A stretch of 48,112 nucleotides of DNA, taken from assembly GCA_021809495.1 (NCBI GenBank), contig JAKAZI010000006.1:1-48112 (forward strand). The letters are read 5' to 3'. The notes beneath the pieces are model-generated. The model searched no databases. It was not told the DNA's origin and was given only the letters and a program-made list of their open reading frames with translations. Each line of letters begins with the position of its first letter. The first letter of the stretch is position 1. A program made the position numbers and the translations under genes. Shown here piece by piece: positions 1-48,112 of the stretch. This stretch comes from Actinomycetes bacterium. GTDB lineage: Bacteria; Actinomycetota; Acidimicrobiia; Acidimicrobiales; RAAP-2.

Positions 1-1
1 C

Positions 2-43
2 AAGGTCGATACGCGCACCGGCGAATACATCACGCGCGCCTAG
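2..43 (+). CDS. efp: Elongation factor P, C-terminal end (partial)
   Basis: The first 13 codons read KVDTRTGEYITRA followed by TAG. This matches the conserved C-terminal strand of elongation factor P (domain III, typically ending VxTxTGEYxxR). EF-P helps the ribosome through polyproline stretches. The gene starts outside the window. Its TAG stop shares its G with the GTG start of nusB, and efp-nusB is the usual actinobacterial pairing, which supports the call despite the short length. Confidence 0.75.
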   Translation, partial: KVDTRTGEYITRA

Positions 44-441
44 TGGACGATCTCGGCAGTCAACGTCATCGAGCCCGGGAACGGGCCCTCGAGATCCTCT
101 ACGAGGCCGCGATGAAGGGTCGCTCAACCGTTGAGATCCTGCCGAGGTTGACCCTCACCCCCGACCCCTACACGGTGCGCCTGGTGGAGTCGGTTGAGGC
201 CAACGAGGCACGCGCCCTCCAACTCATCGGTGACAACCTGGTCGACTGGACGATCGAGCGACTGGCGATGATCGACCGGCTCGTGATGATCCTCGCGATC
301 GCCGAACTCCTGCTCGCCGACCCGCCACCGACCGCGGTCGTGTTGAATGAGGCGGTGGAGCTCGCTCGCACCTTCTCCACGGAGGACTCGCCATCCTTCG
401 TCAACGGCGTGCTCGCGGCGTGCGTCGACGAACTCGGTTGA
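43..441 (+). CDS. nusB: Transcription antitermination factor NusB
   Basis: A 132-residue protein, the usual NusB length. NusB binds boxA RNA with ribosomal protein S10 and keeps RNA polymerase processive on rRNA operons. The N-terminus has the RxRALEILYEA segment of helix 1, and the C-terminus has the family signature NEAVELARTFSTEDSPSFVN followed by GVLA. GTG start overlaps the efp stop by one base, so the two are co-transcribed and probably translationally coupled. In Streptomyces nusB is followed closely by bldD and pyrR; here about 14 kb of oxidase genes separate nusB from pyrR. Confidence 0.96.
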   Translation: MDDLGSQRHRARERALEILYEAAMKGRSTVEILPRLTLTPDPYTVRLVESVEANEARALQLIGDNLVDWTIERLAMIDRLVMILAIAELLLADPPPTAVVLNEAVELARTFSTEDSPSFVNGVLAACVDELG

Positions 442-459
442 TCGACTGGACGGTTCATC

Positions 460-2196
460 ATGCCGGGAATGAGTCAGCGATCGATTGACCTGACCAACCC
501 CTTCGCCGTGTCGCTCTTTCGGCACGCGAGTCTGGTCACGATGTTGCTCTGGATTGGCGTCGCAGCCCTGGCGTTCATAGTCATCGCTGCGGCTAGCGGC
601 CGGATCACGCGATTCAACCTCTCGTCGGCGGGACTCGCCGAGCCCCTTTCGCGGACGTACCTGCGCGTGGGTATTGGCCTGCTGTGGTTGCTCGACGGCG
701 TCTTGCAGTTCCAAGCCTCGATGCCCCTCGGACTCGCGAACGCCGTCGTCGCCCCGATGTCGCGAAGCACGCCGGCGGCGCTGCGAACGCTGATCGGATA
801 CTTCGTCAATCTCTGGAATAGTCACCCGATCACCCTGGCCTCGGGGGTGGCGTGGCTGGAGATCGGACTCGGTCTGCTCCTGATCGTCTCTAACGGACTG
901 ACCGGCCGGGTCGCGGGATCGGTGTCGGCCCTCTGGGCGGCCCTGGTGTGGTTGGTGGGCGAGGGCGCTGGCGGGCTCTTCGTGCACGGGGCGACGATCC
1001 TGTTCGGTTGGCCGGGCGCGGCCCTGCTCTACGCGTACGCGGGCGTGTGGCTCGCGCTCGACTACGAGCGATTTCGAAATTCGTTCTCACTGGTCACGAG
1101 GCGCTCGCTCGCCGTGGTGTTGGCCCTCGCCGCCGTTGAACAGACGCTGCCCGCCGCGGGTTTTTGGCACGGCGGACCGACCAACGCCCTGACCCGGATG
1201 ACCAGCTACATGTCGGCGATCGAACAACCGCAGTGGCTCGCTTCATTGGTGCGCGGCGCCGGCTCGATCGCATCGACCATGGGCGGGGGCTTGAACGTCG
1301 TAATCCTGCTCTGGCTCGTTGTCAGCGCGCTGGGCCTGTGGCTCTCGGCGCCCCTGGCGCGCCGTTGGCCCGTCTACACAGTGGTGGCCGGGTGCGTGGT
1401 GCTCTGGCTCGTGGCACAGGACACGGGGCTCTTTGGAGGGCTATCCACCGACGTGAATACGTTGGCCCCCCTGGCGCTGGTGACCTGGAGTGTTGCGCCA
1501 CCGCGGAGCGGTGTTTCGTCCTCACGCCGAACGCTCTATCGAGACGTACGCAACAGCGCGGGATCCGTAGTCGCCGCTTTCGCGGCGGCGATGGTGGTCG
1601 TGGCGAGCGTGGCCATGGGTGTTGCCGTCGCGACGGGCACCGAGACCACGCTCTTCATCGCCCAGAACGGCCCGGCGAAGGCCGTCAATGCGCCGGCCGT
1701 GCCGTTCACGCTGACCGATCAGTTCTCGCGTGCCTACACCCTGGGCGAGCATCGCGGACGAGTCACCCTGCTGACGTTCCTCGACCCGAACTGCTCGGCG
1801 AGCTGTCCACCGGTCGCGAGCCAGATCGCTCAGGTTCGCCACGACTTCGCCGCCAACGCCAAGCTGGACATCGTTGCGGTCGCGGTCGACCCGTATCACG
1901 AATCGCTCCGCGACGTTCGCCGCTACATCGATACCCAGGGGCTCGCGCGGGTGGCGAACTTCTATTTCGTGACCGGACCGCGGGTGGCGCTACGCAGGGT
2001 GTGGCGTGACTACGGGGTCAGTGTCGTGATGACGCCGTCCGAGGCGGTGAGCGTGCACTCGAACGTCATGTTCATCGTCGCCGCCAACGGCCACCTTCAT
2101 TGGATAATCCCTGATAATCCGCTTTCGAGTCGCGCAGGGATCGCGTCCGCGGTCTCAGAGTTGCGAGACCTCCTCGTCTACGAAGGCGTTCACTGA
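460..2196 (+). CDS. Polytopic membrane protein fused to a C-terminal Sco/SenC copper-chaperone domain
   Basis: 578 residues in two parts. Residues 1-400 are hydrophobic with roughly eight to nine membrane segments (about 24-45, 69-85, 125-145, 150-168, 178-200, 213-230, 278-297, 304-320, 368-390). This part loosely recalls DoxX/DoxD-like proteins (LLWLLDGVLQ; WLVGEGAGGLF), a weak resemblance. Residues 410-575 are a Sco/SenC thioredoxin-fold domain with the copper motif CSASCP (C445, C449), the VDP turn at 477-479 and the distal ligand H533 in VHSNVMFIV. Sco proteins deliver copper to the CuA site of oxidase subunit II, which fits coxB downstream. It starts 18 bases after nusB; ATG 469 is an alternative start. 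The fusion is unusual. The Sco call is firm, the N-terminal role unknown. Confidence 0.85.
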   Translation: MPGMSQRSIDLTNPFAVSLFRHASLVTMLLWIGVAALAFIVIAAASGRITRFNLSSAGLAEPLSRTYLRVGIGLLWLLDGVLQFQASMPLGLANAVVAPMSRSTPAALRTLIGYFVNLWNSHPITLASGVAWLEIGLGLLLIVSNGLTGRVAGSVSALWAALVWLVGEGAGGLFVHGATILFGWPGAALLYAYAGVWLALDYERFRNSFSLVTRRSLAVVLALAAVEQTLPAAGFWHGGPTNALTRMTSYMSAIEQPQWLASLVRGAGSIASTMGGGLNVVILLWLVVSALGLWLSAPLARRWPVYTVVAGCVVLWLVAQDTGLFGGLSTDVNTLAPLALVTWSVAPPRSGVSSSRRTLYRDVRNSAGSVVAAFAAAMVVVASVAMGVAVATGTETTLFIAQNGPAKAVNAPAVPFTLTDQFSRAYTLGEHRGRVTLLTFLDPNCSASCPPVASQIAQVRHDFAANAKLDIVAVAVDPYHESLRDVRRYIDTQGLARVANFYFVTGPRVALRRVWRDYGVSVVMTPSEAVSVHSNVMFIVAANGHLHWIIPDNPLSSRAGIASAVSELRDLLVYEGVH

Positions 2197-2230
2197 CGAC
2201 CTCACAGCGTGTGTCCTATTTGGACCCACC

Positions 2231-2430
2231 GGTTCGCCTTGACCAACTGAACCAAGGGGCCCAGCGGTGCTTGCTCGCCGTCCGACTTCCCAGATGATGC
2301 CTCATCTGAGTCCTCGGTTCCGACCCAGGGCCCTCATCACAGAGTCGTGATGGCTGTGCGGGTGACGATCGGCTCTTCCCGCGTGCTTCGCGGTGCAGAT
2401 CCCCGTGGGATCAGGCGGTCGAGCGAAGCG
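2231..2430 (-). ncRNA. Candidate omega RNA (guide RNA) of TnpB
   Basis: TnpB nucleases use an RNA made from the 3' end of their own gene plus the element's right end, with the guide lying just outside the element. The roughly 180 bases after the tnpB stop contain two perfect short stems (2335-2352 and 2291-2308) and a weaker one (2231-2235 with 2249-2253). That is compatible with a structured guide RNA. The limits and the guide are not determined; this rests on position and structure only. Confidence 0.3.
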
Positions 2431-3808
2431 CAACGCGCGTTGGTCCCAACGGTGTCACGGTCGAAGGCTTGTTGGGTTGCCAACGGGCCAGGTTGATGGC
2501 CGCGTTGAGGTCGCGGTCGAGCACCAGCCCGCAGGTCCCACAGGAGTAGGTCCGCGTCGACAGGTCGAGGTCGTTCTTGAGCCCGCCGCAGCCCGAGCAC
2601 GTCTTGGAACTCGGAAAGAACCTGTCCGCCACCCGCACTTCGACCCCGTGCCAGCGGGCCTTGTAGAGGATCTGACGCGATAGCTCTCCCATCGCGGCGT
2701 CCGAGATGGACCTCGCCAGGTGTCGGTTCCTCACCATCCCCGCCACGTTGAGGTCCTCGATCACGAGGACCTGTGCTCGGTCCACCAGGGTCTTCGAGTC
2801 TTGGTGGACGAGATGTCGCCGCGCGTTGGCGACCTTTCGATGTCGTTTGGCGAGTCGGGCCCTCGCTCGTTGGCGGCCTTTGGACCCCGGTGTGGTTCTG
2901 GCCAGGGCCTGGTTGGCCGCCTTGAGCGCGGCTTGCGCTTGCTTCAGTGTTGTCACCCCCTCGAAGCTCTCGAAGGGAACACCGTTGGCGTCCGCGGCGA
3001 CAGCAAGGGAGGTAATCCCTCGGTCGACGCCGACGGGAACGGCGTGACGGTTGGAACGGCTGCGCTCGGCCTGGTGCAGCTCGGCGGCCACGCCGGTCAG
3101 TGACACCGTCCAACGACCCGCGCGCTGGGTCAGCGTCGCGGAGTAGATGTGGAAGCGCCCGGCATCGATCATGCGGCGGACCTTGCGGGTGGGGCCGAAG
3201 AGTTTCACCGGTCCGAACTTGGGCAGTCGCAGGTGCGAAGGATCGCTGAAGCGGATGGGCTGGCTGGTGGGCGGACGACCTGGCGTCGCGCGGTTGCGCA
3301 ATCGGAAGCTCGGGGTCACCTTGTCCTTCGCCTGGAAGCGCGGGAACCCGACGGGTGTTCCGCTGCGCTCCCCACGTCGTGACGCCGAGAAGTTCTCGAG
3401 GGCCCGGGCCGCGTCCACGCTGGCGCACTCGAAGACGTCGTTGGGCAGTTCGTGGCGCCAGGCCAGGCCGCGACTGCCATCTTCGTTGACCGGTGAGTCA
3501 TCAGACTCCCCGTTCTTCCAGGCGTTGAACTCGTTGATGAAGGAGAAGGCCGCCCAGGACAGCGATGAGGTTGCAGGTTCGCCAGATTCACCGCTCTCCG
3601 AGAGAGCATCTCGCTCGGCCGACCTAGCGTCCAGGTTGGCCATGACCCGTGCCAAGTGGTGGTTCAGTGTGAAACGACGAGCGCCGGCGCACTTGGCGAG
3701 GAGAATCCTCTGCTCGACGTTCGGGTCGAGGGCGAACTGGAACGTGACGGCCCGCGAAAGTGCCTGACCGGTGTGAGAGATGAGCGGTGTTGTCGGTCTT
3801 TGGGCCAT
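2411..3808 (-). CDS. tnpB: TnpB, RNA-guided nuclease (IS605 OrfB family)
   Basis: 465 residues. The RuvC-like catalytic residues are all in place: D262 in VGVDRGI, E351 in LVIEDLNVAG, and D431/D433 in LDRDLNAAINLA. A zinc finger lies between motifs II and III, with C404 and C407 in TCSGCG and C423 and C426 in SCGTCG. The N-terminal helix-turn-helix region has the family's FALDPNVEQ and CAGARRFTLNHHL. TnpB cuts DNA beside a short element-specific motif, guided by omega RNA, and favours retention of its element. The frame is open with no truncation, so it may be active. The start is uncertain: homologues often begin near residue 20 (AVTFQFALDP), and no Shine-Dalgarno is obvious upstream of ATG 3808. 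It is unrelated to its neighbours. Confidence 0.9.
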   Translation of the reverse strand: MAQRPTTPLISHTGQALSRAVTFQFALDPNVEQRILLAKCAGARRFTLNHHLARVMANLDARSAERDALSESGESGEPATSSLSWAAFSFINEFNAWKNGESDDSPVNEDGSRGLAWRHELPNDVFECASVDAARALENFSASRRGERSGTPVGFPRFQAKDKVTPSFRLRNRATPGRPPTSQPIRFSDPSHLRLPKFGPVKLFGPTRKVRRMIDAGRFHIYSATLTQRAGRWTVSLTGVAAELHQAERSRSNRHAVPVGVDRGITSLAVAADANGVPFESFEGVTTLKQAQAALKAANQALARTTPGSKGRQRARARLAKRHRKVANARRHLVHQDSKTLVDRAQVLVIEDLNVAGMVRNRHLARSISDAAMGELSRQILYKARWHGVEVRVADRFFPSSKTCSGCGGLKNDLDLSTRTYSCGTCGLVLDRDLNAAINLARWQPNKPSTVTPLGPTRVALRSTA

Positions 3809-3937
3809 CCAAACCAGTCTTCAGCCTGGTAGTGACACGCCACTTGGCGATGCTGAGTTGGCGGCGGCGGTTTCGTATCCCTTCCCCAGCAGAAGAGGGG
3901 CATTTCGCCGTACACACTTGATCAGAGGGTGAGTACG

Positions 3938-4699
3938 ATGACCACCGCAGCGCCCGGACTCTCGACCAGAATGGACGACATGCGCGAGTACCAACAGTTC
4001 GCCCAGTTCTACGACGCCTTGATGGGCGACGGTTCATCGCGAAGCGCACGGATTCTCGAGGCAATTGACCACTTCAACGTCGATGCCACGTCGCTCCTAG
4101 AACTCGGATGCGGCACCGGTTCGGTGCTAGAGGGTCTGGCTTCGATCCCACGGTTGGTAGGGCTTGACACTTCTGCGCAGATGCTGAGTGCCGCTACCGC
4201 CAAAGTACCGAGCGCCGAACTTGTGCTTGGCGACATGACCAACGTCAATCTTGGGACCACGTTCGACGTCGTCGCTTGCGTCTTTGACACGGTGAATCAC
4301 TTGGTGAACTATGAGTCCTGGGAGTCATTGTTCGCGGGCGTCGCACGACATCTGAGGCCCGGGGGTCTGTTCATCTTCGATCTCAACACGATTGGTCGAC
4401 TGCACCAACTCGTCGCCAGTCCTCCGTGGGTCCACGACTTCGACGGCAACACGCTGATCATGGATGTAAGGAGCGATGGCGATGAGGTCACCCTTTGGGA
4501 CATCAGGGTTTTTGCGCCTGCAGGCAATGGAGGGTTCAGGCTGCATCAGGAGAACATCCGCGAGCTCGGCGTGGCGCTCGATACGGTCCGGACCACTCTC
4601 GCCACTGATTTCCACTTGCTCCGCGAAGAGGACGACTCGGGAGGTCCCCCGTCCGACGAGTCCTCTCGTGCCTACTTCGTTTATCAACGCCTAGCCTGA
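3938..4699 (+). CDS. Class I SAM-dependent methyltransferase
   Basis: About 253 residues with a standard Rossmann methyltransferase core: motif I LLELGCGTGSV, an acidic residue after strand 2 in VGLDTSAQML, LGDMTNV (motif II region), and LRPGGLFIFDLN (post-motif III). A YDALM segment near the N-terminus is typical of small-molecule methyltransferases. The substrate cannot be read from sequence. ATG 3938 is preferred because AGAGGG (3924-3929) sits 8 bases upstream; GTG 3929 is in the same frame but overlaps that site. It lies between tnpB and a transposase and looks less GC-rich than flanking genes, so horizontal acquisition is likely. A 6-bp hairpin follows the stop. Confidence 0.85.
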   Translation: MTTAAPGLSTRMDDMREYQQFAQFYDALMGDGSSRSARILEAIDHFNVDATSLLELGCGTGSVLEGLASIPRLVGLDTSAQMLSAATAKVPSAELVLGDMTNVNLGTTFDVVACVFDTVNHLVNYESWESLFAGVARHLRPGGLFIFDLNTIGRLHQLVASPPWVHDFDGNTLIMDVRSDGDEVTLWDIRVFAPAGNGGFRLHQENIRELGVALDTVRTTLATDFHLLREEDDSGGPPSDESSRAYFVYQRLA

Positions 4700-4711
4700 T
4701 CCGGGCAAGCC

Positions 4712-4729
4712 CAGCCAGCGTCTTGGCTG
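4712..4729 (+). terminator. Hairpin after the methyltransferase gene
   Basis: CAGCCA (4712-4717), loop GCGTCT, TGGCTG (4724-4729): a perfect 6-bp stem 12 bases after the methyltransferase stop. There is no T run, so it is at best an atypical terminator. Its right arm may also be the outer end of the adjacent IS5-type element. Confidence 0.35.
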
Positions 4730-5695
4730 AAGTAGAACGGCACTTGTGGATTGGATGCCGCAGTCCTTTGCGCGGCGAGAAGCCCCGTAGTTCATGCGAT
4801 TCGTTCCGATGCGGCGCAGAACCGCCGCCGACTCAGCACAGCGCTCGAAGGACCTCACTGATAGAGGCAATGTGCAACCACCCTGTGGCCGAGTCCACGG
4901 TGTTCTCGAAGCTGCGCGCCAGGCGTCGCCGTCGTACGAAGTGGCCGTGGGCGACCTCGACCCGCCAGGCGTGATGGATGGGTCGAAAGACTTTGGCACC
5001 GTGCTCGTTGCGCGGTGGCTGGTCCCATCCAACCCGGCGAACCTCGTAGTTGAACCTGGCCGACAGCCGCGTGGCGGAAGACGGCGCCGTGCCACGGTCC
5101 ATGAGCACGAGTTCCAGTCGTTCGTCAGCGACGCAACGGGCGAGGTCGTCGAGAATCTGTTCGACGGCGCTCGCTTCGGACGTTGAAGCCGGGACGACTC
5201 TCACGCAGAGCGGCAGCCCAGTGACGTCCACGCAGACGATGCGCTTGGCGCCGTTGGTCCGGCCGAAGTGTCCGCCCTGGTTATGGAAGGTGGAGCCCCC
5301 GTTCGAGGCGCCTCGTGTCAAGTGGGTGTCGATTACCACCATCGAAGGCAGGGGTTCCTTGCGGCCGAGGGCGATCCGTGACGAAGCGTGCAGCGCTGTG
5401 AGAACCCTGGTCCACGTTCCGTTCCTTGACCAACGGCGAAACTGGGACCAAACCCGAGTCCACGGACCGAACTCGTTTGGCAGGTATCTCCACTGACACC
5501 CAGTGTGCGAGATGTAGAGCATCGCATCGACGACGTGGCGCAAGTCATCACCGTGTTTCGGCCCTCGTTTGGAGGGAACCAGCAGGAGGGGTTCCAGCAC
5601 GTTCCACTGGGAGTCGGTCAGATCGCTTGAATAGATCACGACTTGACGGTGACGATTGCGGCTCATGGCGCACTCGCCAAATAGAACACAGCCTC
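4724..5695 (-). mobile_element. IS5-family insertion sequence; ends only weakly supported
   Basis: One transposase gene fills most of about 970 bp, a normal size for IS5-family elements. Reading inward, both putative ends begin GGCTG (4725-4729 on plus; 5689-5693 on minus) but then diverge, so inverted repeats are poor or eroded. No target duplication was identified. The right end falls directly beside the stop codon of the small membrane gene at 5696, suggesting insertion at or into that gene's 3' end. Confidence 0.5.
4833..5666 (-). CDS. IS5-family DDE transposase
   Basis: 277 residues, ATG start, one open frame. The N-terminal domain (about 12-80) has the family's LTDSQWNVLEPLL, KRGPKHGDDLRHVVDAML and GCQWRYLPNEFGPW. 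Candidate DDE residues are D in VVIDTHLTRG, D in LVLMDRGTAPS and E in WRVEVAHGHF. In relatives the last block usually reads W-V-V-E-R-T-F-A-W-L, followed by a CRRL motif; here RTFAWL is replaced while E and the RRRRLARSFE stretch remain. It catalyses cut-and-paste movement of its element. Whether it is still active is unclear given the altered block and weak terminal repeats. Confidence 0.88.
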   Translation of the reverse strand: MSRNRHRQVVIYSSDLTDSQWNVLEPLLLVPSKRGPKHGDDLRHVVDAMLYISHTGCQWRYLPNEFGPWTRVWSQFRRWSRNGTWTRVLTALHASSRIALGRKEPLPSMVVIDTHLTRGASNGGSTFHNQGGHFGRTNGAKRIVCVDVTGLPLCVRVVPASTSEASAVEQILDDLARCVADERLELVLMDRGTAPSSATRLSARFNYEVRRVGWDQPPRNEHGAKVFRPIHHAWRVEVAHGHFVRRRRLARSFENTVDSATGWLHIASISEVLRALC

Positions 5696-6031
5696 TCAGG
5701 GCGACGGCGCAGTGTCGCCGTGGCGATCATCGTCGTGGACCGAACGGAGGTATTCGTTGTACGCCGCGAGGGAGTCGTCAGGCTCGTCGCGAGGAGTCGA
5801 TGACTCGCTCGCGACGCGCTGGGAGGATTCGCGGCGTTCATCGCTGAGAAGTTTCTTCCACACGTACACGGCGTATCCAGCGAAAATCGGCCACTCGAAA
5901 ACATAGGCCCAGGACAAGCGATTCCCGCCCATCGCCCGACGAATTTCGACGTAGAACGCCGAGAAACAGATGGCTTCTGCGAGCACGAGACCCATATGAA
6001 TTACAAGAGGATTCTTAGTCTCGCGCTTCAC
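5696..6031 (-). CDS. Small membrane protein, paralogue of the gene at 12968
   Basis: About 111 residues with two membrane segments near the N-terminus (LVIHMGLVLAEAICFSAFY and YVFEWPIFAGYAVYVW) and a polar, acidic C-terminal tail. The motif GGNRLSWAYVFEWPIFAGYAVYVW (split here around its centre) closely matches GGNTLSWAYVFEWPLLAVFA in the gene at 12968. The family seems restricted to actinobacteria and its function is unknown to me. A TACAGT -10 element on the minus strand (6045-6040) makes TTG 6034 or GTG 6031 the likely leaderless start; ATG 5995 is a shorter alternative. It is divergent from the cupredoxin gene. The IS5-type element abuts its stop codon, so its natural C-terminus may have been altered. 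Confidence 0.7.
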   Translation of the reverse strand: MKRETKNPLVIHMGLVLAEAICFSAFYVEIRRAMGGNRLSWAYVFEWPIFAGYAVYVWKKLLSDERRESSQRVASESSTPRDEPDDSLAAYNEYLRSVHDDDRHGDTAPSP

Positions 6032-6039
6032 CAACACCA

Positions 6040-6045
6040 ACTGTA
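6040..6045 (-). promoter_or_regulatory. -10 element for the small membrane gene (5696-6031)
   Basis: TACAGT on the minus strand, 5 bases before TTG 6034 and 8 before GTG 6031. The paralogue at 12968 has the identical hexamer 6 bases before its ATG. No clear -35 was seen. Confidence 0.45.
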
Positions 6046-6059
6046 TAAAAGTCGGGAAT

Positions 6060-6065
6060 TACTCT
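6060..6065 (+). promoter_or_regulatory. -10 element of the cupredoxin-coxBAC operon
   Basis: TACTCT, 42 bases before ATG 6108. With transcription starting about 6 bases downstream, this leaves a leader of roughly 36 bases that includes the Shine-Dalgarno GAGGAG at 6096-6101. The same hexamer precedes pyrR. No confident -35. Confidence 0.4.
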
Positions 6066-6107
6066 CTGTCTGTCGATACGTCTACGTCGATTCATGAGGA
6101 GTGCGGT

Positions 6108-6791
6108 ATGTCGATTCGCGGAAGATTAGCCATCGTAGTCGTGCTGTTCCTGGTCGCGGTCGGCCTCATCGTGTGGAGCGTTGCCTCGTTCCTCACTCCG
6201 GGTACGCCAGGCGGCGTGATGAACTTCACCAACACCCAAGCGGCGGGTCAGCCGGTCGACCTCACGGTGCAGAGCGTCGGGGCGATTGGGTTCGGGCCGC
6301 ACCCGACCTGGGTCTCGTACCTCGTTAAGGACCCCCACACCCACCGGTGGGTCCAGGACACCACCTGGCAGCTGCCGGCCCACACCGTCGTGCACATGAC
6401 GGTTCTGCAGTACGACACCGGCAGTCCGCTGCGCAATCAACAGTGGGGACAGGTCGTCGGTACGCTAACCGGCACCGCCAACCTGAACGGCCACCCGTTC
6501 AGCGTCTACGACTCCAATACGGGTAACGGGGTTGGACACACCTTCGCCGTTCCCGCCCTCGGCTTGAGTGTGCCGATGATTGGGGTGGCCGCCAACGCCC
6601 AGGTCTGCGGTTCGAGTCCGTGCCAGACCAGCTCACCGCACAACACGATCACGTTCAGCTTCAAGACTCCCGGAGCGGGCAGTTACTCCTGGCAGTGCTT
6701 CGTCCCGTGCGGACTCGGCTATCTGTACGGCAATGGAGGACCGATGGCGACCCAGAACTACATGGGCGGATTCCTGGAAGTGGTGCGATAA
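6108..6791 (+). CDS. Membrane-anchored cupredoxin-like protein, AcoP-like by position
   Basis: 227 residues: an uncleaved N-terminal anchor (about 7-29), then an extracytoplasmic beta-rich domain. Candidate copper ligands are H144 (GHTFAVP), C197 and C201 (WQCFVPCG), and M213 or M219. The block C-x3-C-G-x2-Y resembles the CuA loop of oxidase subunit II (C-x3-C-G-x2-H-x2-M) with His replaced by Tyr, so a normal CuA or type 1 site is incomplete. C167 and C172 may form a disulphide. It lies directly before coxB, as acoP does in the Acidithiobacillus ferrooxidans rus operon, where AcoP is a cupredoxin associated with the aa3 oxidase. Inferred role: electron donor or accessory subunit. GAGGAG lies 6 bases before the ATG. 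Confidence 0.75.
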   Translation: MSIRGRLAIVVVLFLVAVGLIVWSVASFLTPGTPGGVMNFTNTQAAGQPVDLTVQSVGAIGFGPHPTWVSYLVKDPHTHRWVQDTTWQLPAHTVVHMTVLQYDTGSPLRNQQWGQVVGTLTGTANLNGHPFSVYDSNTGNGVGHTFAVPALGLSVPMIGVAANAQVCGSSPCQTSSPHNTITFSFKTPGAGSYSWQCFVPCGLGYLYGNGGPMATQNYMGGFLEVVR

Positions 6792-6814
6792 CTATGACAG
6801 CGGAGAATGCAGCC

Positions 6815-7783
6815 ATGAATGAGACTCATCACCTGCGGCGCATGACCACGATCTGGATCGTGCTCTCGGTTGCGGCGGACCTACTGTTCTGGTTCCTCGT
6901 GGGTCCGCACGTGCCACCGGGGCGAATGACCGACATGGCGACGTCGAACCAGTTCGACTTCAACGTCTTGTTCGTCATCGCGATACCGGTACTCATCGGC
7001 GTGTGGATCTACCTCGCCTACGCGATCGCGGTCTGGAGTGCGAAGCGGGGAGGTCCCGAACCGGTGGGCGGGGAGGCCGCACGAACGAATCGCACCGCAC
7101 AGGTTGCGTGGATCACGATCACCTCAGTCGTCGTGATCTTCTTGGCCGGTTTCGGTACCGTCGAGCTGGTGGTCAACCACGGCTCGGGTGGTGGGGAGGG
7201 GCCCAACCCAGTGTGGTCGCCCGCGGGCGCGATCAAGGCCGAGACCGCGGCCCTGGCCGGGACGGGGACCTGGTCGCCCAACAGCAACCAGGTCCTCCCG
7301 GTCCAGGTCATCGCCCAGCAGTGGAAGTTCACCTACCGGTACCCGACCTTCGGCGGATTCGAGACGTCACAGCTGGTCTTGCCCGTGAATACGACGATCG
7401 CCTTTAACGTGACGTCCCTCGACGTCATCCACAGTTTCTGGGCCTACCAACTGAGCGTGAAGGCCGACGCCAACCCCCAGATCAACGACGTGGCCTACGC
7501 CACGACGGACCAGACCGGTCAGTTCACCGTTCGCTGCAGCGAGCTCTGTGGAATCTGGCACGGCTCGATGTACAACTACGGCAACGTGGTCTCCCAGCAG
7601 AAGTTCATGCAGTGGGCGCAGTCCACGGAAGCGGCGAACGCCGCCAACACGAAGTTCCTGCCGCCGTTCGCGTGGACCTACGTGCCAGACGCCAATGGCG
7701 CCTCGGGCGGGTACTACCCTGACGGCACGGCGACGCCCTACAGCTCGGTGGAGACCTATGGCGCAAAGCAGCCGGCCTCGTGA
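6815..7783 (+). CDS. coxB: Cytochrome c oxidase subunit II (CuA subunit)
   Basis: 322 residues. All CuA ligands are present: H206 (VIHSFW), C241, E243, C245, H249 and M252 (CSELCGIWHGSM). It accepts electrons at CuA and passes them to CoxA. Three hydrophobic segments (about 13-31, 49-74, 96-120) precede the cupredoxin domain, where most family members have two. A tail of about 60 residues after the domain is rich in A, G, P and Y. ATG 6815 is preferred because GGAG (6802-6805) lies 9 bases upstream; ATG 6794, only 2 bases after the previous stop, is in frame and would add seven residues. There is no fused cytochrome c domain, so the donor must be separate. Confidence 0.95.
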   Translation: MNETHHLRRMTTIWIVLSVAADLLFWFLVGPHVPPGRMTDMATSNQFDFNVLFVIAIPVLIGVWIYLAYAIAVWSAKRGGPEPVGGEAARTNRTAQVAWITITSVVVIFLAGFGTVELVVNHGSGGGEGPNPVWSPAGAIKAETAALAGTGTWSPNSNQVLPVQVIAQQWKFTYRYPTFGGFETSQLVLPVNTTIAFNVTSLDVIHSFWAYQLSVKADANPQINDVAYATTDQTGQFTVRCSELCGIWHGSMYNYGNVVSQQKFMQWAQSTEAANAANTKFLPPFAWTYVPDANGASGGYYPDGTATPYSSVETYGAKQPAS

Positions 7784-7838
7784 ACGGCGCGGCGATGACG
7801 AGTAACGCAATGGCTATGACAGAAATGGAGAATGGGCG

Positions 7839-9785
7839 ATGACGGAACGTCCTTTGGCGACGACCGGTGATACGTCGACGGCGTCGCGCGTGCCATGGAC
7901 ACAGCGTCCGGGCTGGATGAGTCAACACCTCGGTACGGCGATCGTCCTCGGGGTACTCGGCTACCTCTTCGGACACTGGTTGGGCAACTCGATCTCGAGC
8001 GGCTACGCCTACATCGCCAACAGTGGCCAAAACTCGATCGCTGACGCACTGGCGCTGATCTTCGGTGTCGTGGGTTGGTTGCTCGGTATCGGGGCACTCA
8101 ACTATCCGCTGGCGAAGTTGACCGGACGCCAGCCGGAGAAAGAAACCGAGATTGAGCACTGGTCCAAGTACTTCCGCTACAGCACCAATCACAAGACGGT
8201 CGGGCTGCAGTACGTGGTCGGCGTCTTGTTGTTCATGTTCACCGGTGGCCTGCTCGCCATGGCGATTCGCACCGAATTACTGAATCCCACGACGCACTAC
8301 TTCAGCGCTGACACGTACATCAAGATCGTCAGCGAGCACGGCACGATCATGATGATGATGGCCACGTCCATCGTCGTGGGCCCGCTCGGTAACTATCTCG
8401 TTCCGCTCATGATCGGTTCGCGTCGGATGGCCTTCCCGCGCATCGAGGCGTTCAGCTTCTGGATCTTCGTGGCGGGCTACATGGTGATCTTCTCGGCGTT
8501 GCCCTACGGGGGCTTCCCGACGGGCTGGACTGGCTACGCGCCGCTGCAGACCCAGGCGGGCCCGGGGATGGTGTCCTACCTCTTCGGATTCGCCGTCATC
8601 GGCATGGGCATGATGGCGGCGGGCTTTAACATCGCGGTGACGATCATCAACTATCGCGCACCCGGTATGACGTGGAGCCGCTTGCCGATCTTCGTGTGGT
8701 CGATCTTGGCGACCGCGGCCCTGCTCACCCTGGCGACGCCAACGCTCTTCGCAGCGGGCCTGTTCGGGCTTCTCGACAAGACCGCCCAGACGGCGTTCTA
8801 CGTGACCGAGCACGGCGGTAGTTCATACCTGTGGGAGAACCTCTTCTGGTTCTTCGGACACCCCGAGGTCTACATCATGGCGCTGCCGGGCTTTGGCATC
8901 GTCGGAGAGATACTGCCGGTGTTCACGCGCAAACCGCTCTTCGCGTACAAGGTGGGTGCCGCGGGGATGATCGGTGTGTCCTTGCTGTCCTTCTTCGTCT
9001 GGCAGCACCACCTCTTCCAGAGCGGTATCAACCCGGACATGCGCCCCTTGTTCATGCTCACGACCGAGCTGATCTCGATCCCGACCGGATTCATCTACCT
9101 CGTCGGGATGGGGACGCTCTATAAAGCGAAGATCAGATTCGAGATACCGATGCTGTTCGCGATGGCGCTCTATTTCAACTTCCTGATCGGTGGCGTCACC
9201 GGCGTGTTCCTGTCCGACGTTCCGGTGAACGTGACGGTCCACGGTGGGTTCTTCGTGCTGTCGCACTTCCACTACACCATCATGGGCGGACTGCTCTTTG
9301 CCTTCATGGCCGGCCTGTACTACTGGCTGCCCAAGATGACCGGGCGGATGATGAACAAGAAGATCGGGCTGTGGCACTTCTGGACGATGTTCATCTTCTT
9401 TAACCTGACCTTCTTCCCGATGTTCATCATTGGTTTGCTCGGTCAGCCGCGGCGGGTGTTCACGTACGCGAAGAACCTCCAGGGCCTGAACGACTTCTCG
9501 TCGGTGAGCGCGTTCCTGCTGGGCTTCTCGTTCCTCATCTTCTTCTTCAACCTGGTGTGGTCGCTCTACATCAGCCCACAGAAGGCGCCCGCCAATCCGT
9601 GGGAATCGTTGGGCTTGGAGTGGCAGACGGCTAACCCGGTACCCGAGTACAACTTCGAACGGATTCCGGTGATCCTCACCGACCCGTATCACTACAGCGA
9701 GGCGAACGCGCCGGCGGTTGCCGACTTGGGCGAAGAGGAACTCGTACCGGTCGTGTCGTCCCATGACGGCAACGGCGCGGCGTAG
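7839..9785 (+). CDS. coxA: Cytochrome c oxidase subunit I with N-terminal extension
   Basis: 648 residues. Redox ligands are intact: H167 (SEHGTIMM, haem a), H341 and cross-linked Y345 in FGHPEVY, H390/H391 (WQHHLF, CuB), H476 (haem a3) and H478 (haem a) in SHFHYT. GHPEV retains the A1-type glutamate (E343). Proton-channel positions differ: D-channel Asp of G-A-x-D-MAFPR is R196 (GSRRMAFPR), the following Asn is E203, and the K-channel Lys of PTGIK is I419 (PTGFIY). About 110 residues with two predicted membrane helices (about 32-48, 68-88) precede the normal start region YSTNHKTVG. It reduces oxygen to water in the membrane. It is co-transcribed with coxB and coxC. Confidence 0.96.
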   Translation: MTERPLATTGDTSTASRVPWTQRPGWMSQHLGTAIVLGVLGYLFGHWLGNSISSGYAYIANSGQNSIADALALIFGVVGWLLGIGALNYPLAKLTGRQPEKETEIEHWSKYFRYSTNHKTVGLQYVVGVLLFMFTGGLLAMAIRTELLNPTTHYFSADTYIKIVSEHGTIMMMMATSIVVGPLGNYLVPLMIGSRRMAFPRIEAFSFWIFVAGYMVIFSALPYGGFPTGWTGYAPLQTQAGPGMVSYLFGFAVIGMGMMAAGFNIAVTIINYRAPGMTWSRLPIFVWSILATAALLTLATPTLFAAGLFGLLDKTAQTAFYVTEHGGSSYLWENLFWFFGHPEVYIMALPGFGIVGEILPVFTRKPLFAYKVGAAGMIGVSLLSFFVWQHHLFQSGINPDMRPLFMLTTELISIPTGFIYLVGMGTLYKAKIRFEIPMLFAMALYFNFLIGGVTGVFLSDVPVNVTVHGGFFVLSHFHYTIMGGLLFAFMAGLYYWLPKMTGRMMNKKIGLWHFWTMFIFFNLTFFPMFIIGLLGQPRRVFTYAKNLQGLNDFSSVSAFLLGFSFLIFFFNLVWSLYISPQKAPANPWESLGLEWQTANPVPEYNFERIPVILTDPYHYSEANAPAVADLGEEELVPVVSSHDGNGAA

Positions 9786-9801
9786 GAACGGAGATCAGCT
9801 G

Positions 9802-10458
9802 ATGAGTGGAACTATGAGACAGTCAAACGGGTACACCTCAACCCCCGAAGAGGACGAGTTCGAACTTCGCGCGCACATCGGTTCGGTGTGGTCGGGCGGG
9901 CGACTCTTCATCGGGATGTACACCTTCTTGCTGGCGTCGCTCGCGTTCGCCTACTTCTACCTGCGTTCGAGCAACAACGGTCTGCTGTGGCGCCCTAACC
10001 ACGTCACGGCGCCGACCGCCTACGGCTGGACAATCGTCTCCCTGACGGTCCTGGGCGCCCTGATGGCGATCTTCGGACAACGGCGACTGCGCAAGGGCGC
10101 AGTCGTGGACTGGCAGGTCGCGGGCTGGACCGCACTCTTCGCCGCAGTCCTGGCGCTGGTGCTGCAGATCTGGGAGCTGACGGCGTTGTCGTTCTATCCC
10201 GGTTCGAGTGGATACGCATCGACCTTCATTGGCTTCGTGGTGATCAACATCGCGACGCTCGTCGTTGGCGCGTACTGGCTCGAGACGGCCCTCGCGCGCT
10301 CGTTGCGACTCCATCGTGAGATCGGCGGTGACCGGCCCGAGCTCTCCGCACACGCGACGGCTCAGTCGTTCCGCGCGAACATTTCGGCGATGACGTATTT
10401 CTGGGGCTTCATTGGCCTGAGCGGGGCGTTGTTCTTTGCCATGTTCTATCTGCTGTAA
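9802..10458 (+). CDS. coxC: Cytochrome c oxidase subunit III
   Basis: 218 residues with five hydrophobic segments, typical of the shorter bacterial subunit III. The family region IWELTALSFYPGSSGYAS carries the conserved membrane Glu, and the last segment ends MTYFWGFIGLSGALFFAMFY. Subunit III stabilises the catalytic core and holds lipid. ATG 9802 has GGAG 8-12 bases upstream; ATG 9814 is an alternative. It starts 16 bases after coxA and is followed by a tiny membrane gene. Confidence 0.92.
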   Translation: MSGTMRQSNGYTSTPEEDEFELRAHIGSVWSGGRLFIGMYTFLLASLAFAYFYLRSSNNGLLWRPNHVTAPTAYGWTIVSLTVLGALMAIFGQRRLRKGAVVDWQVAGWTALFAAVLALVLQIWELTALSFYPGSSGYASTFIGFVVINIATLVVGAYWLETALARSLRLHREIGGDRPELSAHATAQSFRANISAMTYFWGFIGLSGALFFAMFYLL

Positions 10459-10487
10459 CCCGAGCGAGACGAGAGGAGGTAGCGATC

Positions 10488-10601
10488 GTGCAGGGAGTTG
10501 ACATCTATATCGGACCGCAGGTCCAGACGATGGTGGTCTTACTCGGCGTGTTGTTCGGGGTGCTCATCTGGGGATTTTTCCAGCGCCACCCGTCGGAGTA
10601 G
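10488..10601 (+). CDS. 37-residue single-pass membrane peptide, probable small oxidase subunit
   Basis: GTG start with a near-perfect Shine-Dalgarno GAGGAGGT (10473-10480) 7 bases upstream. The product is MQGVDIYIGPQVQTMVVLLG followed by VLFGVLIWGFFQRHPSE: one strong membrane helix (about 13-31) with a basic, then acidic end. It sits 29 bases after coxC and 13 before a CtaG-like gene. Small single-helix subunits (subunit IV or CcoQ-like) are common in haem-copper oxidases, so an accessory subunit is likely; the sequence itself does not prove it. The strong ribosome-binding site argues that it is real. Confidence 0.7.
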   Translation: MQGVDIYIGPQVQTMVVLLGVLFGVLIWGFFQRHPSE

Positions 10602-10614
10602 CGGAGCGCCGGTA

Positions 10615-11397
10615 ATGGTGAAGCACCGGAGGTTGCGCGATGCGCTGGCGGTGCTGGCGATCGCGTGGTGGTTCCTGTGGCTGATTCCGCCCCTCGGATC
10701 GTGGGCTCGACGGTACGAGTTCGTTCAGACCCTGCAGTTCGACTCGTTCGCCCTCGTGGCGCCGGCGCTCTTCGTGGCCGGGGCACCGTGGCGTCGTTTG
10801 GGCGTTCAACGATGGCCGATCTGGTCGCACTCGACCACGGCCACCGCGTTCGCTCGGGGCCCGGACCCCGACCAGCCCCCCGTGGCGACGGCCGGCATCA
10901 ACCACGGCCGCTCGATTGCGGGGGCCGGTCTGTTCCTCGTACTCGCCATTGCGTGGCGGGTGCCGCCCGTAGTTGACGCCCTGGTCAGGCACGGGTGGTT
11001 GACGGCTGTGGAGTTCCTCACGCTCGGGGTCAGTGGCGTCGTGCTCTTTCGCGACCTGATCGAGTCGCCGCCGTTGACGCCGAGGGCCAGTCGACCGTAC
11101 CGGATTGGGATCTCCGCGGTCGTGATGTGGGTGATCTGGATCATCGCCTACATGAACGGTATGTCTCGCTCGTCGTGGTACCACGCGTTCATCCACGTGT
11201 CGGGTAGGGGGCCGTCGCTCGCGGCCGACCAGCAGTTGAGCGTTGGGTCGATCTGGATCGTCTCGGCGGCGGTGTTCTTACCGATCGTCTTTTGGAACTT
11301 GGTGCAGTGGCTCCAATCCGAGGAGGATCCCGACGCCGAACTGTACCGTTTAGTGCGGCGCGAACGGGCCCGCGGTTTCTTCGGTTCGAAGAATTAG
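10615..11397 (+). CDS. Divergent CtaG-like oxidase assembly protein
   Basis: 260 residues with about six membrane segments (roughly 8-28, 43-57, 101-118, 130-146, 165-182, 208-230). The C-terminal third (MSRSSWYHAFIHVSG, then ADQQLSVGSIWIVSAAVFLP) parallels SWYAIYAHVPG and ADQQIGAAILW in the clearer CtaG protein at 13408-14331, which is the main evidence. CtaG-family proteins help insert copper (CuB) into subunit I. The central His-rich CtaG block is poorly kept, so it may have diverged in function. ATG 10615 and GTG 10618 are both possible. Its stop touches the stop of the opposing gene with no spacer. Confidence 0.7.
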   Translation: MVKHRRLRDALAVLAIAWWFLWLIPPLGSWARRYEFVQTLQFDSFALVAPALFVAGAPWRRLGVQRWPIWSHSTTATAFARGPDPDQPPVATAGINHGRSIAGAGLFLVLAIAWRVPPVVDALVRHGWLTAVEFLTLGVSGVVLFRDLIESPPLTPRASRPYRIGISAVVMWVIWIIAYMNGMSRSSWYHAFIHVSGRGPSLAADQQLSVGSIWIVSAAVFLPIVFWNLVQWLQSEEDPDAELYRLVRRERARGFFGSKN

Positions 11398-12075
11398 TTA
11401 GGTCCCGAGCAGCGCGGTGAGCCGGGGCACATTGACGGAGGTCAACGTGACGCCGACGAGGTGGCTCGCTTCGCTAACCAGTTGGTTGATGCGCGCGCGG
11501 TCCTGGGCCAGGTAGCGCTGACGAATGGTCAGGTCGTGCACCCACTTCTGGTTGGTTGGCTGTTGGACCGCCATGTAGATGTCGTAGATGGCGTCCTTGG
11601 CGTCATTGGTGGTCCAGGTGATGACGACGGAGTACATGGCGTCGATCTTCTTGCCGGCCGCGGTGTCGATGGGCTGGATGTTGTTCGTGAGGTCGTAGAT
11701 CGGCCCGCTGGCCAGGGTGCAGGAAGTCTGATCCTGGAGCAAGAGGTTTGGGGCCTGTTTGAGATTCTCAGCGCTCAAGGTCCCCGATCGGAGCCGGTTG
11801 TAGATGAGGAAACTCTCGTGCAGCGCGTAGGTGCACGGAGCGATGTCGTTGTTGATGAGCGTGATGGTGCCGTTTTGCTGAGCCGCGTCTTCACTCTTAG
11901 ACACGGCGTGGGGTAGGTCCGAGACGACCGACACGGCGATCGCGACGAGTACGACCAGCGAGATCAGGAACCAGGGACGCCGGTACCAGACGGCCTTGAC
12001 GGTCATCAACGACGAGGCCGGCATCGAAGCGGGGTCGTACGAACTCGCTCGGACCTCGCTCTCGGGTGTGCTCAC
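11398..12075 (-). CDS. Unknown single-pass exported protein linked to Sco
   Basis: 225 residues: a short cytoplasmic N-terminus, one membrane helix (about 34-53), then a soluble extracytoplasmic domain with two cysteines, C81 (DIAPCTYALHES) and C119 (QDQTSCTLASG). I do not recognise the domain. Its GTG start overlaps the stop of the Sco gene by four bases, so the two are translationally coupled. A role in copper delivery or oxidase assembly is the natural guess from context only. The C-terminal 50 residues look helical (RQRYLAQDRARINQLVSEAS). Confidence 0.75.
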   Translation of the reverse strand: MSTPESEVRASSYDPASMPASSLMTVKAVWYRRPWFLISLVVLVAIAVSVVSDLPHAVSKSEDAAQQNGTITLINNDIAPCTYALHESFLIYNRLRSGTLSAENLKQAPNLLLQDQTSCTLASGPIYDLTNNIQPIDTAAGKKIDAMYSVVITWTTNDAKDAIYDIYMAVQQPTNQKWVHDLTIRQRYLAQDRARINQLVSEASHLVGVTLTSVNVPRLTALLGT

Positions 12076-12896
12076 GGCAACAGACTACCGGCGACCTCTG
12101 CGATTCCAGCGGCGAACGCGTTACGTGATTCGGTGTCGAGCGAGAAGACCCCGCGGCGACTTTCGTTGGCGAACGGCGTCGCCTGGGCGCGCAGAGCGCC
12201 ACTGGCGCTGATGAAGTACAGCACGTCGTTGTGGAGCGTCGGCGCCGGGGGCCGACCGACGCGAACCTGCACGCCGTAGTGCGTCCAGACGGCGTTCAAC
12301 TCGTTCAGCGTGCCGGTCAGGAACACGACGTTCGCCCGGTTGACGAGTCCGGTTCGTCGCAATGCCGCTGGCTCGGCGAGGGCTGCGGCGTGGGTGGGGT
12401 CGGTATTGACGATCGCGAACTCCACGTGATCGGCCCTCGTGCCGAGCAGGCTGATCGAGGCTCGCAGTTCGGATCCGAGCACCGGGCAGATGTCATTGCA
12501 CGTCTCGTTGTAGAAGGCGAGGACGACGATTCGCCCGCGTTGGGCGGCGAGTGACCAGGTTGATCCGCGCTGGTCGGTCAGCGTGAAGAGGGGAGCCGTC
12601 CGACGGGTGAGCGGCCTCAGGCCGAGGATCGAACGAGGCGTTATCGGTAACGTCGACGGCGTCGTTGCGAGCGGCGCGATGGTCGCGGGTACCTGTCCTG
12701 GTGTTCCCACGACGCGTTCGAGCACGACGCCGCCGAGACCGAGTACGACGAAGACCACTACTACCAACAGGATGAACTTGGTCGGCACGGGGGCGCGCCC
12801 GGCGCGAAAGGCCGCGCGTCGTTCGTCCTCGGAGATCGTCGTCTTGGGCGGGGCTTCGCCATCGCCCTCGGGCGGCAACTCGGGGCGACTGGTCAT
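12072..12896 (-). CDS. Sco1/SenC-family copper chaperone, membrane-anchored
   Basis: 274 residues. An N-terminal helix (about 40-59) anchors an extracytoplasmic thioredoxin-fold domain with the Sco copper site: C133 and C137 in ETCNDICP and H222 in LHNDVLYFI. A long P/T-rich linker (about 66-90) separates anchor and domain. Sco proteins metallate or reduce the CuA site of CoxB. A TAGAGT -10 lies 8 bases before the ATG, suggesting leaderless expression, and the gene heads a two-gene minus-strand operon with the unknown exported protein. It is the second Sco domain in this block. Confidence 0.93.
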   Translation of the reverse strand: MTSRPELPPEGDGEAPPKTTISEDERRAAFRAGRAPVPTKFILLVVVVFVVLGLGGVVLERVVGTPGQVPATIAPLATTPSTLPITPRSILGLRPLTRRTAPLFTLTDQRGSTWSLAAQRGRIVVLAFYNETCNDICPVLGSELRASISLLGTRADHVEFAIVNTDPTHAAALAEPAALRRTGLVNRANVVFLTGTLNELNAVWTHYGVQVRVGRPPAPTLHNDVLYFISASGALRAQATPFANESRRGVFSLDTESRNAFAAGIAEVAGSLLP

Positions 12897-12904
12897 CGCA
12901 CCGC

Positions 12905-12910
12905 ACTCTA
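12905..12910 (-). promoter_or_regulatory. -10 element for the Sco operon
   Basis: TAGAGT on the minus strand, 8 bases before ATG 12896, with no Shine-Dalgarno in between. Part of the recurring TANNNT-start-codon pattern in this window. Confidence 0.45.
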
Positions 12911-12955
12911 TCGAAACCCAAAGATTTCTCAGCGTCAGGCGTCCACGACGAGGGA

Positions 12956-12961
12956 TACAGT
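12956..12961 (+). promoter_or_regulatory. -10 element for the gene at 12968
   Basis: TACAGT, exactly 6 bases before ATG 12968 and without a Shine-Dalgarno. This favours ATG 12968 over the in-frame GTG 12965 and suggests a leaderless transcript running into ctaG. Confidence 0.5.
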
Positions 12962-12967
12962 CTGGTG

Positions 12968-13411
12968 ATGAGTGGTGCGAAGGGTGAGGGCGGGCCCGCG
13001 CGGACGTCGCACCGGCTGAGCGGGGCCGATGCGTGGCGAACGCACGTTGTGTTGTTGCTCGGGCTGGCCTTCTGCGCTGTGGCGTTCTGGTTCGAGCTCG
13101 GACGCGCCGAAGGTGGCAACACCCTGAGTTGGGCCTACGTGTTCGAGTGGCCACTGCTGGCGGTCTTCGCCGTGTACATGTGGTGGAAGGTTCTCCACGA
13201 GGACGCAACGCCACGACGACGGCGAACTCGCGAGCCGGGTCTTGCGCCGCAGTACGACGGGATGCTGAAGGCGTGGCAGGCGCACCAGGTCGAACTCGCC
13301 GAGGCGGAGCGGCGCGACGTCGAAGGTGCCGGGCACGCCGATGGCGCGAGCGCGGACCAGTCACCCGCAGAACGGCCCCCGACGGGGACGGATCAGTCGG
13401 TGGGGTCGTGA
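12968..13411 (+). CDS. Small membrane protein, paralogue of the gene at 5696
   Basis: 147 residues. Two membrane segments (TWRTHVVLLLGLAFCAVAFW-like, about 24-44, and YVFEWPLLAVFAVYMWWKVL) flank the motif GRAEGGNTLSWAYVFEWP, almost identical to the minus-strand paralogue at 5696-6031. A long polar tail rich in R, E, A and P follows. Function unknown. Its stop overlaps the GTG of the next ctaG gene by four bases, so it is coupled to oxidase assembly. Having copies at both edges of the coxBAC region suggests a structural or regulatory tie to the oxidase. Confidence 0.75.
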   Translation: MSGAKGEGGPARTSHRLSGADAWRTHVVLLLGLAFCAVAFWFELGRAEGGNTLSWAYVFEWPLLAVFAVYMWWKVLHEDATPRRRRTREPGLAPQYDGMLKAWQAHQVELAEAERRDVEGAGHADGASADQSPAERPPTGTDQSVGS

Positions 13412-14331
13412 ACTACGTCCTAAACCACTGGACCTTCGATCCCATGGTGGTCGTGCTCGCCCTGACGGTACTCGCCCACGAAACGGGACTGCGCCGGTTG
13501 GCGAGCCACTCGAGCGCCGCCAACCGCCAGCGTCGGCGCCGCCGGTCGTATCGGTTCTACGCGGGCATGGTGCTGCTGGCGCTTGCGATCGCCTCACCCC
13601 TTGACTTTTGGGCGTCTCGCTACTTCTTCGTCCACATGATCGAACACATCGTCATCGCCTTCTTCGTGCCCATGCTCATCGTCATGGGAGCGCCGTGGGT
13701 TCCGTTGCTCTTCGTGCTGCGCGTAAACACCCGGCGCCGCGTCGGCCGGTTTCTCTTTCTTCGTCGTTCCACGGGCTGGCTGCGATCCGTCGGCCGCTTC
13801 GTGCGCAACCCGTGGTTCGCCCTGGTTGCGATGAACGTCGTCATGTTCGCGTGGCACGTCCCGGCTCTCTTCGACCTCGCCGAGCGCAACCAGTTCGTCC
13901 ACGTCTGGCTGATGCACGGGAGTTTCGTCGTGGCCGGCACGTTGTTCTGGCTCCAGATCTACCCGTCGGCACCGATGAAACCGGCGAAGGGTGCCGTGTG
14001 GAAGATCGGCGCCGTGCTCGTTACCAATGGGCTGATGACGATGCTCGCAATTTCGATGAGCATCCTGACAACCGTGAGCTGGTACGCGATCTACGCTCAC
14101 GTGCCCGGTGTGACCCTCTCGCCGTTCGCGGACCAACAGATCGGCGCGGCGATCCTCTGGATCTGTGGTGACTTCTGGGCGCTGCCGACCCTGGCCATCG
14201 TCATCCGTCGAGCCATCGAGACCGAGGGGTCCATGGGCAGCGTCATCGATCGTCTGACGGGACGGTCCTCGACCCTCGATCTCACGGTCTCGACGCCGGC
14301 GCCGACGTCGCGCGTCGACGGTATCCGATAG
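13408..14331 (+). CDS. ctaG: CtaG-family cytochrome c oxidase assembly protein
   Basis: 307 residues with about seven membrane helices. Family hallmarks: HMIEHIVIAFFVPMLIVMGA (His-rich helix, H76, H80), AWHVPALFDLAE (149-159), HVWLMHGSFVVAGTLFW, and SWYAIYAHVPG. These match the caa3_CtaG family, which supports CuB insertion into subunit I and often sits beside cox genes in Gram-positive bacteria. GTG start overlaps the preceding stop (GTGA). It ends 15 bases before the pyrR promoter and closes the oxidase block. Confidence 0.9.
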   Translation: MNYVLNHWTFDPMVVVLALTVLAHETGLRRLASHSSAANRQRRRRRSYRFYAGMVLLALAIASPLDFWASRYFFVHMIEHIVIAFFVPMLIVMGAPWVPLLFVLRVNTRRRVGRFLFLRRSTGWLRSVGRFVRNPWFALVAMNVVMFAWHVPALFDLAERNQFVHVWLMHGSFVVAGTLFWLQIYPSAPMKPAKGAVWKIGAVLVTNGLMTMLAISMSILTTVSWYAIYAHVPGVTLSPFADQQIGAAILWICGDFWALPTLAIVIRRAIETEGSMGSVIDRLTGRSSTLDLTVSTPAPTSRVDGIR

Positions 14332-14346
14332 TCGATCAGCGTCTGG

Positions 14347-14352
14347 TACTCT
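14347..14352 (+). promoter_or_regulatory. -10 element of the pyrimidine operon
   Basis: TACTCT. A start about 6 bases downstream (near 14359) would place the first nucleotides of the RNA at the foot of the PyrR-binding hairpin that begins at 14361. No convincing -35. Confidence 0.5.
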
Positions 14353-14360
14353 GTCTGCGA

Positions 14361-14400
14361 CGTCGTGAAGCGGGTCCCGTGAGGCTCGTACGGCGGGAGG
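14361..14400 (+). promoter_or_regulatory. PyrR-binding hairpin overlapping the pyrR ribosome-binding site
   Basis: 14373-14386 reads GGTCCCGTGAGGCT, which fits the PyrR binding-loop consensus ARUCCNGNGAGGYU at every position except the first (G for A). It lies in a hairpin: CGTCGT (14361-14366) pairs with ACGGCG (14390-14395), and AGC (14369-14371) with GCT (14384-14386). The lower stem ends at the first base of the Shine-Dalgarno GGGAGG (14395-14400), 4 bases before GTG 14405. In mycobacteria PyrR bound to such a site represses translation when UMP is high; the geometry here suggests the same. Confidence 0.8.
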
Positions 14401-14404
14401 GATT

Positions 14405-14971
14405 GTGACGAAGACACCGGGTACGCCGAGCGTGCCGACCAGCGAGTTCCACGCCCGTTCACAGTTGCTCTCGCGAGACGATGTTGATCGAGCGCTGCGT
14501 CGCATGGCGCACGAGGTGGTCGAACGCAACGCGGACCAACCGGATCTGGTGGTCCTGGGTTTGCAGGTCGGCGGCGTGGCCCTCGCGGAGCGACTCGCCG
14601 GCGACGTCGCCTCCATCGGCGCTCTCACGGTCCACGTGGGTCGACTTGACGTGGCCTACTTTCGCGACGACCTCGAGCGGCGGCCGCTGCACGGCGCGAC
14701 CGCCACGCTGATTCCGGTGGACCTGACGGACCGGACCGTCCTGCTCGTTGACGACGTCTTGTACACGGGCCGCACGATCCGTGCCGCGTTGAACGCGCTG
14801 GCCGAATGGGGGCGGCCCCGCGCGATCCAACTGGCGGTCTTGGTCGATCGGGGCCATCGCGAACTGCCGATCCGCGCCGACTTCGTCGGCAAGAACCTGC
14901 CTACCGCCCAACACGAGGCCATCGTGGCGACCGTTGATGGGGTCTGGATCGGCGAGGAGGTCAGCGAGTGA
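14405..14971 (+). CDS. pyrR: PyrR, pyrimidine operon regulator / uracil phosphoribosyltransferase
   Basis: 188 residues, normal length. The PRPP-binding signature is VLLVDDVLYTGRTIRAALNA; other family segments are LVVLGLQVGGVALAERLA and VGKNLPTAQHE. PyrR binds UMP or UTP and then the mRNA hairpin seen just upstream, lowering expression of the operon, and often has weak uracil phosphoribosyltransferase activity. GTG start follows GGGAGG with a short spacer. The stop overlaps the pyrB GTG (GTGA). Confidence 0.97.
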   Translation: MTKTPGTPSVPTSEFHARSQLLSRDDVDRALRRMAHEVVERNADQPDLVVLGLQVGGVALAERLAGDVASIGALTVHVGRLDVAYFRDDLERRPLHGATATLIPVDLTDRTVLLVDDVLYTGRTIRAALNALAEWGRPRAIQLAVLVDRGHRELPIRADFVGKNLPTAQHEAIVATVDGVWIGEEVSE

Positions 14972-15951
14972 TCGAGAGCATCCGCGGACGGAGTCTGTTG
15001 TCACTGCACGACGTGAGTCGTGACGCGCTGGTCGAGGTGCTCGATACCGCCGAGTCCTTCGTCGAGGTCCACCAACGAACAGTCAAGAAGGTGCCCGCCC
15101 TGAAGGGCCGGGTCGTCGCCTCACTCTTCTTCGAGGAGTCCACGCGCACGCGGCTCAGCTTCGAGACGGCGGCGAAACGGCTGAGCGCCGACGTACTGTC
15201 GCTGGCGGTGGCGTCGAGCAGCGTGAAGAAGGGCGAGTCGCTGCGTGACACCATCGCGACGATCGACGCGCTCGGACTCGACGCGGTCGTGCTTCGCCAT
15301 CGCTCGAGCGGGGCCGCCGAACAGGTGAGCCGTTTCGTGCCGCACGTGCGCGTGATCAACGCGGGCGACGGACTGCACCAACACCCGACCCAGGGCCTGC
15401 TGGACGCGTTCACCATCCGCCAGGTACTGGCCGAACGGCGCGGTGTCGCCTCGTCGGACACCGGCGCGACGCTCTTTGACGGGTTGCACGTTTTGATCGT
15501 GGGCGACATCCTGCACAGCCGGGTGGCGCGCAGCGACGTTGACGCCTACGTCGCCCTCGGCGCCCGGGTGCGCGTGGCCGCTCCCGGGACCCTGCTGCCG
15601 ATCGACATCGAGACCTGGCCGGTCGAGGTGGTGAGCGATTTCGACGAGGCACTCGAGTGGGCTGACGTCATCGGGCTGCTGCGCCTGCAGAATGAGCGCG
15701 GCACGGGTTCGTTCGTGCCGAGCCTCAGCGAGTACACGACAACGTTCGGCCTCACGGCGGCGAGGGCGCGTCGACTGCGCCCCGAGGCATTGATCATGCA
15801 CCCGGGGCCGATCAATCGCGGCGTCGAGCTCGACTCGATCGTCGCCGACCTACCCGCGGCGATCATCGAACGTCAGGTCAGTAACGGCGTGCCCATTCGG
15901 ATGGCGGTGCTGTACCTCACCGTCGCCGGAGCGAATCGGGAGGTGGCGTGA
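14968..15951 (+). CDS. pyrB: Aspartate carbamoyltransferase, catalytic subunit
   Basis: 327 residues. It condenses carbamoyl phosphate with aspartate, the committed step of UMP synthesis. The carbamoyl-phosphate motif FFEESTRTRLSFETAAKRL is intact, as are HPTQGLLDAFTI and MHPGPINRGVEL near the C-terminus. No regulatory pyrI is present, as in other PyrR-controlled operons. GTG start overlaps pyrR by four bases; the stop overlaps pyrC. Confidence 0.98.
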   Translation: MIESIRGRSLLSLHDVSRDALVEVLDTAESFVEVHQRTVKKVPALKGRVVASLFFEESTRTRLSFETAAKRLSADVLSLAVASSSVKKGESLRDTIATIDALGLDAVVLRHRSSGAAEQVSRFVPHVRVINAGDGLHQHPTQGLLDAFTIRQVLAERRGVASSDTGATLFDGLHVLIVGDILHSRVARSDVDAYVALGARVRVAAPGTLLPIDIETWPVEVVSDFDEALEWADVIGLLRLQNERGTGSFVPSLSEYTTTFGLTAARARRLRPEALIMHPGPINRGVELDSIVADLPAAIIERQVSNGVPIRMAVLYLTVAGANREVA

Positions 15952-17264
15952 TGGCATCGGTCGTCGTTCGCAATGGTTTGGTCGTCGGTCCCGAGTCGGC
16001 CACGGTGGCCGACGTGCTCGTGGTCGACGGAGTCATCGCGGCGGTTGGGGAGAACCTCGACGCGCCGGGGGGTTCGCGCGTGGTGGACGCGACGGGCTGC
16101 TGGGTCGGGCCCGGTCTCGTCGACCTGCACACGCACCTGCGTGAACCGGGCCGGGAGTCGGCCGAAACCATCGAGAGCGGATCGCGCGCCGCGGCGGTCG
16201 GCGGCTTCACGGCCGTGGTCGCGATGCCCAACACCGAGCCGGCCATCGACAACGTCGCGTTGGCGACCTACGTCTTGGACCAGGGGTCGCGCGCGCTCGT
16301 TGACGTCGCCGTCGCCGGGGCCATCACCCAGGGACGTCGCGGTGAACGGCTCGCGCCGATGGCCGAACTGGCCGCACTGGGCGTTCGGCTCTTCACCGAC
16401 GACGGTGCGGGTGTCCAGGACGCGGCGGTGATGCGCCGCGCCCTCAGTTACGCCCGGCCGCTCGGGGTGCGTCTCGCCCAGCACTGCGAGGACGCGAATC
16501 TGGCCGCCGACGGTTCGATGAACGAGGGAGCGCTCAGCAGCCAGCTCGGGCTGATCGGGCGCCCGGCGGTGGCCGAGGAGATCATGGTCGCGCGCGACCT
16601 GGATCTCGTGCGCTTGACCGGCGCGCCGCTGCACTTCTTGCACCTGTCCACGGGGCGCTCACTGAGCATGGTTGGCGCGGCGCGCGACGAGGGACTGCCC
16701 GTCACCGCCGAGGTGGCGCCGCACCACTTCACCTTGGATGAGTCGTCGTGTTCGACCTTCGACGCGCACTTCAAGGTCAACCCGCCACTTCGAACACGTG
16801 CGGACGTCGCGGCCGTGCGAGCGTCGCTCGTCAATGGCCTCGCCGACGCGGTCGCGACCGACCACGCGCCGCACGCGGCGGAACTGAAGGACCTGCCCTT
16901 CGACGAGGCGCCGGCGGGGATGCTCGGCCTCGAGCACGCGGCGTCGCTGACCCACGAGGCGCTCGGCGCAACGCCGGGCGACCCGATTCGATTCTTCGCG
17001 TTGCTCAGTCGAAACCCCGCGCGCATCGCGTCACTACGACACGAGGACCGTCGCGCACGACACAGCGGCCACGGCGGGGCCGTCGTCGCGGGTGAGGACG
17101 CGAACCTGGTGGTCTTTGACCCCCATGAGAAGTGGGAGGCGAGTTGGGACCGTCTTCAGAGCTTGGCCACTAACTCGCCGTACCACGGTCGTGAACTCAC
17201 CGGGCGCGTGCGATGCACGATCGTGCGCGGCGCGGTCGTGGTGGACGAGGGAGCGCTCGCGTGA
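15948..17264 (+). CDS. pyrC: Dihydroorotase (class I, metal-dependent)
   Basis: 438 residues, typical of the long type I enzyme. It cyclises carbamoyl aspartate to dihydroorotate. The metal site is visible: DLHTHLREPG near residues 59-68, GGFTAVVAMPNTEPAID, and AVATDHAPHAAELK in the C-terminal half (the catalytic Asp of TDHAPH). Start is GTG 15948 or ATG 15951, both overlapping the pyrB stop. A poorly conserved stretch (RRARHSGHGGAVVAG) precedes the C-terminal amidohydrolase strands. Confidence 0.97.
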   Translation: MMASVVVRNGLVVGPESATVADVLVVDGVIAAVGENLDAPGGSRVVDATGCWVGPGLVDLHTHLREPGRESAETIESGSRAAAVGGFTAVVAMPNTEPAIDNVALATYVLDQGSRALVDVAVAGAITQGRRGERLAPMAELAALGVRLFTDDGAGVQDAAVMRRALSYARPLGVRLAQHCEDANLAADGSMNEGALSSQLGLIGRPAVAEEIMVARDLDLVRLTGAPLHFLHLSTGRSLSMVGAARDEGLPVTAEVAPHHFTLDESSCSTFDAHFKVNPPLRTRADVAAVRASLVNGLADAVATDHAPHAAELKDLPFDEAPAGMLGLEHAASLTHEALGATPGDPIRFFALLSRNPARIASLRHEDRRARHSGHGGAVVAGEDANLVVFDPHEKWEASWDRLQSLATNSPYHGRELTGRVRCTIVRGAVVVDEGALA

Positions 17265-18348
17265 GCCGGAAACCATCGGTTCTCGTACTCGCCGACGGTG
17301 CCGTCTTCGAGGGATACGCTGCCGGCTACCTGCCCGACGATGGGGTCACGTCCGGCGAGTTCGTCTTCAACACGGCCCTCAGCGGTTACCAAGAGGTCAT
17401 CACTGACCCGAGCTACGCCGGCCAGATCGTGACGTTCACCTACCCCCATATCGGGAACTACGGCGTGACCCCGCAGGACGACGAGGCGCAGCGACCGTGG
17501 TTGGCGGGTGTGGTCGTACGCGATCTCTCGGTGCGGCACTCGAGTTGGCGGGCCGAGGGGGGCCTGGAGCCCTTCTTGGTCGAGCGCCGCGTGCCCGCCA
17601 TCATCGGCGTCGACACCCGACGGCTCACCCGCCACTTGCGCGCCCACGGGGCTTTACCGGGCGCCTTCGGACACGCGAGTGTCGACGCGGTCGCCGCGGC
17701 GGCCTCGAGCGCCCAGGGAACTGACGGGATGGACTACGTCTCGCTCGTGTCGACGCCGTCGGCCTACAGCCGCGGCGCCGCGCCTCGCCACGTGGTCGCC
17801 GTTGACTACGGCATCAAGACGACGATGGTCAACCAGCTCGCGGAACGCTTTCGCGTCACGGTGGTGCCCGCCGCGACCTCCGCCGACGAGATCCGCGCGC
17901 TCGCCCCCGACGGAGTCTTCCTGTCCAATGGGCCGGGCGACCCAGCGGCCCTCGGCCAGTACGTGCGCGAGGTGCGCGAGCTCATCGACTCGGTCCCCAT
18001 CTTCGGCATCTGTCTCGGCCACCAGTTGCTCGCGACGGCCCTCGGGGGCACGACGTATAAGTTGCCCTTCGGTCACCACGGGAGTAATCACCCGGTCCAG
18101 GACCTCGCGACGGGGCGGATCGAGGTGACCGCCCAGAACCACAACTACGCCGTGGACCCGGACTCACTGAACGCCGTCGTGAGCCACCTGAACCTCAACG
18201 ATGGTGTCGTCGAGGGGATTGCCTCGTCCGCGCACCGGTGTTTCTCGGTGCAGTACCACCCCGAGGCGGGACCCGGCCCCCACGACGCCCGATACCTGTT
18301 CGAACGTTTCGAGTCGCTGCTTCGCGGCGAAGACCTGAGAGCGCACTG

Positions 18349-18349
<1 letters not shown>
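17261..18349 (+). CDS. carA: Carbamoyl-phosphate synthase, small (glutaminase) chain
   Basis: 362 residues. The N-terminal CPSase domain has [20 protein letters not shown]-type sequence; the C-terminal class I glutamine amidotransferase domain carries the nucleophile in [15 protein letters not shown] (C about 251) and the His/Glu pair in [11 protein letters not shown]. It supplies ammonia to CarB. The true start is GTG 17261, overlapping pyrC (GTGA). As there is one carAB set here, it presumably feeds both pyrimidine and arginine synthesis. Confidence 0.97.
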
Positions 18350-21632
<3,283 letters not shown>

Positions 21633-21636
<4 letters not shown>

Positions 21637-22547
21637 GCGAGGTCTCGCTCGCTACGAGGGTGGGATCGGTGACCCTGGGCTCTCCGATCCTCACCGCCGC
21701 GGGCACCGCGGGATTCGGGGTCGAACTCGCCGGCTACGGCGACCTCAGTCGTCTCGGCGCCCTGGTCACCAAGTCACTGGCGAGCTTCGACTGGCCGGGG
21801 AATCCCGCGCCTCGGGTCACCTCGGTCGACGAACACCTGGTGAATTCGGTTGGGCTGGCGGGGCCGGGCGTGGCGGCGTGGCGTCGAGACTACGAACCCG
21901 CTCTCGTCGCCGCGGGCGCCACGGTCGTTACGTCGATTTGGGGGCGCAGCGCCCAGGAGTTCGCCGCGGCCGCTGACGCCCTGGCCGACTCGTCGGCGGT
22001 CGCCCTCGAGGTGAACGCGAGTTGCCCGAATCTCGAGGACCGTTCCACCATGTTCGCCCATTCCTCCGAGGCGACGGCCGCGCTCGTTCACGCCACGGTT
22101 CACACGGGGCGGCCGGTCTGGGTCAAGTTGAGCCCGAACACGCCCGACCTGGTGGCGATCGCCGCCGCGGCGGTCGACGCGGGCGCCGAGGCCGTGGTAC
22201 TGGTCAACACGTTGCTCGGTCTCGCGATCGACCTCGAGAAACGCCAGCCGGTCCTCGGCGGCGTCGGCGGGGGGGTGAGCGGGCCCGGTATCCACCCGGT
22301 GGCCCTGCGCGCCGTCTACGACTGTCATCGAGCGTTGCCCGACGTGCCGATCGTTGGCGTCGGTGGCGTTCGCAGCGGCGAGGGCGCCGTCGCCATGATG
22401 ATGGCCGGGGCGAGCGCCGTCGAAGTCGGCACGGCGATCTTCGCTTCGCCGCGCGCGCCGTGGCGGATCCAGCGCGAACTCGTCGGGTGGCTGTCGAGCC
22501 ACGGTGTCGGGTCAGTCGACGAGATAATCGGAGCGGCCCATGGTTGA
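21633..22547 (+). CDS. pyrD: Dihydroorotate dehydrogenase, class 1 (1B-like)
   Basis: 304 residues, soluble, no membrane-targeting N-terminus. The catalytic base is a cysteine (C131 in [12 protein letters not shown]), which defines class 1. The N-terminal block [20 protein letters not shown] followed by LGALVTKSL and [10 protein letters not shown] resembles class 1B (PyrDB) proteins, which normally pair with the FAD/Fe-S subunit PyrK. No pyrK is in the operon, whereas most actinobacteria have the class 2 quinone-linked enzyme. The electron acceptor is therefore uncertain. ATG overlaps the carB stop. Confidence 0.93.
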
Positions 22548-23376
22548 ATCGTTCGGTCAACGCCTACGCACCCTCATCGAGGACCGCGGCCCGCTGTGCG
22601 TCGGGGTCGATCCAAGCACCACGGTCATCGAGCAGTGGGGTCGGCGCGATGACGTGGAGGGCGCGGAGTTCGTCGCGCTGTCCGTGGTCGAGGCCGCTAT
22701 CGGCACCGCCGTCGCGATCAAGCCCCAGGTCGCGTTCTTCGAGCGATTCGGCTCGGCGGGATACCGGATTCTCGAGCGCGTGATTCGCGAGGCCCGCGAC
22801 GCGTCGCTGATCGTCATCGCCGACGCCAAACGCGGCGACATTGGTTCGTCGGTCGAGGGGTACGCCCAAGCGTGGCTCGCCGACCCCTCGCCGCTCGCGG
22901 TGGACGCCCTGACCGCGCATCCCTTTCTCGGAGTCGGCGCCCTGGCGCCGCTCGTGAGCGCGGCGCAGGCGACGGGCCGCGGACTCTTCGTGCTCGCCGG
23001 AACATCGAACCCCGAAGGTCGCGCCATTCAGACGGCACTCGTCGACGGCGCACAGAGCGTCGAGGTCGCGGTGCTCGCGGCGATCAGCGAACTGAACGCC
23101 AACGGTGACGAGCTCGGCGCGGTCGGCGCCGTGATCGGTGCGACCCGCGAGCGCCCGGCCTTTGACCTGGCGCGACTGCGAGGACCGATCTTGGTTCCCG
23201 GGGTTGGCGCGCAGGGCGCGAGCGCGCAGCAGGTCGGACGGCTGTTTAGCGACGCACCCCGAGCATCTATCCTGGTGAACGTGGGTAGAGCAATCCTTGA
23301 ACGGGGTCCGGACCGTCGAGCGATCCGCGATGTCGCGAGGCGCTGGCGTGATGAAATATCTGGTGCTTTGCCCTAG
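22540..23376 (+). CDS. pyrF: Orotidine 5'-phosphate decarboxylase (PyrF subfamily 2)
   Basis: 278 residues, the length of the long actinobacterial subfamily. LCVGVDPSTTVIEQWG is the phosphate-side strand; the catalytic Lys/Asp tetrad is in IVIADAKRGDIGSS. It removes CO2 from OMP to give UMP, the last step of the pathway. ATG 22540 overlaps the pyrD stop by 8 bases. It is the last gene of the pyrimidine operon; pyrE is not in this window. Confidence 0.96.
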   Translation: MVESFGQRLRTLIEDRGPLCVGVDPSTTVIEQWGRRDDVEGAEFVALSVVEAAIGTAVAIKPQVAFFERFGSAGYRILERVIREARDASLIVIADAKRGDIGSSVEGYAQAWLADPSPLAVDALTAHPFLGVGALAPLVSAAQATGRGLFVLAGTSNPEGRAIQTALVDGAQSVEVAVLAAISELNANGDELGAVGAVIGATRERPAFDLARLRGPILVPGVGAQGASAQQVGRLFSDAPRASILVNVGRAILERGPDRRAIRDVARRWRDEISGALP

Positions 23377-23406
23377 TTCTACGGTGCATTTGTGCTCGTC
23401 ACGATG

Positions 23407-23412
23407 TATTCT
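23407..23412 (+). promoter_or_regulatory. -10 element of mihF
   Basis: TATTCT, 6 bases before GTG 23419 with no Shine-Dalgarno. This points to a leaderless mihF transcript and to GTG 23419 over the upstream in-frame starts at 23392, 23404 and 23413. Confidence 0.55.
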
Positions 23413-23418
23413 GTGCGC

Positions 23419-23739
23419 GTGACACCGACACCGCCCACATTGTCGCAAGAGCAACGAGTTCAAGCCTCGCGCCTCGCCGTGGCGAATCGTCGGCGCCGCG
23501 CTGAGGTGAAACGTCAGATTAAGTCGGGTGAGTTGTCCCTCGAGGAGTTGTTCGAACTCGCCGACCGCGAAGAGTGCGTCGCCCAGATGCGCGCCTACGA
23601 CTTGATCAGCGCCCTGCCGGCGATCGGTGACGTGAAGGCCGAGCGCATCATGCAAAAGGCCCAAATCGCCAAGACGCGTCGCATTCGCGGGCTTGGCCCC
23701 AAGCAGCGCGCAGAGCTGTTTCGAGCCCTTGTGCGCTGA
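23419..23739 (+). CDS. mihF: Actinobacterial integration host factor MihF
   Basis: 106 residues from GTG 23419. The C-terminal two thirds match mycobacterial and Streptomyces IHF: LSALP-type helix DLISALPAIGDVKAERIMQK, then TRRIRGLGPKQRAELFRAL, the helix-two-turn-helix DNA-binding part. This small nucleoid protein is specific to actinobacteria and unrelated to E. coli IHF. The position between pyrF and gmk is the standard one. The start was chosen from the -10 placement. Confidence 0.95.
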   Translation: MTPTPPTLSQEQRVQASRLAVANRRRRAEVKRQIKSGELSLEELFELADREECVAQMRAYDLISALPAIGDVKAERIMQKAQIAKTRRIRGLGPKQRAELFRALVR

Positions 23740-24304
23740 ACCGCTGCTGGCGGTGCTGATTGGTCCCGGAGGCGTCGGTAAGGGAACAATTGCGCGGCGA
23801 CTCACCGAAGTTGATCCTCGGTTGTGGTTGAGCCGCAGTTGGACCACGCGAAACAAGCGCGAGACCGAATCCGGAGACGAGTACGTCTTCGTTGACCACG
23901 AGACGTTCGAGCGGGCGATCGACGACGGCCGCTTCCTCGAGTGGGCGCAATTCCAGGGAAATCTGTACGGTACGCCCGTCCCCGCTGAGACTGGCGGTGC
24001 GGACGTCTTGCTCGAGATAGAGGTCCAGGGCGCTGAACAGGTTCGACGGCACTACGACGACGTCGTGATCTTCCTCATCGTGCCGCCGTCAATGGACCAC
24101 CTCGAGGCCCGCTTGCGTGGGCGAGGCGACAGCGAGGACCACGTCCAGCGGCGCCTGCACAGTACCGAGAACGAGATGCGCCTCGGGCAACGACTCGCGA
24201 CCCACGTGATCGTCAATGATGACGTAGAGCGGGCCACCCGGGAAATCCTCTCTATACTGGAGACGCTTCGACGAGAACGTCGTTCCCTCGCTAAAAAGGA
24301 CTGA
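23729..24304 (+). CDS. gmk: Guanylate kinase
   Basis: About 191 residues. P-loop is LIGPGGVGKGT; the GMP-binding region is SRSWTTRNKRETESGDEYVF followed by FLEWAQFQGNLYGTP; the lid has RLRGRGDSEDHVQRRL. It phosphorylates GMP to GDP. The start is uncertain: TTG 23729 (overlapping mihF by 11 bases) or GTG 23750 directly before the P-loop strand; an upstream in-frame TTG at 23693 would lie deep inside mihF. The P-loop has GPGG where SGPSG is usual. Confidence 0.94.
   Translation: MCAEPLLAVLIGPGGVGKGTIARRLTEVDPRLWLSRSWTTRNKRETESGDEYVFVDHETFERAIDDGRFLEWAQFQGNLYGTPVPAETGGADVLLEIEVQGAEQVRRHYDDVVIFLIVPPSMDHLEARLRGRGDSEDHVQRRLHSTENEMRLGQRLATHVIVNDDVERATREILSILETLRRERRSLAKKD
24253..24258 (+). promoter_or_regulatory. 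Possible internal promoter (-10) for rpoZ
   Basis: TATACT, a near-consensus hexamer inside the end of gmk, 50 bases before the rpoZ ATG. No clear -35. It could give rpoZ and the genes below it separate expression. Confidence 0.3.
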
Positions 24305-24308
24305 ATCC

Positions 24309-24659
24309 ATGGCCGAGCGCCCCTCGCTTGTCGACCCACCCATTGAATCGCTCCTCGCCAAGGTCGGCGACTCCAAGTTCACCCTGGTCGCCGTCTCGGC
24401 GATTCGCGCCCGCGAGATCAACGACTACTACAACGGACTTGGGTCGGGCCACGGCTCAATGATCCCGCCCCAGGTGACGTCGCTGTCCAACAAGTCGCTG
24501 TCGCTGTCGCTCCAGGAACTCTACGAGGGAAAACTCGAATTCCACCGTCCGACGGCTGAAGAGCTCGAGCAGGAGCGTCGTGACCGCGACGCCGCCCAGG
24601 CGCACCAGGACGAGGCGAACGACCTGGACGCCTTCACCGATGCCCTTCGCGACGCCTGA
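24309..24659 (+). CDS. rpoZ: RNA polymerase omega subunit
   Basis: 116 residues. The omega core is PPIESLLAKVGDSKFTLVAV followed by AIRAREINDYYNGLG. Omega helps fold and assemble beta-prime. The loop SGHGSMIPPQVTSLSNKSLS and the acidic C-terminal tail (TAEELEQERRDRDAA...) are in the style of actinobacterial omega. AAAGGA (24295-24300) lies 8 bases before the ATG. The 3' end overlaps the coaBC start by 20 bases. Confidence 0.96.
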   Translation: MAERPSLVDPPIESLLAKVGDSKFTLVAVSAIRAREINDYYNGLGSGHGSMIPPQVTSLSNKSLSLSLQELYEGKLEFHRPTAEELEQERRDRDAAQAHQDEANDLDAFTDALRDA

Positions 24660-25872
24660 TTCGCCAGCGCCTCGCATCGTTCTTGGTGTCGCGGGTGGTA
24701 TCGCGGCGTATAAGGCGGTTGAGGTACTTCGGCGTCTCCGTGACGCCGGATACCACGTCGCACCGATTCTGACCCCCGACGCGACCCGGTTCGTCGCACC
24801 GCTGACCTTCAGCGCACTCGCGAGCGAACCAGCGAGGGTGGGTCTGTATGACGACCCGGAGCTGGCGATCCCGCACACCACGCTCGGCCAGTCGGCCGAT
24901 CTCATCGTCGTTGCGCCCGCCACGGCCCACCTGATCGCCCGGTTCGCCGCTGGCCTGGCCGATGACTTGCTGACCGCGACACTCATGGCGAGCGCGTCAC
25001 CGGTACTGCTGTGTCCGGCGATGCATACCGAGATGTGGGAACAGCCCTCGGTCCAGGAAAATCTGGCCACCCTACGGCGTCGCGGCGTGCTCGTGCTCGA
25101 ACCCGAACGCGGTCACCTGGCCGGCGGCGACGAAGGCGCGGGTCGACTGGCCGAGCCGTCGACGATCGTCGAGATGGCTCGGCGGATCGTGGCGGGGTAC
25201 CGCGGTGCGTTGACGGGTCGGCGTGTCCTGGTCACTGCCGGGGGCACGCGTGAGCCGATCGACCCCGTGCGCGTAATCACGAACCGCTCATCGGGCCGCC
25301 AGGGGTACGCGATCGCCGAAGTCGCCACGCGCCTCGGTGCTTCGGTCACGCTCGTAACGACGACGGACCGGTCGCTCGCCATTGACGTCGTTCGACGAAT
25401 CGAGGTCGTTGACGTGGTGACCGCGGCCGAGATGCGCGATCGGGTGCTCGAGCTGGCCCCGAGCATGGACGTCATCGTGATGGCCGCGGCCGTCGCCGAC
25501 TTCACGGTTGACCCGGCACCGAACAAGTTGAAGAAGGCGGCGGGACCGCCCGAGCTGGCGCTGGTGGCGACGCCCGACATTCTGGTCGAGCTCGTTGGCA
25601 GTCGACGCGATGGGCAGGTCATCGTCGGATTCGCCGCCGAATCGACCGACGTCATCGCCAACGCGCAGTCGAAGTTCGAACGCAAGGGCGTCGACGTCTT
25701 GGTGGTCAACGACGTCATGACCCCCGGGGCGGGCTTCGAGTCGACGACGAACGAAGTGCGCCTCTTGCTGCGCGACCACGATCCGGTCACGGTCTCGATG
25801 CGATCAAAAGGGGACGTCGCGCTAGAGGTGTTGACTAGGGTGGTTGCATTGTTACCGCAAGGAGACCAATGA
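24640..25872 (+). CDS. coaBC: Bifunctional phosphopantothenoylcysteine decarboxylase / synthase
   Basis: 410 residues. The N-terminal flavoprotein CoaC domain (about 1-185) has [20 protein letters not shown] and LICR-like [14 protein letters not shown]. The C-terminal CoaB domain (about 190-410) has [34 protein letters not shown] and NKLKKAAG. It joins cysteine to phosphopantothenate and decarboxylates the product in CoA synthesis. ATG 24640 lies within the end of rpoZ; no usable start exists after the rpoZ stop. The substrate-recognition PAMN is PAMH here. Confidence 0.95.
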
Positions 25873-27068
25873 GCGATCGGACCCTCTTCACGTCGGAGTC
25901 GGTGACGGAAGGACATCCCGACAAGATCGCGGACCAGGTCTCCGACAGCGTTCTCGACGCCATCCTCACTCAGGACGCGCACGCGCGCGTGGCGTGTGAG
26001 ACCCTCCTCACGACGGGTCTGTGCGTGGTCGCGGGCGAGATCACGACGAGCGCGGTGGTCGACATCAACGCCATCGCGCGCAAGACGATCCTCGACATCG
26101 GCTACGACAGCGGGACGAAGGGCTTCGACGGACGCACGTGTGCGGTTCTGGTCTCGCTGGACAAACAGAGTCCCGACATCGCCGGCGGCGTCGACGCAGC
26201 CCTGGAGCTGCGCAGCGGATCGGGTGGTGAAGACCTGCTCAACGCGCTCGGGGCGGGCGACCAGGGCATGATGTTCGGCTACGCCTGTGACGACAACGAC
26301 GATTTCATGCCGGTACCGATCTGGTTGGCGCACCGACTTTCGATGCGCCTGGCGCAGGTGCGCCGCTCGGGCCTGATCCCGTACCTCGGCCCCGACGGCA
26401 AGACCCAGGTCACGATCGCCTTCGAGAACGGGCGCCCGGTGGCGGTGGACACGGTTCTGGTCTCGACCCAGCACGAGGACGGCTACGACTCCCAGACGAC
26501 GATTCGTCACGACGTGCTCGAGCACGTGATCCGACCAGTGCTGCCGTCGAACCTCGACACGAGCTCCATGCGGGTCATCGTCAATCCGTCGGGCAAGTTC
26601 GTCCTGGGTGGTCCCCACGCCGACGCCGGTCTGACCGGGCGAAAGATCATCGTCGATACCTACGGCGGCATGGCGCGCCACGGCGGCGGCGCCTTCTCCG
26701 GCAAAGACCCCTCCAAGGTGGACCGCTCCGCGGCCTACGCCGCCCGCTGGGTCGCCAAGCACGTGGTGGCGGCGGGTGCCGCCCAACGCTGCGAGGTGCA
26801 GGTGGCCTACGCCATCGGCGTCGCGCGTCCCGTCTCGGTGCTGGTGGAGACCTTCGGTACCGAGACCGTGGACCGCGCCAAGATCGCCAAGGCCGTGGAC
26901 GCCATCTTCGACCTTCGGCCGGCGGCGATCATCCGGGACCTCGACCTTCGTCGACCGATCTACCAACGCACCGCCGCCTACGGGCACTTCGGCCGCAGCG
27001 ATCAGGGTTTCACGTGGGAGCAGACGCCGCGGGTCGACGACCTGCGCCGGGAGTTGTCACTGAACTAG
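25869..27068 (+). CDS. metK: S-adenosylmethionine synthetase
   Basis: 399 residues, normal length. Motifs: [13 protein letters not shown] (ATP/metal site), [12 protein letters not shown], and the glycine-rich [19 protein letters not shown]. It makes SAM from methionine and ATP. ATG overlaps the coaBC stop (ATGA) and is preceded by AAGGAG at a good distance. A TTGACT/TAGGGT pair inside the end of coaBC (25831-25841) might add a local promoter but is weak. Confidence 0.98.
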
Positions 27069-28771
27069 TGGCGGGGCCGCGCGCGGTTCGTGTGGTGACC
27101 GAGGTCGCCGCCGTCGACCGCCCCTTTGACTACCTGGTGCCCGAGCACCTCGCTTCACTGGGCATCGGCGATCGCGTTCGCGTGGACTTCAATCACCGCA
27201 GCGTGCGCGCCTGGGTCGTCGGCGAGGCGACGCCCGAGCCCGATCTCAAGCCCATCGCAAAGTGGTTGGGCTACGGTCCGCCGGCCGAGATGCTCGAGTT
27301 CCTGTCGTGGGCGAGCGACCGCTGGCTGGCGCCGCTGGCCCGATTCCTCGTGTCGGCGTCGCCGACGCGTCTGGTGACGTCCCTGCCGCCGGCGCCGCCG
27401 GCGCGGGCGCTCAGCGCCGCGATCACCGGCCGGCTCGTCGAGTTCGCACCGGGCGTCGTCCAGCTGTCCCCGACGACCGACCCGCTCGACTTCGTGCTCT
27501 CGGCCTACCGCGCGGTCCAGTCGACACCCGGCAGCCTGCTCGTCGTCGCCCCGACCGACGCCTGGGCGCGCCGACTGCGCGGACGCCTCGAACAGCGAGG
27601 GTGCGAGGTGGCGGGCACCGACCAGTGGGATCGTATGCGCGCGGGATGGCCGATCGTCGTGGGCGCGCGCGGCGCGGCGATGGCCCCGGTCCCGCACGTC
27701 TCCGGGGCGGTCGTCTTGGACGTGGACGACGAGTCGCTTCGCTCAGACTCGGTGCCCACGTGGCACGCCTACGACGTGCTCGCCGAGCGGTGCCGCCGCG
27801 AGGGTCGACCGCTCTGGGCCAGTTCGATGTTCCCGAGCCCGCGATTCCTGCTCGGGAGCTGGTACCGCGGCGGCGACATCGCGGGTGGGTGGCCTCGGCT
27901 CGCGGTCGTGGACCGACGCGGCGGCGACCCCCACGACGGACTCCTCGCGCGAGAGACGCTCGACGACGTGCACCGGGCGCTCGCCGGGAATGAGCCGGTG
28001 GCGGTCGTGGTCGTGCACCAGCGCCTCGGCCGGGGACGTCTGCTCGCGTGCGCCCAGTGTCACGAGTTGTATCGCTGTTCGGTGTGCACCCAGGCCGAAG
28101 AGGAAGTCGACGACGCGGTGGCGTGCGCGAGCGCCCACGAACCGCGCGAGCGATTCTGTCGCTCGTGCGGCTCGACCCGCGTCAAGCGGCTGCGTCAGGG
28201 TGTCAGCACCGTCCAGCGAGACCTCGAAGCGCAGCTCGGCCAGCGGATCAGCGTGGTGACCGCCGCCGACCCGCTGGACGTGGAGCTGGCTCGGGTGGTC
28301 GTGGGCACCGAAGCGGTGTTTCAGCGGGTGCGCCGTGCGTCGCTCGTGGTGATCGATGACTTTGACCAGTACCTGCTCGCCGCACGCGAGTCGGCCCGCC
28401 GCCAGGCGGTGGGCGTGGTCGGTCGAGCGGGGCGACTCGTCGGCGCGCGCCGCGAGGGTCGCGGGCACGTCGTTGCCCAGACGCGTCGCGGCGAGGACCC
28501 GGTGCTTCGCGCGCTCGCCGAGGGTTCGTTCGAGGAGCTGCTCGACGAAGAACTCGAGACGGCGCGCGTGCTCGGACTGTCCCCGTTTGGCGCGACGGCG
28601 TCCTTGCGCGGCGACGGTGCCGACGACTTCGCCGCGGCGCTCGACGGATCGCGGGTGCGCGTCAGCACCGGCGCGGGCGGCGTGGTGGTACGCGCGCCGG
28701 ACGTCGAGACGTTGCTGACGGCGCTGAGGGCCCCTACGCGTCCGCCCTCCCTGCGCATCGCGGTCGAGTGA
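27068..28771 (+). CDS. priA: PriA-like primosomal protein without helicase motifs
   Basis: 567 residues, shorter than E. coli PriA (about 730). The N-terminal 3'-DNA-binding domain starts VRVVTEVAAVDRPFDYLVPE. The zinc region (about residues 325-380) has CAQCHELYRCSVC and FCRSCG. The Walker A lysine motif is missing, and DEEH is replaced by LDVDDESL after VVGARGAAMAPVP, so ATP-driven unwinding is not expected. Mycobacterial PriA is likewise annotated as probably helicase-inactive. Its likely role is DNA binding and primosome assembly at stalled forks. GTG start shares its G with the metK stop. Confidence 0.92.
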   Translation: MAGPRAVRVVTEVAAVDRPFDYLVPEHLASLGIGDRVRVDFNHRSVRAWVVGEATPEPDLKPIAKWLGYGPPAEMLEFLSWASDRWLAPLARFLVSASPTRLVTSLPPAPPARALSAAITGRLVEFAPGVVQLSPTTDPLDFVLSAYRAVQSTPGSLLVVAPTDAWARRLRGRLEQRGCEVAGTDQWDRMRAGWPIVVGARGAAMAPVPHVSGAVVLDVDDESLRSDSVPTWHAYDVLAERCRREGRPLWASSMFPSPRFLLGSWYRGGDIAGGWPRLAVVDRRGGDPHDGLLARETLDDVHRALAGNEPVAVVVVHQRLGRGRLLACAQCHELYRCSVCTQAEEEVDDAVACASAHEPRERFCRSCGSTRVKRLRQGVSTVQRDLEAQLGQRISVVTAADPLDVELARVVVGTEAVFQRVRRASLVVIDDFDQYLLAARESARRQAVGVVGRAGRLVGARREGRGHVVAQTRRGEDPVLRALAEGSFEELLDEELETARVLGLSPFGATASLRGDGADDFAAALDGSRVRVSTGAGGVVVRAPDVETLLTALRAPTRPPSLRIAVE

Positions 28772-28776
28772 GCCGG

Positions 28777-28782
28777 TAGCCT
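28777..28782 (+). promoter_or_regulatory. -10 element of def
   Basis: TAGCCT, 6 bases before GTG 28789, no Shine-Dalgarno: leaderless pattern. It lies between the priA stop and def. The same hexamer precedes the infC leader. Confidence 0.5.
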
Positions 28783-28788
28783 GGTGCG

Positions 28789-29319
28789 GTGAGTACGCTG
28801 CCAATCCGCGTGTACGGCGACCCGGTCCTGACCCAGGTGACAACGCCGATCGAGGATATCAACGGGCGGATCGCCGCCCTGGCCGAGACGATGATCGAGA
28901 CGATGTACGAGGCGCCCGGCGCCGGACTCGCGGCGAACCAGATCGGCGTCCAGAAGCGACTTTTCGTCTACGACCAGGGCGACGGCCCCGTCGTCGTGGT
29001 CAACCCGGTGATCGTCGAGACCGACGGCGAGTGGACCTACGAGGAGGGATGCCTCTCGGTCCCGGGACTGAGTTGGGAGATCACGCGACCCAACGCCGTG
29101 CACCTGACCGGCTACGACCTCGACGGCAACGAGATCGACATCGAGACCGACGAGTACGAGGGCCGGATCTTCCAGCACGAGATGGACCACCTCGAAGGGG
29201 TGCTCCTGGTGGAACGTCTCGACGAGGACCAGCGTCGCGAGGCGAAGAAGCTGCTGCGAAAGCGGCGCCTCACCCTCGGCGCCGACCCTGACGGACTCGC
29301 CAAGTTGCTCGGCGAGTAG
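28789..29319 (+). CDS. def: Peptide deformylase
   Basis: 176 residues. All three motifs are intact: GAGLAANQIGV, EEGCLSVPGL (metal Cys) and QHEMDHLEGVL (two metal His and catalytic Glu). It removes the formyl group from nascent N-terminal methionine. It is paired with fmt, which adds that formyl group to initiator tRNA; fmt starts at the base after the def stop. GTG start is supported by the -10 spacing. Confidence 0.97.
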   Translation: MSTLPIRVYGDPVLTQVTTPIEDINGRIAALAETMIETMYEAPGAGLAANQIGVQKRLFVYDQGDGPVVVVNPVIVETDGEWTYEEGCLSVPGLSWEITRPNAVHLTGYDLDGNEIDIETDEYEGRIFQHEMDHLEGVLLVERLDEDQRREAKKLLRKRRLTLGADPDGLAKLLGE

Positions 29320-30198
29320 ATGCGCCTGGCATTCCTCGGGACGCCGTCGGCGGCTGTGGTGTCCCTCGGGGCGCTGTGCGAAAGCGGACACGACGTCGCC
29401 GTCGTAGTCACCAGACCTGACCGGCGCCGTAGCCGGGGATCGCATGCGTCAGCGAGTCCGGTCAAGATCGAGGCGCAGGCGAGGGGCATCCCGGTGATCC
29501 ATCGGGTCGCCGACCTGGCTTCCTTCGACGTCGATCGGGGCGTCGTGGTGGCCTACGGCGCGATGATCCCCGCGGCGGTGCTCGAACGCGTTCCCATGCT
29601 CAACGTCCACTTCTCGCTACTTCCGCGCTGGCGCGGTGCGGCGCCGGTGGAACGCGCGATCCTGGCGGGGGACCACGAGACCGGGGTGTCCATCATGTCC
29701 CTCGACGAGGGGCTCGACACCGGCCCGGTCCACCTCGAACGGCGCGTCGAGATCGGCGACGCGACACTCGGCGAGTTGCTGGACCGATTGGCCCGACTCG
29801 GCGCGCGGGCCCTGCTCGAGGTCCTCGACGATCGCGAACTGCTCGCGAGTCCGGTCGCCCAGGCGGGCGACGCGACCTACGCGACGAAACTGGACGCTGA
29901 GACGTTCCACCTCGACCCGACGAAGTCAGCCGAGGAAAACCTTCGCGTGATCCGTCTCGAACGGGCGTGGGTGATGGTCGGCGACCGGAGGATTCGACTG
30001 CTACGGGCGCGCGCGTTGAGCGACGGGTCCACGCTGGAACCGGGAACGCTCGATCGCCGCGACGGACACGTCGTGCTCGGTGTTCGCGCGGGTGCGCTGG
30101 TACTCGACGAGGTTCGCCCCGAGGGCGGGCGCACCATGCCCGCTGACGACTGGTGGCGCGGTCGGGTACGTTCGGACGACATCGTGCGGTGGCGGTGA
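29320..30198 (+). CDS. fmt: Methionyl-tRNA formyltransferase
   Basis: 292 residues, slightly short for the family (about 310). The catalytic domain has RLAFLGTPSAAVVSL, LNVHFSLLPRWRGAAPVERA (the SLLP motif and catalytic His/Asn region) and a C-terminal beta-barrel domain from about 200. The usual AYG segment is VVVAYGAMIP. It formylates Met-tRNA(fMet). There is no gap from def. In many actinobacteria rsmB follows; here rpe follows directly. Confidence 0.96.
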   Translation: MRLAFLGTPSAAVVSLGALCESGHDVAVVVTRPDRRRSRGSHASASPVKIEAQARGIPVIHRVADLASFDVDRGVVVAYGAMIPAAVLERVPMLNVHFSLLPRWRGAAPVERAILAGDHETGVSIMSLDEGLDTGPVHLERRVEIGDATLGELLDRLARLGARALLEVLDDRELLASPVAQAGDATYATKLDAETFHLDPTKSAEENLRVIRLERAWVMVGDRRIRLLRARALSDGSTLEPGTLDRRDGHVVLGVRAGALVLDEVRPEGGRTMPADDWWRGRVRSDDIVRWR

Positions 30199-30208
30199 GC
30201 GGTGTCTC

Positions 30209-30214
30209 TAGGCT
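30209..30214 (+). promoter_or_regulatory. -10 element of rpe
   Basis: TAGGCT, 7 bases before ATG 30222. It supports ATG 30222 over in-frame starts further upstream inside fmt. Confidence 0.45.
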
Positions 30215-30221
30215 GGGGACC

Positions 30222-30905
30222 ATGACCTCCATCAACGCGGGTCCAACGGGCCGGCTCCGCCTCGCCCCGTCGATCCTGGCGGCGGACTTCGGATCGCTGG
30301 CCGACCAGGTTCGTTCGATCGACGACGAGACCGACTGGCTGCACGTCGACGTCATGGACGGCCACTTCGTGCCCAACGTGTCGATCGGACCGCCGGTCGT
30401 GGCGTCGCTGCGTCGCTACAGCGCCCGCTTCTTCGACTGTCACTTGATGATGACCGAGCCCGGTCGGTACTTCGGGGCCTTCAAGGCGGCGGGGGCTGAC
30501 GGATGCACGATCCACGTCGAGATCGGCGACACCGCGGCGCTCGTCGCCGAGGCCCGCTCGCTCGGACTGCGCGTTGGCCTGGCGGCCAATCCCGACACCC
30601 CGTTTTCCGCCGTCGCTCCGTTCCTCGGCCAGATCGATCTGCTGCTGCTCATGACCGTGTTCCCGGGCTTCGGTGGACAGTCGTTCATCGGTGACGTCAT
30701 GGACAAAGTCGTCCAGGCCCGTCACGAGATCGAAACCCAGTCCGTGGCGGTGGACCTGGAGGTCGACGGGGGAATCGACGAGCGCACGGCGCCGCTCGCG
30801 GTCGCCGCCGGCGCGAACGTCCTGGTGGCCGGTTCGGCGATCTTCTCGCGGCCCGACCCCCTGGCGGCGGCCCGATCCCTGCGACTCGTGGCGAGTCACG
30901 CGTGA
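30222..30905 (+). CDS. rpe: Ribulose-phosphate 3-epimerase
   Basis: 227 residues. TIM-barrel signatures: LAPSILAADFGSLADQV, LHVDVMDGHFVPN (metal His/Asp), MTVFPGFGGQSFI and LEVDGGIDERTAP. It interconverts ribulose and xylulose 5-phosphates; ribulose 5-phosphate is also a precursor used by RibB downstream, which may explain the grouping with rib genes. The stop overlaps the ribD GTG. Confidence 0.97.
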   Translation: MTSINAGPTGRLRLAPSILAADFGSLADQVRSIDDETDWLHVDVMDGHFVPNVSIGPPVVASLRRYSARFFDCHLMMTEPGRYFGAFKAAGADGCTIHVEIGDTAALVAEARSLGLRVGLAANPDTPFSAVAPFLGQIDLLLLMTVFPGFGGQSFIGDVMDKVVQARHEIETQSVAVDLEVDGGIDERTAPLAVAAGANVLVAGSAIFSRPDPLAAARSLRLVASHA

Positions 30906-31885
30906 TCGACCTCGAAGAACTCATGGCCCGCGCCGTAGCCGAGGGCGAGAAGGCCCGCTTCCACGCGCCGCCGAATCCCTGGGTCGGCGCGTTGGTCGTC
31001 GACGCGCGCGGCGTGGTCCACGGTGTCGGTCACACGCAGGTTCCCGGTGACGCCCACGCCGAGGTCGTCGCGCTTCGCCACGCCGGTGAGGCATCTCGGG
31101 GCGCGACGCTCGTGGTGACCCTCGAGCCGTGCAGCCACACGGGCCGCACGGGGCCGTGCACCGAGGCGATTATCGAAGCCGGGATCACGTCGGTCGTGGT
31201 CGGCACACTCGATCCAGATTCGCGAGTTGCGGGATCGGGCGTGCGCGCCCTGCGCGACGCGGGCATCGACGTGAAGGTCGGCGTCGCGGAGTCGACGGTG
31301 CGCGAACAGCTGGCGGCCTACCTGTGGCATCGTGAGACCGGGCGGCCCTACGTGGTCGTGAAGGTGGCCGCCACCCTCGACGGTGTCGTCGCGATGGCCG
31401 ATGGCTCGAGCCAGTGGATCACCGGTGATGCGGCTCGTCGAGACGCCCACGTCCTGCGCGCGCGCAGCCAGGCGGTCATCGTCGGAGCCGGAACCGTTCG
31501 ACGTGACGACCCGAGATTGACGGCGCGCCTCGACGGGGTGGTGCTCGAACCGCTGCGCGTCGTCCTCGGCCAGGCGCCGCGCGACGCGAAGGTGCGCCCG
31601 TGCTGGGAACGTTCGGGCGATATCGCGACGGTGCTGGACGAACTCGGCGCCCACGGCGTGTTGCAGGCTCTCGTAGAGGGTGGTCCAACGACGGCGAGCG
31701 CGTTTATTGCGGCGGGAGCGGTGAATCGGATCGTCTGGTACGTGGCCCCCGCCCTCGCCGGCTCCAGCGGCACGGTCGGAGCGCTCGTGGACGTGGCGAC
31801 GGCAACGATTGGCGATCTGCGGCGCGCTCGATTGGTGGATGTGCGCGTAGTGGGCGAAGATGTGCGTATCGAATTGGAGGTCTAG
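30902..31885 (+). CDS. ribD: Bifunctional riboflavin deaminase/reductase RibD
   Basis: 327 residues. The N-terminal deaminase domain has the zinc site DAHAEVVALRHAGE and TLEPCSHTGRTGPCTEAI. The C-terminal reductase domain starts near residue 145 (VVVKVAATLDGVVAMADGSS, QWITG) with VGAGTVRRDDPRLTAR. It performs steps 2 and 3 of riboflavin synthesis. The reductase is compact, losing part of the usual loop before VLQALVEGGPTTASAF. GTG start overlaps rpe. ribBA follows directly, with no ribE between. Confidence 0.96.
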   Translation: MIDLEELMARAVAEGEKARFHAPPNPWVGALVVDARGVVHGVGHTQVPGDAHAEVVALRHAGEASRGATLVVTLEPCSHTGRTGPCTEAIIEAGITSVVVGTLDPDSRVAGSGVRALRDAGIDVKVGVAESTVREQLAAYLWHRETGRPYVVVKVAATLDGVVAMADGSSQWITGDAARRDAHVLRARSQAVIVGAGTVRRDDPRLTARLDGVVLEPLRVVLGQAPRDAKVRPCWERSGDIATVLDELGAHGVLQALVEGGPTTASAFIAAGAVNRIVWYVAPALAGSSGTVGALVDVATATIGDLRRARLVDVRVVGEDVRIELEV

Positions 31886-33105
31886 TGGCGCTATCGACGA
31901 TTGAAGAGGCGGTCCGCGCGATACGCGACGGCGGGATGGTCGTCGTCGTCGACGACGAGGATCGCGAGAACGAGGGTGACCTCATCATGGCCGCCGAGGA
32001 CGTGACGGCCGAATCCATGGCCTTCTACCTCGAGCACACCTCGGGTGTCTTTTGCGTGCCGTTGGAGTCTGCGCGGGCGGACGAACTCGACCTGCCGCTC
32101 ATGGTGGTCGCGAACACCGAAGCACAGCGCACGGCCTTCACCGTGACCGTCGACTACCGTCACGGCACGACGACGGGCATCTCGGCGCACGACCGCGCCG
32201 CGACGGTGCGCGCGCTGATTGATCCCGCGACGCGCTCGACGGATCTCAACCGGCCCGGGCACATCTTTCCGCTGCGCTACCGACCCGGCGGCGTGCTCAA
32301 GCGGGCCGGCCACACCGAAGCGACCGTTGACCTGTGCCGGCTGGCCGGCAAAGCACCGTCGGGGGTGCTCTGCGAGATCGTGAGCGCCGACAAGTCCGAC
32401 ATGGCCCGACTACCCGAGTTGGAGGCGTTCGCCGAACGCCATCACCTGCCGATCGTGTCGATCGCGGACCTCATTCGCTATCGCCGACACCACGAGAAGC
32501 TGGTCAAGCGCGTCGCCGAGGCGGCCCTGCCGACGGAGTTCGGCAACTTCCAGGCCGTGGTCTTTGAATCGATCCTGGACGGTGAACAGCACCTCGCCCT
32601 GGTCTACGGCGACATCGAGTCGACGTCGAACGTGCTCGTGCGGGTGCACTCGGAGTGCTTGACCGGCGACGTGTTGGGCTCGCTGCGTTGTGACTGCGGA
32701 CCCCAACTGCAGACGGCCATGATGAAGATCGCCGCGGAGGGCGCCGGCGTGGTCGTCTACCTGCGCGGTCACGAGGGACGGGGCATTGGCCTCGGTCACA
32801 AGATTCGCGCGTACGCGCTCCAAGAGAACGGTCACGACACGGTGGACGCGAATCTCGAGTTGGGTCTGCCGGTCGATTCGCGCGAGTACGGCATCGGCGC
32901 GCAGATCCTCGTGGACCTGGGTGTGACGTCGATGCGGTTGATGACCAACAACCCGAGCAAGTACGGCGGCCTCGAGGGGTTCGGGCTCAACATTGTCGAG
33001 CGGGTGCCGATCGAGAGCACGCCGACCCCGTACAACATCGACTACTTGCGCACGAAGCGCGAGCGCATGGGCCACATCCTGGGAGGACTCGATGACGTCG
33101 AATGA
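31885..33105 (+). CDS. ribBA: Bifunctional DHBP synthase / GTP cyclohydrolase II
   Basis: 406 residues. The RibB half (about 1-200) has the acidic site VVVDDEDRENEGDLIMAAED and HTEATVDLCRLAG. The RibA half has the zinc cysteines GDVLGSLRCDCGPQLQ and LRGHEGRGIGLGHKI, and the C-terminal MTNNPSKYGGL. It supplies both riboflavin precursors. GTG shares its base with the ribD TAG; GGAGG lies 6 bases upstream. Confidence 0.97.
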   Translation: MALSTIEEAVRAIRDGGMVVVVDDEDRENEGDLIMAAEDVTAESMAFYLEHTSGVFCVPLESARADELDLPLMVVANTEAQRTAFTVTVDYRHGTTTGISAHDRAATVRALIDPATRSTDLNRPGHIFPLRYRPGGVLKRAGHTEATVDLCRLAGKAPSGVLCEIVSADKSDMARLPELEAFAERHHLPIVSIADLIRYRRHHEKLVKRVAEAALPTEFGNFQAVVFESILDGEQHLALVYGDIESTSNVLVRVHSECLTGDVLGSLRCDCGPQLQTAMMKIAAEGAGVVVYLRGHEGRGIGLGHKIRAYALQENGHDTVDANLELGLPVDSREYGIGAQILVDLGVTSMRLMTNNPSKYGGLEGFGLNIVERVPIESTPTPYNIDYLRTKRERMGHILGGLDDVE

Positions 33106-33625
33106 CCAGACCGAGTTCGACCCGGCCCGAGGCGAGGCGATTCGCAATGCAGTCGGGACCTATCTCGAGGGAAGTCATGACGGACGGGGACTGCGCATCG
33201 CCATTGTGGCGGGGCGTTTCAACGGCGCGATCACGACGAGACTGATCGACGGGGCGCTCGCGGCGCTCGACGAGGCCGGCGTGTCGCGCTCGGACATCAC
33301 CGTGGCGTGGGTGCCGGGCGCCTACGAGATCCCCATGATGGCGCTCTCCTTCGCCGACGCTCCGCTCGCGGTCGACGCGGTCATCACGCTCGGCGCGGTG
33401 ATCCGCGGGGACACCGGGCACTACGAGATCGTGGCCGGCGAAAGTGCCCGGGGCGTTCAAGACGTGCAGTTGACCACCGGGGTGCCCGTCATCTTCGGGG
33501 TCTTGACGACCAATACGGTGGACCAGGCACTGGAGCGTTCGCTGCCCGACGAGACCAATAAGGGACGCGAGGCGGCCCTGACGGCCCTCGAGATGGTGTC
33601 CCTGCTGCGCCAGCGTTCGGGATGA
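33092..33625 (+). CDS. ribH: 6,7-dimethyl-8-ribityllumazine synthase
   Basis: 177 residues. Motifs: IVAGRFNGAITTRL, WVPGAYEIPMMAL, GAVIRGDTGHYEIVAGESAR. It condenses the RibBA and RibD products to lumazine. Riboflavin synthase (ribE), the next enzyme, is not in the window. ATG 33092 has GGGAGGA just upstream and overlaps ribBA by 14 bases. The N-terminus has about 30 extra residues before the first strand. Confidence 0.96.
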   Translation: MTSNDQTEFDPARGEAIRNAVGTYLEGSHDGRGLRIAIVAGRFNGAITTRLIDGALAALDEAGVSRSDITVAWVPGAYEIPMMALSFADAPLAVDAVITLGAVIRGDTGHYEIVAGESARGVQDVQLTTGVPVIFGVLTTNTVDQALERSLPDETNKGREAALTALEMVSLLRQRSG

Positions 33626-33825
33626 GAGTCAACGGGGTGGTCGTCGAGTTCGACGAGCATCGAGGCGACGGCTGGATCGACTGTGACGACGGGCGGTGGT
33701 ACTTCCACTGCGTCGACATCGCCGACGGGACCCGCCGGATTGACAACGGCAGCGAGGTGAGCGGGATTCGCGACGTCGGACACCGCGGCGCCGACGAAGT
33801 CCGCGACGTTCGCCCTCGTCGCTAG
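33622..33825 (+). CDS. Cold-shock-domain-like small protein
   Basis: 67 residues. VNGVVVEFDEHRGDGWIDCD resembles the first strands of a cold-shock domain with an altered RNP1 (RGDGWI for KGFGFI); WYFHCVDIADGTRRI replaces the RNP2 VFVH block with YFHC. Similar FHC..IADGTR proteins are common in actinobacteria. Probable nucleic-acid binding, unproven. ATGA overlap with ribH; four-base tail-to-tail overlap with the next gene. Confidence 0.75.
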   Translation: MRVNGVVVEFDEHRGDGWIDCDDGRWYFHCVDIADGTRRIDNGSEVSGIRDVGHRGADEVRDVRPRR

Positions 33826-34103
33826 TGCGAGTCGGTGCTCGCCGCGCGCACGTAGACCTGCTGGACCTCGGCCAAGGCGCTGCGGTAGAGACCGACGTGC
33901 TCGCCCAGACGGTCGCCACCGGCCTGGACCATGGCATTGACGACGTCAATGGCGAGCTGCGCCGCGGGAAGGTTGGGGGGCGTCTCCGCTAGGTGCACGG
34001 CCGCCAACTGGATCATGTGGAAGAGGTGGTTGCCGAGGATTACCTCGACGGGGGTGGAGCGAATCCACTCGATCTCGTCAGCGGCGCCGTTGTCGTCGGT
34101 CAT
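33822..34103 (-). CDS. DUF1844-like protein
   Basis: 93 residues, all-helical and soluble. LAAVHLAETPPNLPAAQLAI followed by DVVNAMVQAGGDRLGEHV and a C-terminal ALAEVQQVYV is the pattern of DUF1844 proteins, whose function is not known. These are often near infC in actinobacteria, as here. A leaderless promoter (TACCGT, 6 bases before the ATG) drives it. It is convergent with the cold-shock-like gene. Confidence 0.75.
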   Translation of the reverse strand: MTDDNGAADEIEWIRSTPVEVILGNHLFHMIQLAAVHLAETPPNLPAAQLAIDVVNAMVQAGGDRLGEHVGLYRSALAEVQQVYVRAASTDSH

Positions 34104-34109
34104 GGTTCA

Positions 34110-34115
34110 ACGGTA
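34110..34115 (-). promoter_or_regulatory. -10 element of the DUF1844-like gene
   Basis: TACCGT on the minus strand, 6 bases before ATG 34103; leaderless arrangement. Confidence 0.5.
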
Positions 34116-34236
34116 GCGGCCGGCGCGACGCCGCATCGACTGGGCGGCCAAGGTCGGCGGGGCGTGGTGCGTCGATGCGACGGTGGGTGCGACCAGCGCA
34201 TATCGGAGTGGACGGCTAGGTCCGCCGGTGGTGGTG

Positions 34237-34950
34237 CTACGGCACCCGGCCCCCGGTGGCGGCGAGGGTGGGCTCGATCGGCGACATCGCGATGACGTTG
34301 CCCACCGTGGCCGAGGGACCCTTGCACCTCGCCAATGGAGTGTGCAGGATCAGCGGCGTGGAGACGCGCGCCGCGGGGATAGTCACGGCGACGCGCCGGC
34401 TCAACTCGCTGTAGCCCGTGTAACACGCGATCTGGGCAAAGAACACGTAGCCCGACGCACCGGGCGCGATCGAAAACGGGGGTGGTACGTCAGTTGCCAT
34501 CGGCCATCCGCCGGTCGGGTGGTGGGCGAAGCGGAACGGCAGTGCGACACCGTGTGCGTCGTAGGCAACGATCCTCACGTAGCCGTGCAGCGAACAGGGG
34601 TGTGACGACGTGTTCGTGATCGTGATCGCGTGAGCCTCTTCCTGGGTCGCGCCCCCGACGTAGGGTCCGTTCGTGACCGAGATCGCACCGGCGCGACACA
34701 GACGTGGGGTGGTAAGGACGGCCGTGGCGCGACCGGTACCCGGAGCGGTGCGCGTCTCCGTGGCCGCGATGCTCGCGGCCACAATCAGGAACACGAAGAT
34801 CAGGGCGACCACACGACGTCGCCCAGTGAGGGAATCGGGCGAGTCGCCCGTCGCGGCTCGGCTCACGGGCCGGGGCGTCGCTCCTCGAGAGATGGCCCGT
34901 GGGCTCTTTAGAGACTCGACGATTCGTGAGAGACCTGTGTGCGACCTCAC
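34237..34950 (-). CDS. Membrane-anchored DUF4232-like secreted protein
   Basis: 237 residues: a basic cytoplasmic N-terminus (1-45), one membrane helix (about 46-63), then an extracytoplasmic domain with four cysteines (C85, C119, C176, C209). The pattern LCRAGAISVTNGPY, AITITNTSSHPCSLHGYVRI and AYDAHGVALPF fits the DUF4232 family of actinobacterial exported proteins, function unknown. GTG start with TAGGCT 6 bases upstream. The 133 bases between this stop and the DUF1844-like gene show no gene or clear terminator. Confidence 0.75.
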   Translation of the reverse strand: MRSHTGLSRIVESLKSPRAISRGATPRPVSRAATGDSPDSLTGRRRVVALIFVFLIVAASIAATETRTAPGTGRATAVLTTPRLCRAGAISVTNGPYVGGATQEEAHAITITNTSSHPCSLHGYVRIVAYDAHGVALPFRFAHHPTGGWPMATDVPPPFSIAPGASGYVFFAQIACYTGYSELSRRVAVTIPAARVSTPLILHTPLARCKGPSATVGNVIAMSPIEPTLAATGGRVP

Positions 34951-34956
34951 GAGCGG

Positions 34957-34962
34957 AGCCTA
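34957..34962 (-). promoter_or_regulatory. -10 element of the DUF4232-like gene
   Basis: TAGGCT on the minus strand, 6 bases before GTG 34950. Identical to the hexamer before the EamA gene at the same spacing. Confidence 0.5.
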
Positions 34963-35200
34963 CCCACGGTGGGTGTCGGCGCGAGGACCGTTTCCAACGA
35001 CGGCCAGGGCGACGCGGGGCGTCGGCGCTCGCCAGTCGGTATCATAAAGTCCTGGTCAGGTTAGAGAACCTACTGCCGGACACTGCGATTGGCGGTGCGA
35101 GGGGGTGCGCAGCGGCGACGCGCGACCGGGTGTGAGCGCGATAGAACTGTCTCGCGAGCGCGCCGCATCACGTGTGTCGTCCTCGTGCGCGTCGCTCTGC
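34963..35200. other. Intergenic region between the DUF4232-like gene and the infC promoter
   Basis: About 240 bases with no convincing gene on either strand. It includes an AT-rich spot near 35037-35050 (TATGAT on the minus strand at 35046-35041), which could be a further promoter for the minus-strand gene but lacks a -35. Nothing else is supported. Confidence 0.4.
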
Positions 35201-35206
35201 TAGCCT
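35201..35206 (+). promoter_or_regulatory. -10 element of the infC operon
   Basis: TAGCCT. A start about 6 bases downstream (near 35213) gives a leader of roughly 120 bases before infC. The hexamer is the same as that before def. Confidence 0.45.
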
Positions 35207-35212
35207 TGTCGG

Positions 35213-35333
35213 GCAGTTCACAGCAAGCGAGGTTGGCGACGCCAACGTCCACCTGGGTATGAAAAGTACGCCGGGTCTAGAGTCTTCGCCTCGCTTGCCG
35301 TGGCGGCGCCACGGCGTCGCGTAGAGCAAGGAG
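35213..35333 (+). promoter_or_regulatory. Structured 5' leader of infC-rpmI-rplT
   Basis: Three perfect complementary pairs are present. A 10-bp long-range stem: 35223-35232 (GCAAGCGAGG) with 35289-35298 (CCTCGCTTGC). Inside it, GTTGG/CCAAC (35232-35246). An 8-bp hairpin, GCCGTGGC-GGC-GCCACGGC (35297-35315), overlaps the long stem by two bases, so the two compete. The hairpin ends 12 bases before the Shine-Dalgarno AAGGAG (35328-35333). infC-rpmI-rplT leaders in other bacteria are autoregulated by L20 or IF3; this could be an actinobacterial version. Confidence 0.6.
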
Positions 35334-35339
35334 ATGCTT

Positions 35340-35948
35340 ATCGCAACAGGACCTGGAGACCACCGCGTCAATGAACGTATTCGGGTAGAGACCGTACGGC
35401 TCATTGACAACGAGGGCAATCAGCGTGGCGTGATGTCGAGCCGAGAGGCGTTGGCATTGGCGCGGAGCTTGGATCTGGACCTCGTCGAAATCGCACCAAC
35501 CGCGAGCCCGCCGGTCTGTCGCATCATGGACTACGGCAAGTTTAAGTTCGACGAAGCCCAAAAGGCCAAGGAGTCGCGTCGCAAGACGATGAACGTCGGT
35601 GTCAAGGAAATGAAGTACCGGCCGAAGATCGGTCCGGGGGATTTCGACACCAAGACCCGTCTCGTTGAGAAGTTCCTGGCCGAGGGTCACAAGGTAAAGG
35701 TCACGATCATGTTCCGCGGTCGCGAGTCCGCGCACCCCGAATTGGGTCGCAAGATCCTCGACCGGATTGTCGAGAAGCTGGGCGACGGGGCGCGAGTTGA
35801 GTCCGCCGCGAAGATCGATGGTCGCAACATGATTATGGTCCTGGGTCCCGAAAAGCGGGTCAAGGCCAAGGGTGCCGATGCCGCGAAGGTCGAGGCATCG
35901 GTGGACGGGTCCGCGGATCCGTCGACGCAATCGAATGAGGAGGGCTGA
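35340..35948 (+). CDS. infC: Translation initiation factor IF-3
   Basis: About 202 residues. N-domain: HRVNERIRVETVRLIDNEGN; linker KFKFDEAQKAKESRRK; C-domain KEMKYRPKIGPGDFDTK and KVTIMFRGRESAHPELG. IF3 checks the initiator codon on the 30S subunit. The ATG at 35334 touches AAGGAG with no spacer, whereas the in-frame ATC at 35340 is 6 bases away, the ideal distance. infC is known for rare starts (AUU in E. coli, AUC in Myxococcus) that allow self-regulation, so ATC is preferred; starting at ATG would add two residues. The C-terminal tail is rich in A, S and D. Confidence 0.95.
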   Translation: MATGPGDHRVNERIRVETVRLIDNEGNQRGVMSSREALALARSLDLDLVEIAPTASPPVCRIMDYGKFKFDEAQKAKESRRKTMNVGVKEMKYRPKIGPGDFDTKTRLVEKFLAEGHKVKVTIMFRGRESAHPELGRKILDRIVEKLGDGARVESAAKIDGRNMIMVLGPEKRVKAKGADAAKVEASVDGSADPSTQSNEEG

Positions 35949-35949
35949 G

Positions 35950-36144
35950 ATGCCAAAGATGAAGACCGACAGCGGTGCGAAGAAGCGCATCAAGATCACC
36001 GGCAGCGGCCGCCTGCGTCGCCGCAAGGCCTTCCGTGGCCACATCATGGAGAAGAAGTCCTCGGTGCGCTCACGTCGGTTGGGCCGCGAGACGGACATCT
36101 CGCCGGGAATCGAGAAGAACATCAAGAAGATGTTGGGTCTGTAG
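35950..36144 (+). CDS. rpmI: 50S ribosomal protein L35
   Basis: 64 residues: MPKMKTDSGAKKRIKITGSG then RRRKAFRGHIMEKKSS, the standard L35 sequence. GAGGAGGG lies just upstream of ATG 35950, inside the end of infC. It starts one base after the infC stop. Confidence 0.97.
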   Translation: MPKMKTDSGAKKRIKITGSGRLRRRKAFRGHIMEKKSSVRSRRLGRETDISPGIEKNIKKMLGL

Positions 36145-36167
36145 GGAACGAGTGAGGAGACACTGAC

Positions 36168-36527
36168 ATGGCACGAGTAAAACGGGCGGTAAACGCCAAG
36201 AAGCACCACAAGGCAGTTCTCGAGCAGGCCAAGGGTTACTACGGTGACCGCAGTCGCACGTTCCGTGCGGCGAACCAAGCGGTACAGCACTCGGGCGTGT
36301 ACGCCTTCCGCGACCGGCGGGCACGCAAGGGTGAGTTCCGCAAGCTGTGGATCCAGCGCATCAACGCCGGCACGCGGCTTCACGGCGTGAGCTACAGCCG
36401 CTTCATCGCGGGCCTGAACGCCGCGGGCATCGAAGTCGACCGGCGCGTGCTGGCCGACCTCGCGGTCAACGACCAGGCGACGTTCGGCGCCCTGGTCGCC
36501 CAGGCGTCGGCGGCATTGGCGAAGTAG
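36168..36527 (+). CDS. rplT: 50S ribosomal protein L20
   Basis: 119 residues: [56 protein letters not shown]. An early 23S rRNA-binding assembly protein and, in many bacteria, a repressor of its own operon. GTGAGGAG precedes the ATG. Confidence 0.98.
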
Positions 36528-36602
36528 GTCGCCCTGCTCGAATCGATCGGATCGTCACACCAGCGAGTACGGCGGCTCCGTCGGCTCGTCCAGAAACGCT
36601 CG

Positions 36603-37367
36603 TTGCGCTGGAGTGAACACGTCTGCGTCCTCGAGGGTCCCGATCTCGTGATCGCGGCCCTCGAGGCGGGCGCCGAGTTCGAGGCACTTTTCGTTGACAC
36701 CTCAGCGGCCGATCGAGCCGACCTGATCGAGATCGTGGCGAGAGCCGCTGCGCGGGGCGTGCGGGCGTACGGTCTTGATCCCGCGGTCCTCGCGAAGGTC
36801 GCCGATGCTCAGACGCCCCAGCCGATTTCGGCGACGGTGCGATTTGTGACGCCGGCGCTTTCGACACTGCTGACCCACGGTCTCACCTTGGTGCTGCACG
36901 ACCTGCGAGACCCAGGCAACGTGGGCACGATCATCCGCTCGGCCGATGCGGCGGGCGTCAGCGCGGTGGTCTTGACCGGACAGAGTGTCGATCCGTACAA
37001 CCCCAAGACCCTGCGAGCGACGGCCGGCTCGATCTTCCACGTTCCCGTCGCCGTCGGCGAACTCGACGCGACCCTGGCGCACTTCGAGGCGGCGGGGTCT
37101 CACACCTGGGCGACGGTCGTTCGAGGGGGGACCGAGTTGCTCGACTGCGACCTGTCGGGGCCGTCGGTGGTCGTTATCGGCAACGAGGCGGACGGACTCG
37201 ACGCCGCGTCGATCGCGCGGTGTCAGTCAGCGTTGAGTATCGACATGGCTGGTACCAATGAGTCGCTGAATGCGGGAGTCGCCGCGTCGCTCGTCGCCTT
37301 CGTGGCGAACTGGCAGCGCCTCGGTCGGGTGACGCCAGCGATTCCCCGTAGCCTTGGAGAGTCATGA
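36603..37367 (+). CDS. SpoU/TrmH-family RNA 2'-O-methyltransferase
   Basis: 254 residues from TTG 36603. SPOUT motifs: LVLHDLRDPGNVGTIIRSAD (motif 1), VVVIGNEADGLDAA (motif 2) and LSIDMAGTNESLNAGVAASL (motif 3). It methylates ribose 2'-OH in rRNA or tRNA. The start is doubtful: the same frame stays open and homologous-looking back to the rplT stop (SSHQRVRRLRRLVQKRSLRW precedes the usual VLEGP strand), but has no ATG, GTG or TTG; CTG 36534 is a candidate. ATGA overlap with pheS. Confidence 0.92.
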   Translation: MRWSEHVCVLEGPDLVIAALEAGAEFEALFVDTSAADRADLIEIVARAAARGVRAYGLDPAVLAKVADAQTPQPISATVRFVTPALSTLLTHGLTLVLHDLRDPGNVGTIIRSADAAGVSAVVLTGQSVDPYNPKTLRATAGSIFHVPVAVGELDATLAHFEAAGSHTWATVVRGGTELLDCDLSGPSVVVIGNEADGLDAASIARCQSALSIDMAGTNESLNAGVAASLVAFVANWQRLGRVTPAIPRSLGES

Positions 37368-38434
37368 ACGAACCGGATGATCAGATAACGACAATCAGCA
37401 CCGAGGCGCTGGCGGCGCTCGCGGCGGTGTCCAGCATCGAAGAACTCGACGAACGCGTTGCGTCGATCGTGGGTAAACGCTCGGCATTCGCCGCCGTCCA
37501 GAGGACCTTTGGCTCACTGGACCCCGACGAGCGGCGTGAGATGGGCGCCCGATTGCAAGAGGCGCGCCGCGCGGTGGAGAACGCCGTTGAGAGTCGACGC
37601 GCGCACCTGGGCGACGTTCAACGCTCGTCGATGTTGGAAGCGGATCGGCTCGACCTTGGTGACGTCGTCGTGGCCGCGCGGACCTGGTCCGTGACGGCCG
37701 GGCACGCGGGCCTGGTCGGCACGACCCAAGCCGAGCTTGAGGACGTCTTCGTCGCGATGGGGTTCGCCGTCGCCGAAGGACCCGAGGTTGAGAGCGACTG
37801 GTACAACTTCGAGGCGCTCAACATCCCACCCGCGCACCCCGCGCGCGGGATGTGGGATACCTTCTACGTCGACCTGGGTGAACCCGAGACGGTGGTGCTT
37901 CGCACGCACACCTCACCGACCCAGGTTCACCTGATGGAGGCGGCCGTGGCGAACGATGCGCTGCCGATCCACGCGGTGGCACCGGGCAGGTGTTACCGAC
38001 GCGACACGCCAGACGCTCGACACCTCGCAGCGTTCCACCAGATCGAGGGTCTCGTCGTGGACCGCAACATCACCTTCGCCGACCTCGCGGGAACCATCGA
38101 GACGTTCACGCGCGCCTACTTCGGTCCCGACATCGAGTCGCGATTGCGTCCGGCGTTCTTCCCCTTTACCGAACCGTCGGCGGAGTTCGAGATCACGTGC
38201 ACGATCTGTCGGGGCGCGGGCTGTCGGACTTGCTCGAACACGGGTTGGATCGAACTGGGGGGTTGCGGCATGATCGACCCGGCCGTGTTCGAAGCGGTGG
38301 GCATCGACCCGGACGCCTGGAGTGGCTTCGCCTTCGGCTTCGGCATCGACCGGTGCGCTCAGATGCGACACGAGCTCTCGGACATGCGCGCACTGGTGGA
38401 GAATGACGTTCGGTTCCTGGGGCAGTTCGCGTGA
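37364..38434 (+). CDS. pheS: Phenylalanyl-tRNA synthetase, alpha subunit
   Basis: 356 residues. Class II core: GFAVAEGPEVESDWYNFEAL (motif 1 region), RCYRRDTPDARHLAAFHQIE (motif 2), and GFAFGFGIDRCAQMRHEL (motif 3). The Cys-rich CTICRGAGCRTCSNTGWIEL stretch occurs in many bacterial PheS. An N-terminal coiled coil (about 15-80) would bind tRNA. It forms an alpha2-beta2 enzyme with PheT. GGAGA precedes the ATG. Confidence 0.98.
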   Translation: MNEPDDQITTISTEALAALAAVSSIEELDERVASIVGKRSAFAAVQRTFGSLDPDERREMGARLQEARRAVENAVESRRAHLGDVQRSSMLEADRLDLGDVVVAARTWSVTAGHAGLVGTTQAELEDVFVAMGFAVAEGPEVESDWYNFEALNIPPAHPARGMWDTFYVDLGEPETVVLRTHTSPTQVHLMEAAVANDALPIHAVAPGRCYRRDTPDARHLAAFHQIEGLVVDRNITFADLAGTIETFTRAYFGPDIESRLRPAFFPFTEPSAEFEITCTICRGAGCRTCSNTGWIELGGCGMIDPAVFEAVGIDPDAWSGFAFGFGIDRCAQMRHELSDMRALVENDVRFLGQFA

Positions 38435-40905
38435 AGGCGCCCCTGTCCTGGCTGCGCGAGTTCGTCGATCTGCCCGAATCCGTTGATGAGATACGCGAGG
38501 CGTTGGACGACCTCGGTTTGGTTGTCGAGGGTATCGAGCACGTCGGCGAGGGACTCGAAGACGTGGTCGTGGCCCGCGTCGACGAGATTCACGCGATTGA
38601 CGGCGCGGACCGAATCCGACGGGTCGTCGTCGACGCCGGCGCCGGGCCACTCGAGATCGTCTGCGGCGCATCGAACTTTCAGGTTGGTGAGCACGTTCCC
38701 CTCGCGCCCGTCGGCGCGGTGCTGCCCGGCGACTTCGCGATTGCGCGGCGCACCATGCGCGGCGTCGTGAGCAATGGCATGCTCTGCTCGGCGCGCGAAC
38801 TGCGCCTGAATGACGATCACGAGGGCCTGATGGTCCTTGACTCCATGATCGCGCCGCGGGTGGGCGAGCGTCTCGTGGACGCGCTCGGCCTCGAATCGGA
38901 CGTGGTGTTTGACCTCTCCATCGAGGGCAACCGTCCTGATGCCTGGTCGATGTTCGGCGTGGCGAGGGACCTCGCGGCCCGGTTCCAGCGACCGCTGCGA
39001 GAGCCAGCCGTGGCGACGCCGAACCCCGACTCGGTGACCGCCGATGTGGCGCGCGGCGAGATCGAAGCTCCGGACCTGTGCGGCCGGCTCACGGTTTCGG
39101 TGTTGCGCAACGTGCGCGTCGTCACGTCTCCCTCGTGGGTGGTGAATCGTCTCGAACGCGCAGGAATGCGGCCGATCTCGAACGTGGTTGACGCGTCGAA
39201 CGTGGTCATGCTCGAACTCGGCCAACCAACGCACCCCTACGACGCCCACCGGGTCGTGGGCCGGACCCTGCGAGTTCGCCGGGCCCGACCGGGGGAGTCC
39301 CTGGTGACTCTGGACGGTGTGACGCGGACCCTGGCGACGCCGGGCCGGGGCCTCGGCGACACGGGCGAGGACTGCGTGATCACCGACGGCGCCGACCAGG
39401 TGCTCGGGCTGGCCGGGATCATGGGCGGCGAGACCAGTGAGATCAGCGACTCGACGACCGAAGTCTTGCTGGAGGCGGCGTACTTCGACCCCATGACGAT
39501 CGCCCGCTCGTCGAAACGTCATGGACTGCGCAGCGAGGCGTCCAACCGCTTCGAGCGGGGTGTGGACCCGGAGCTGGCCCTTCGCGCGGTCGCGCGATTC
39601 GTGGCCGTCTTGCGCGAGAGTGTTCCCGACCTCGAATGGGTGGGCGCTCCAATAGACGTCCGTGGCGTCGTCCCGACGCCGTCGACGGTGACCGTGGGTC
39701 GCGACGACGTGGAACGCTCGCTCGGTACGGCGTTACCCGCGAACGCGGTGATCGCGAATCTCGAAGCGTTGGGGTTCTCGGTTATCGAAACGAACGACGG
39801 CGACCTGAGCGTCGTCGCGCCATCGTCTCGCCCCGACATCCGCACCGGAGCGGCGGGAAGAGCCGACGTCATCGAAGAGGTTGCGAGGGTGTGGGGCTAT
39901 CGTCGACTGTCTCGGCACACCCCCACGTGGTCCGAGCCCGGCGCTATGACCGACCGCCAACGGCTTCGCCGCCGCGTGCGGGCGATCGTCGCGGACGCGG
40001 GAACCTACGAAGCCTGGACACCGACACTGGTCAGCGAGTCGTCGTTCAGCCTGACCCACGACGGGTCATCGCCCGTTCGAATCACCAACCCGCTCGCCCA
40101 GGAGGAGTCGATCCTGCGTCCCACTATGGTGACGGGCCTCGTCGCTGCGTGGGGCCGAAACGTCGAACGAGGATTTCTGGACGTTCGATTCAGCGAGGTG
40201 GGTGTGGTGTTCACCCATCCCCGTGACAGCGAACTCGCACGGCGAACGCGTGGCGGCGCCGGTGGGTCAGTGGACCTCGCCCTGCCTCGGGAGAACGAGC
40301 GACTGACGGTCGTCTTGGGCCACAGCGACGACGACGCGTCTAGTGCGGTAGTGCTCTGGTCGATGGTCGCGAACCGGTTGGGACTGGCCGACGTGGTGGT
40401 GCGACCCGCGGACGCGATCGGGACGGGAGTTCATCCGACGCGGTCGGCGAACCTCGTGGATCGTGCGAGCGGCGCGATCGTCGGTGTAGTCGGTGAGGTC
40501 GATCCACAACTGATCGCGTCAGTGACGGGCCACCAGGGGAGGCGACTGGGCCTACTCGACCTCGACCTGGACGTGCTCGCTGACACCCAGGCGGTGGCGC
40601 GCCGCTCGGCGCTCGCCGTGGTGCCGAGCCGCTATCCGAGCGCCGTTATCGACCTGGCGTTCGTCACACCGCAGTCCGTGCACGCCGCCGATCTCGGCCA
40701 CGACCTCGCAGCGGCGTCGCCCCTCGTTGAATCAGTGACCTTGTTCGACGTGTACCACGGTGCGGTGCTCGCGCCGGGCAACCGCAGCCTCGCCTACACG
40801 ATCCGCCTAGGCGCCCCCGATCGGACACTCAGTGACGCTGAGGTGGCCGGTGCTCGCGAGACGCTCATCGCCGTCGGCGCTGACCACGGCGCGATTCTGC
40901 GCTAA
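38431..40905 (+). CDS. pheT: Phenylalanyl-tRNA synthetase, beta subunit
   Basis: 824 residues. Order: N-terminal strand MKAPLSWLREFVDLP, tRNA-binding OB domain (about 40-150, ending RELRLNDDHEGLMVL), B3/B4 editing domain (about 215-395, with HPYDAHRVVG), B5 domain (about 405-480), catalytic-like core (GLRSEASNRFERGVDPEL is in the B3/B4 end) and C-terminal FDX-ACB anticodon domain (about 730-824, RYPSAVIDLAFV). It edits mischarged Tyr. GTG start overlaps pheS (GTGA). Confidence 0.97.
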   Translation: MKAPLSWLREFVDLPESVDEIREALDDLGLVVEGIEHVGEGLEDVVVARVDEIHAIDGADRIRRVVVDAGAGPLEIVCGASNFQVGEHVPLAPVGAVLPGDFAIARRTMRGVVSNGMLCSARELRLNDDHEGLMVLDSMIAPRVGERLVDALGLESDVVFDLSIEGNRPDAWSMFGVARDLAARFQRPLREPAVATPNPDSVTADVARGEIEAPDLCGRLTVSVLRNVRVVTSPSWVVNRLERAGMRPISNVVDASNVVMLELGQPTHPYDAHRVVGRTLRVRRARPGESLVTLDGVTRTLATPGRGLGDTGEDCVITDGADQVLGLAGIMGGETSEISDSTTEVLLEAAYFDPMTIARSSKRHGLRSEASNRFERGVDPELALRAVARFVAVLRESVPDLEWVGAPIDVRGVVPTPSTVTVGRDDVERSLGTALPANAVIANLEALGFSVIETNDGDLSVVAPSSRPDIRTGAAGRADVIEEVARVWGYRRLSRHTPTWSEPGAMTDRQRLRRRVRAIVADAGTYEAWTPTLVSESSFSLTHDGSSPVRITNPLAQEESILRPTMVTGLVAAWGRNVERGFLDVRFSEVGVVFTHPRDSELARRTRGGAGGSVDLALPRENERLTVVLGHSDDDASSAVVLWSMVANRLGLADVVVRPADAIGTGVHPTRSANLVDRASGAIVGVVGEVDPQLIASVTGHQGRRLGLLDLDLDVLADTQAVARRSALAVVPSRYPSAVIDLAFVTPQSVHAADLGHDLAAASPLVESVTLFDVYHGAVLAPGNRSLAYTIRLGAPDRTLSDAEVAGARETLIAVGADHGAILR

Positions 40906-40916
40906 AACACGTGACC

Positions 40917-40922
40917 TATGGT
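40917..40922 (+). promoter_or_regulatory. -10 element of the thioesterase gene
   Basis: TATGGT, 8 bases before ATG 40931, which follows pheT by 25 bases. Near-leaderless spacing; no Shine-Dalgarno seen. Confidence 0.4.
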
Positions 40923-40930
40923 TGACCGGT

Positions 40931-41635
40931 ATGGCTGACGTCGAGTTCGCGCAACCCGGTGAGGGTCGACGCTTCAGCGCCCGCCGGCTGGTGCGCCTGA
41001 GCGACTGCGGCCCGAACGGGTCGTTGCGCCCCGACGGACTGGCCCGCTACCTCCAGGACGTCGCGACCGACGACTGGGACGACACGGGGATCGAGTCGAC
41101 TGATACCTGGCTGGTGCGGCGAACGTCGTTCCAGGTGGTGGACGGTGCTTCGTGGCCCCGCCTCGGGGACGAGGTGGTTCTCACCACCTGGTGCAGCGGA
41201 TCGGGCGCGGCGTGGGCCGAACGTCGCACGGACGTCGTGCTCGACGGCCACGTCGCGATTCAGACCGTCGCACTCTGGGTCCCGGTGGGTGTGTCCGGTC
41301 GTCCAGTTCGTGTCGGTTCGTCGTTCTACGACGCCTACGGCGAGGGTGCGCGGCGGCGGATTCCGGGTCGCATCGATCAGTCCGAGCCGGGTCCTGACGC
41401 CGTACGGCGCCCCTGGCCGTTGCGGCGTACGGACCTCGACGTCGTGGGTCACGTCAACAATGCCGCGCTGTGGTCACCCCTGGTGGACGTGGATCCGGAG
41501 CCAGTGCGCTTCGGGTCGGTCTCGTATCACGGGCCGGTCGAGTTCGGCGACGAGGTCACCCTCGTGTCCGACCGTGATCGATGGTGGTTAACCGTGGATC
41601 AACTCGTCCGCGTCGCTGGTGAATTTCGACGTTGA
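40931..41635 (+). CDS. Acyl-ACP thioesterase-like protein
   Basis: 234 residues in two hot-dog-like halves, as in FatA-type acyl-ACP thioesterases. First half: LARYLQDVATDDWDDTGIES, WLVRRTSFQV, and WCSGSGAAWAERRTDV. Second half: RRTDLDVVGHVNNAALWSPL, with the Asp/Asn/His-type active-site block (DVVGHVNN). It would release fatty acids from acyl carrier protein. The 3' end overlaps the convergent EamA gene by 48 bases. Confidence 0.85.
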   Translation: MADVEFAQPGEGRRFSARRLVRLSDCGPNGSLRPDGLARYLQDVATDDWDDTGIESTDTWLVRRTSFQVVDGASWPRLGDEVVLTTWCSGSGAAWAERRTDVVLDGHVAIQTVALWVPVGVSGRPVRVGSSFYDAYGEGARRRIPGRIDQSEPGPDAVRRPWPLRRTDLDVVGHVNNAALWSPLVDVDPEPVRFGSVSYHGPVEFGDEVTLVSDRDRWWLTVDQLVRVAGEFRR

Positions 41636-42484
41636 CGCCGCTCGGCTGGTGGCGATCACACTGCCGATGAGCACCAGCGGGAACCCGATGAGGATCCCGG
41701 TGGTGAGTGGCTCTCGCAGGAACGCCACCCCGAGCACGACGGCGAGCGCGGTGTTCACGTAGGTGACCACGACGCTGCGGGTCGAACCGACTTCCTTCAC
41801 GAGTTCGAAGAAGGTGACAAAGGCGGCGGCGGTGCACGCGACCGCGAGGATCGCGACGGACTCCCACGTCTGGTGATCGACGTGGTGGGGCCAGTGGGCG
41901 ATGCTCCACGGGAGCCACGAAATCGCGACCACGCCCGTGGCGCCGGCGACGACCGCGATCCCGGGAACCGACGCGAGCTTCGTCGCGAGGATGATCGGCC
42001 CGAGCGTGTAGCCGAACGCGACCACGAGCATCAGGCCGATCCAGCCGATCGATCCGCCGTGAATCCCCAGTCCGACCAGCAGCGCGACCCCCAAGGCGCC
42101 GAGCCCGAGCCCGAGGAGTCGACGACGACTGATGTGTTCGTCGGTGCGCCGCACGCGCTGGACGGCCACGGAGAACAGCGGTACGACGCAGATCAACAGA
42201 CTGGTCAGCGAACTCGTAATGTGTCGCTCCGCCGTCGCCATGAGATACCACGGCACGCCGAATTCGACGAACGCGAAGACGACGATCCACCAGAAGTTGC
42301 GCGCGATGGCGCGGAACTGGCCCCGGGCGATCACGAGCGGCAGGAGGAGCAACGAAGCGGGGCCCGTGCGACTGAGCACCAAGACGCCGGGATCGAGCTG
42401 GCGAACAGCCACCCTGATCAGCAAGTACGGTATGCCCCACAGAACCGCCATGGTCACAAAGAGCAGCCAACCGCGCCGAGACAT
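41588..42484 (-). CDS. EamA-family (DMT superfamily) transporter
   Basis: 298 residues with ten predicted membrane helices in two EamA repeats: the first begins GWLLFVTMAVLWGIPYLLIR, the second GWIGLMLVVAFGYTLGPIIL (about residue 147). Such proteins export amino acids or other small metabolites. It is divergent from argC with 65 bases between, and its leaderless -10 (TAGGCT) lies next to ArgR-type boxes, so a link to arginine metabolism is possible but unproven. Substrate not readable. Confidence 0.9.
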   Translation of the reverse strand: MSRRGWLLFVTMAVLWGIPYLLIRVAVRQLDPGVLVLSRTGPASLLLLPLVIARGQFRAIARNFWWIVVFAFVEFGVPWYLMATAERHITSSLTSLLICVVPLFSVAVQRVRRTDEHISRRRLLGLGLGALGVALLVGLGIHGGSIGWIGLMLVVAFGYTLGPIILATKLASVPGIAVVAGATGVVAISWLPWSIAHWPHHVDHQTWESVAILAVACTAAAFVTFFELVKEVGSTRSVVVTYVNTALAVVLGVAFLREPLTTGILIGFPLVLIGSVIATSRAASTSKFTSDADELIHG

Positions 42485-42490
42485 GTCGCC

Positions 42491-42496
42491 AGCCTA
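42491..42496 (-). promoter_or_regulatory. -10 element of the EamA gene
   Basis: TAGGCT on the minus strand, 6 bases before ATG 42484: leaderless arrangement, back to back with the argC promoter. Confidence 0.55.
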
Positions 42497-42512
42497 TCGG
42501 AGATCGTCCGAG

Positions 42513-42548
42513 TTGCACAAATCATCTCTCATGTGCATAAAATGACAA
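42513..42548 (+). promoter_or_regulatory. Candidate tandem ArgR operators (ARG boxes) over the argC promoter
   Basis: Two AT-rich copies of TGCAYAAA, at 42514-42521 and 42534-42541, are spaced 20 bases apart, close to the two-helical-turn spacing of paired ARG boxes. The second copy continues into an imperfect inverted repeat (TGCATAAAATGACA, 42534-42547). The first overlaps a possible -35 (TTGCAC, 42513-42518), the second the -10. argR is in the same operon. The match to the ARG consensus is partial. Confidence 0.55.
42538..42543 (+). promoter_or_regulatory. -10 element of the arg operon
   Basis: TAAAAT, 6 bases before ATG 42550, no Shine-Dalgarno: leaderless. A TTGCAC -35 candidate lies 19 bases upstream. 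It overlaps the second ArgR box. Confidence 0.6.
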
Positions 42549-42549
42549 T

Positions 42550-43560
42550 ATGCGAGTTGGAATCATCGGGGCCACGGGTTACGCCGGGGCGGAGGTGCTG
42601 CGCCTTTGTCTCACCCACCCGGCCATGGACGTCGTCGTAGCGACCGGCGAGTCCAACGCCGGCAAGGCGGTAGCGAGCCACGTGCCGTCACTCGCGGCGC
42701 TCGCGCCGACGATGATCTACGAGCCGACTGAGACGGCCCTCGACGCTCGACTCGACGTCGTCTTCGTGGCACTGCCGCACGGACACAGCCAGAGGATCGT
42801 GCCCGAACTCTTGGCGGCGGGGGTCATGGTCGTTGACCTCGGCGCGGATTTCCGCCTGACCGACGCCGACGAGTACGAGCGCTGGTACGGCCACGCGCAC
42901 CTGCGGCCCGACCTGCTGGCGCGTTCGCGGTACGGGTTGGTCGAGCGCCACCGCAGCGAACTCGTCGACGCGCAACTCATCGCCGTGCCGGGCTGTTATC
43001 CGACCGCGACCTCGTTGGCGCTCGGCCCGTTCGTTGACGCGGGCGTCGTGGAGCGCTGCGGCATCGTCGTCAATGCCCTGAGCGGGGCGTCCGGCGCCGG
43101 CCGGGGGATCTCGGACCGGTTGCACTTCGCTCGCATGGCGTCAAACGCCGAGGCGTACGGCCTGTTGAACCATCGACACACCCCCGAGATGCAACAAGAG
43201 CTCGGCGCGCAGCTGCTCTTCACCCCGCACCTCGTGCCGGTGAGCCGGGGAATGTTGGTCAGTGCGTACGCACCCTTGACGGGGGGAGAGCCCTTCGACC
43301 CGCTCGCCCTGTTGCACGACGCCTACGACGATGACCCCTTCATGGTCGTGTCGCCGGAACCACCGACCCTGAAGGACCCGGTCGGAAGCAACCTGTGCTT
43401 CGTTTCGGCGCGCATCGACGAACGAACCGGTTGGCTGCTCGCCATGAGTTCGATCGACAACCTCCTCAAGGGCGCGGCCGGTCAGGCCGTCCAGGCGTTC
43501 AACGTCGCCTCGGGACTCGACGAGACGCTCGGCCTGCCACGAAGCGGCGTGACGCCGTGA
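42550..43560 (+). CDS. argC: N-acetyl-gamma-glutamyl-phosphate reductase
   Basis: 336 residues. NADP-binding N-terminus VGIIGATGYAGAEVLRL; catalytic cysteine in AVPGCYPTATSLAL; NALSGASGAGRG follows. It reduces N-acetylglutamyl phosphate to the semialdehyde. First gene of the arginine operon. Its stop overlaps argB (GTGA). argJ, which usually follows argC in actinobacteria, is absent. Confidence 0.97.
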   Translation: MRVGIIGATGYAGAEVLRLCLTHPAMDVVVATGESNAGKAVASHVPSLAALAPTMIYEPTETALDARLDVVFVALPHGHSQRIVPELLAAGVMVVDLGADFRLTDADEYERWYGHAHLRPDLLARSRYGLVERHRSELVDAQLIAVPGCYPTATSLALGPFVDAGVVERCGIVVNALSGASGAGRGISDRLHFARMASNAEAYGLLNHRHTPEMQQELGAQLLFTPHLVPVSRGMLVSAYAPLTGGEPFDPLALLHDAYDDDPFMVVSPEPPTLKDPVGSNLCFVSARIDERTGWLLAMSSIDNLLKGAAGQAVQAFNVASGLDETLGLPRSGVTP

Positions 43561-44345
43561 ACCGGATCGTCGTCAAGGTCGGCGGACACGCACTCGATCG
43601 ACTCGACGCCGCCTCGCCCGTCCTCGAGGGACTCGCCGCGGACGTGCGATCGATCCGCGATACGACGTCGGTCGTCATCGTGCACGGGGGCGGACCGCAA
43701 ATCGCCTCGCTACTCGAACGCGTCGGGCTCGTCAGCCAGTTCCTCTACGGGCTGCGCGTGACGGATTCCGAGACGATGGAGTACGTCGCGATGGCCCTCG
43801 GACTGGTCAACCAGCGGGTCACGGCGGCGTTGGTTCGGGCCGGACTCGACGCGGTGGGACTGAGCGGGGTCGATGGAGCGCTGGTGAAGGCGACGGCTCG
43901 GGGTGGTCGACTCGGGCGGGTGGCCCGTGACATCCGCGTCGACGCGCAACTCGTGACGGACCTCCTCGAACGCGGCTGGACGCCGGTCGTTGGTCCCGTG
44001 GCGAGCGACGCCGCGGGCGAGCTGCTCAACTGCAACGCCGATACGGTCGCCGGAACGATCGCCGCGGCCCTGAACGCGGACGCGTTGGTACTGCTGAGTG
44101 ACGTCGATCAGCTGCGAGGTGATCGCGACGATCCCGCGAGTGCACTCACCTCGGTGTCCGGCGCCGACGTACGTTCGATGATGGTCGAGGGTTCGATCAG
44201 GGACGGCATGATTCCCAAAATGCAGGCCGCCCTGGATGCCGTGGACGCCGGTGCGGCGCGCGTCGTGCTCGCCAACGGGACGCGCCCCCACGCGCTGCTC
44301 GGGGTACTGAACGGGACAATCCCGAGCACGGAGGTGAAGCGATGA
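43557..44345 (+). CDS. argB: Acetylglutamate kinase
   Basis: 262 residues from GTG 43557, close to E. coli length and shorter than most actinobacterial ArgB (about 300), which carry an N-terminal helix for arginine feedback; that helix is missing. Motifs: IVVKVGGHAL (phosphate Lys and Gly loop), VIVHGGGPQI, GLSGVDGALV and LLNCNADTVAGTIAAAL. LysZ, the LysW-dependent homologue, is a less likely alternative because the neighbours are all arginine genes. ATGA overlap with argF. Confidence 0.92.
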   Translation: MNRIVVKVGGHALDRLDAASPVLEGLAADVRSIRDTTSVVIVHGGGPQIASLLERVGLVSQFLYGLRVTDSETMEYVAMALGLVNQRVTAALVRAGLDAVGLSGVDGALVKATARGGRLGRVARDIRVDAQLVTDLLERGWTPVVGPVASDAAGELLNCNADTVAGTIAAALNADALVLLSDVDQLRGDRDDPASALTSVSGADVRSMMVEGSIRDGMIPKMQAALDAVDAGAARVVLANGTRPHALLGVLNGTIPSTEVKR

Positions 44346-45259
44346 GCCGGCACGTCGTAACGATCAGCGAATTGGGCAACGACGATCTGCGCGCGATCCT
44401 CGAGTCGGCTCGAGCGCCGATCGATGATTCGCTGTTCGCGGGTCAGGGGGTGGCACTCGTCTTCGAGCGCCCGAGCCTGCGCACGAGGGCCGCGTGTTCC
44501 ACCGCGGTCCACGAACTCGGTGGCTACGTGACGTTCTTTGGTGACGACGAAATTGGCCTCGATAGTCGCGAGTCCGCCGAAGACGTCGGTCGCACGATCG
44601 ACGCGCTCTACTCCGTGTGCGCCATGCGCATTCGCCACCATTCGGTTTTTCAGCGAATCCGCCGGGCCACGATGGAACGGCTGTCGCTGATCAACCTGTT
44701 GAGTGACGTCGCGCACCCGACCCAGGCGATCGCTGACGTGCTCACGATCGCCGACCACTTCGCGAACGGGGACCCGGGTCAACTGGGTGGTCTGCGTGTC
44801 GCCTACGTCGGCGACGTGACCAACGTGGCGCGCTCGCTGGCGGTGGCGTTGACCCGGCTGGGTGTCGAGGTCGTGGTCGGTGCGCCCGAGGGCTATCAGC
44901 TCACCGCGGGGACCGATGAGGACCCGCTAGCGGTCGAGGGGGCGAAGTTGCGCCTGACCTCGTCGGCGACCGAGGCGGTGCGTGGCGCTGACGTGGTGTA
45001 CACCGACGCCTGGGTGTCGATGGGTTTCGAAGAAGAGACGCGCCGTCGCCGGGTCGATCTGGACGCCTTTCGAATCGACGAGGCGCTGCTCGAAGCGGCG
45101 GCCTCGAACGCAATCGTGCTGCACTGCCTGCCGGCTCATCGCGGCGACGAGATCACCGACGGCGTGATGGACGGACCCCAGTCCCTCGTGTGGCAGCAGG
45201 TGGCGCACCGACGTTCGGCGATGATCGGCGCGCTGCGGTGGATAAAGGACGGTGAATGA
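44342..45259 (+). CDS. argF: Ornithine carbamoyltransferase
   Basis: 305 residues. It joins carbamoyl phosphate to ornithine. The carbamoyl-phosphate motif reads FERPSLRTRAACSTAVHELG (SLRT, L46, for the usual STRT); HPTQ (125-128) replaces HPCQ; VGDVTNVARSL has TN for NN. The ornithine side keeps SMGFEEE (226-) and HCLPAHRGDEITD. Family membership and operon context make ornithine the likely acceptor, but several active-site variants deserve notice. ATGA overlaps on both sides. Confidence 0.92.
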   Translation: MSRHVVTISELGNDDLRAILESARAPIDDSLFAGQGVALVFERPSLRTRAACSTAVHELGGYVTFFGDDEIGLDSRESAEDVGRTIDALYSVCAMRIRHHSVFQRIRRATMERLSLINLLSDVAHPTQAIADVLTIADHFANGDPGQLGGLRVAYVGDVTNVARSLAVALTRLGVEVVVGAPEGYQLTAGTDEDPLAVEGAKLRLTSSATEAVRGADVVYTDAWVSMGFEEETRRRRVDLDAFRIDEALLEAAASNAIVLHCLPAHRGDEITDGVMDGPQSLVWQQVAHRRSAMIGALRWIKDGE

Positions 45260-45723
45260 TGACCAAGACGCAACGACAGCATCGCATCAACGAGCTCATT
45301 GAGCGAGAGGTGATCTCGACCGCTGCGCAGTTGGTGACCCGACTCCAGTCCGAGGGGATCACGGCGACCCAGGCCACCGTGACGCGCGATCTCCAGGAGC
45401 TGGGCACGATCAAGGTTCGTGACGAACACGGGTCGCGACGCATCGTCGTGGCCAGTTCACCCAAGATCAGTTCACCGCCGCTCGATCACCTGCGCCGGAT
45501 GATGGGCGAGTGGGTGGTGTCGGTCGAGAGTTCGGCGAACCTCGTTGTCCTGCGCACGCCACCGGGCTGTGCGCACGTGGTCGCCTCCGCCCTGGACCGT
45601 AGCGCCCTCGATGGCGTGCTCGGCAGCGTCGCCGGTGATGACACGGTGCTCGTGATTGCGAGCGACGAACACGGTGGTGCGGCGATGGCGGAGAGTTTCC
45701 GCGAACTCGCCGGCTTGGAATGA
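45256..45723 (+). CDS. argR: Arginine repressor
   Basis: 155 residues. N-terminal winged helix: RQHRINELIEREVISTAAQL and ATQATVTRDLQELGTIKV. C-terminal oligomerisation and arginine-binding domain: LRTPPGCAHVVASALDRS and GSVAGDDTVLVIA. It represses arginine synthesis when arginine is high and presumably binds the boxes before argC. Starts at ATG 45256 or 45259. Confidence 0.97.
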   Translation: MMTKTQRQHRINELIEREVISTAAQLVTRLQSEGITATQATVTRDLQELGTIKVRDEHGSRRIVVASSPKISSPPLDHLRRMMGEWVVSVESSANLVVLRTPPGCAHVVASALDRSALDGVLGSVAGDDTVLVIASDEHGGAAMAESFRELAGLE

Positions 45724-45748
45724 ACGCAGTATCAAGAAAGGAACAGTG

Positions 45749-46972
45749 ATGACGAAGCGAGTGGTACTGGCCTACAGCGGAGGGCTTGACACCTCCGTGG
45801 CGATCCGCTGGATGATGGAAGAGTGGGACGCCGAGGTCGTCTGCGTCCTCGTTGACGTGGGTCAGGACCCGGAGAGTTCGGAGAGTTTCGAAGACATCAA
45901 GCACCGGGCGATTGTCGCCGGGGCGATCGACTGCGTCGTGGTGGACGCCCGCGATGAGATGGCCGAGGCGTTCTGCGCGCCGGCGATCATGGCGAATGCC
46001 CGCTACGAGGGGAAGTATCCGTTGGTGTCGGCCCTCTCGCGACCGGTCATCGTGCGGCACCTGGTCGACCAGGCGCGCAAGTTCAACGCGACGGCCGTGG
46101 CGCACGGCTGCACGGGCAAGGGTAACGACCAGGTGCGCTTCGAAGTCGGCACGCACGCACTGGCGCCGGACCTCGAGGTTCTCGCCCCGGCGCGTAACTG
46201 GGGGATGACCCGGGCGGACTCGGTCGACTACGCCGAGAAATGGGAGATCCCTATCCGCGCGACCAAGGAGAAGATCTACTCGATCGACGAGAACCTCTGG
46301 GGCCGGGCGATCGAGTGCGGTGAGATGGAAGATCCCTGGGCGGAACCGCCGAGCGACCCCTACACGCTGACCAGGGTTACCAATCTGGAGCCGGTGGAGC
46401 TCACGATCACCTTCCGTGAAGGCGTGCCGATCGCCATCGACGGAATCATCACGCCCCTCGCCGATCTCATCCGCACGCTGAATCACCGCGCGGGATCGAC
46501 GGGTTTCGGCCGGTTGGACATGGTGGAGAACCGTCGGGTTGGCATCAAGAGCCGCGAGGTTTACGAGTGCCCCGCCGCCTTGGCCCTGATCGCCGCCCAC
46601 GCCGATCTGGAGGACCTCAACCTCGAACGCGACGTCCACCACGAAAAGGCGCGGCTCGAGCCGCGCTGGAGCGAACTCGTCTACGACGGAATGTGGTTTT
46701 CGCCGCTCAAAGAGGCCATTGACGCCTTCGTGGCCGAGACGCAGCGCCACATCTCCGGGGACGTACGCCTGCGTTTCGAAGCGCCCGGTGTCATGCGGAT
46801 CATTGGTCGGCGCAGCGACGAGGCACTCTACGACTACGGTCTGGCGACCTACGACGCGGCCGACACGTTCCGCCACGCGGATTCCGAGGGGTACGTTCGC
46901 ATCTATGGTTTAGGCGTGAAGACTTGGGCGGCCCGACAAGGGGCGAAGAACACGGTGCCACGCTCGAAATGA
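45749..46972 (+). CDS. argG: Argininosuccinate synthase
   Basis: 407 residues. ATP pyrophosphatase P-loop VVLAYSGGLDTSVAIRWM; AVAHGCTGKGNDQVRFEV; SIDENLWGRAIECG. It joins citrulline and aspartate. AAAGGA sits 7-8 bases before ATG 45749 (GTG 45746 is adjacent). It follows argR after 25 bases, the only real gap in the operon. The stop overlaps argH (ATGA). Confidence 0.98.
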   Translation: MTKRVVLAYSGGLDTSVAIRWMMEEWDAEVVCVLVDVGQDPESSESFEDIKHRAIVAGAIDCVVVDARDEMAEAFCAPAIMANARYEGKYPLVSALSRPVIVRHLVDQARKFNATAVAHGCTGKGNDQVRFEVGTHALAPDLEVLAPARNWGMTRADSVDYAEKWEIPIRATKEKIYSIDENLWGRAIECGEMEDPWAEPPSDPYTLTRVTNLEPVELTITFREGVPIAIDGIITPLADLIRTLNHRAGSTGFGRLDMVENRRVGIKSREVYECPAALALIAAHADLEDLNLERDVHHEKARLEPRWSELVYDGMWFSPLKEAIDAFVAETQRHISGDVRLRFEAPGVMRIIGRRSDEALYDYGLATYDAADTFRHADSEGYVRIYGLGVKTWAARQGAKNTVPRSK

Positions 46973-48112
46973 CGCTGTGGCACGGTCGCTTCGAGTCGTC
47001 AATGGCGAACTCGCTGTGGCAGCTCTCCGAGAGCTACCCCTTCGACCACGTGCTCTATCACCACGACATCGTTGGCTCGCGGGCCCACGTGAGAGGACTA
47101 CTGGAGGCGGGCCTGCTCTCTTCCGATGAGGAGCGGGTCCTGCTCGGCGCGCTGGAGGACGTGGAGGGTGAGTTCGATCGTGGGGTCTTCGTGCGCGCCG
47201 GAGGCGACGAAGACATCCACATGGCCATCGAGCGGCGCGTCACCGAGATCGCCGGCGCGACCGGTGCGAAGTTGCACACGGCTCGAAGCCGGAACGATCA
47301 GGTGGCGACGACCGTTCGTCTGTACGTTCGTGACGCCCTCGTCGATGTAGCGGGGCGGGTGTTGGCGCTGGCCGAGACCCTCTTCGCAATCGGCGAAGGC
47401 GACCCCGACCGGTACCTACCCGGGTACACCCATCTCCAGCGGGCCCAACCCGTATTGCTCGCTCACCACCTCGGCGCTCACGCGTGGGCCCTGACGCGCG
47501 ACATCGACCGACTCCTCGACACCCGCCGTCGACTCAACGTTTCACCACTCGGGGCGGGTGCCGTCGCCGGCACGTCGCTGCCGATTGATCCCGGCACGAC
47601 GGCCGCGCTGATGGGGTTCGACCGGGCATTCGCGAACTCGATGGACGCGGTGAGCGACCGGGACTTCGTGGCCGAGACCCTCTTTGACGTCGCGCTACTC
47701 GGCGTCCACCTCTCACGGATGGGCGAGGAGCTCGTGCTCTGGACGAGCGCCGAGTTTGGTTTCGCGACGCTGGGAGACGCGTTTACGACCGGTTCGTCGA
47801 TGCTGCCCCAGAAGAAGAACAGCGACGTCGCGGAGCTCGCGCGGGCCAAGGCGGGCCGCTTCATTGGCAATCTCACGTCGCTGCTCGTCGTCTTAAAGGG
47901 TCTCCCACTCGCGTACAACCGGGACCTCCAGGAGGACAAAGAACCACTCTTTGACTCCTTGCGCAACGTCACGCTCGTGCTCGACGCGTTGCGCGGAACG
48001 TATGAATCAATGCGGTTCAATGACGACGTCGCCGCTCGCGCGGCCAACGATCCCTACCTCGCGGCGATCGACATCGCCGAGCGATTGGTCGAGACTGGGG
48101 TCCCGTTCCGCG
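46969..48112 (+). CDS. argH: Argininosuccinate lyase (3' end beyond the window)
   Basis: 381 codons are visible before the window ends, of about 460-470 expected. MTLWHGRFESS start; AGGDEDIHMAIERRVTEIAG; TARSRNDQVATTVRLYVRD; GYTHLQRAQPVLLAHH; and the superfamily signature TTGSSMLPQKKNSDVAEL (about 273-290) with the catalytic Ser loop. It splits argininosuccinate into arginine and fumarate. The frame is open to the last base. Confidence 0.97.
   Translation, partial: MTLWHGRFESSMANSLWQLSESYPFDHVLYHHDIVGSRAHVRGLLEAGLLSSDEERVLLGALEDVEGEFDRGVFVRAGGDEDIHMAIERRVTEIAGATGAKLHTARSRNDQVATTVRLYVRDALVDVAGRVLALAETLFAIGEGDPDRYLPGYTHLQRAQPVLLAHHLGAHAWALTRDIDRLLDTRRRLNVSPLGAGAVAGTSLPIDPGTTAALMGFDRAFANSMDAVSDRDFVAETLFDVALLGVHLSRMGEELVLWTSAEFGFATLGDAFTTGSSMLPQKKNSDVAELARAKAGRFIGNLTSLLVVLKGLPLAYNRDLQEDKEPLFDSLRNVTLVLDALRGTYESMRFNDDVAARAANDPYLAAIDIAERLVETGVPFR

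Follow-up and report, generated by a model that had tools for sequence, protein, structure and literature searches.

A clade of A-family haem-copper oxidases with altered D- and K-channel inlets and seemingly relocated acids

The cox cluster and its subunit I

The window, by which the whole analysed stretch of 48,112 nt is meant (contig JAKAZI010000006.1 of assembly GCA_021809495.1, positions 1 to 48,112, forward strand), carries an oxidase gene cluster in the order cupredoxin-like ORF, coxB, coxA, coxC-like ORF and ctaG (table 1). A scan of public genomes found 172 relatives, of which the best 80 were used. In tblastn searches of these best 80 of 172 loci, the cupredoxin-like gene and coxB were detected upstream of coxA in 77/80 and 78/80, and the coxC-like ORF and ctaG downstream in 79/80 and 77/80, respectively. 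In two of its 77 loci (L078 and L080) ctaG lies farther from coxA, and the cluster genes missed in some loci are misses at contig ends.

The complete CuA ligand set is present in 91/91 CoxB rows, which marks the enzyme as a cytochrome c oxidase rather than a quinol oxidase, and the electron donor should therefore be cytochrome c or a cupredoxin. The cupredoxin-like ORF keeps H144, C197, C201, M213 and M219 in 92/92 rows and C167/C172 in 88 of 92, and it had no match in Pfam or PDB searches. It is possible that its product is the electron donor for the oxidase, and perhaps it represents a new copper protein that supplies it. The coxC-like ORF has no Pfam match at E 0.01, and subunit III is thus also divergent. 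A TnpB-type RNA-guided endonuclease (2411-3808, minus strand) and an IS4/5-type transposase (4833-5666, minus strand), the latter not found in the loci searched, adjoin the cluster, which is also flanked by two SCO1/SenC-type ORFs and a second CtaG (460-2196, plus; 12072-13364, minus; 13033-14331, plus).

CoxA matches the COX1 chains of the PDB with an E-value of about 1e-118 (HMMER). Its best NCBIfam model is TIGR02891 (CtaD_CoxA), with 554.1 bits against a cut-off of 670.75; it stays below the curated cut-offs of all NCBIfam models matched, and the best scores belong to A-family models. The AlphaFold2 model (pLDDT 75.1 overall, pTM 0.81) predicts a fold like that of COX1 structures. All metal ligands had been described as retained by the initial annotation, together with HPEVY and its Glu, and this is borne out: the six His ligands (H167, H341, H390, H391, H476 and H478), E343 and Y345 are present in 93/93 rows of the variant type described below (3 of these rows are duplicates).

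The six His together with the cross-link Tyr define CoxA as a haem-copper oxygen reductase, and the Tyr in the HPEVY motif of helix VI, present in 92/92, is that of the A type in the sense of Sousa et al. 2011. The channel sets of this type are incomplete. The A1-type D-channel set comprises, in P. denitrificans numbering, D124, N131, N113, N199, Y35, S134, S193 and E278 (PMC3084760); N113, N199, Y35, S134 and E278 are kept in CoxA, and D124, N131 and S193 have become R196, E203 and M258. In the A-type K-channel set (Sousa et al. 2011) T351 and Y280 are kept, and K354 and S291 are replaced by I419 and G356. CoxA is not of the B type (ba3), since most D-channel residues and E343 are present and its best scores are to A-family models. 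In a tree that held no B- or C-family row, the variant clade lies inside a group of A-type rows. NO reductases are characterized by the motif HHx(Arom)(Arom)x17E and have no cross-link Tyr (PMC3084760), whereas CoxA has Ile in position 412, Gln in position 394 and Y345. E410 was considered as an NO-reductase-like Glu and rejected, because the motif would need the Glu at 412.

With the A1-type enzymes of the Pereira/Sousa scheme (such as those of R. sphaeroides and P. denitrificans and mycobacterial aa3) CoxA has in common the metal ligands, the Glu and Tyr of HPEVY, the CuA subunit II and the fold. Unlike them, it is without the D-channel mouth Asp and without the K-channel Lys and Ser, its acids are located elsewhere, and it has two extra N-terminal helices. 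Two extra N-terminal helices and a caa3-type CtaG nearby are also characteristic of the 2TM COX1 of iron oxidisers and others (PMC8239418).

Table 1. Features of the cox cluster and of CoxA in the window. Residue counts refer to the 92 variant sequences unless stated otherwise; Rs and Pd give R. sphaeroides and P. denitrificans numbering.
Feature	Positions	Strand	Observation
Cupredoxin-like ORF	6108-6791	+	Cluster head; named by motif only
coxB, subunit II	6794-7783	+	TIGR02866 102.9 bits, under its cut-off
Q103 of CoxB at K-channel inlet Glu site	7100-7102	+	Q 79, E 8 of 91 variant rows
coxA, subunit I of an A-family haem-copper oxidase (648 aa)	7839-9785	+	PF00115 423.8 bits
N-terminal extension, two extra predicted helices (residues 31-53, 66-84)	7929-8090	+	AlphaFold2 model
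Y125, D-channel Tyr (Rs Y33), kept	8211-8213	+	92/92
N185, D-channel Asn (Rs N121), kept	8391-8393	+	N 89, G 3
R196 at D-channel Asp site (Rs D132, Pd D124)	8424-8426	+	R 84, K 7, Q 1
E203 at gate Asn site (Rs N139, Pd N131); candidate for the relocated inlet acid	8445-8447	+	E 90, Q 2
M258 at D-channel Ser site (Rs S201)	8610-8612	+	M 89, L 3
N264, D-channel Asn (Rs N207), kept	8628-8630	+	N 90, D 2 (L125, L126)
E343 (Rs E286) and Y345 (cross-link Tyr, Rs Y288) in the HPEVY motif, kept	8865-8873	+	92/92 each
G356 at K-channel Ser site (Rs S299)	8904-8906	+	G 46, A 31, F 4, M 4, L 4, S 2
E410 and S413 at the Rs M353 and A356 sites; covary as substitutes for the K-channel Lys	9066-9077	+	92/92
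T416, K-channel Thr (Rs T359), kept	9084-9086	+	92/92
I419 at K-channel Lys site (Rs K362, Pd K354)	9093-9095	+	I 83, L 5, V 3, T 1
P-side changes D460, N464 (Rs D407 site), G469 (Mg-site Asp, Rs D412)	9216-9245	+	Changes among the 92 variants: see text
coxC-like ORF	9802-10458	+	Named from position in cluster
ctaG assembly factor	10498-11397	+	PF09678 56.5 bits; start codon unsure

Substitutions and covariation in the D- and K-channels

Two sets of sequences were compared. The 83-row alignment consists of the window, the best 80 of the 172 public loci, a copy of the window (L002) and the paralogue from its own genome (L001). The set of 182 rows combines the public set with samples of the order, phylum and class, fetched regions and named records, after removal of window copies and duplicates, and 92 of these 182 non-redundant rows are of the variant type. 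A plasmid search with the protein query gave 952 records, every one below 60% identity.

The initial annotation had placed R196 at the D-channel Asp, E203 at the conserved Asn and I419 at the K-channel Lys, and gapless alignments to solved oxidases agree with all three assignments. In the HMMER alignments with PDB oxidases, GSRRMAFPRIEAFSFW of CoxA aligns without a gap with the GAPDVAFPRLNAFSFW-type sequence, and PTGFIYL pairs with PTGIKFF; the spacing of the motifs is equal in further alignments, including that with E. coli CyoB from the K-12 record. The two objections that had been foreseen, a small indel that shifts the Asp or the Lys and sequence errors at 8420-8445 or 9085-9100, are ruled out by these alignments, which have no gap in either motif, and by the 92 concordant non-redundant sequences. 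The codons are CGG for R196 (8424), GAG for E203 (8445) and E410 (9066), and ATC for I419 (9093). Among the 83 rows, position 196 is R in 76, K in 5, Q in 1 and D in 1; position 203 is E in 82 and N in 1; position 419 is I in 78, L in 3, V in 1 and K in 1, and the sole D196, N203 and K419 all belong to the canonical paralogue L001. The gene is under purifying selection, with a rough dN/dS of 0.07-0.11 between the coxA of the window and six relatives, which rules out a decaying gene. Taken together with the intact ligands and the conserved cluster, this leaves a negligible chance that sequencing error, misassembly or decay lies behind the changes.

In the D-channel, the residues in positions 196 and 203 change as a pair. 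Over the 182 rows the pairs are D-N in 89, R-E in 82, K-E in 7, Q-E in 1, R-Q in 2 and N-N in 1. Both R-Q rows (L125 and L126) are the variants with D264, that is, they have the acid at the N207 site and not at the N139 site. An acid in position 185, 203 or 264 is present in 92/92 variants, and a deeper D-channel carboxylate is found in all of them, at the N139 site in 90 and at the N207 site in two. In their serine zone the variants mostly have G257/M258. E203 had been counted as a second loss beside that of the Asp. The gate Asn is indeed absent, but E203 is read here as a replacement acid in the same channel because of the covariation of positions 196, 203 and 264 in the 182 rows; judged from the alignment, the D-channel acid looks moved rather than deleted. 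As the variants form one clade, the covariation on the D side amounts to about two independent cases, the clade and row L185, plus the shift in L125 and L126. L185, the single N-N row, is the ctaD of Rhizobium etli plasmid pRetMIM1a, which has E264, V185 at the N121 site and Q419 at the K362 site; it appears as a second, independent acid shift in which the K-channel Lys has been lost as well.

In the K-channel, the Ser site drifts (entropy percentile 94), and the subunit II inlet Glu, which is E in 35/40 canonical rows, is mostly replaced in the variants. Going by its residues, the classical K-channel inlet is dismantled, and the Thr and the Tyr remain. E410 together with S413 occurs in 111/182 rows and Lys419 in 65/182, with an overlap of 0 and neither in six rows. 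Within the aligned rows, both E203 and E410 are acids that covary with the canonical losses. E410, S413 and T416 follow one another along helix VIII with the spacing i, i+3 and i+6, possibly lining up as a single stripe.

Relationships and companion oxidases

A maximum-likelihood tree was calculated from 77 rows with the trait columns left out and E. coli CyoB as the root. The variants form one clade (support 100/100), which lies in a Lys-less group, and its sister, joined to it with support 100/99, is a set of D-intact, Lys-less oxidases. These Actinomycetota sisters (L130-L133 and L178-L180) share with the variants E410, S413 and the absence of the Lys, but keep D196 and N203; L130-L133 carry the cupredoxin-like gene as well, with 31-40% identity. 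The tree requires at least two changes of E410, three of the Lys and two of the D132 acid, counts that cannot separate gain from loss. The D-channel change has one origin in the variant clade, within the Lys-less group, and under the CyoB root the tree is most simply explained by loss of the Lys and a subsequent shift of the acid in the variant line.

K- and D-channel variants have been mapped previously on archaeal COX1, and repeated loss of the K-channel has been argued (Degli Esposti et al. 2021, PMC8239418), so the loss of the Lys as such was already known. The main-text parts of PMC8239418 on 2TM COX1 hold no description of the R/E pair. Nor was a description of a natural oxidase with this pair found in the literature searched, supplements and most subscription papers lying outside its reach. 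That the K-channel Lys and the Glu of helix VIII exclude each other, with two changes counted on the tree, provides a second lead, concerning the replacement of the K-channel.

The variant oxidase is accompanied by other oxidases. In the order sample, 13/13 variant genomes have at least one further COX1 match, and where this was read, in 12 of the 13 (all but G308), the D, N and K residues are present in 12/12. Three genomes (G335, G344 and G538) each hold a variant and a D-intact, Lys-less enzyme, and two genomes of the window's own genus (G055 and G063) have the D-intact sister enzyme and no variant match. A partial COX1 match with 51% identity lies in G275 (C37:4-1062).

Proton uptake and its possible gearing

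The R. sphaeroides double mutant D132N/N139D, in which the acid is shifted from the 132 site to the 139 site, reportedly regains pumping. By analogy, the natural variant proteins resemble this double-mutant state; they differ from it in having Arg or Lys and not Asn at 132, Glu and not Asp at 139, and no K-channel Lys. Introduced singly, N139D and N207D each uncouple pumping, the former at a slightly raised activity (PMC6934443). In D132N proton uptake is blocked and the activity is inhibited by the electrical gradient, and hydrophobic mutants of Ser200/201 retain pumping (PMC4321873).

With the canonical D- and K-inlets gone, proton uptake must run through other residues, as the initial annotation had anticipated. 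The reading that we prefer, with a probability of roughly 0.6, is that of an A-family haem-copper oxidase with one rebuilt inlet, leading from E203 to E343. Cytoplasmic protons would pass R196 and then bind E203, from where water would carry them by way of N185 and N264 as far as E343, the residue that would supply the oxygen chemistry plus any pumping. E410 and S413, aligned with T416 on helix VIII, could serve as a local proton store near Y345 and so replace the lost Lys. A changed pumping stoichiometry would be our guess.

What argues for the rebuilt inlet is the retention of the channel around the proposed new acid: Y125 in 92, N185 in 89, S206 in 90, N264 in 90 (Asp in two more) and E343 in 92 of the 92 variants. 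The covariation of positions 196, 203 and 264, the acid present in every variant, the drift of the K-channel Ser site and the mostly lost inlet Glu of subunit II point the same way, as do the mutual exclusion of E410 with S413 and the Lys (111 against 65 rows, E410 having changed twice on the tree), the activity of the N139D oxidase (PMC6934443) and the pumping that persists in hydrophobic Ser200/201 mutants (PMC4321873). Set against it are the altered serine zone (G257/M258), the changes of the P-side D407 and of the Mg-site Asp, the K-inlet Glu that is still present in 8/91 CoxB, and the uncoupling of pumping by N139D and N207D singly in R. sphaeroides (PMC6934443). A further counterargument comes from the B-family ba3 oxidase of T. 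thermophilus, which like CoxA combines Arg at the D132 site with the absence of a Lys from the K362 site (PMC12901375), and whose D-pathway is called inactive, as is that of cbb3, the listed D-pathway residues being replaced in both (Table 2 of PMC12901375). However, ba3 has lost the HPEVY Glu along with the rest of the D-channel residues, whereas in CoxA they are kept, and the fact that the remaining D-channel residues are held, unlike in ba3 and cbb3, argues that the channel still conducts. The same parallel with ba3, with its single K-type path and the Arg at the D132 site (PMC12901375), would suit an enzyme in which a salt bridge between R196 and E203 closes the D-channel and all protons take a rebuilt K-type path through E410, S413, T416 and Y345, pumping being reduced to about half; the presence of E410, S413 and T416 in 92/92 is consistent with this. 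Still, the other D-channel residues and E343 would be needless in a dead channel, the lower K-channel is hydrophobic or drifting (G356 and I419) and the subunit II Glu is mostly lost, so that we regard closure of the D-channel as unlikely, though with an appreciable chance.

The P side of the protein is modified too. D460 is new in 92/92 variants, the D407 site is N in 76 and D in 16 of 92, and the Mg-site Asp has become G in 92/92. Therefore the exit may differ as well, and full pumping cannot be assumed. It could even be that the altered inlet and exit together reflect a lost pump, perhaps resulting from a steep pH gradient, and that the enzyme takes up chemical protons only. Such a loss would agree with the Asn at the D407 site, the Gly at the Mg site and the uncoupling effect of N139D alone (PMC6934443), but E343 and the upper D-channel are held and the D407 site is still Asp in 16 variants, which makes it rather improbable. 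Pumping of protons through the H-pathway instead is very improbable. On the one hand, R144 (Rs R52) is kept in 92/92, and a 2026 paper argues that this pathway is conserved across all families (PMC12901375). On the other hand, of the three H-pathway sites compared, the Y414 site is F in 90/92 and the S425 site M in 91/92. The latter site tells little about the H-pathway, since it is non-Ser in canonical rows as well (F in 49/71, and non-Ser in all 69 rows with a letter listed). As a substitute the H-pathway is not supported.

In wider terms, the rebuilt inlet leads to a proposal that we offer tentatively, at somewhat below even odds. The variants would be a natural A-family clade in which both textbook inlets are shut and carboxylates have been relocated, in the one channel to the N139 or N207 site, with a positive charge in front of it, and in the other to a Glu on helix VIII that stands in for the K-channel Lys, and this would amount to a lasting change of pump gear, like that of the uncoupling and recoupling double mutant, beside a retained canonical oxidase. 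As a natural counterpart of classic laboratory mutants, the clade could help to show how the proton pump is geared. The clade with the moved acid, its close relatives with the acid unmoved and the genomes with both provide matched pairs for studying what position 132 does, as well as the stoichiometry and its dependence on pH.

In A-type oxidases the mouth of the D-channel is on the cytoplasmic side, and acidophiles hold their cytoplasm near neutral pH. The proposal of the initial annotation that the substitutions fit life at very low external pH is plausible, though weakly supported. As to habitat, palsa, bog or fen appears in the record title of 24/80 relatives (the best 80 of 172), and three loci (L023, L009 and L021) bear the names MAG 8, 9 and 10, which PMC8357290 gives to RAAP-2 genomes recovered from acid mine drainage. 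However, the inlet faces the cytoplasm, D132 is kept in close relatives and a canonical oxidase is present in 12/12 variant genomes read, so that low external pH would explain the change in part at best. Nor is a strict link with acid habitats supported, considering also the D-intact sisters in G055 and G063, the coexistence of both types in G335, G344 and G538, and the R. etli ctaD. A better reason than low external pH would be a lowered gear in the face of a steep pH gradient.

Two further positions next to the metal ligands separate the variants from the canonical rows. The residue before the haem a His, E166 (8334-8336), is Glu in 90/93 variant rows and Met in 40/41 canonical rows, and the residue before the CuB His pair, Q389 (9003-9005), is Gln in 93/93 variant rows and Ala or Val in 41/41 canonical rows.
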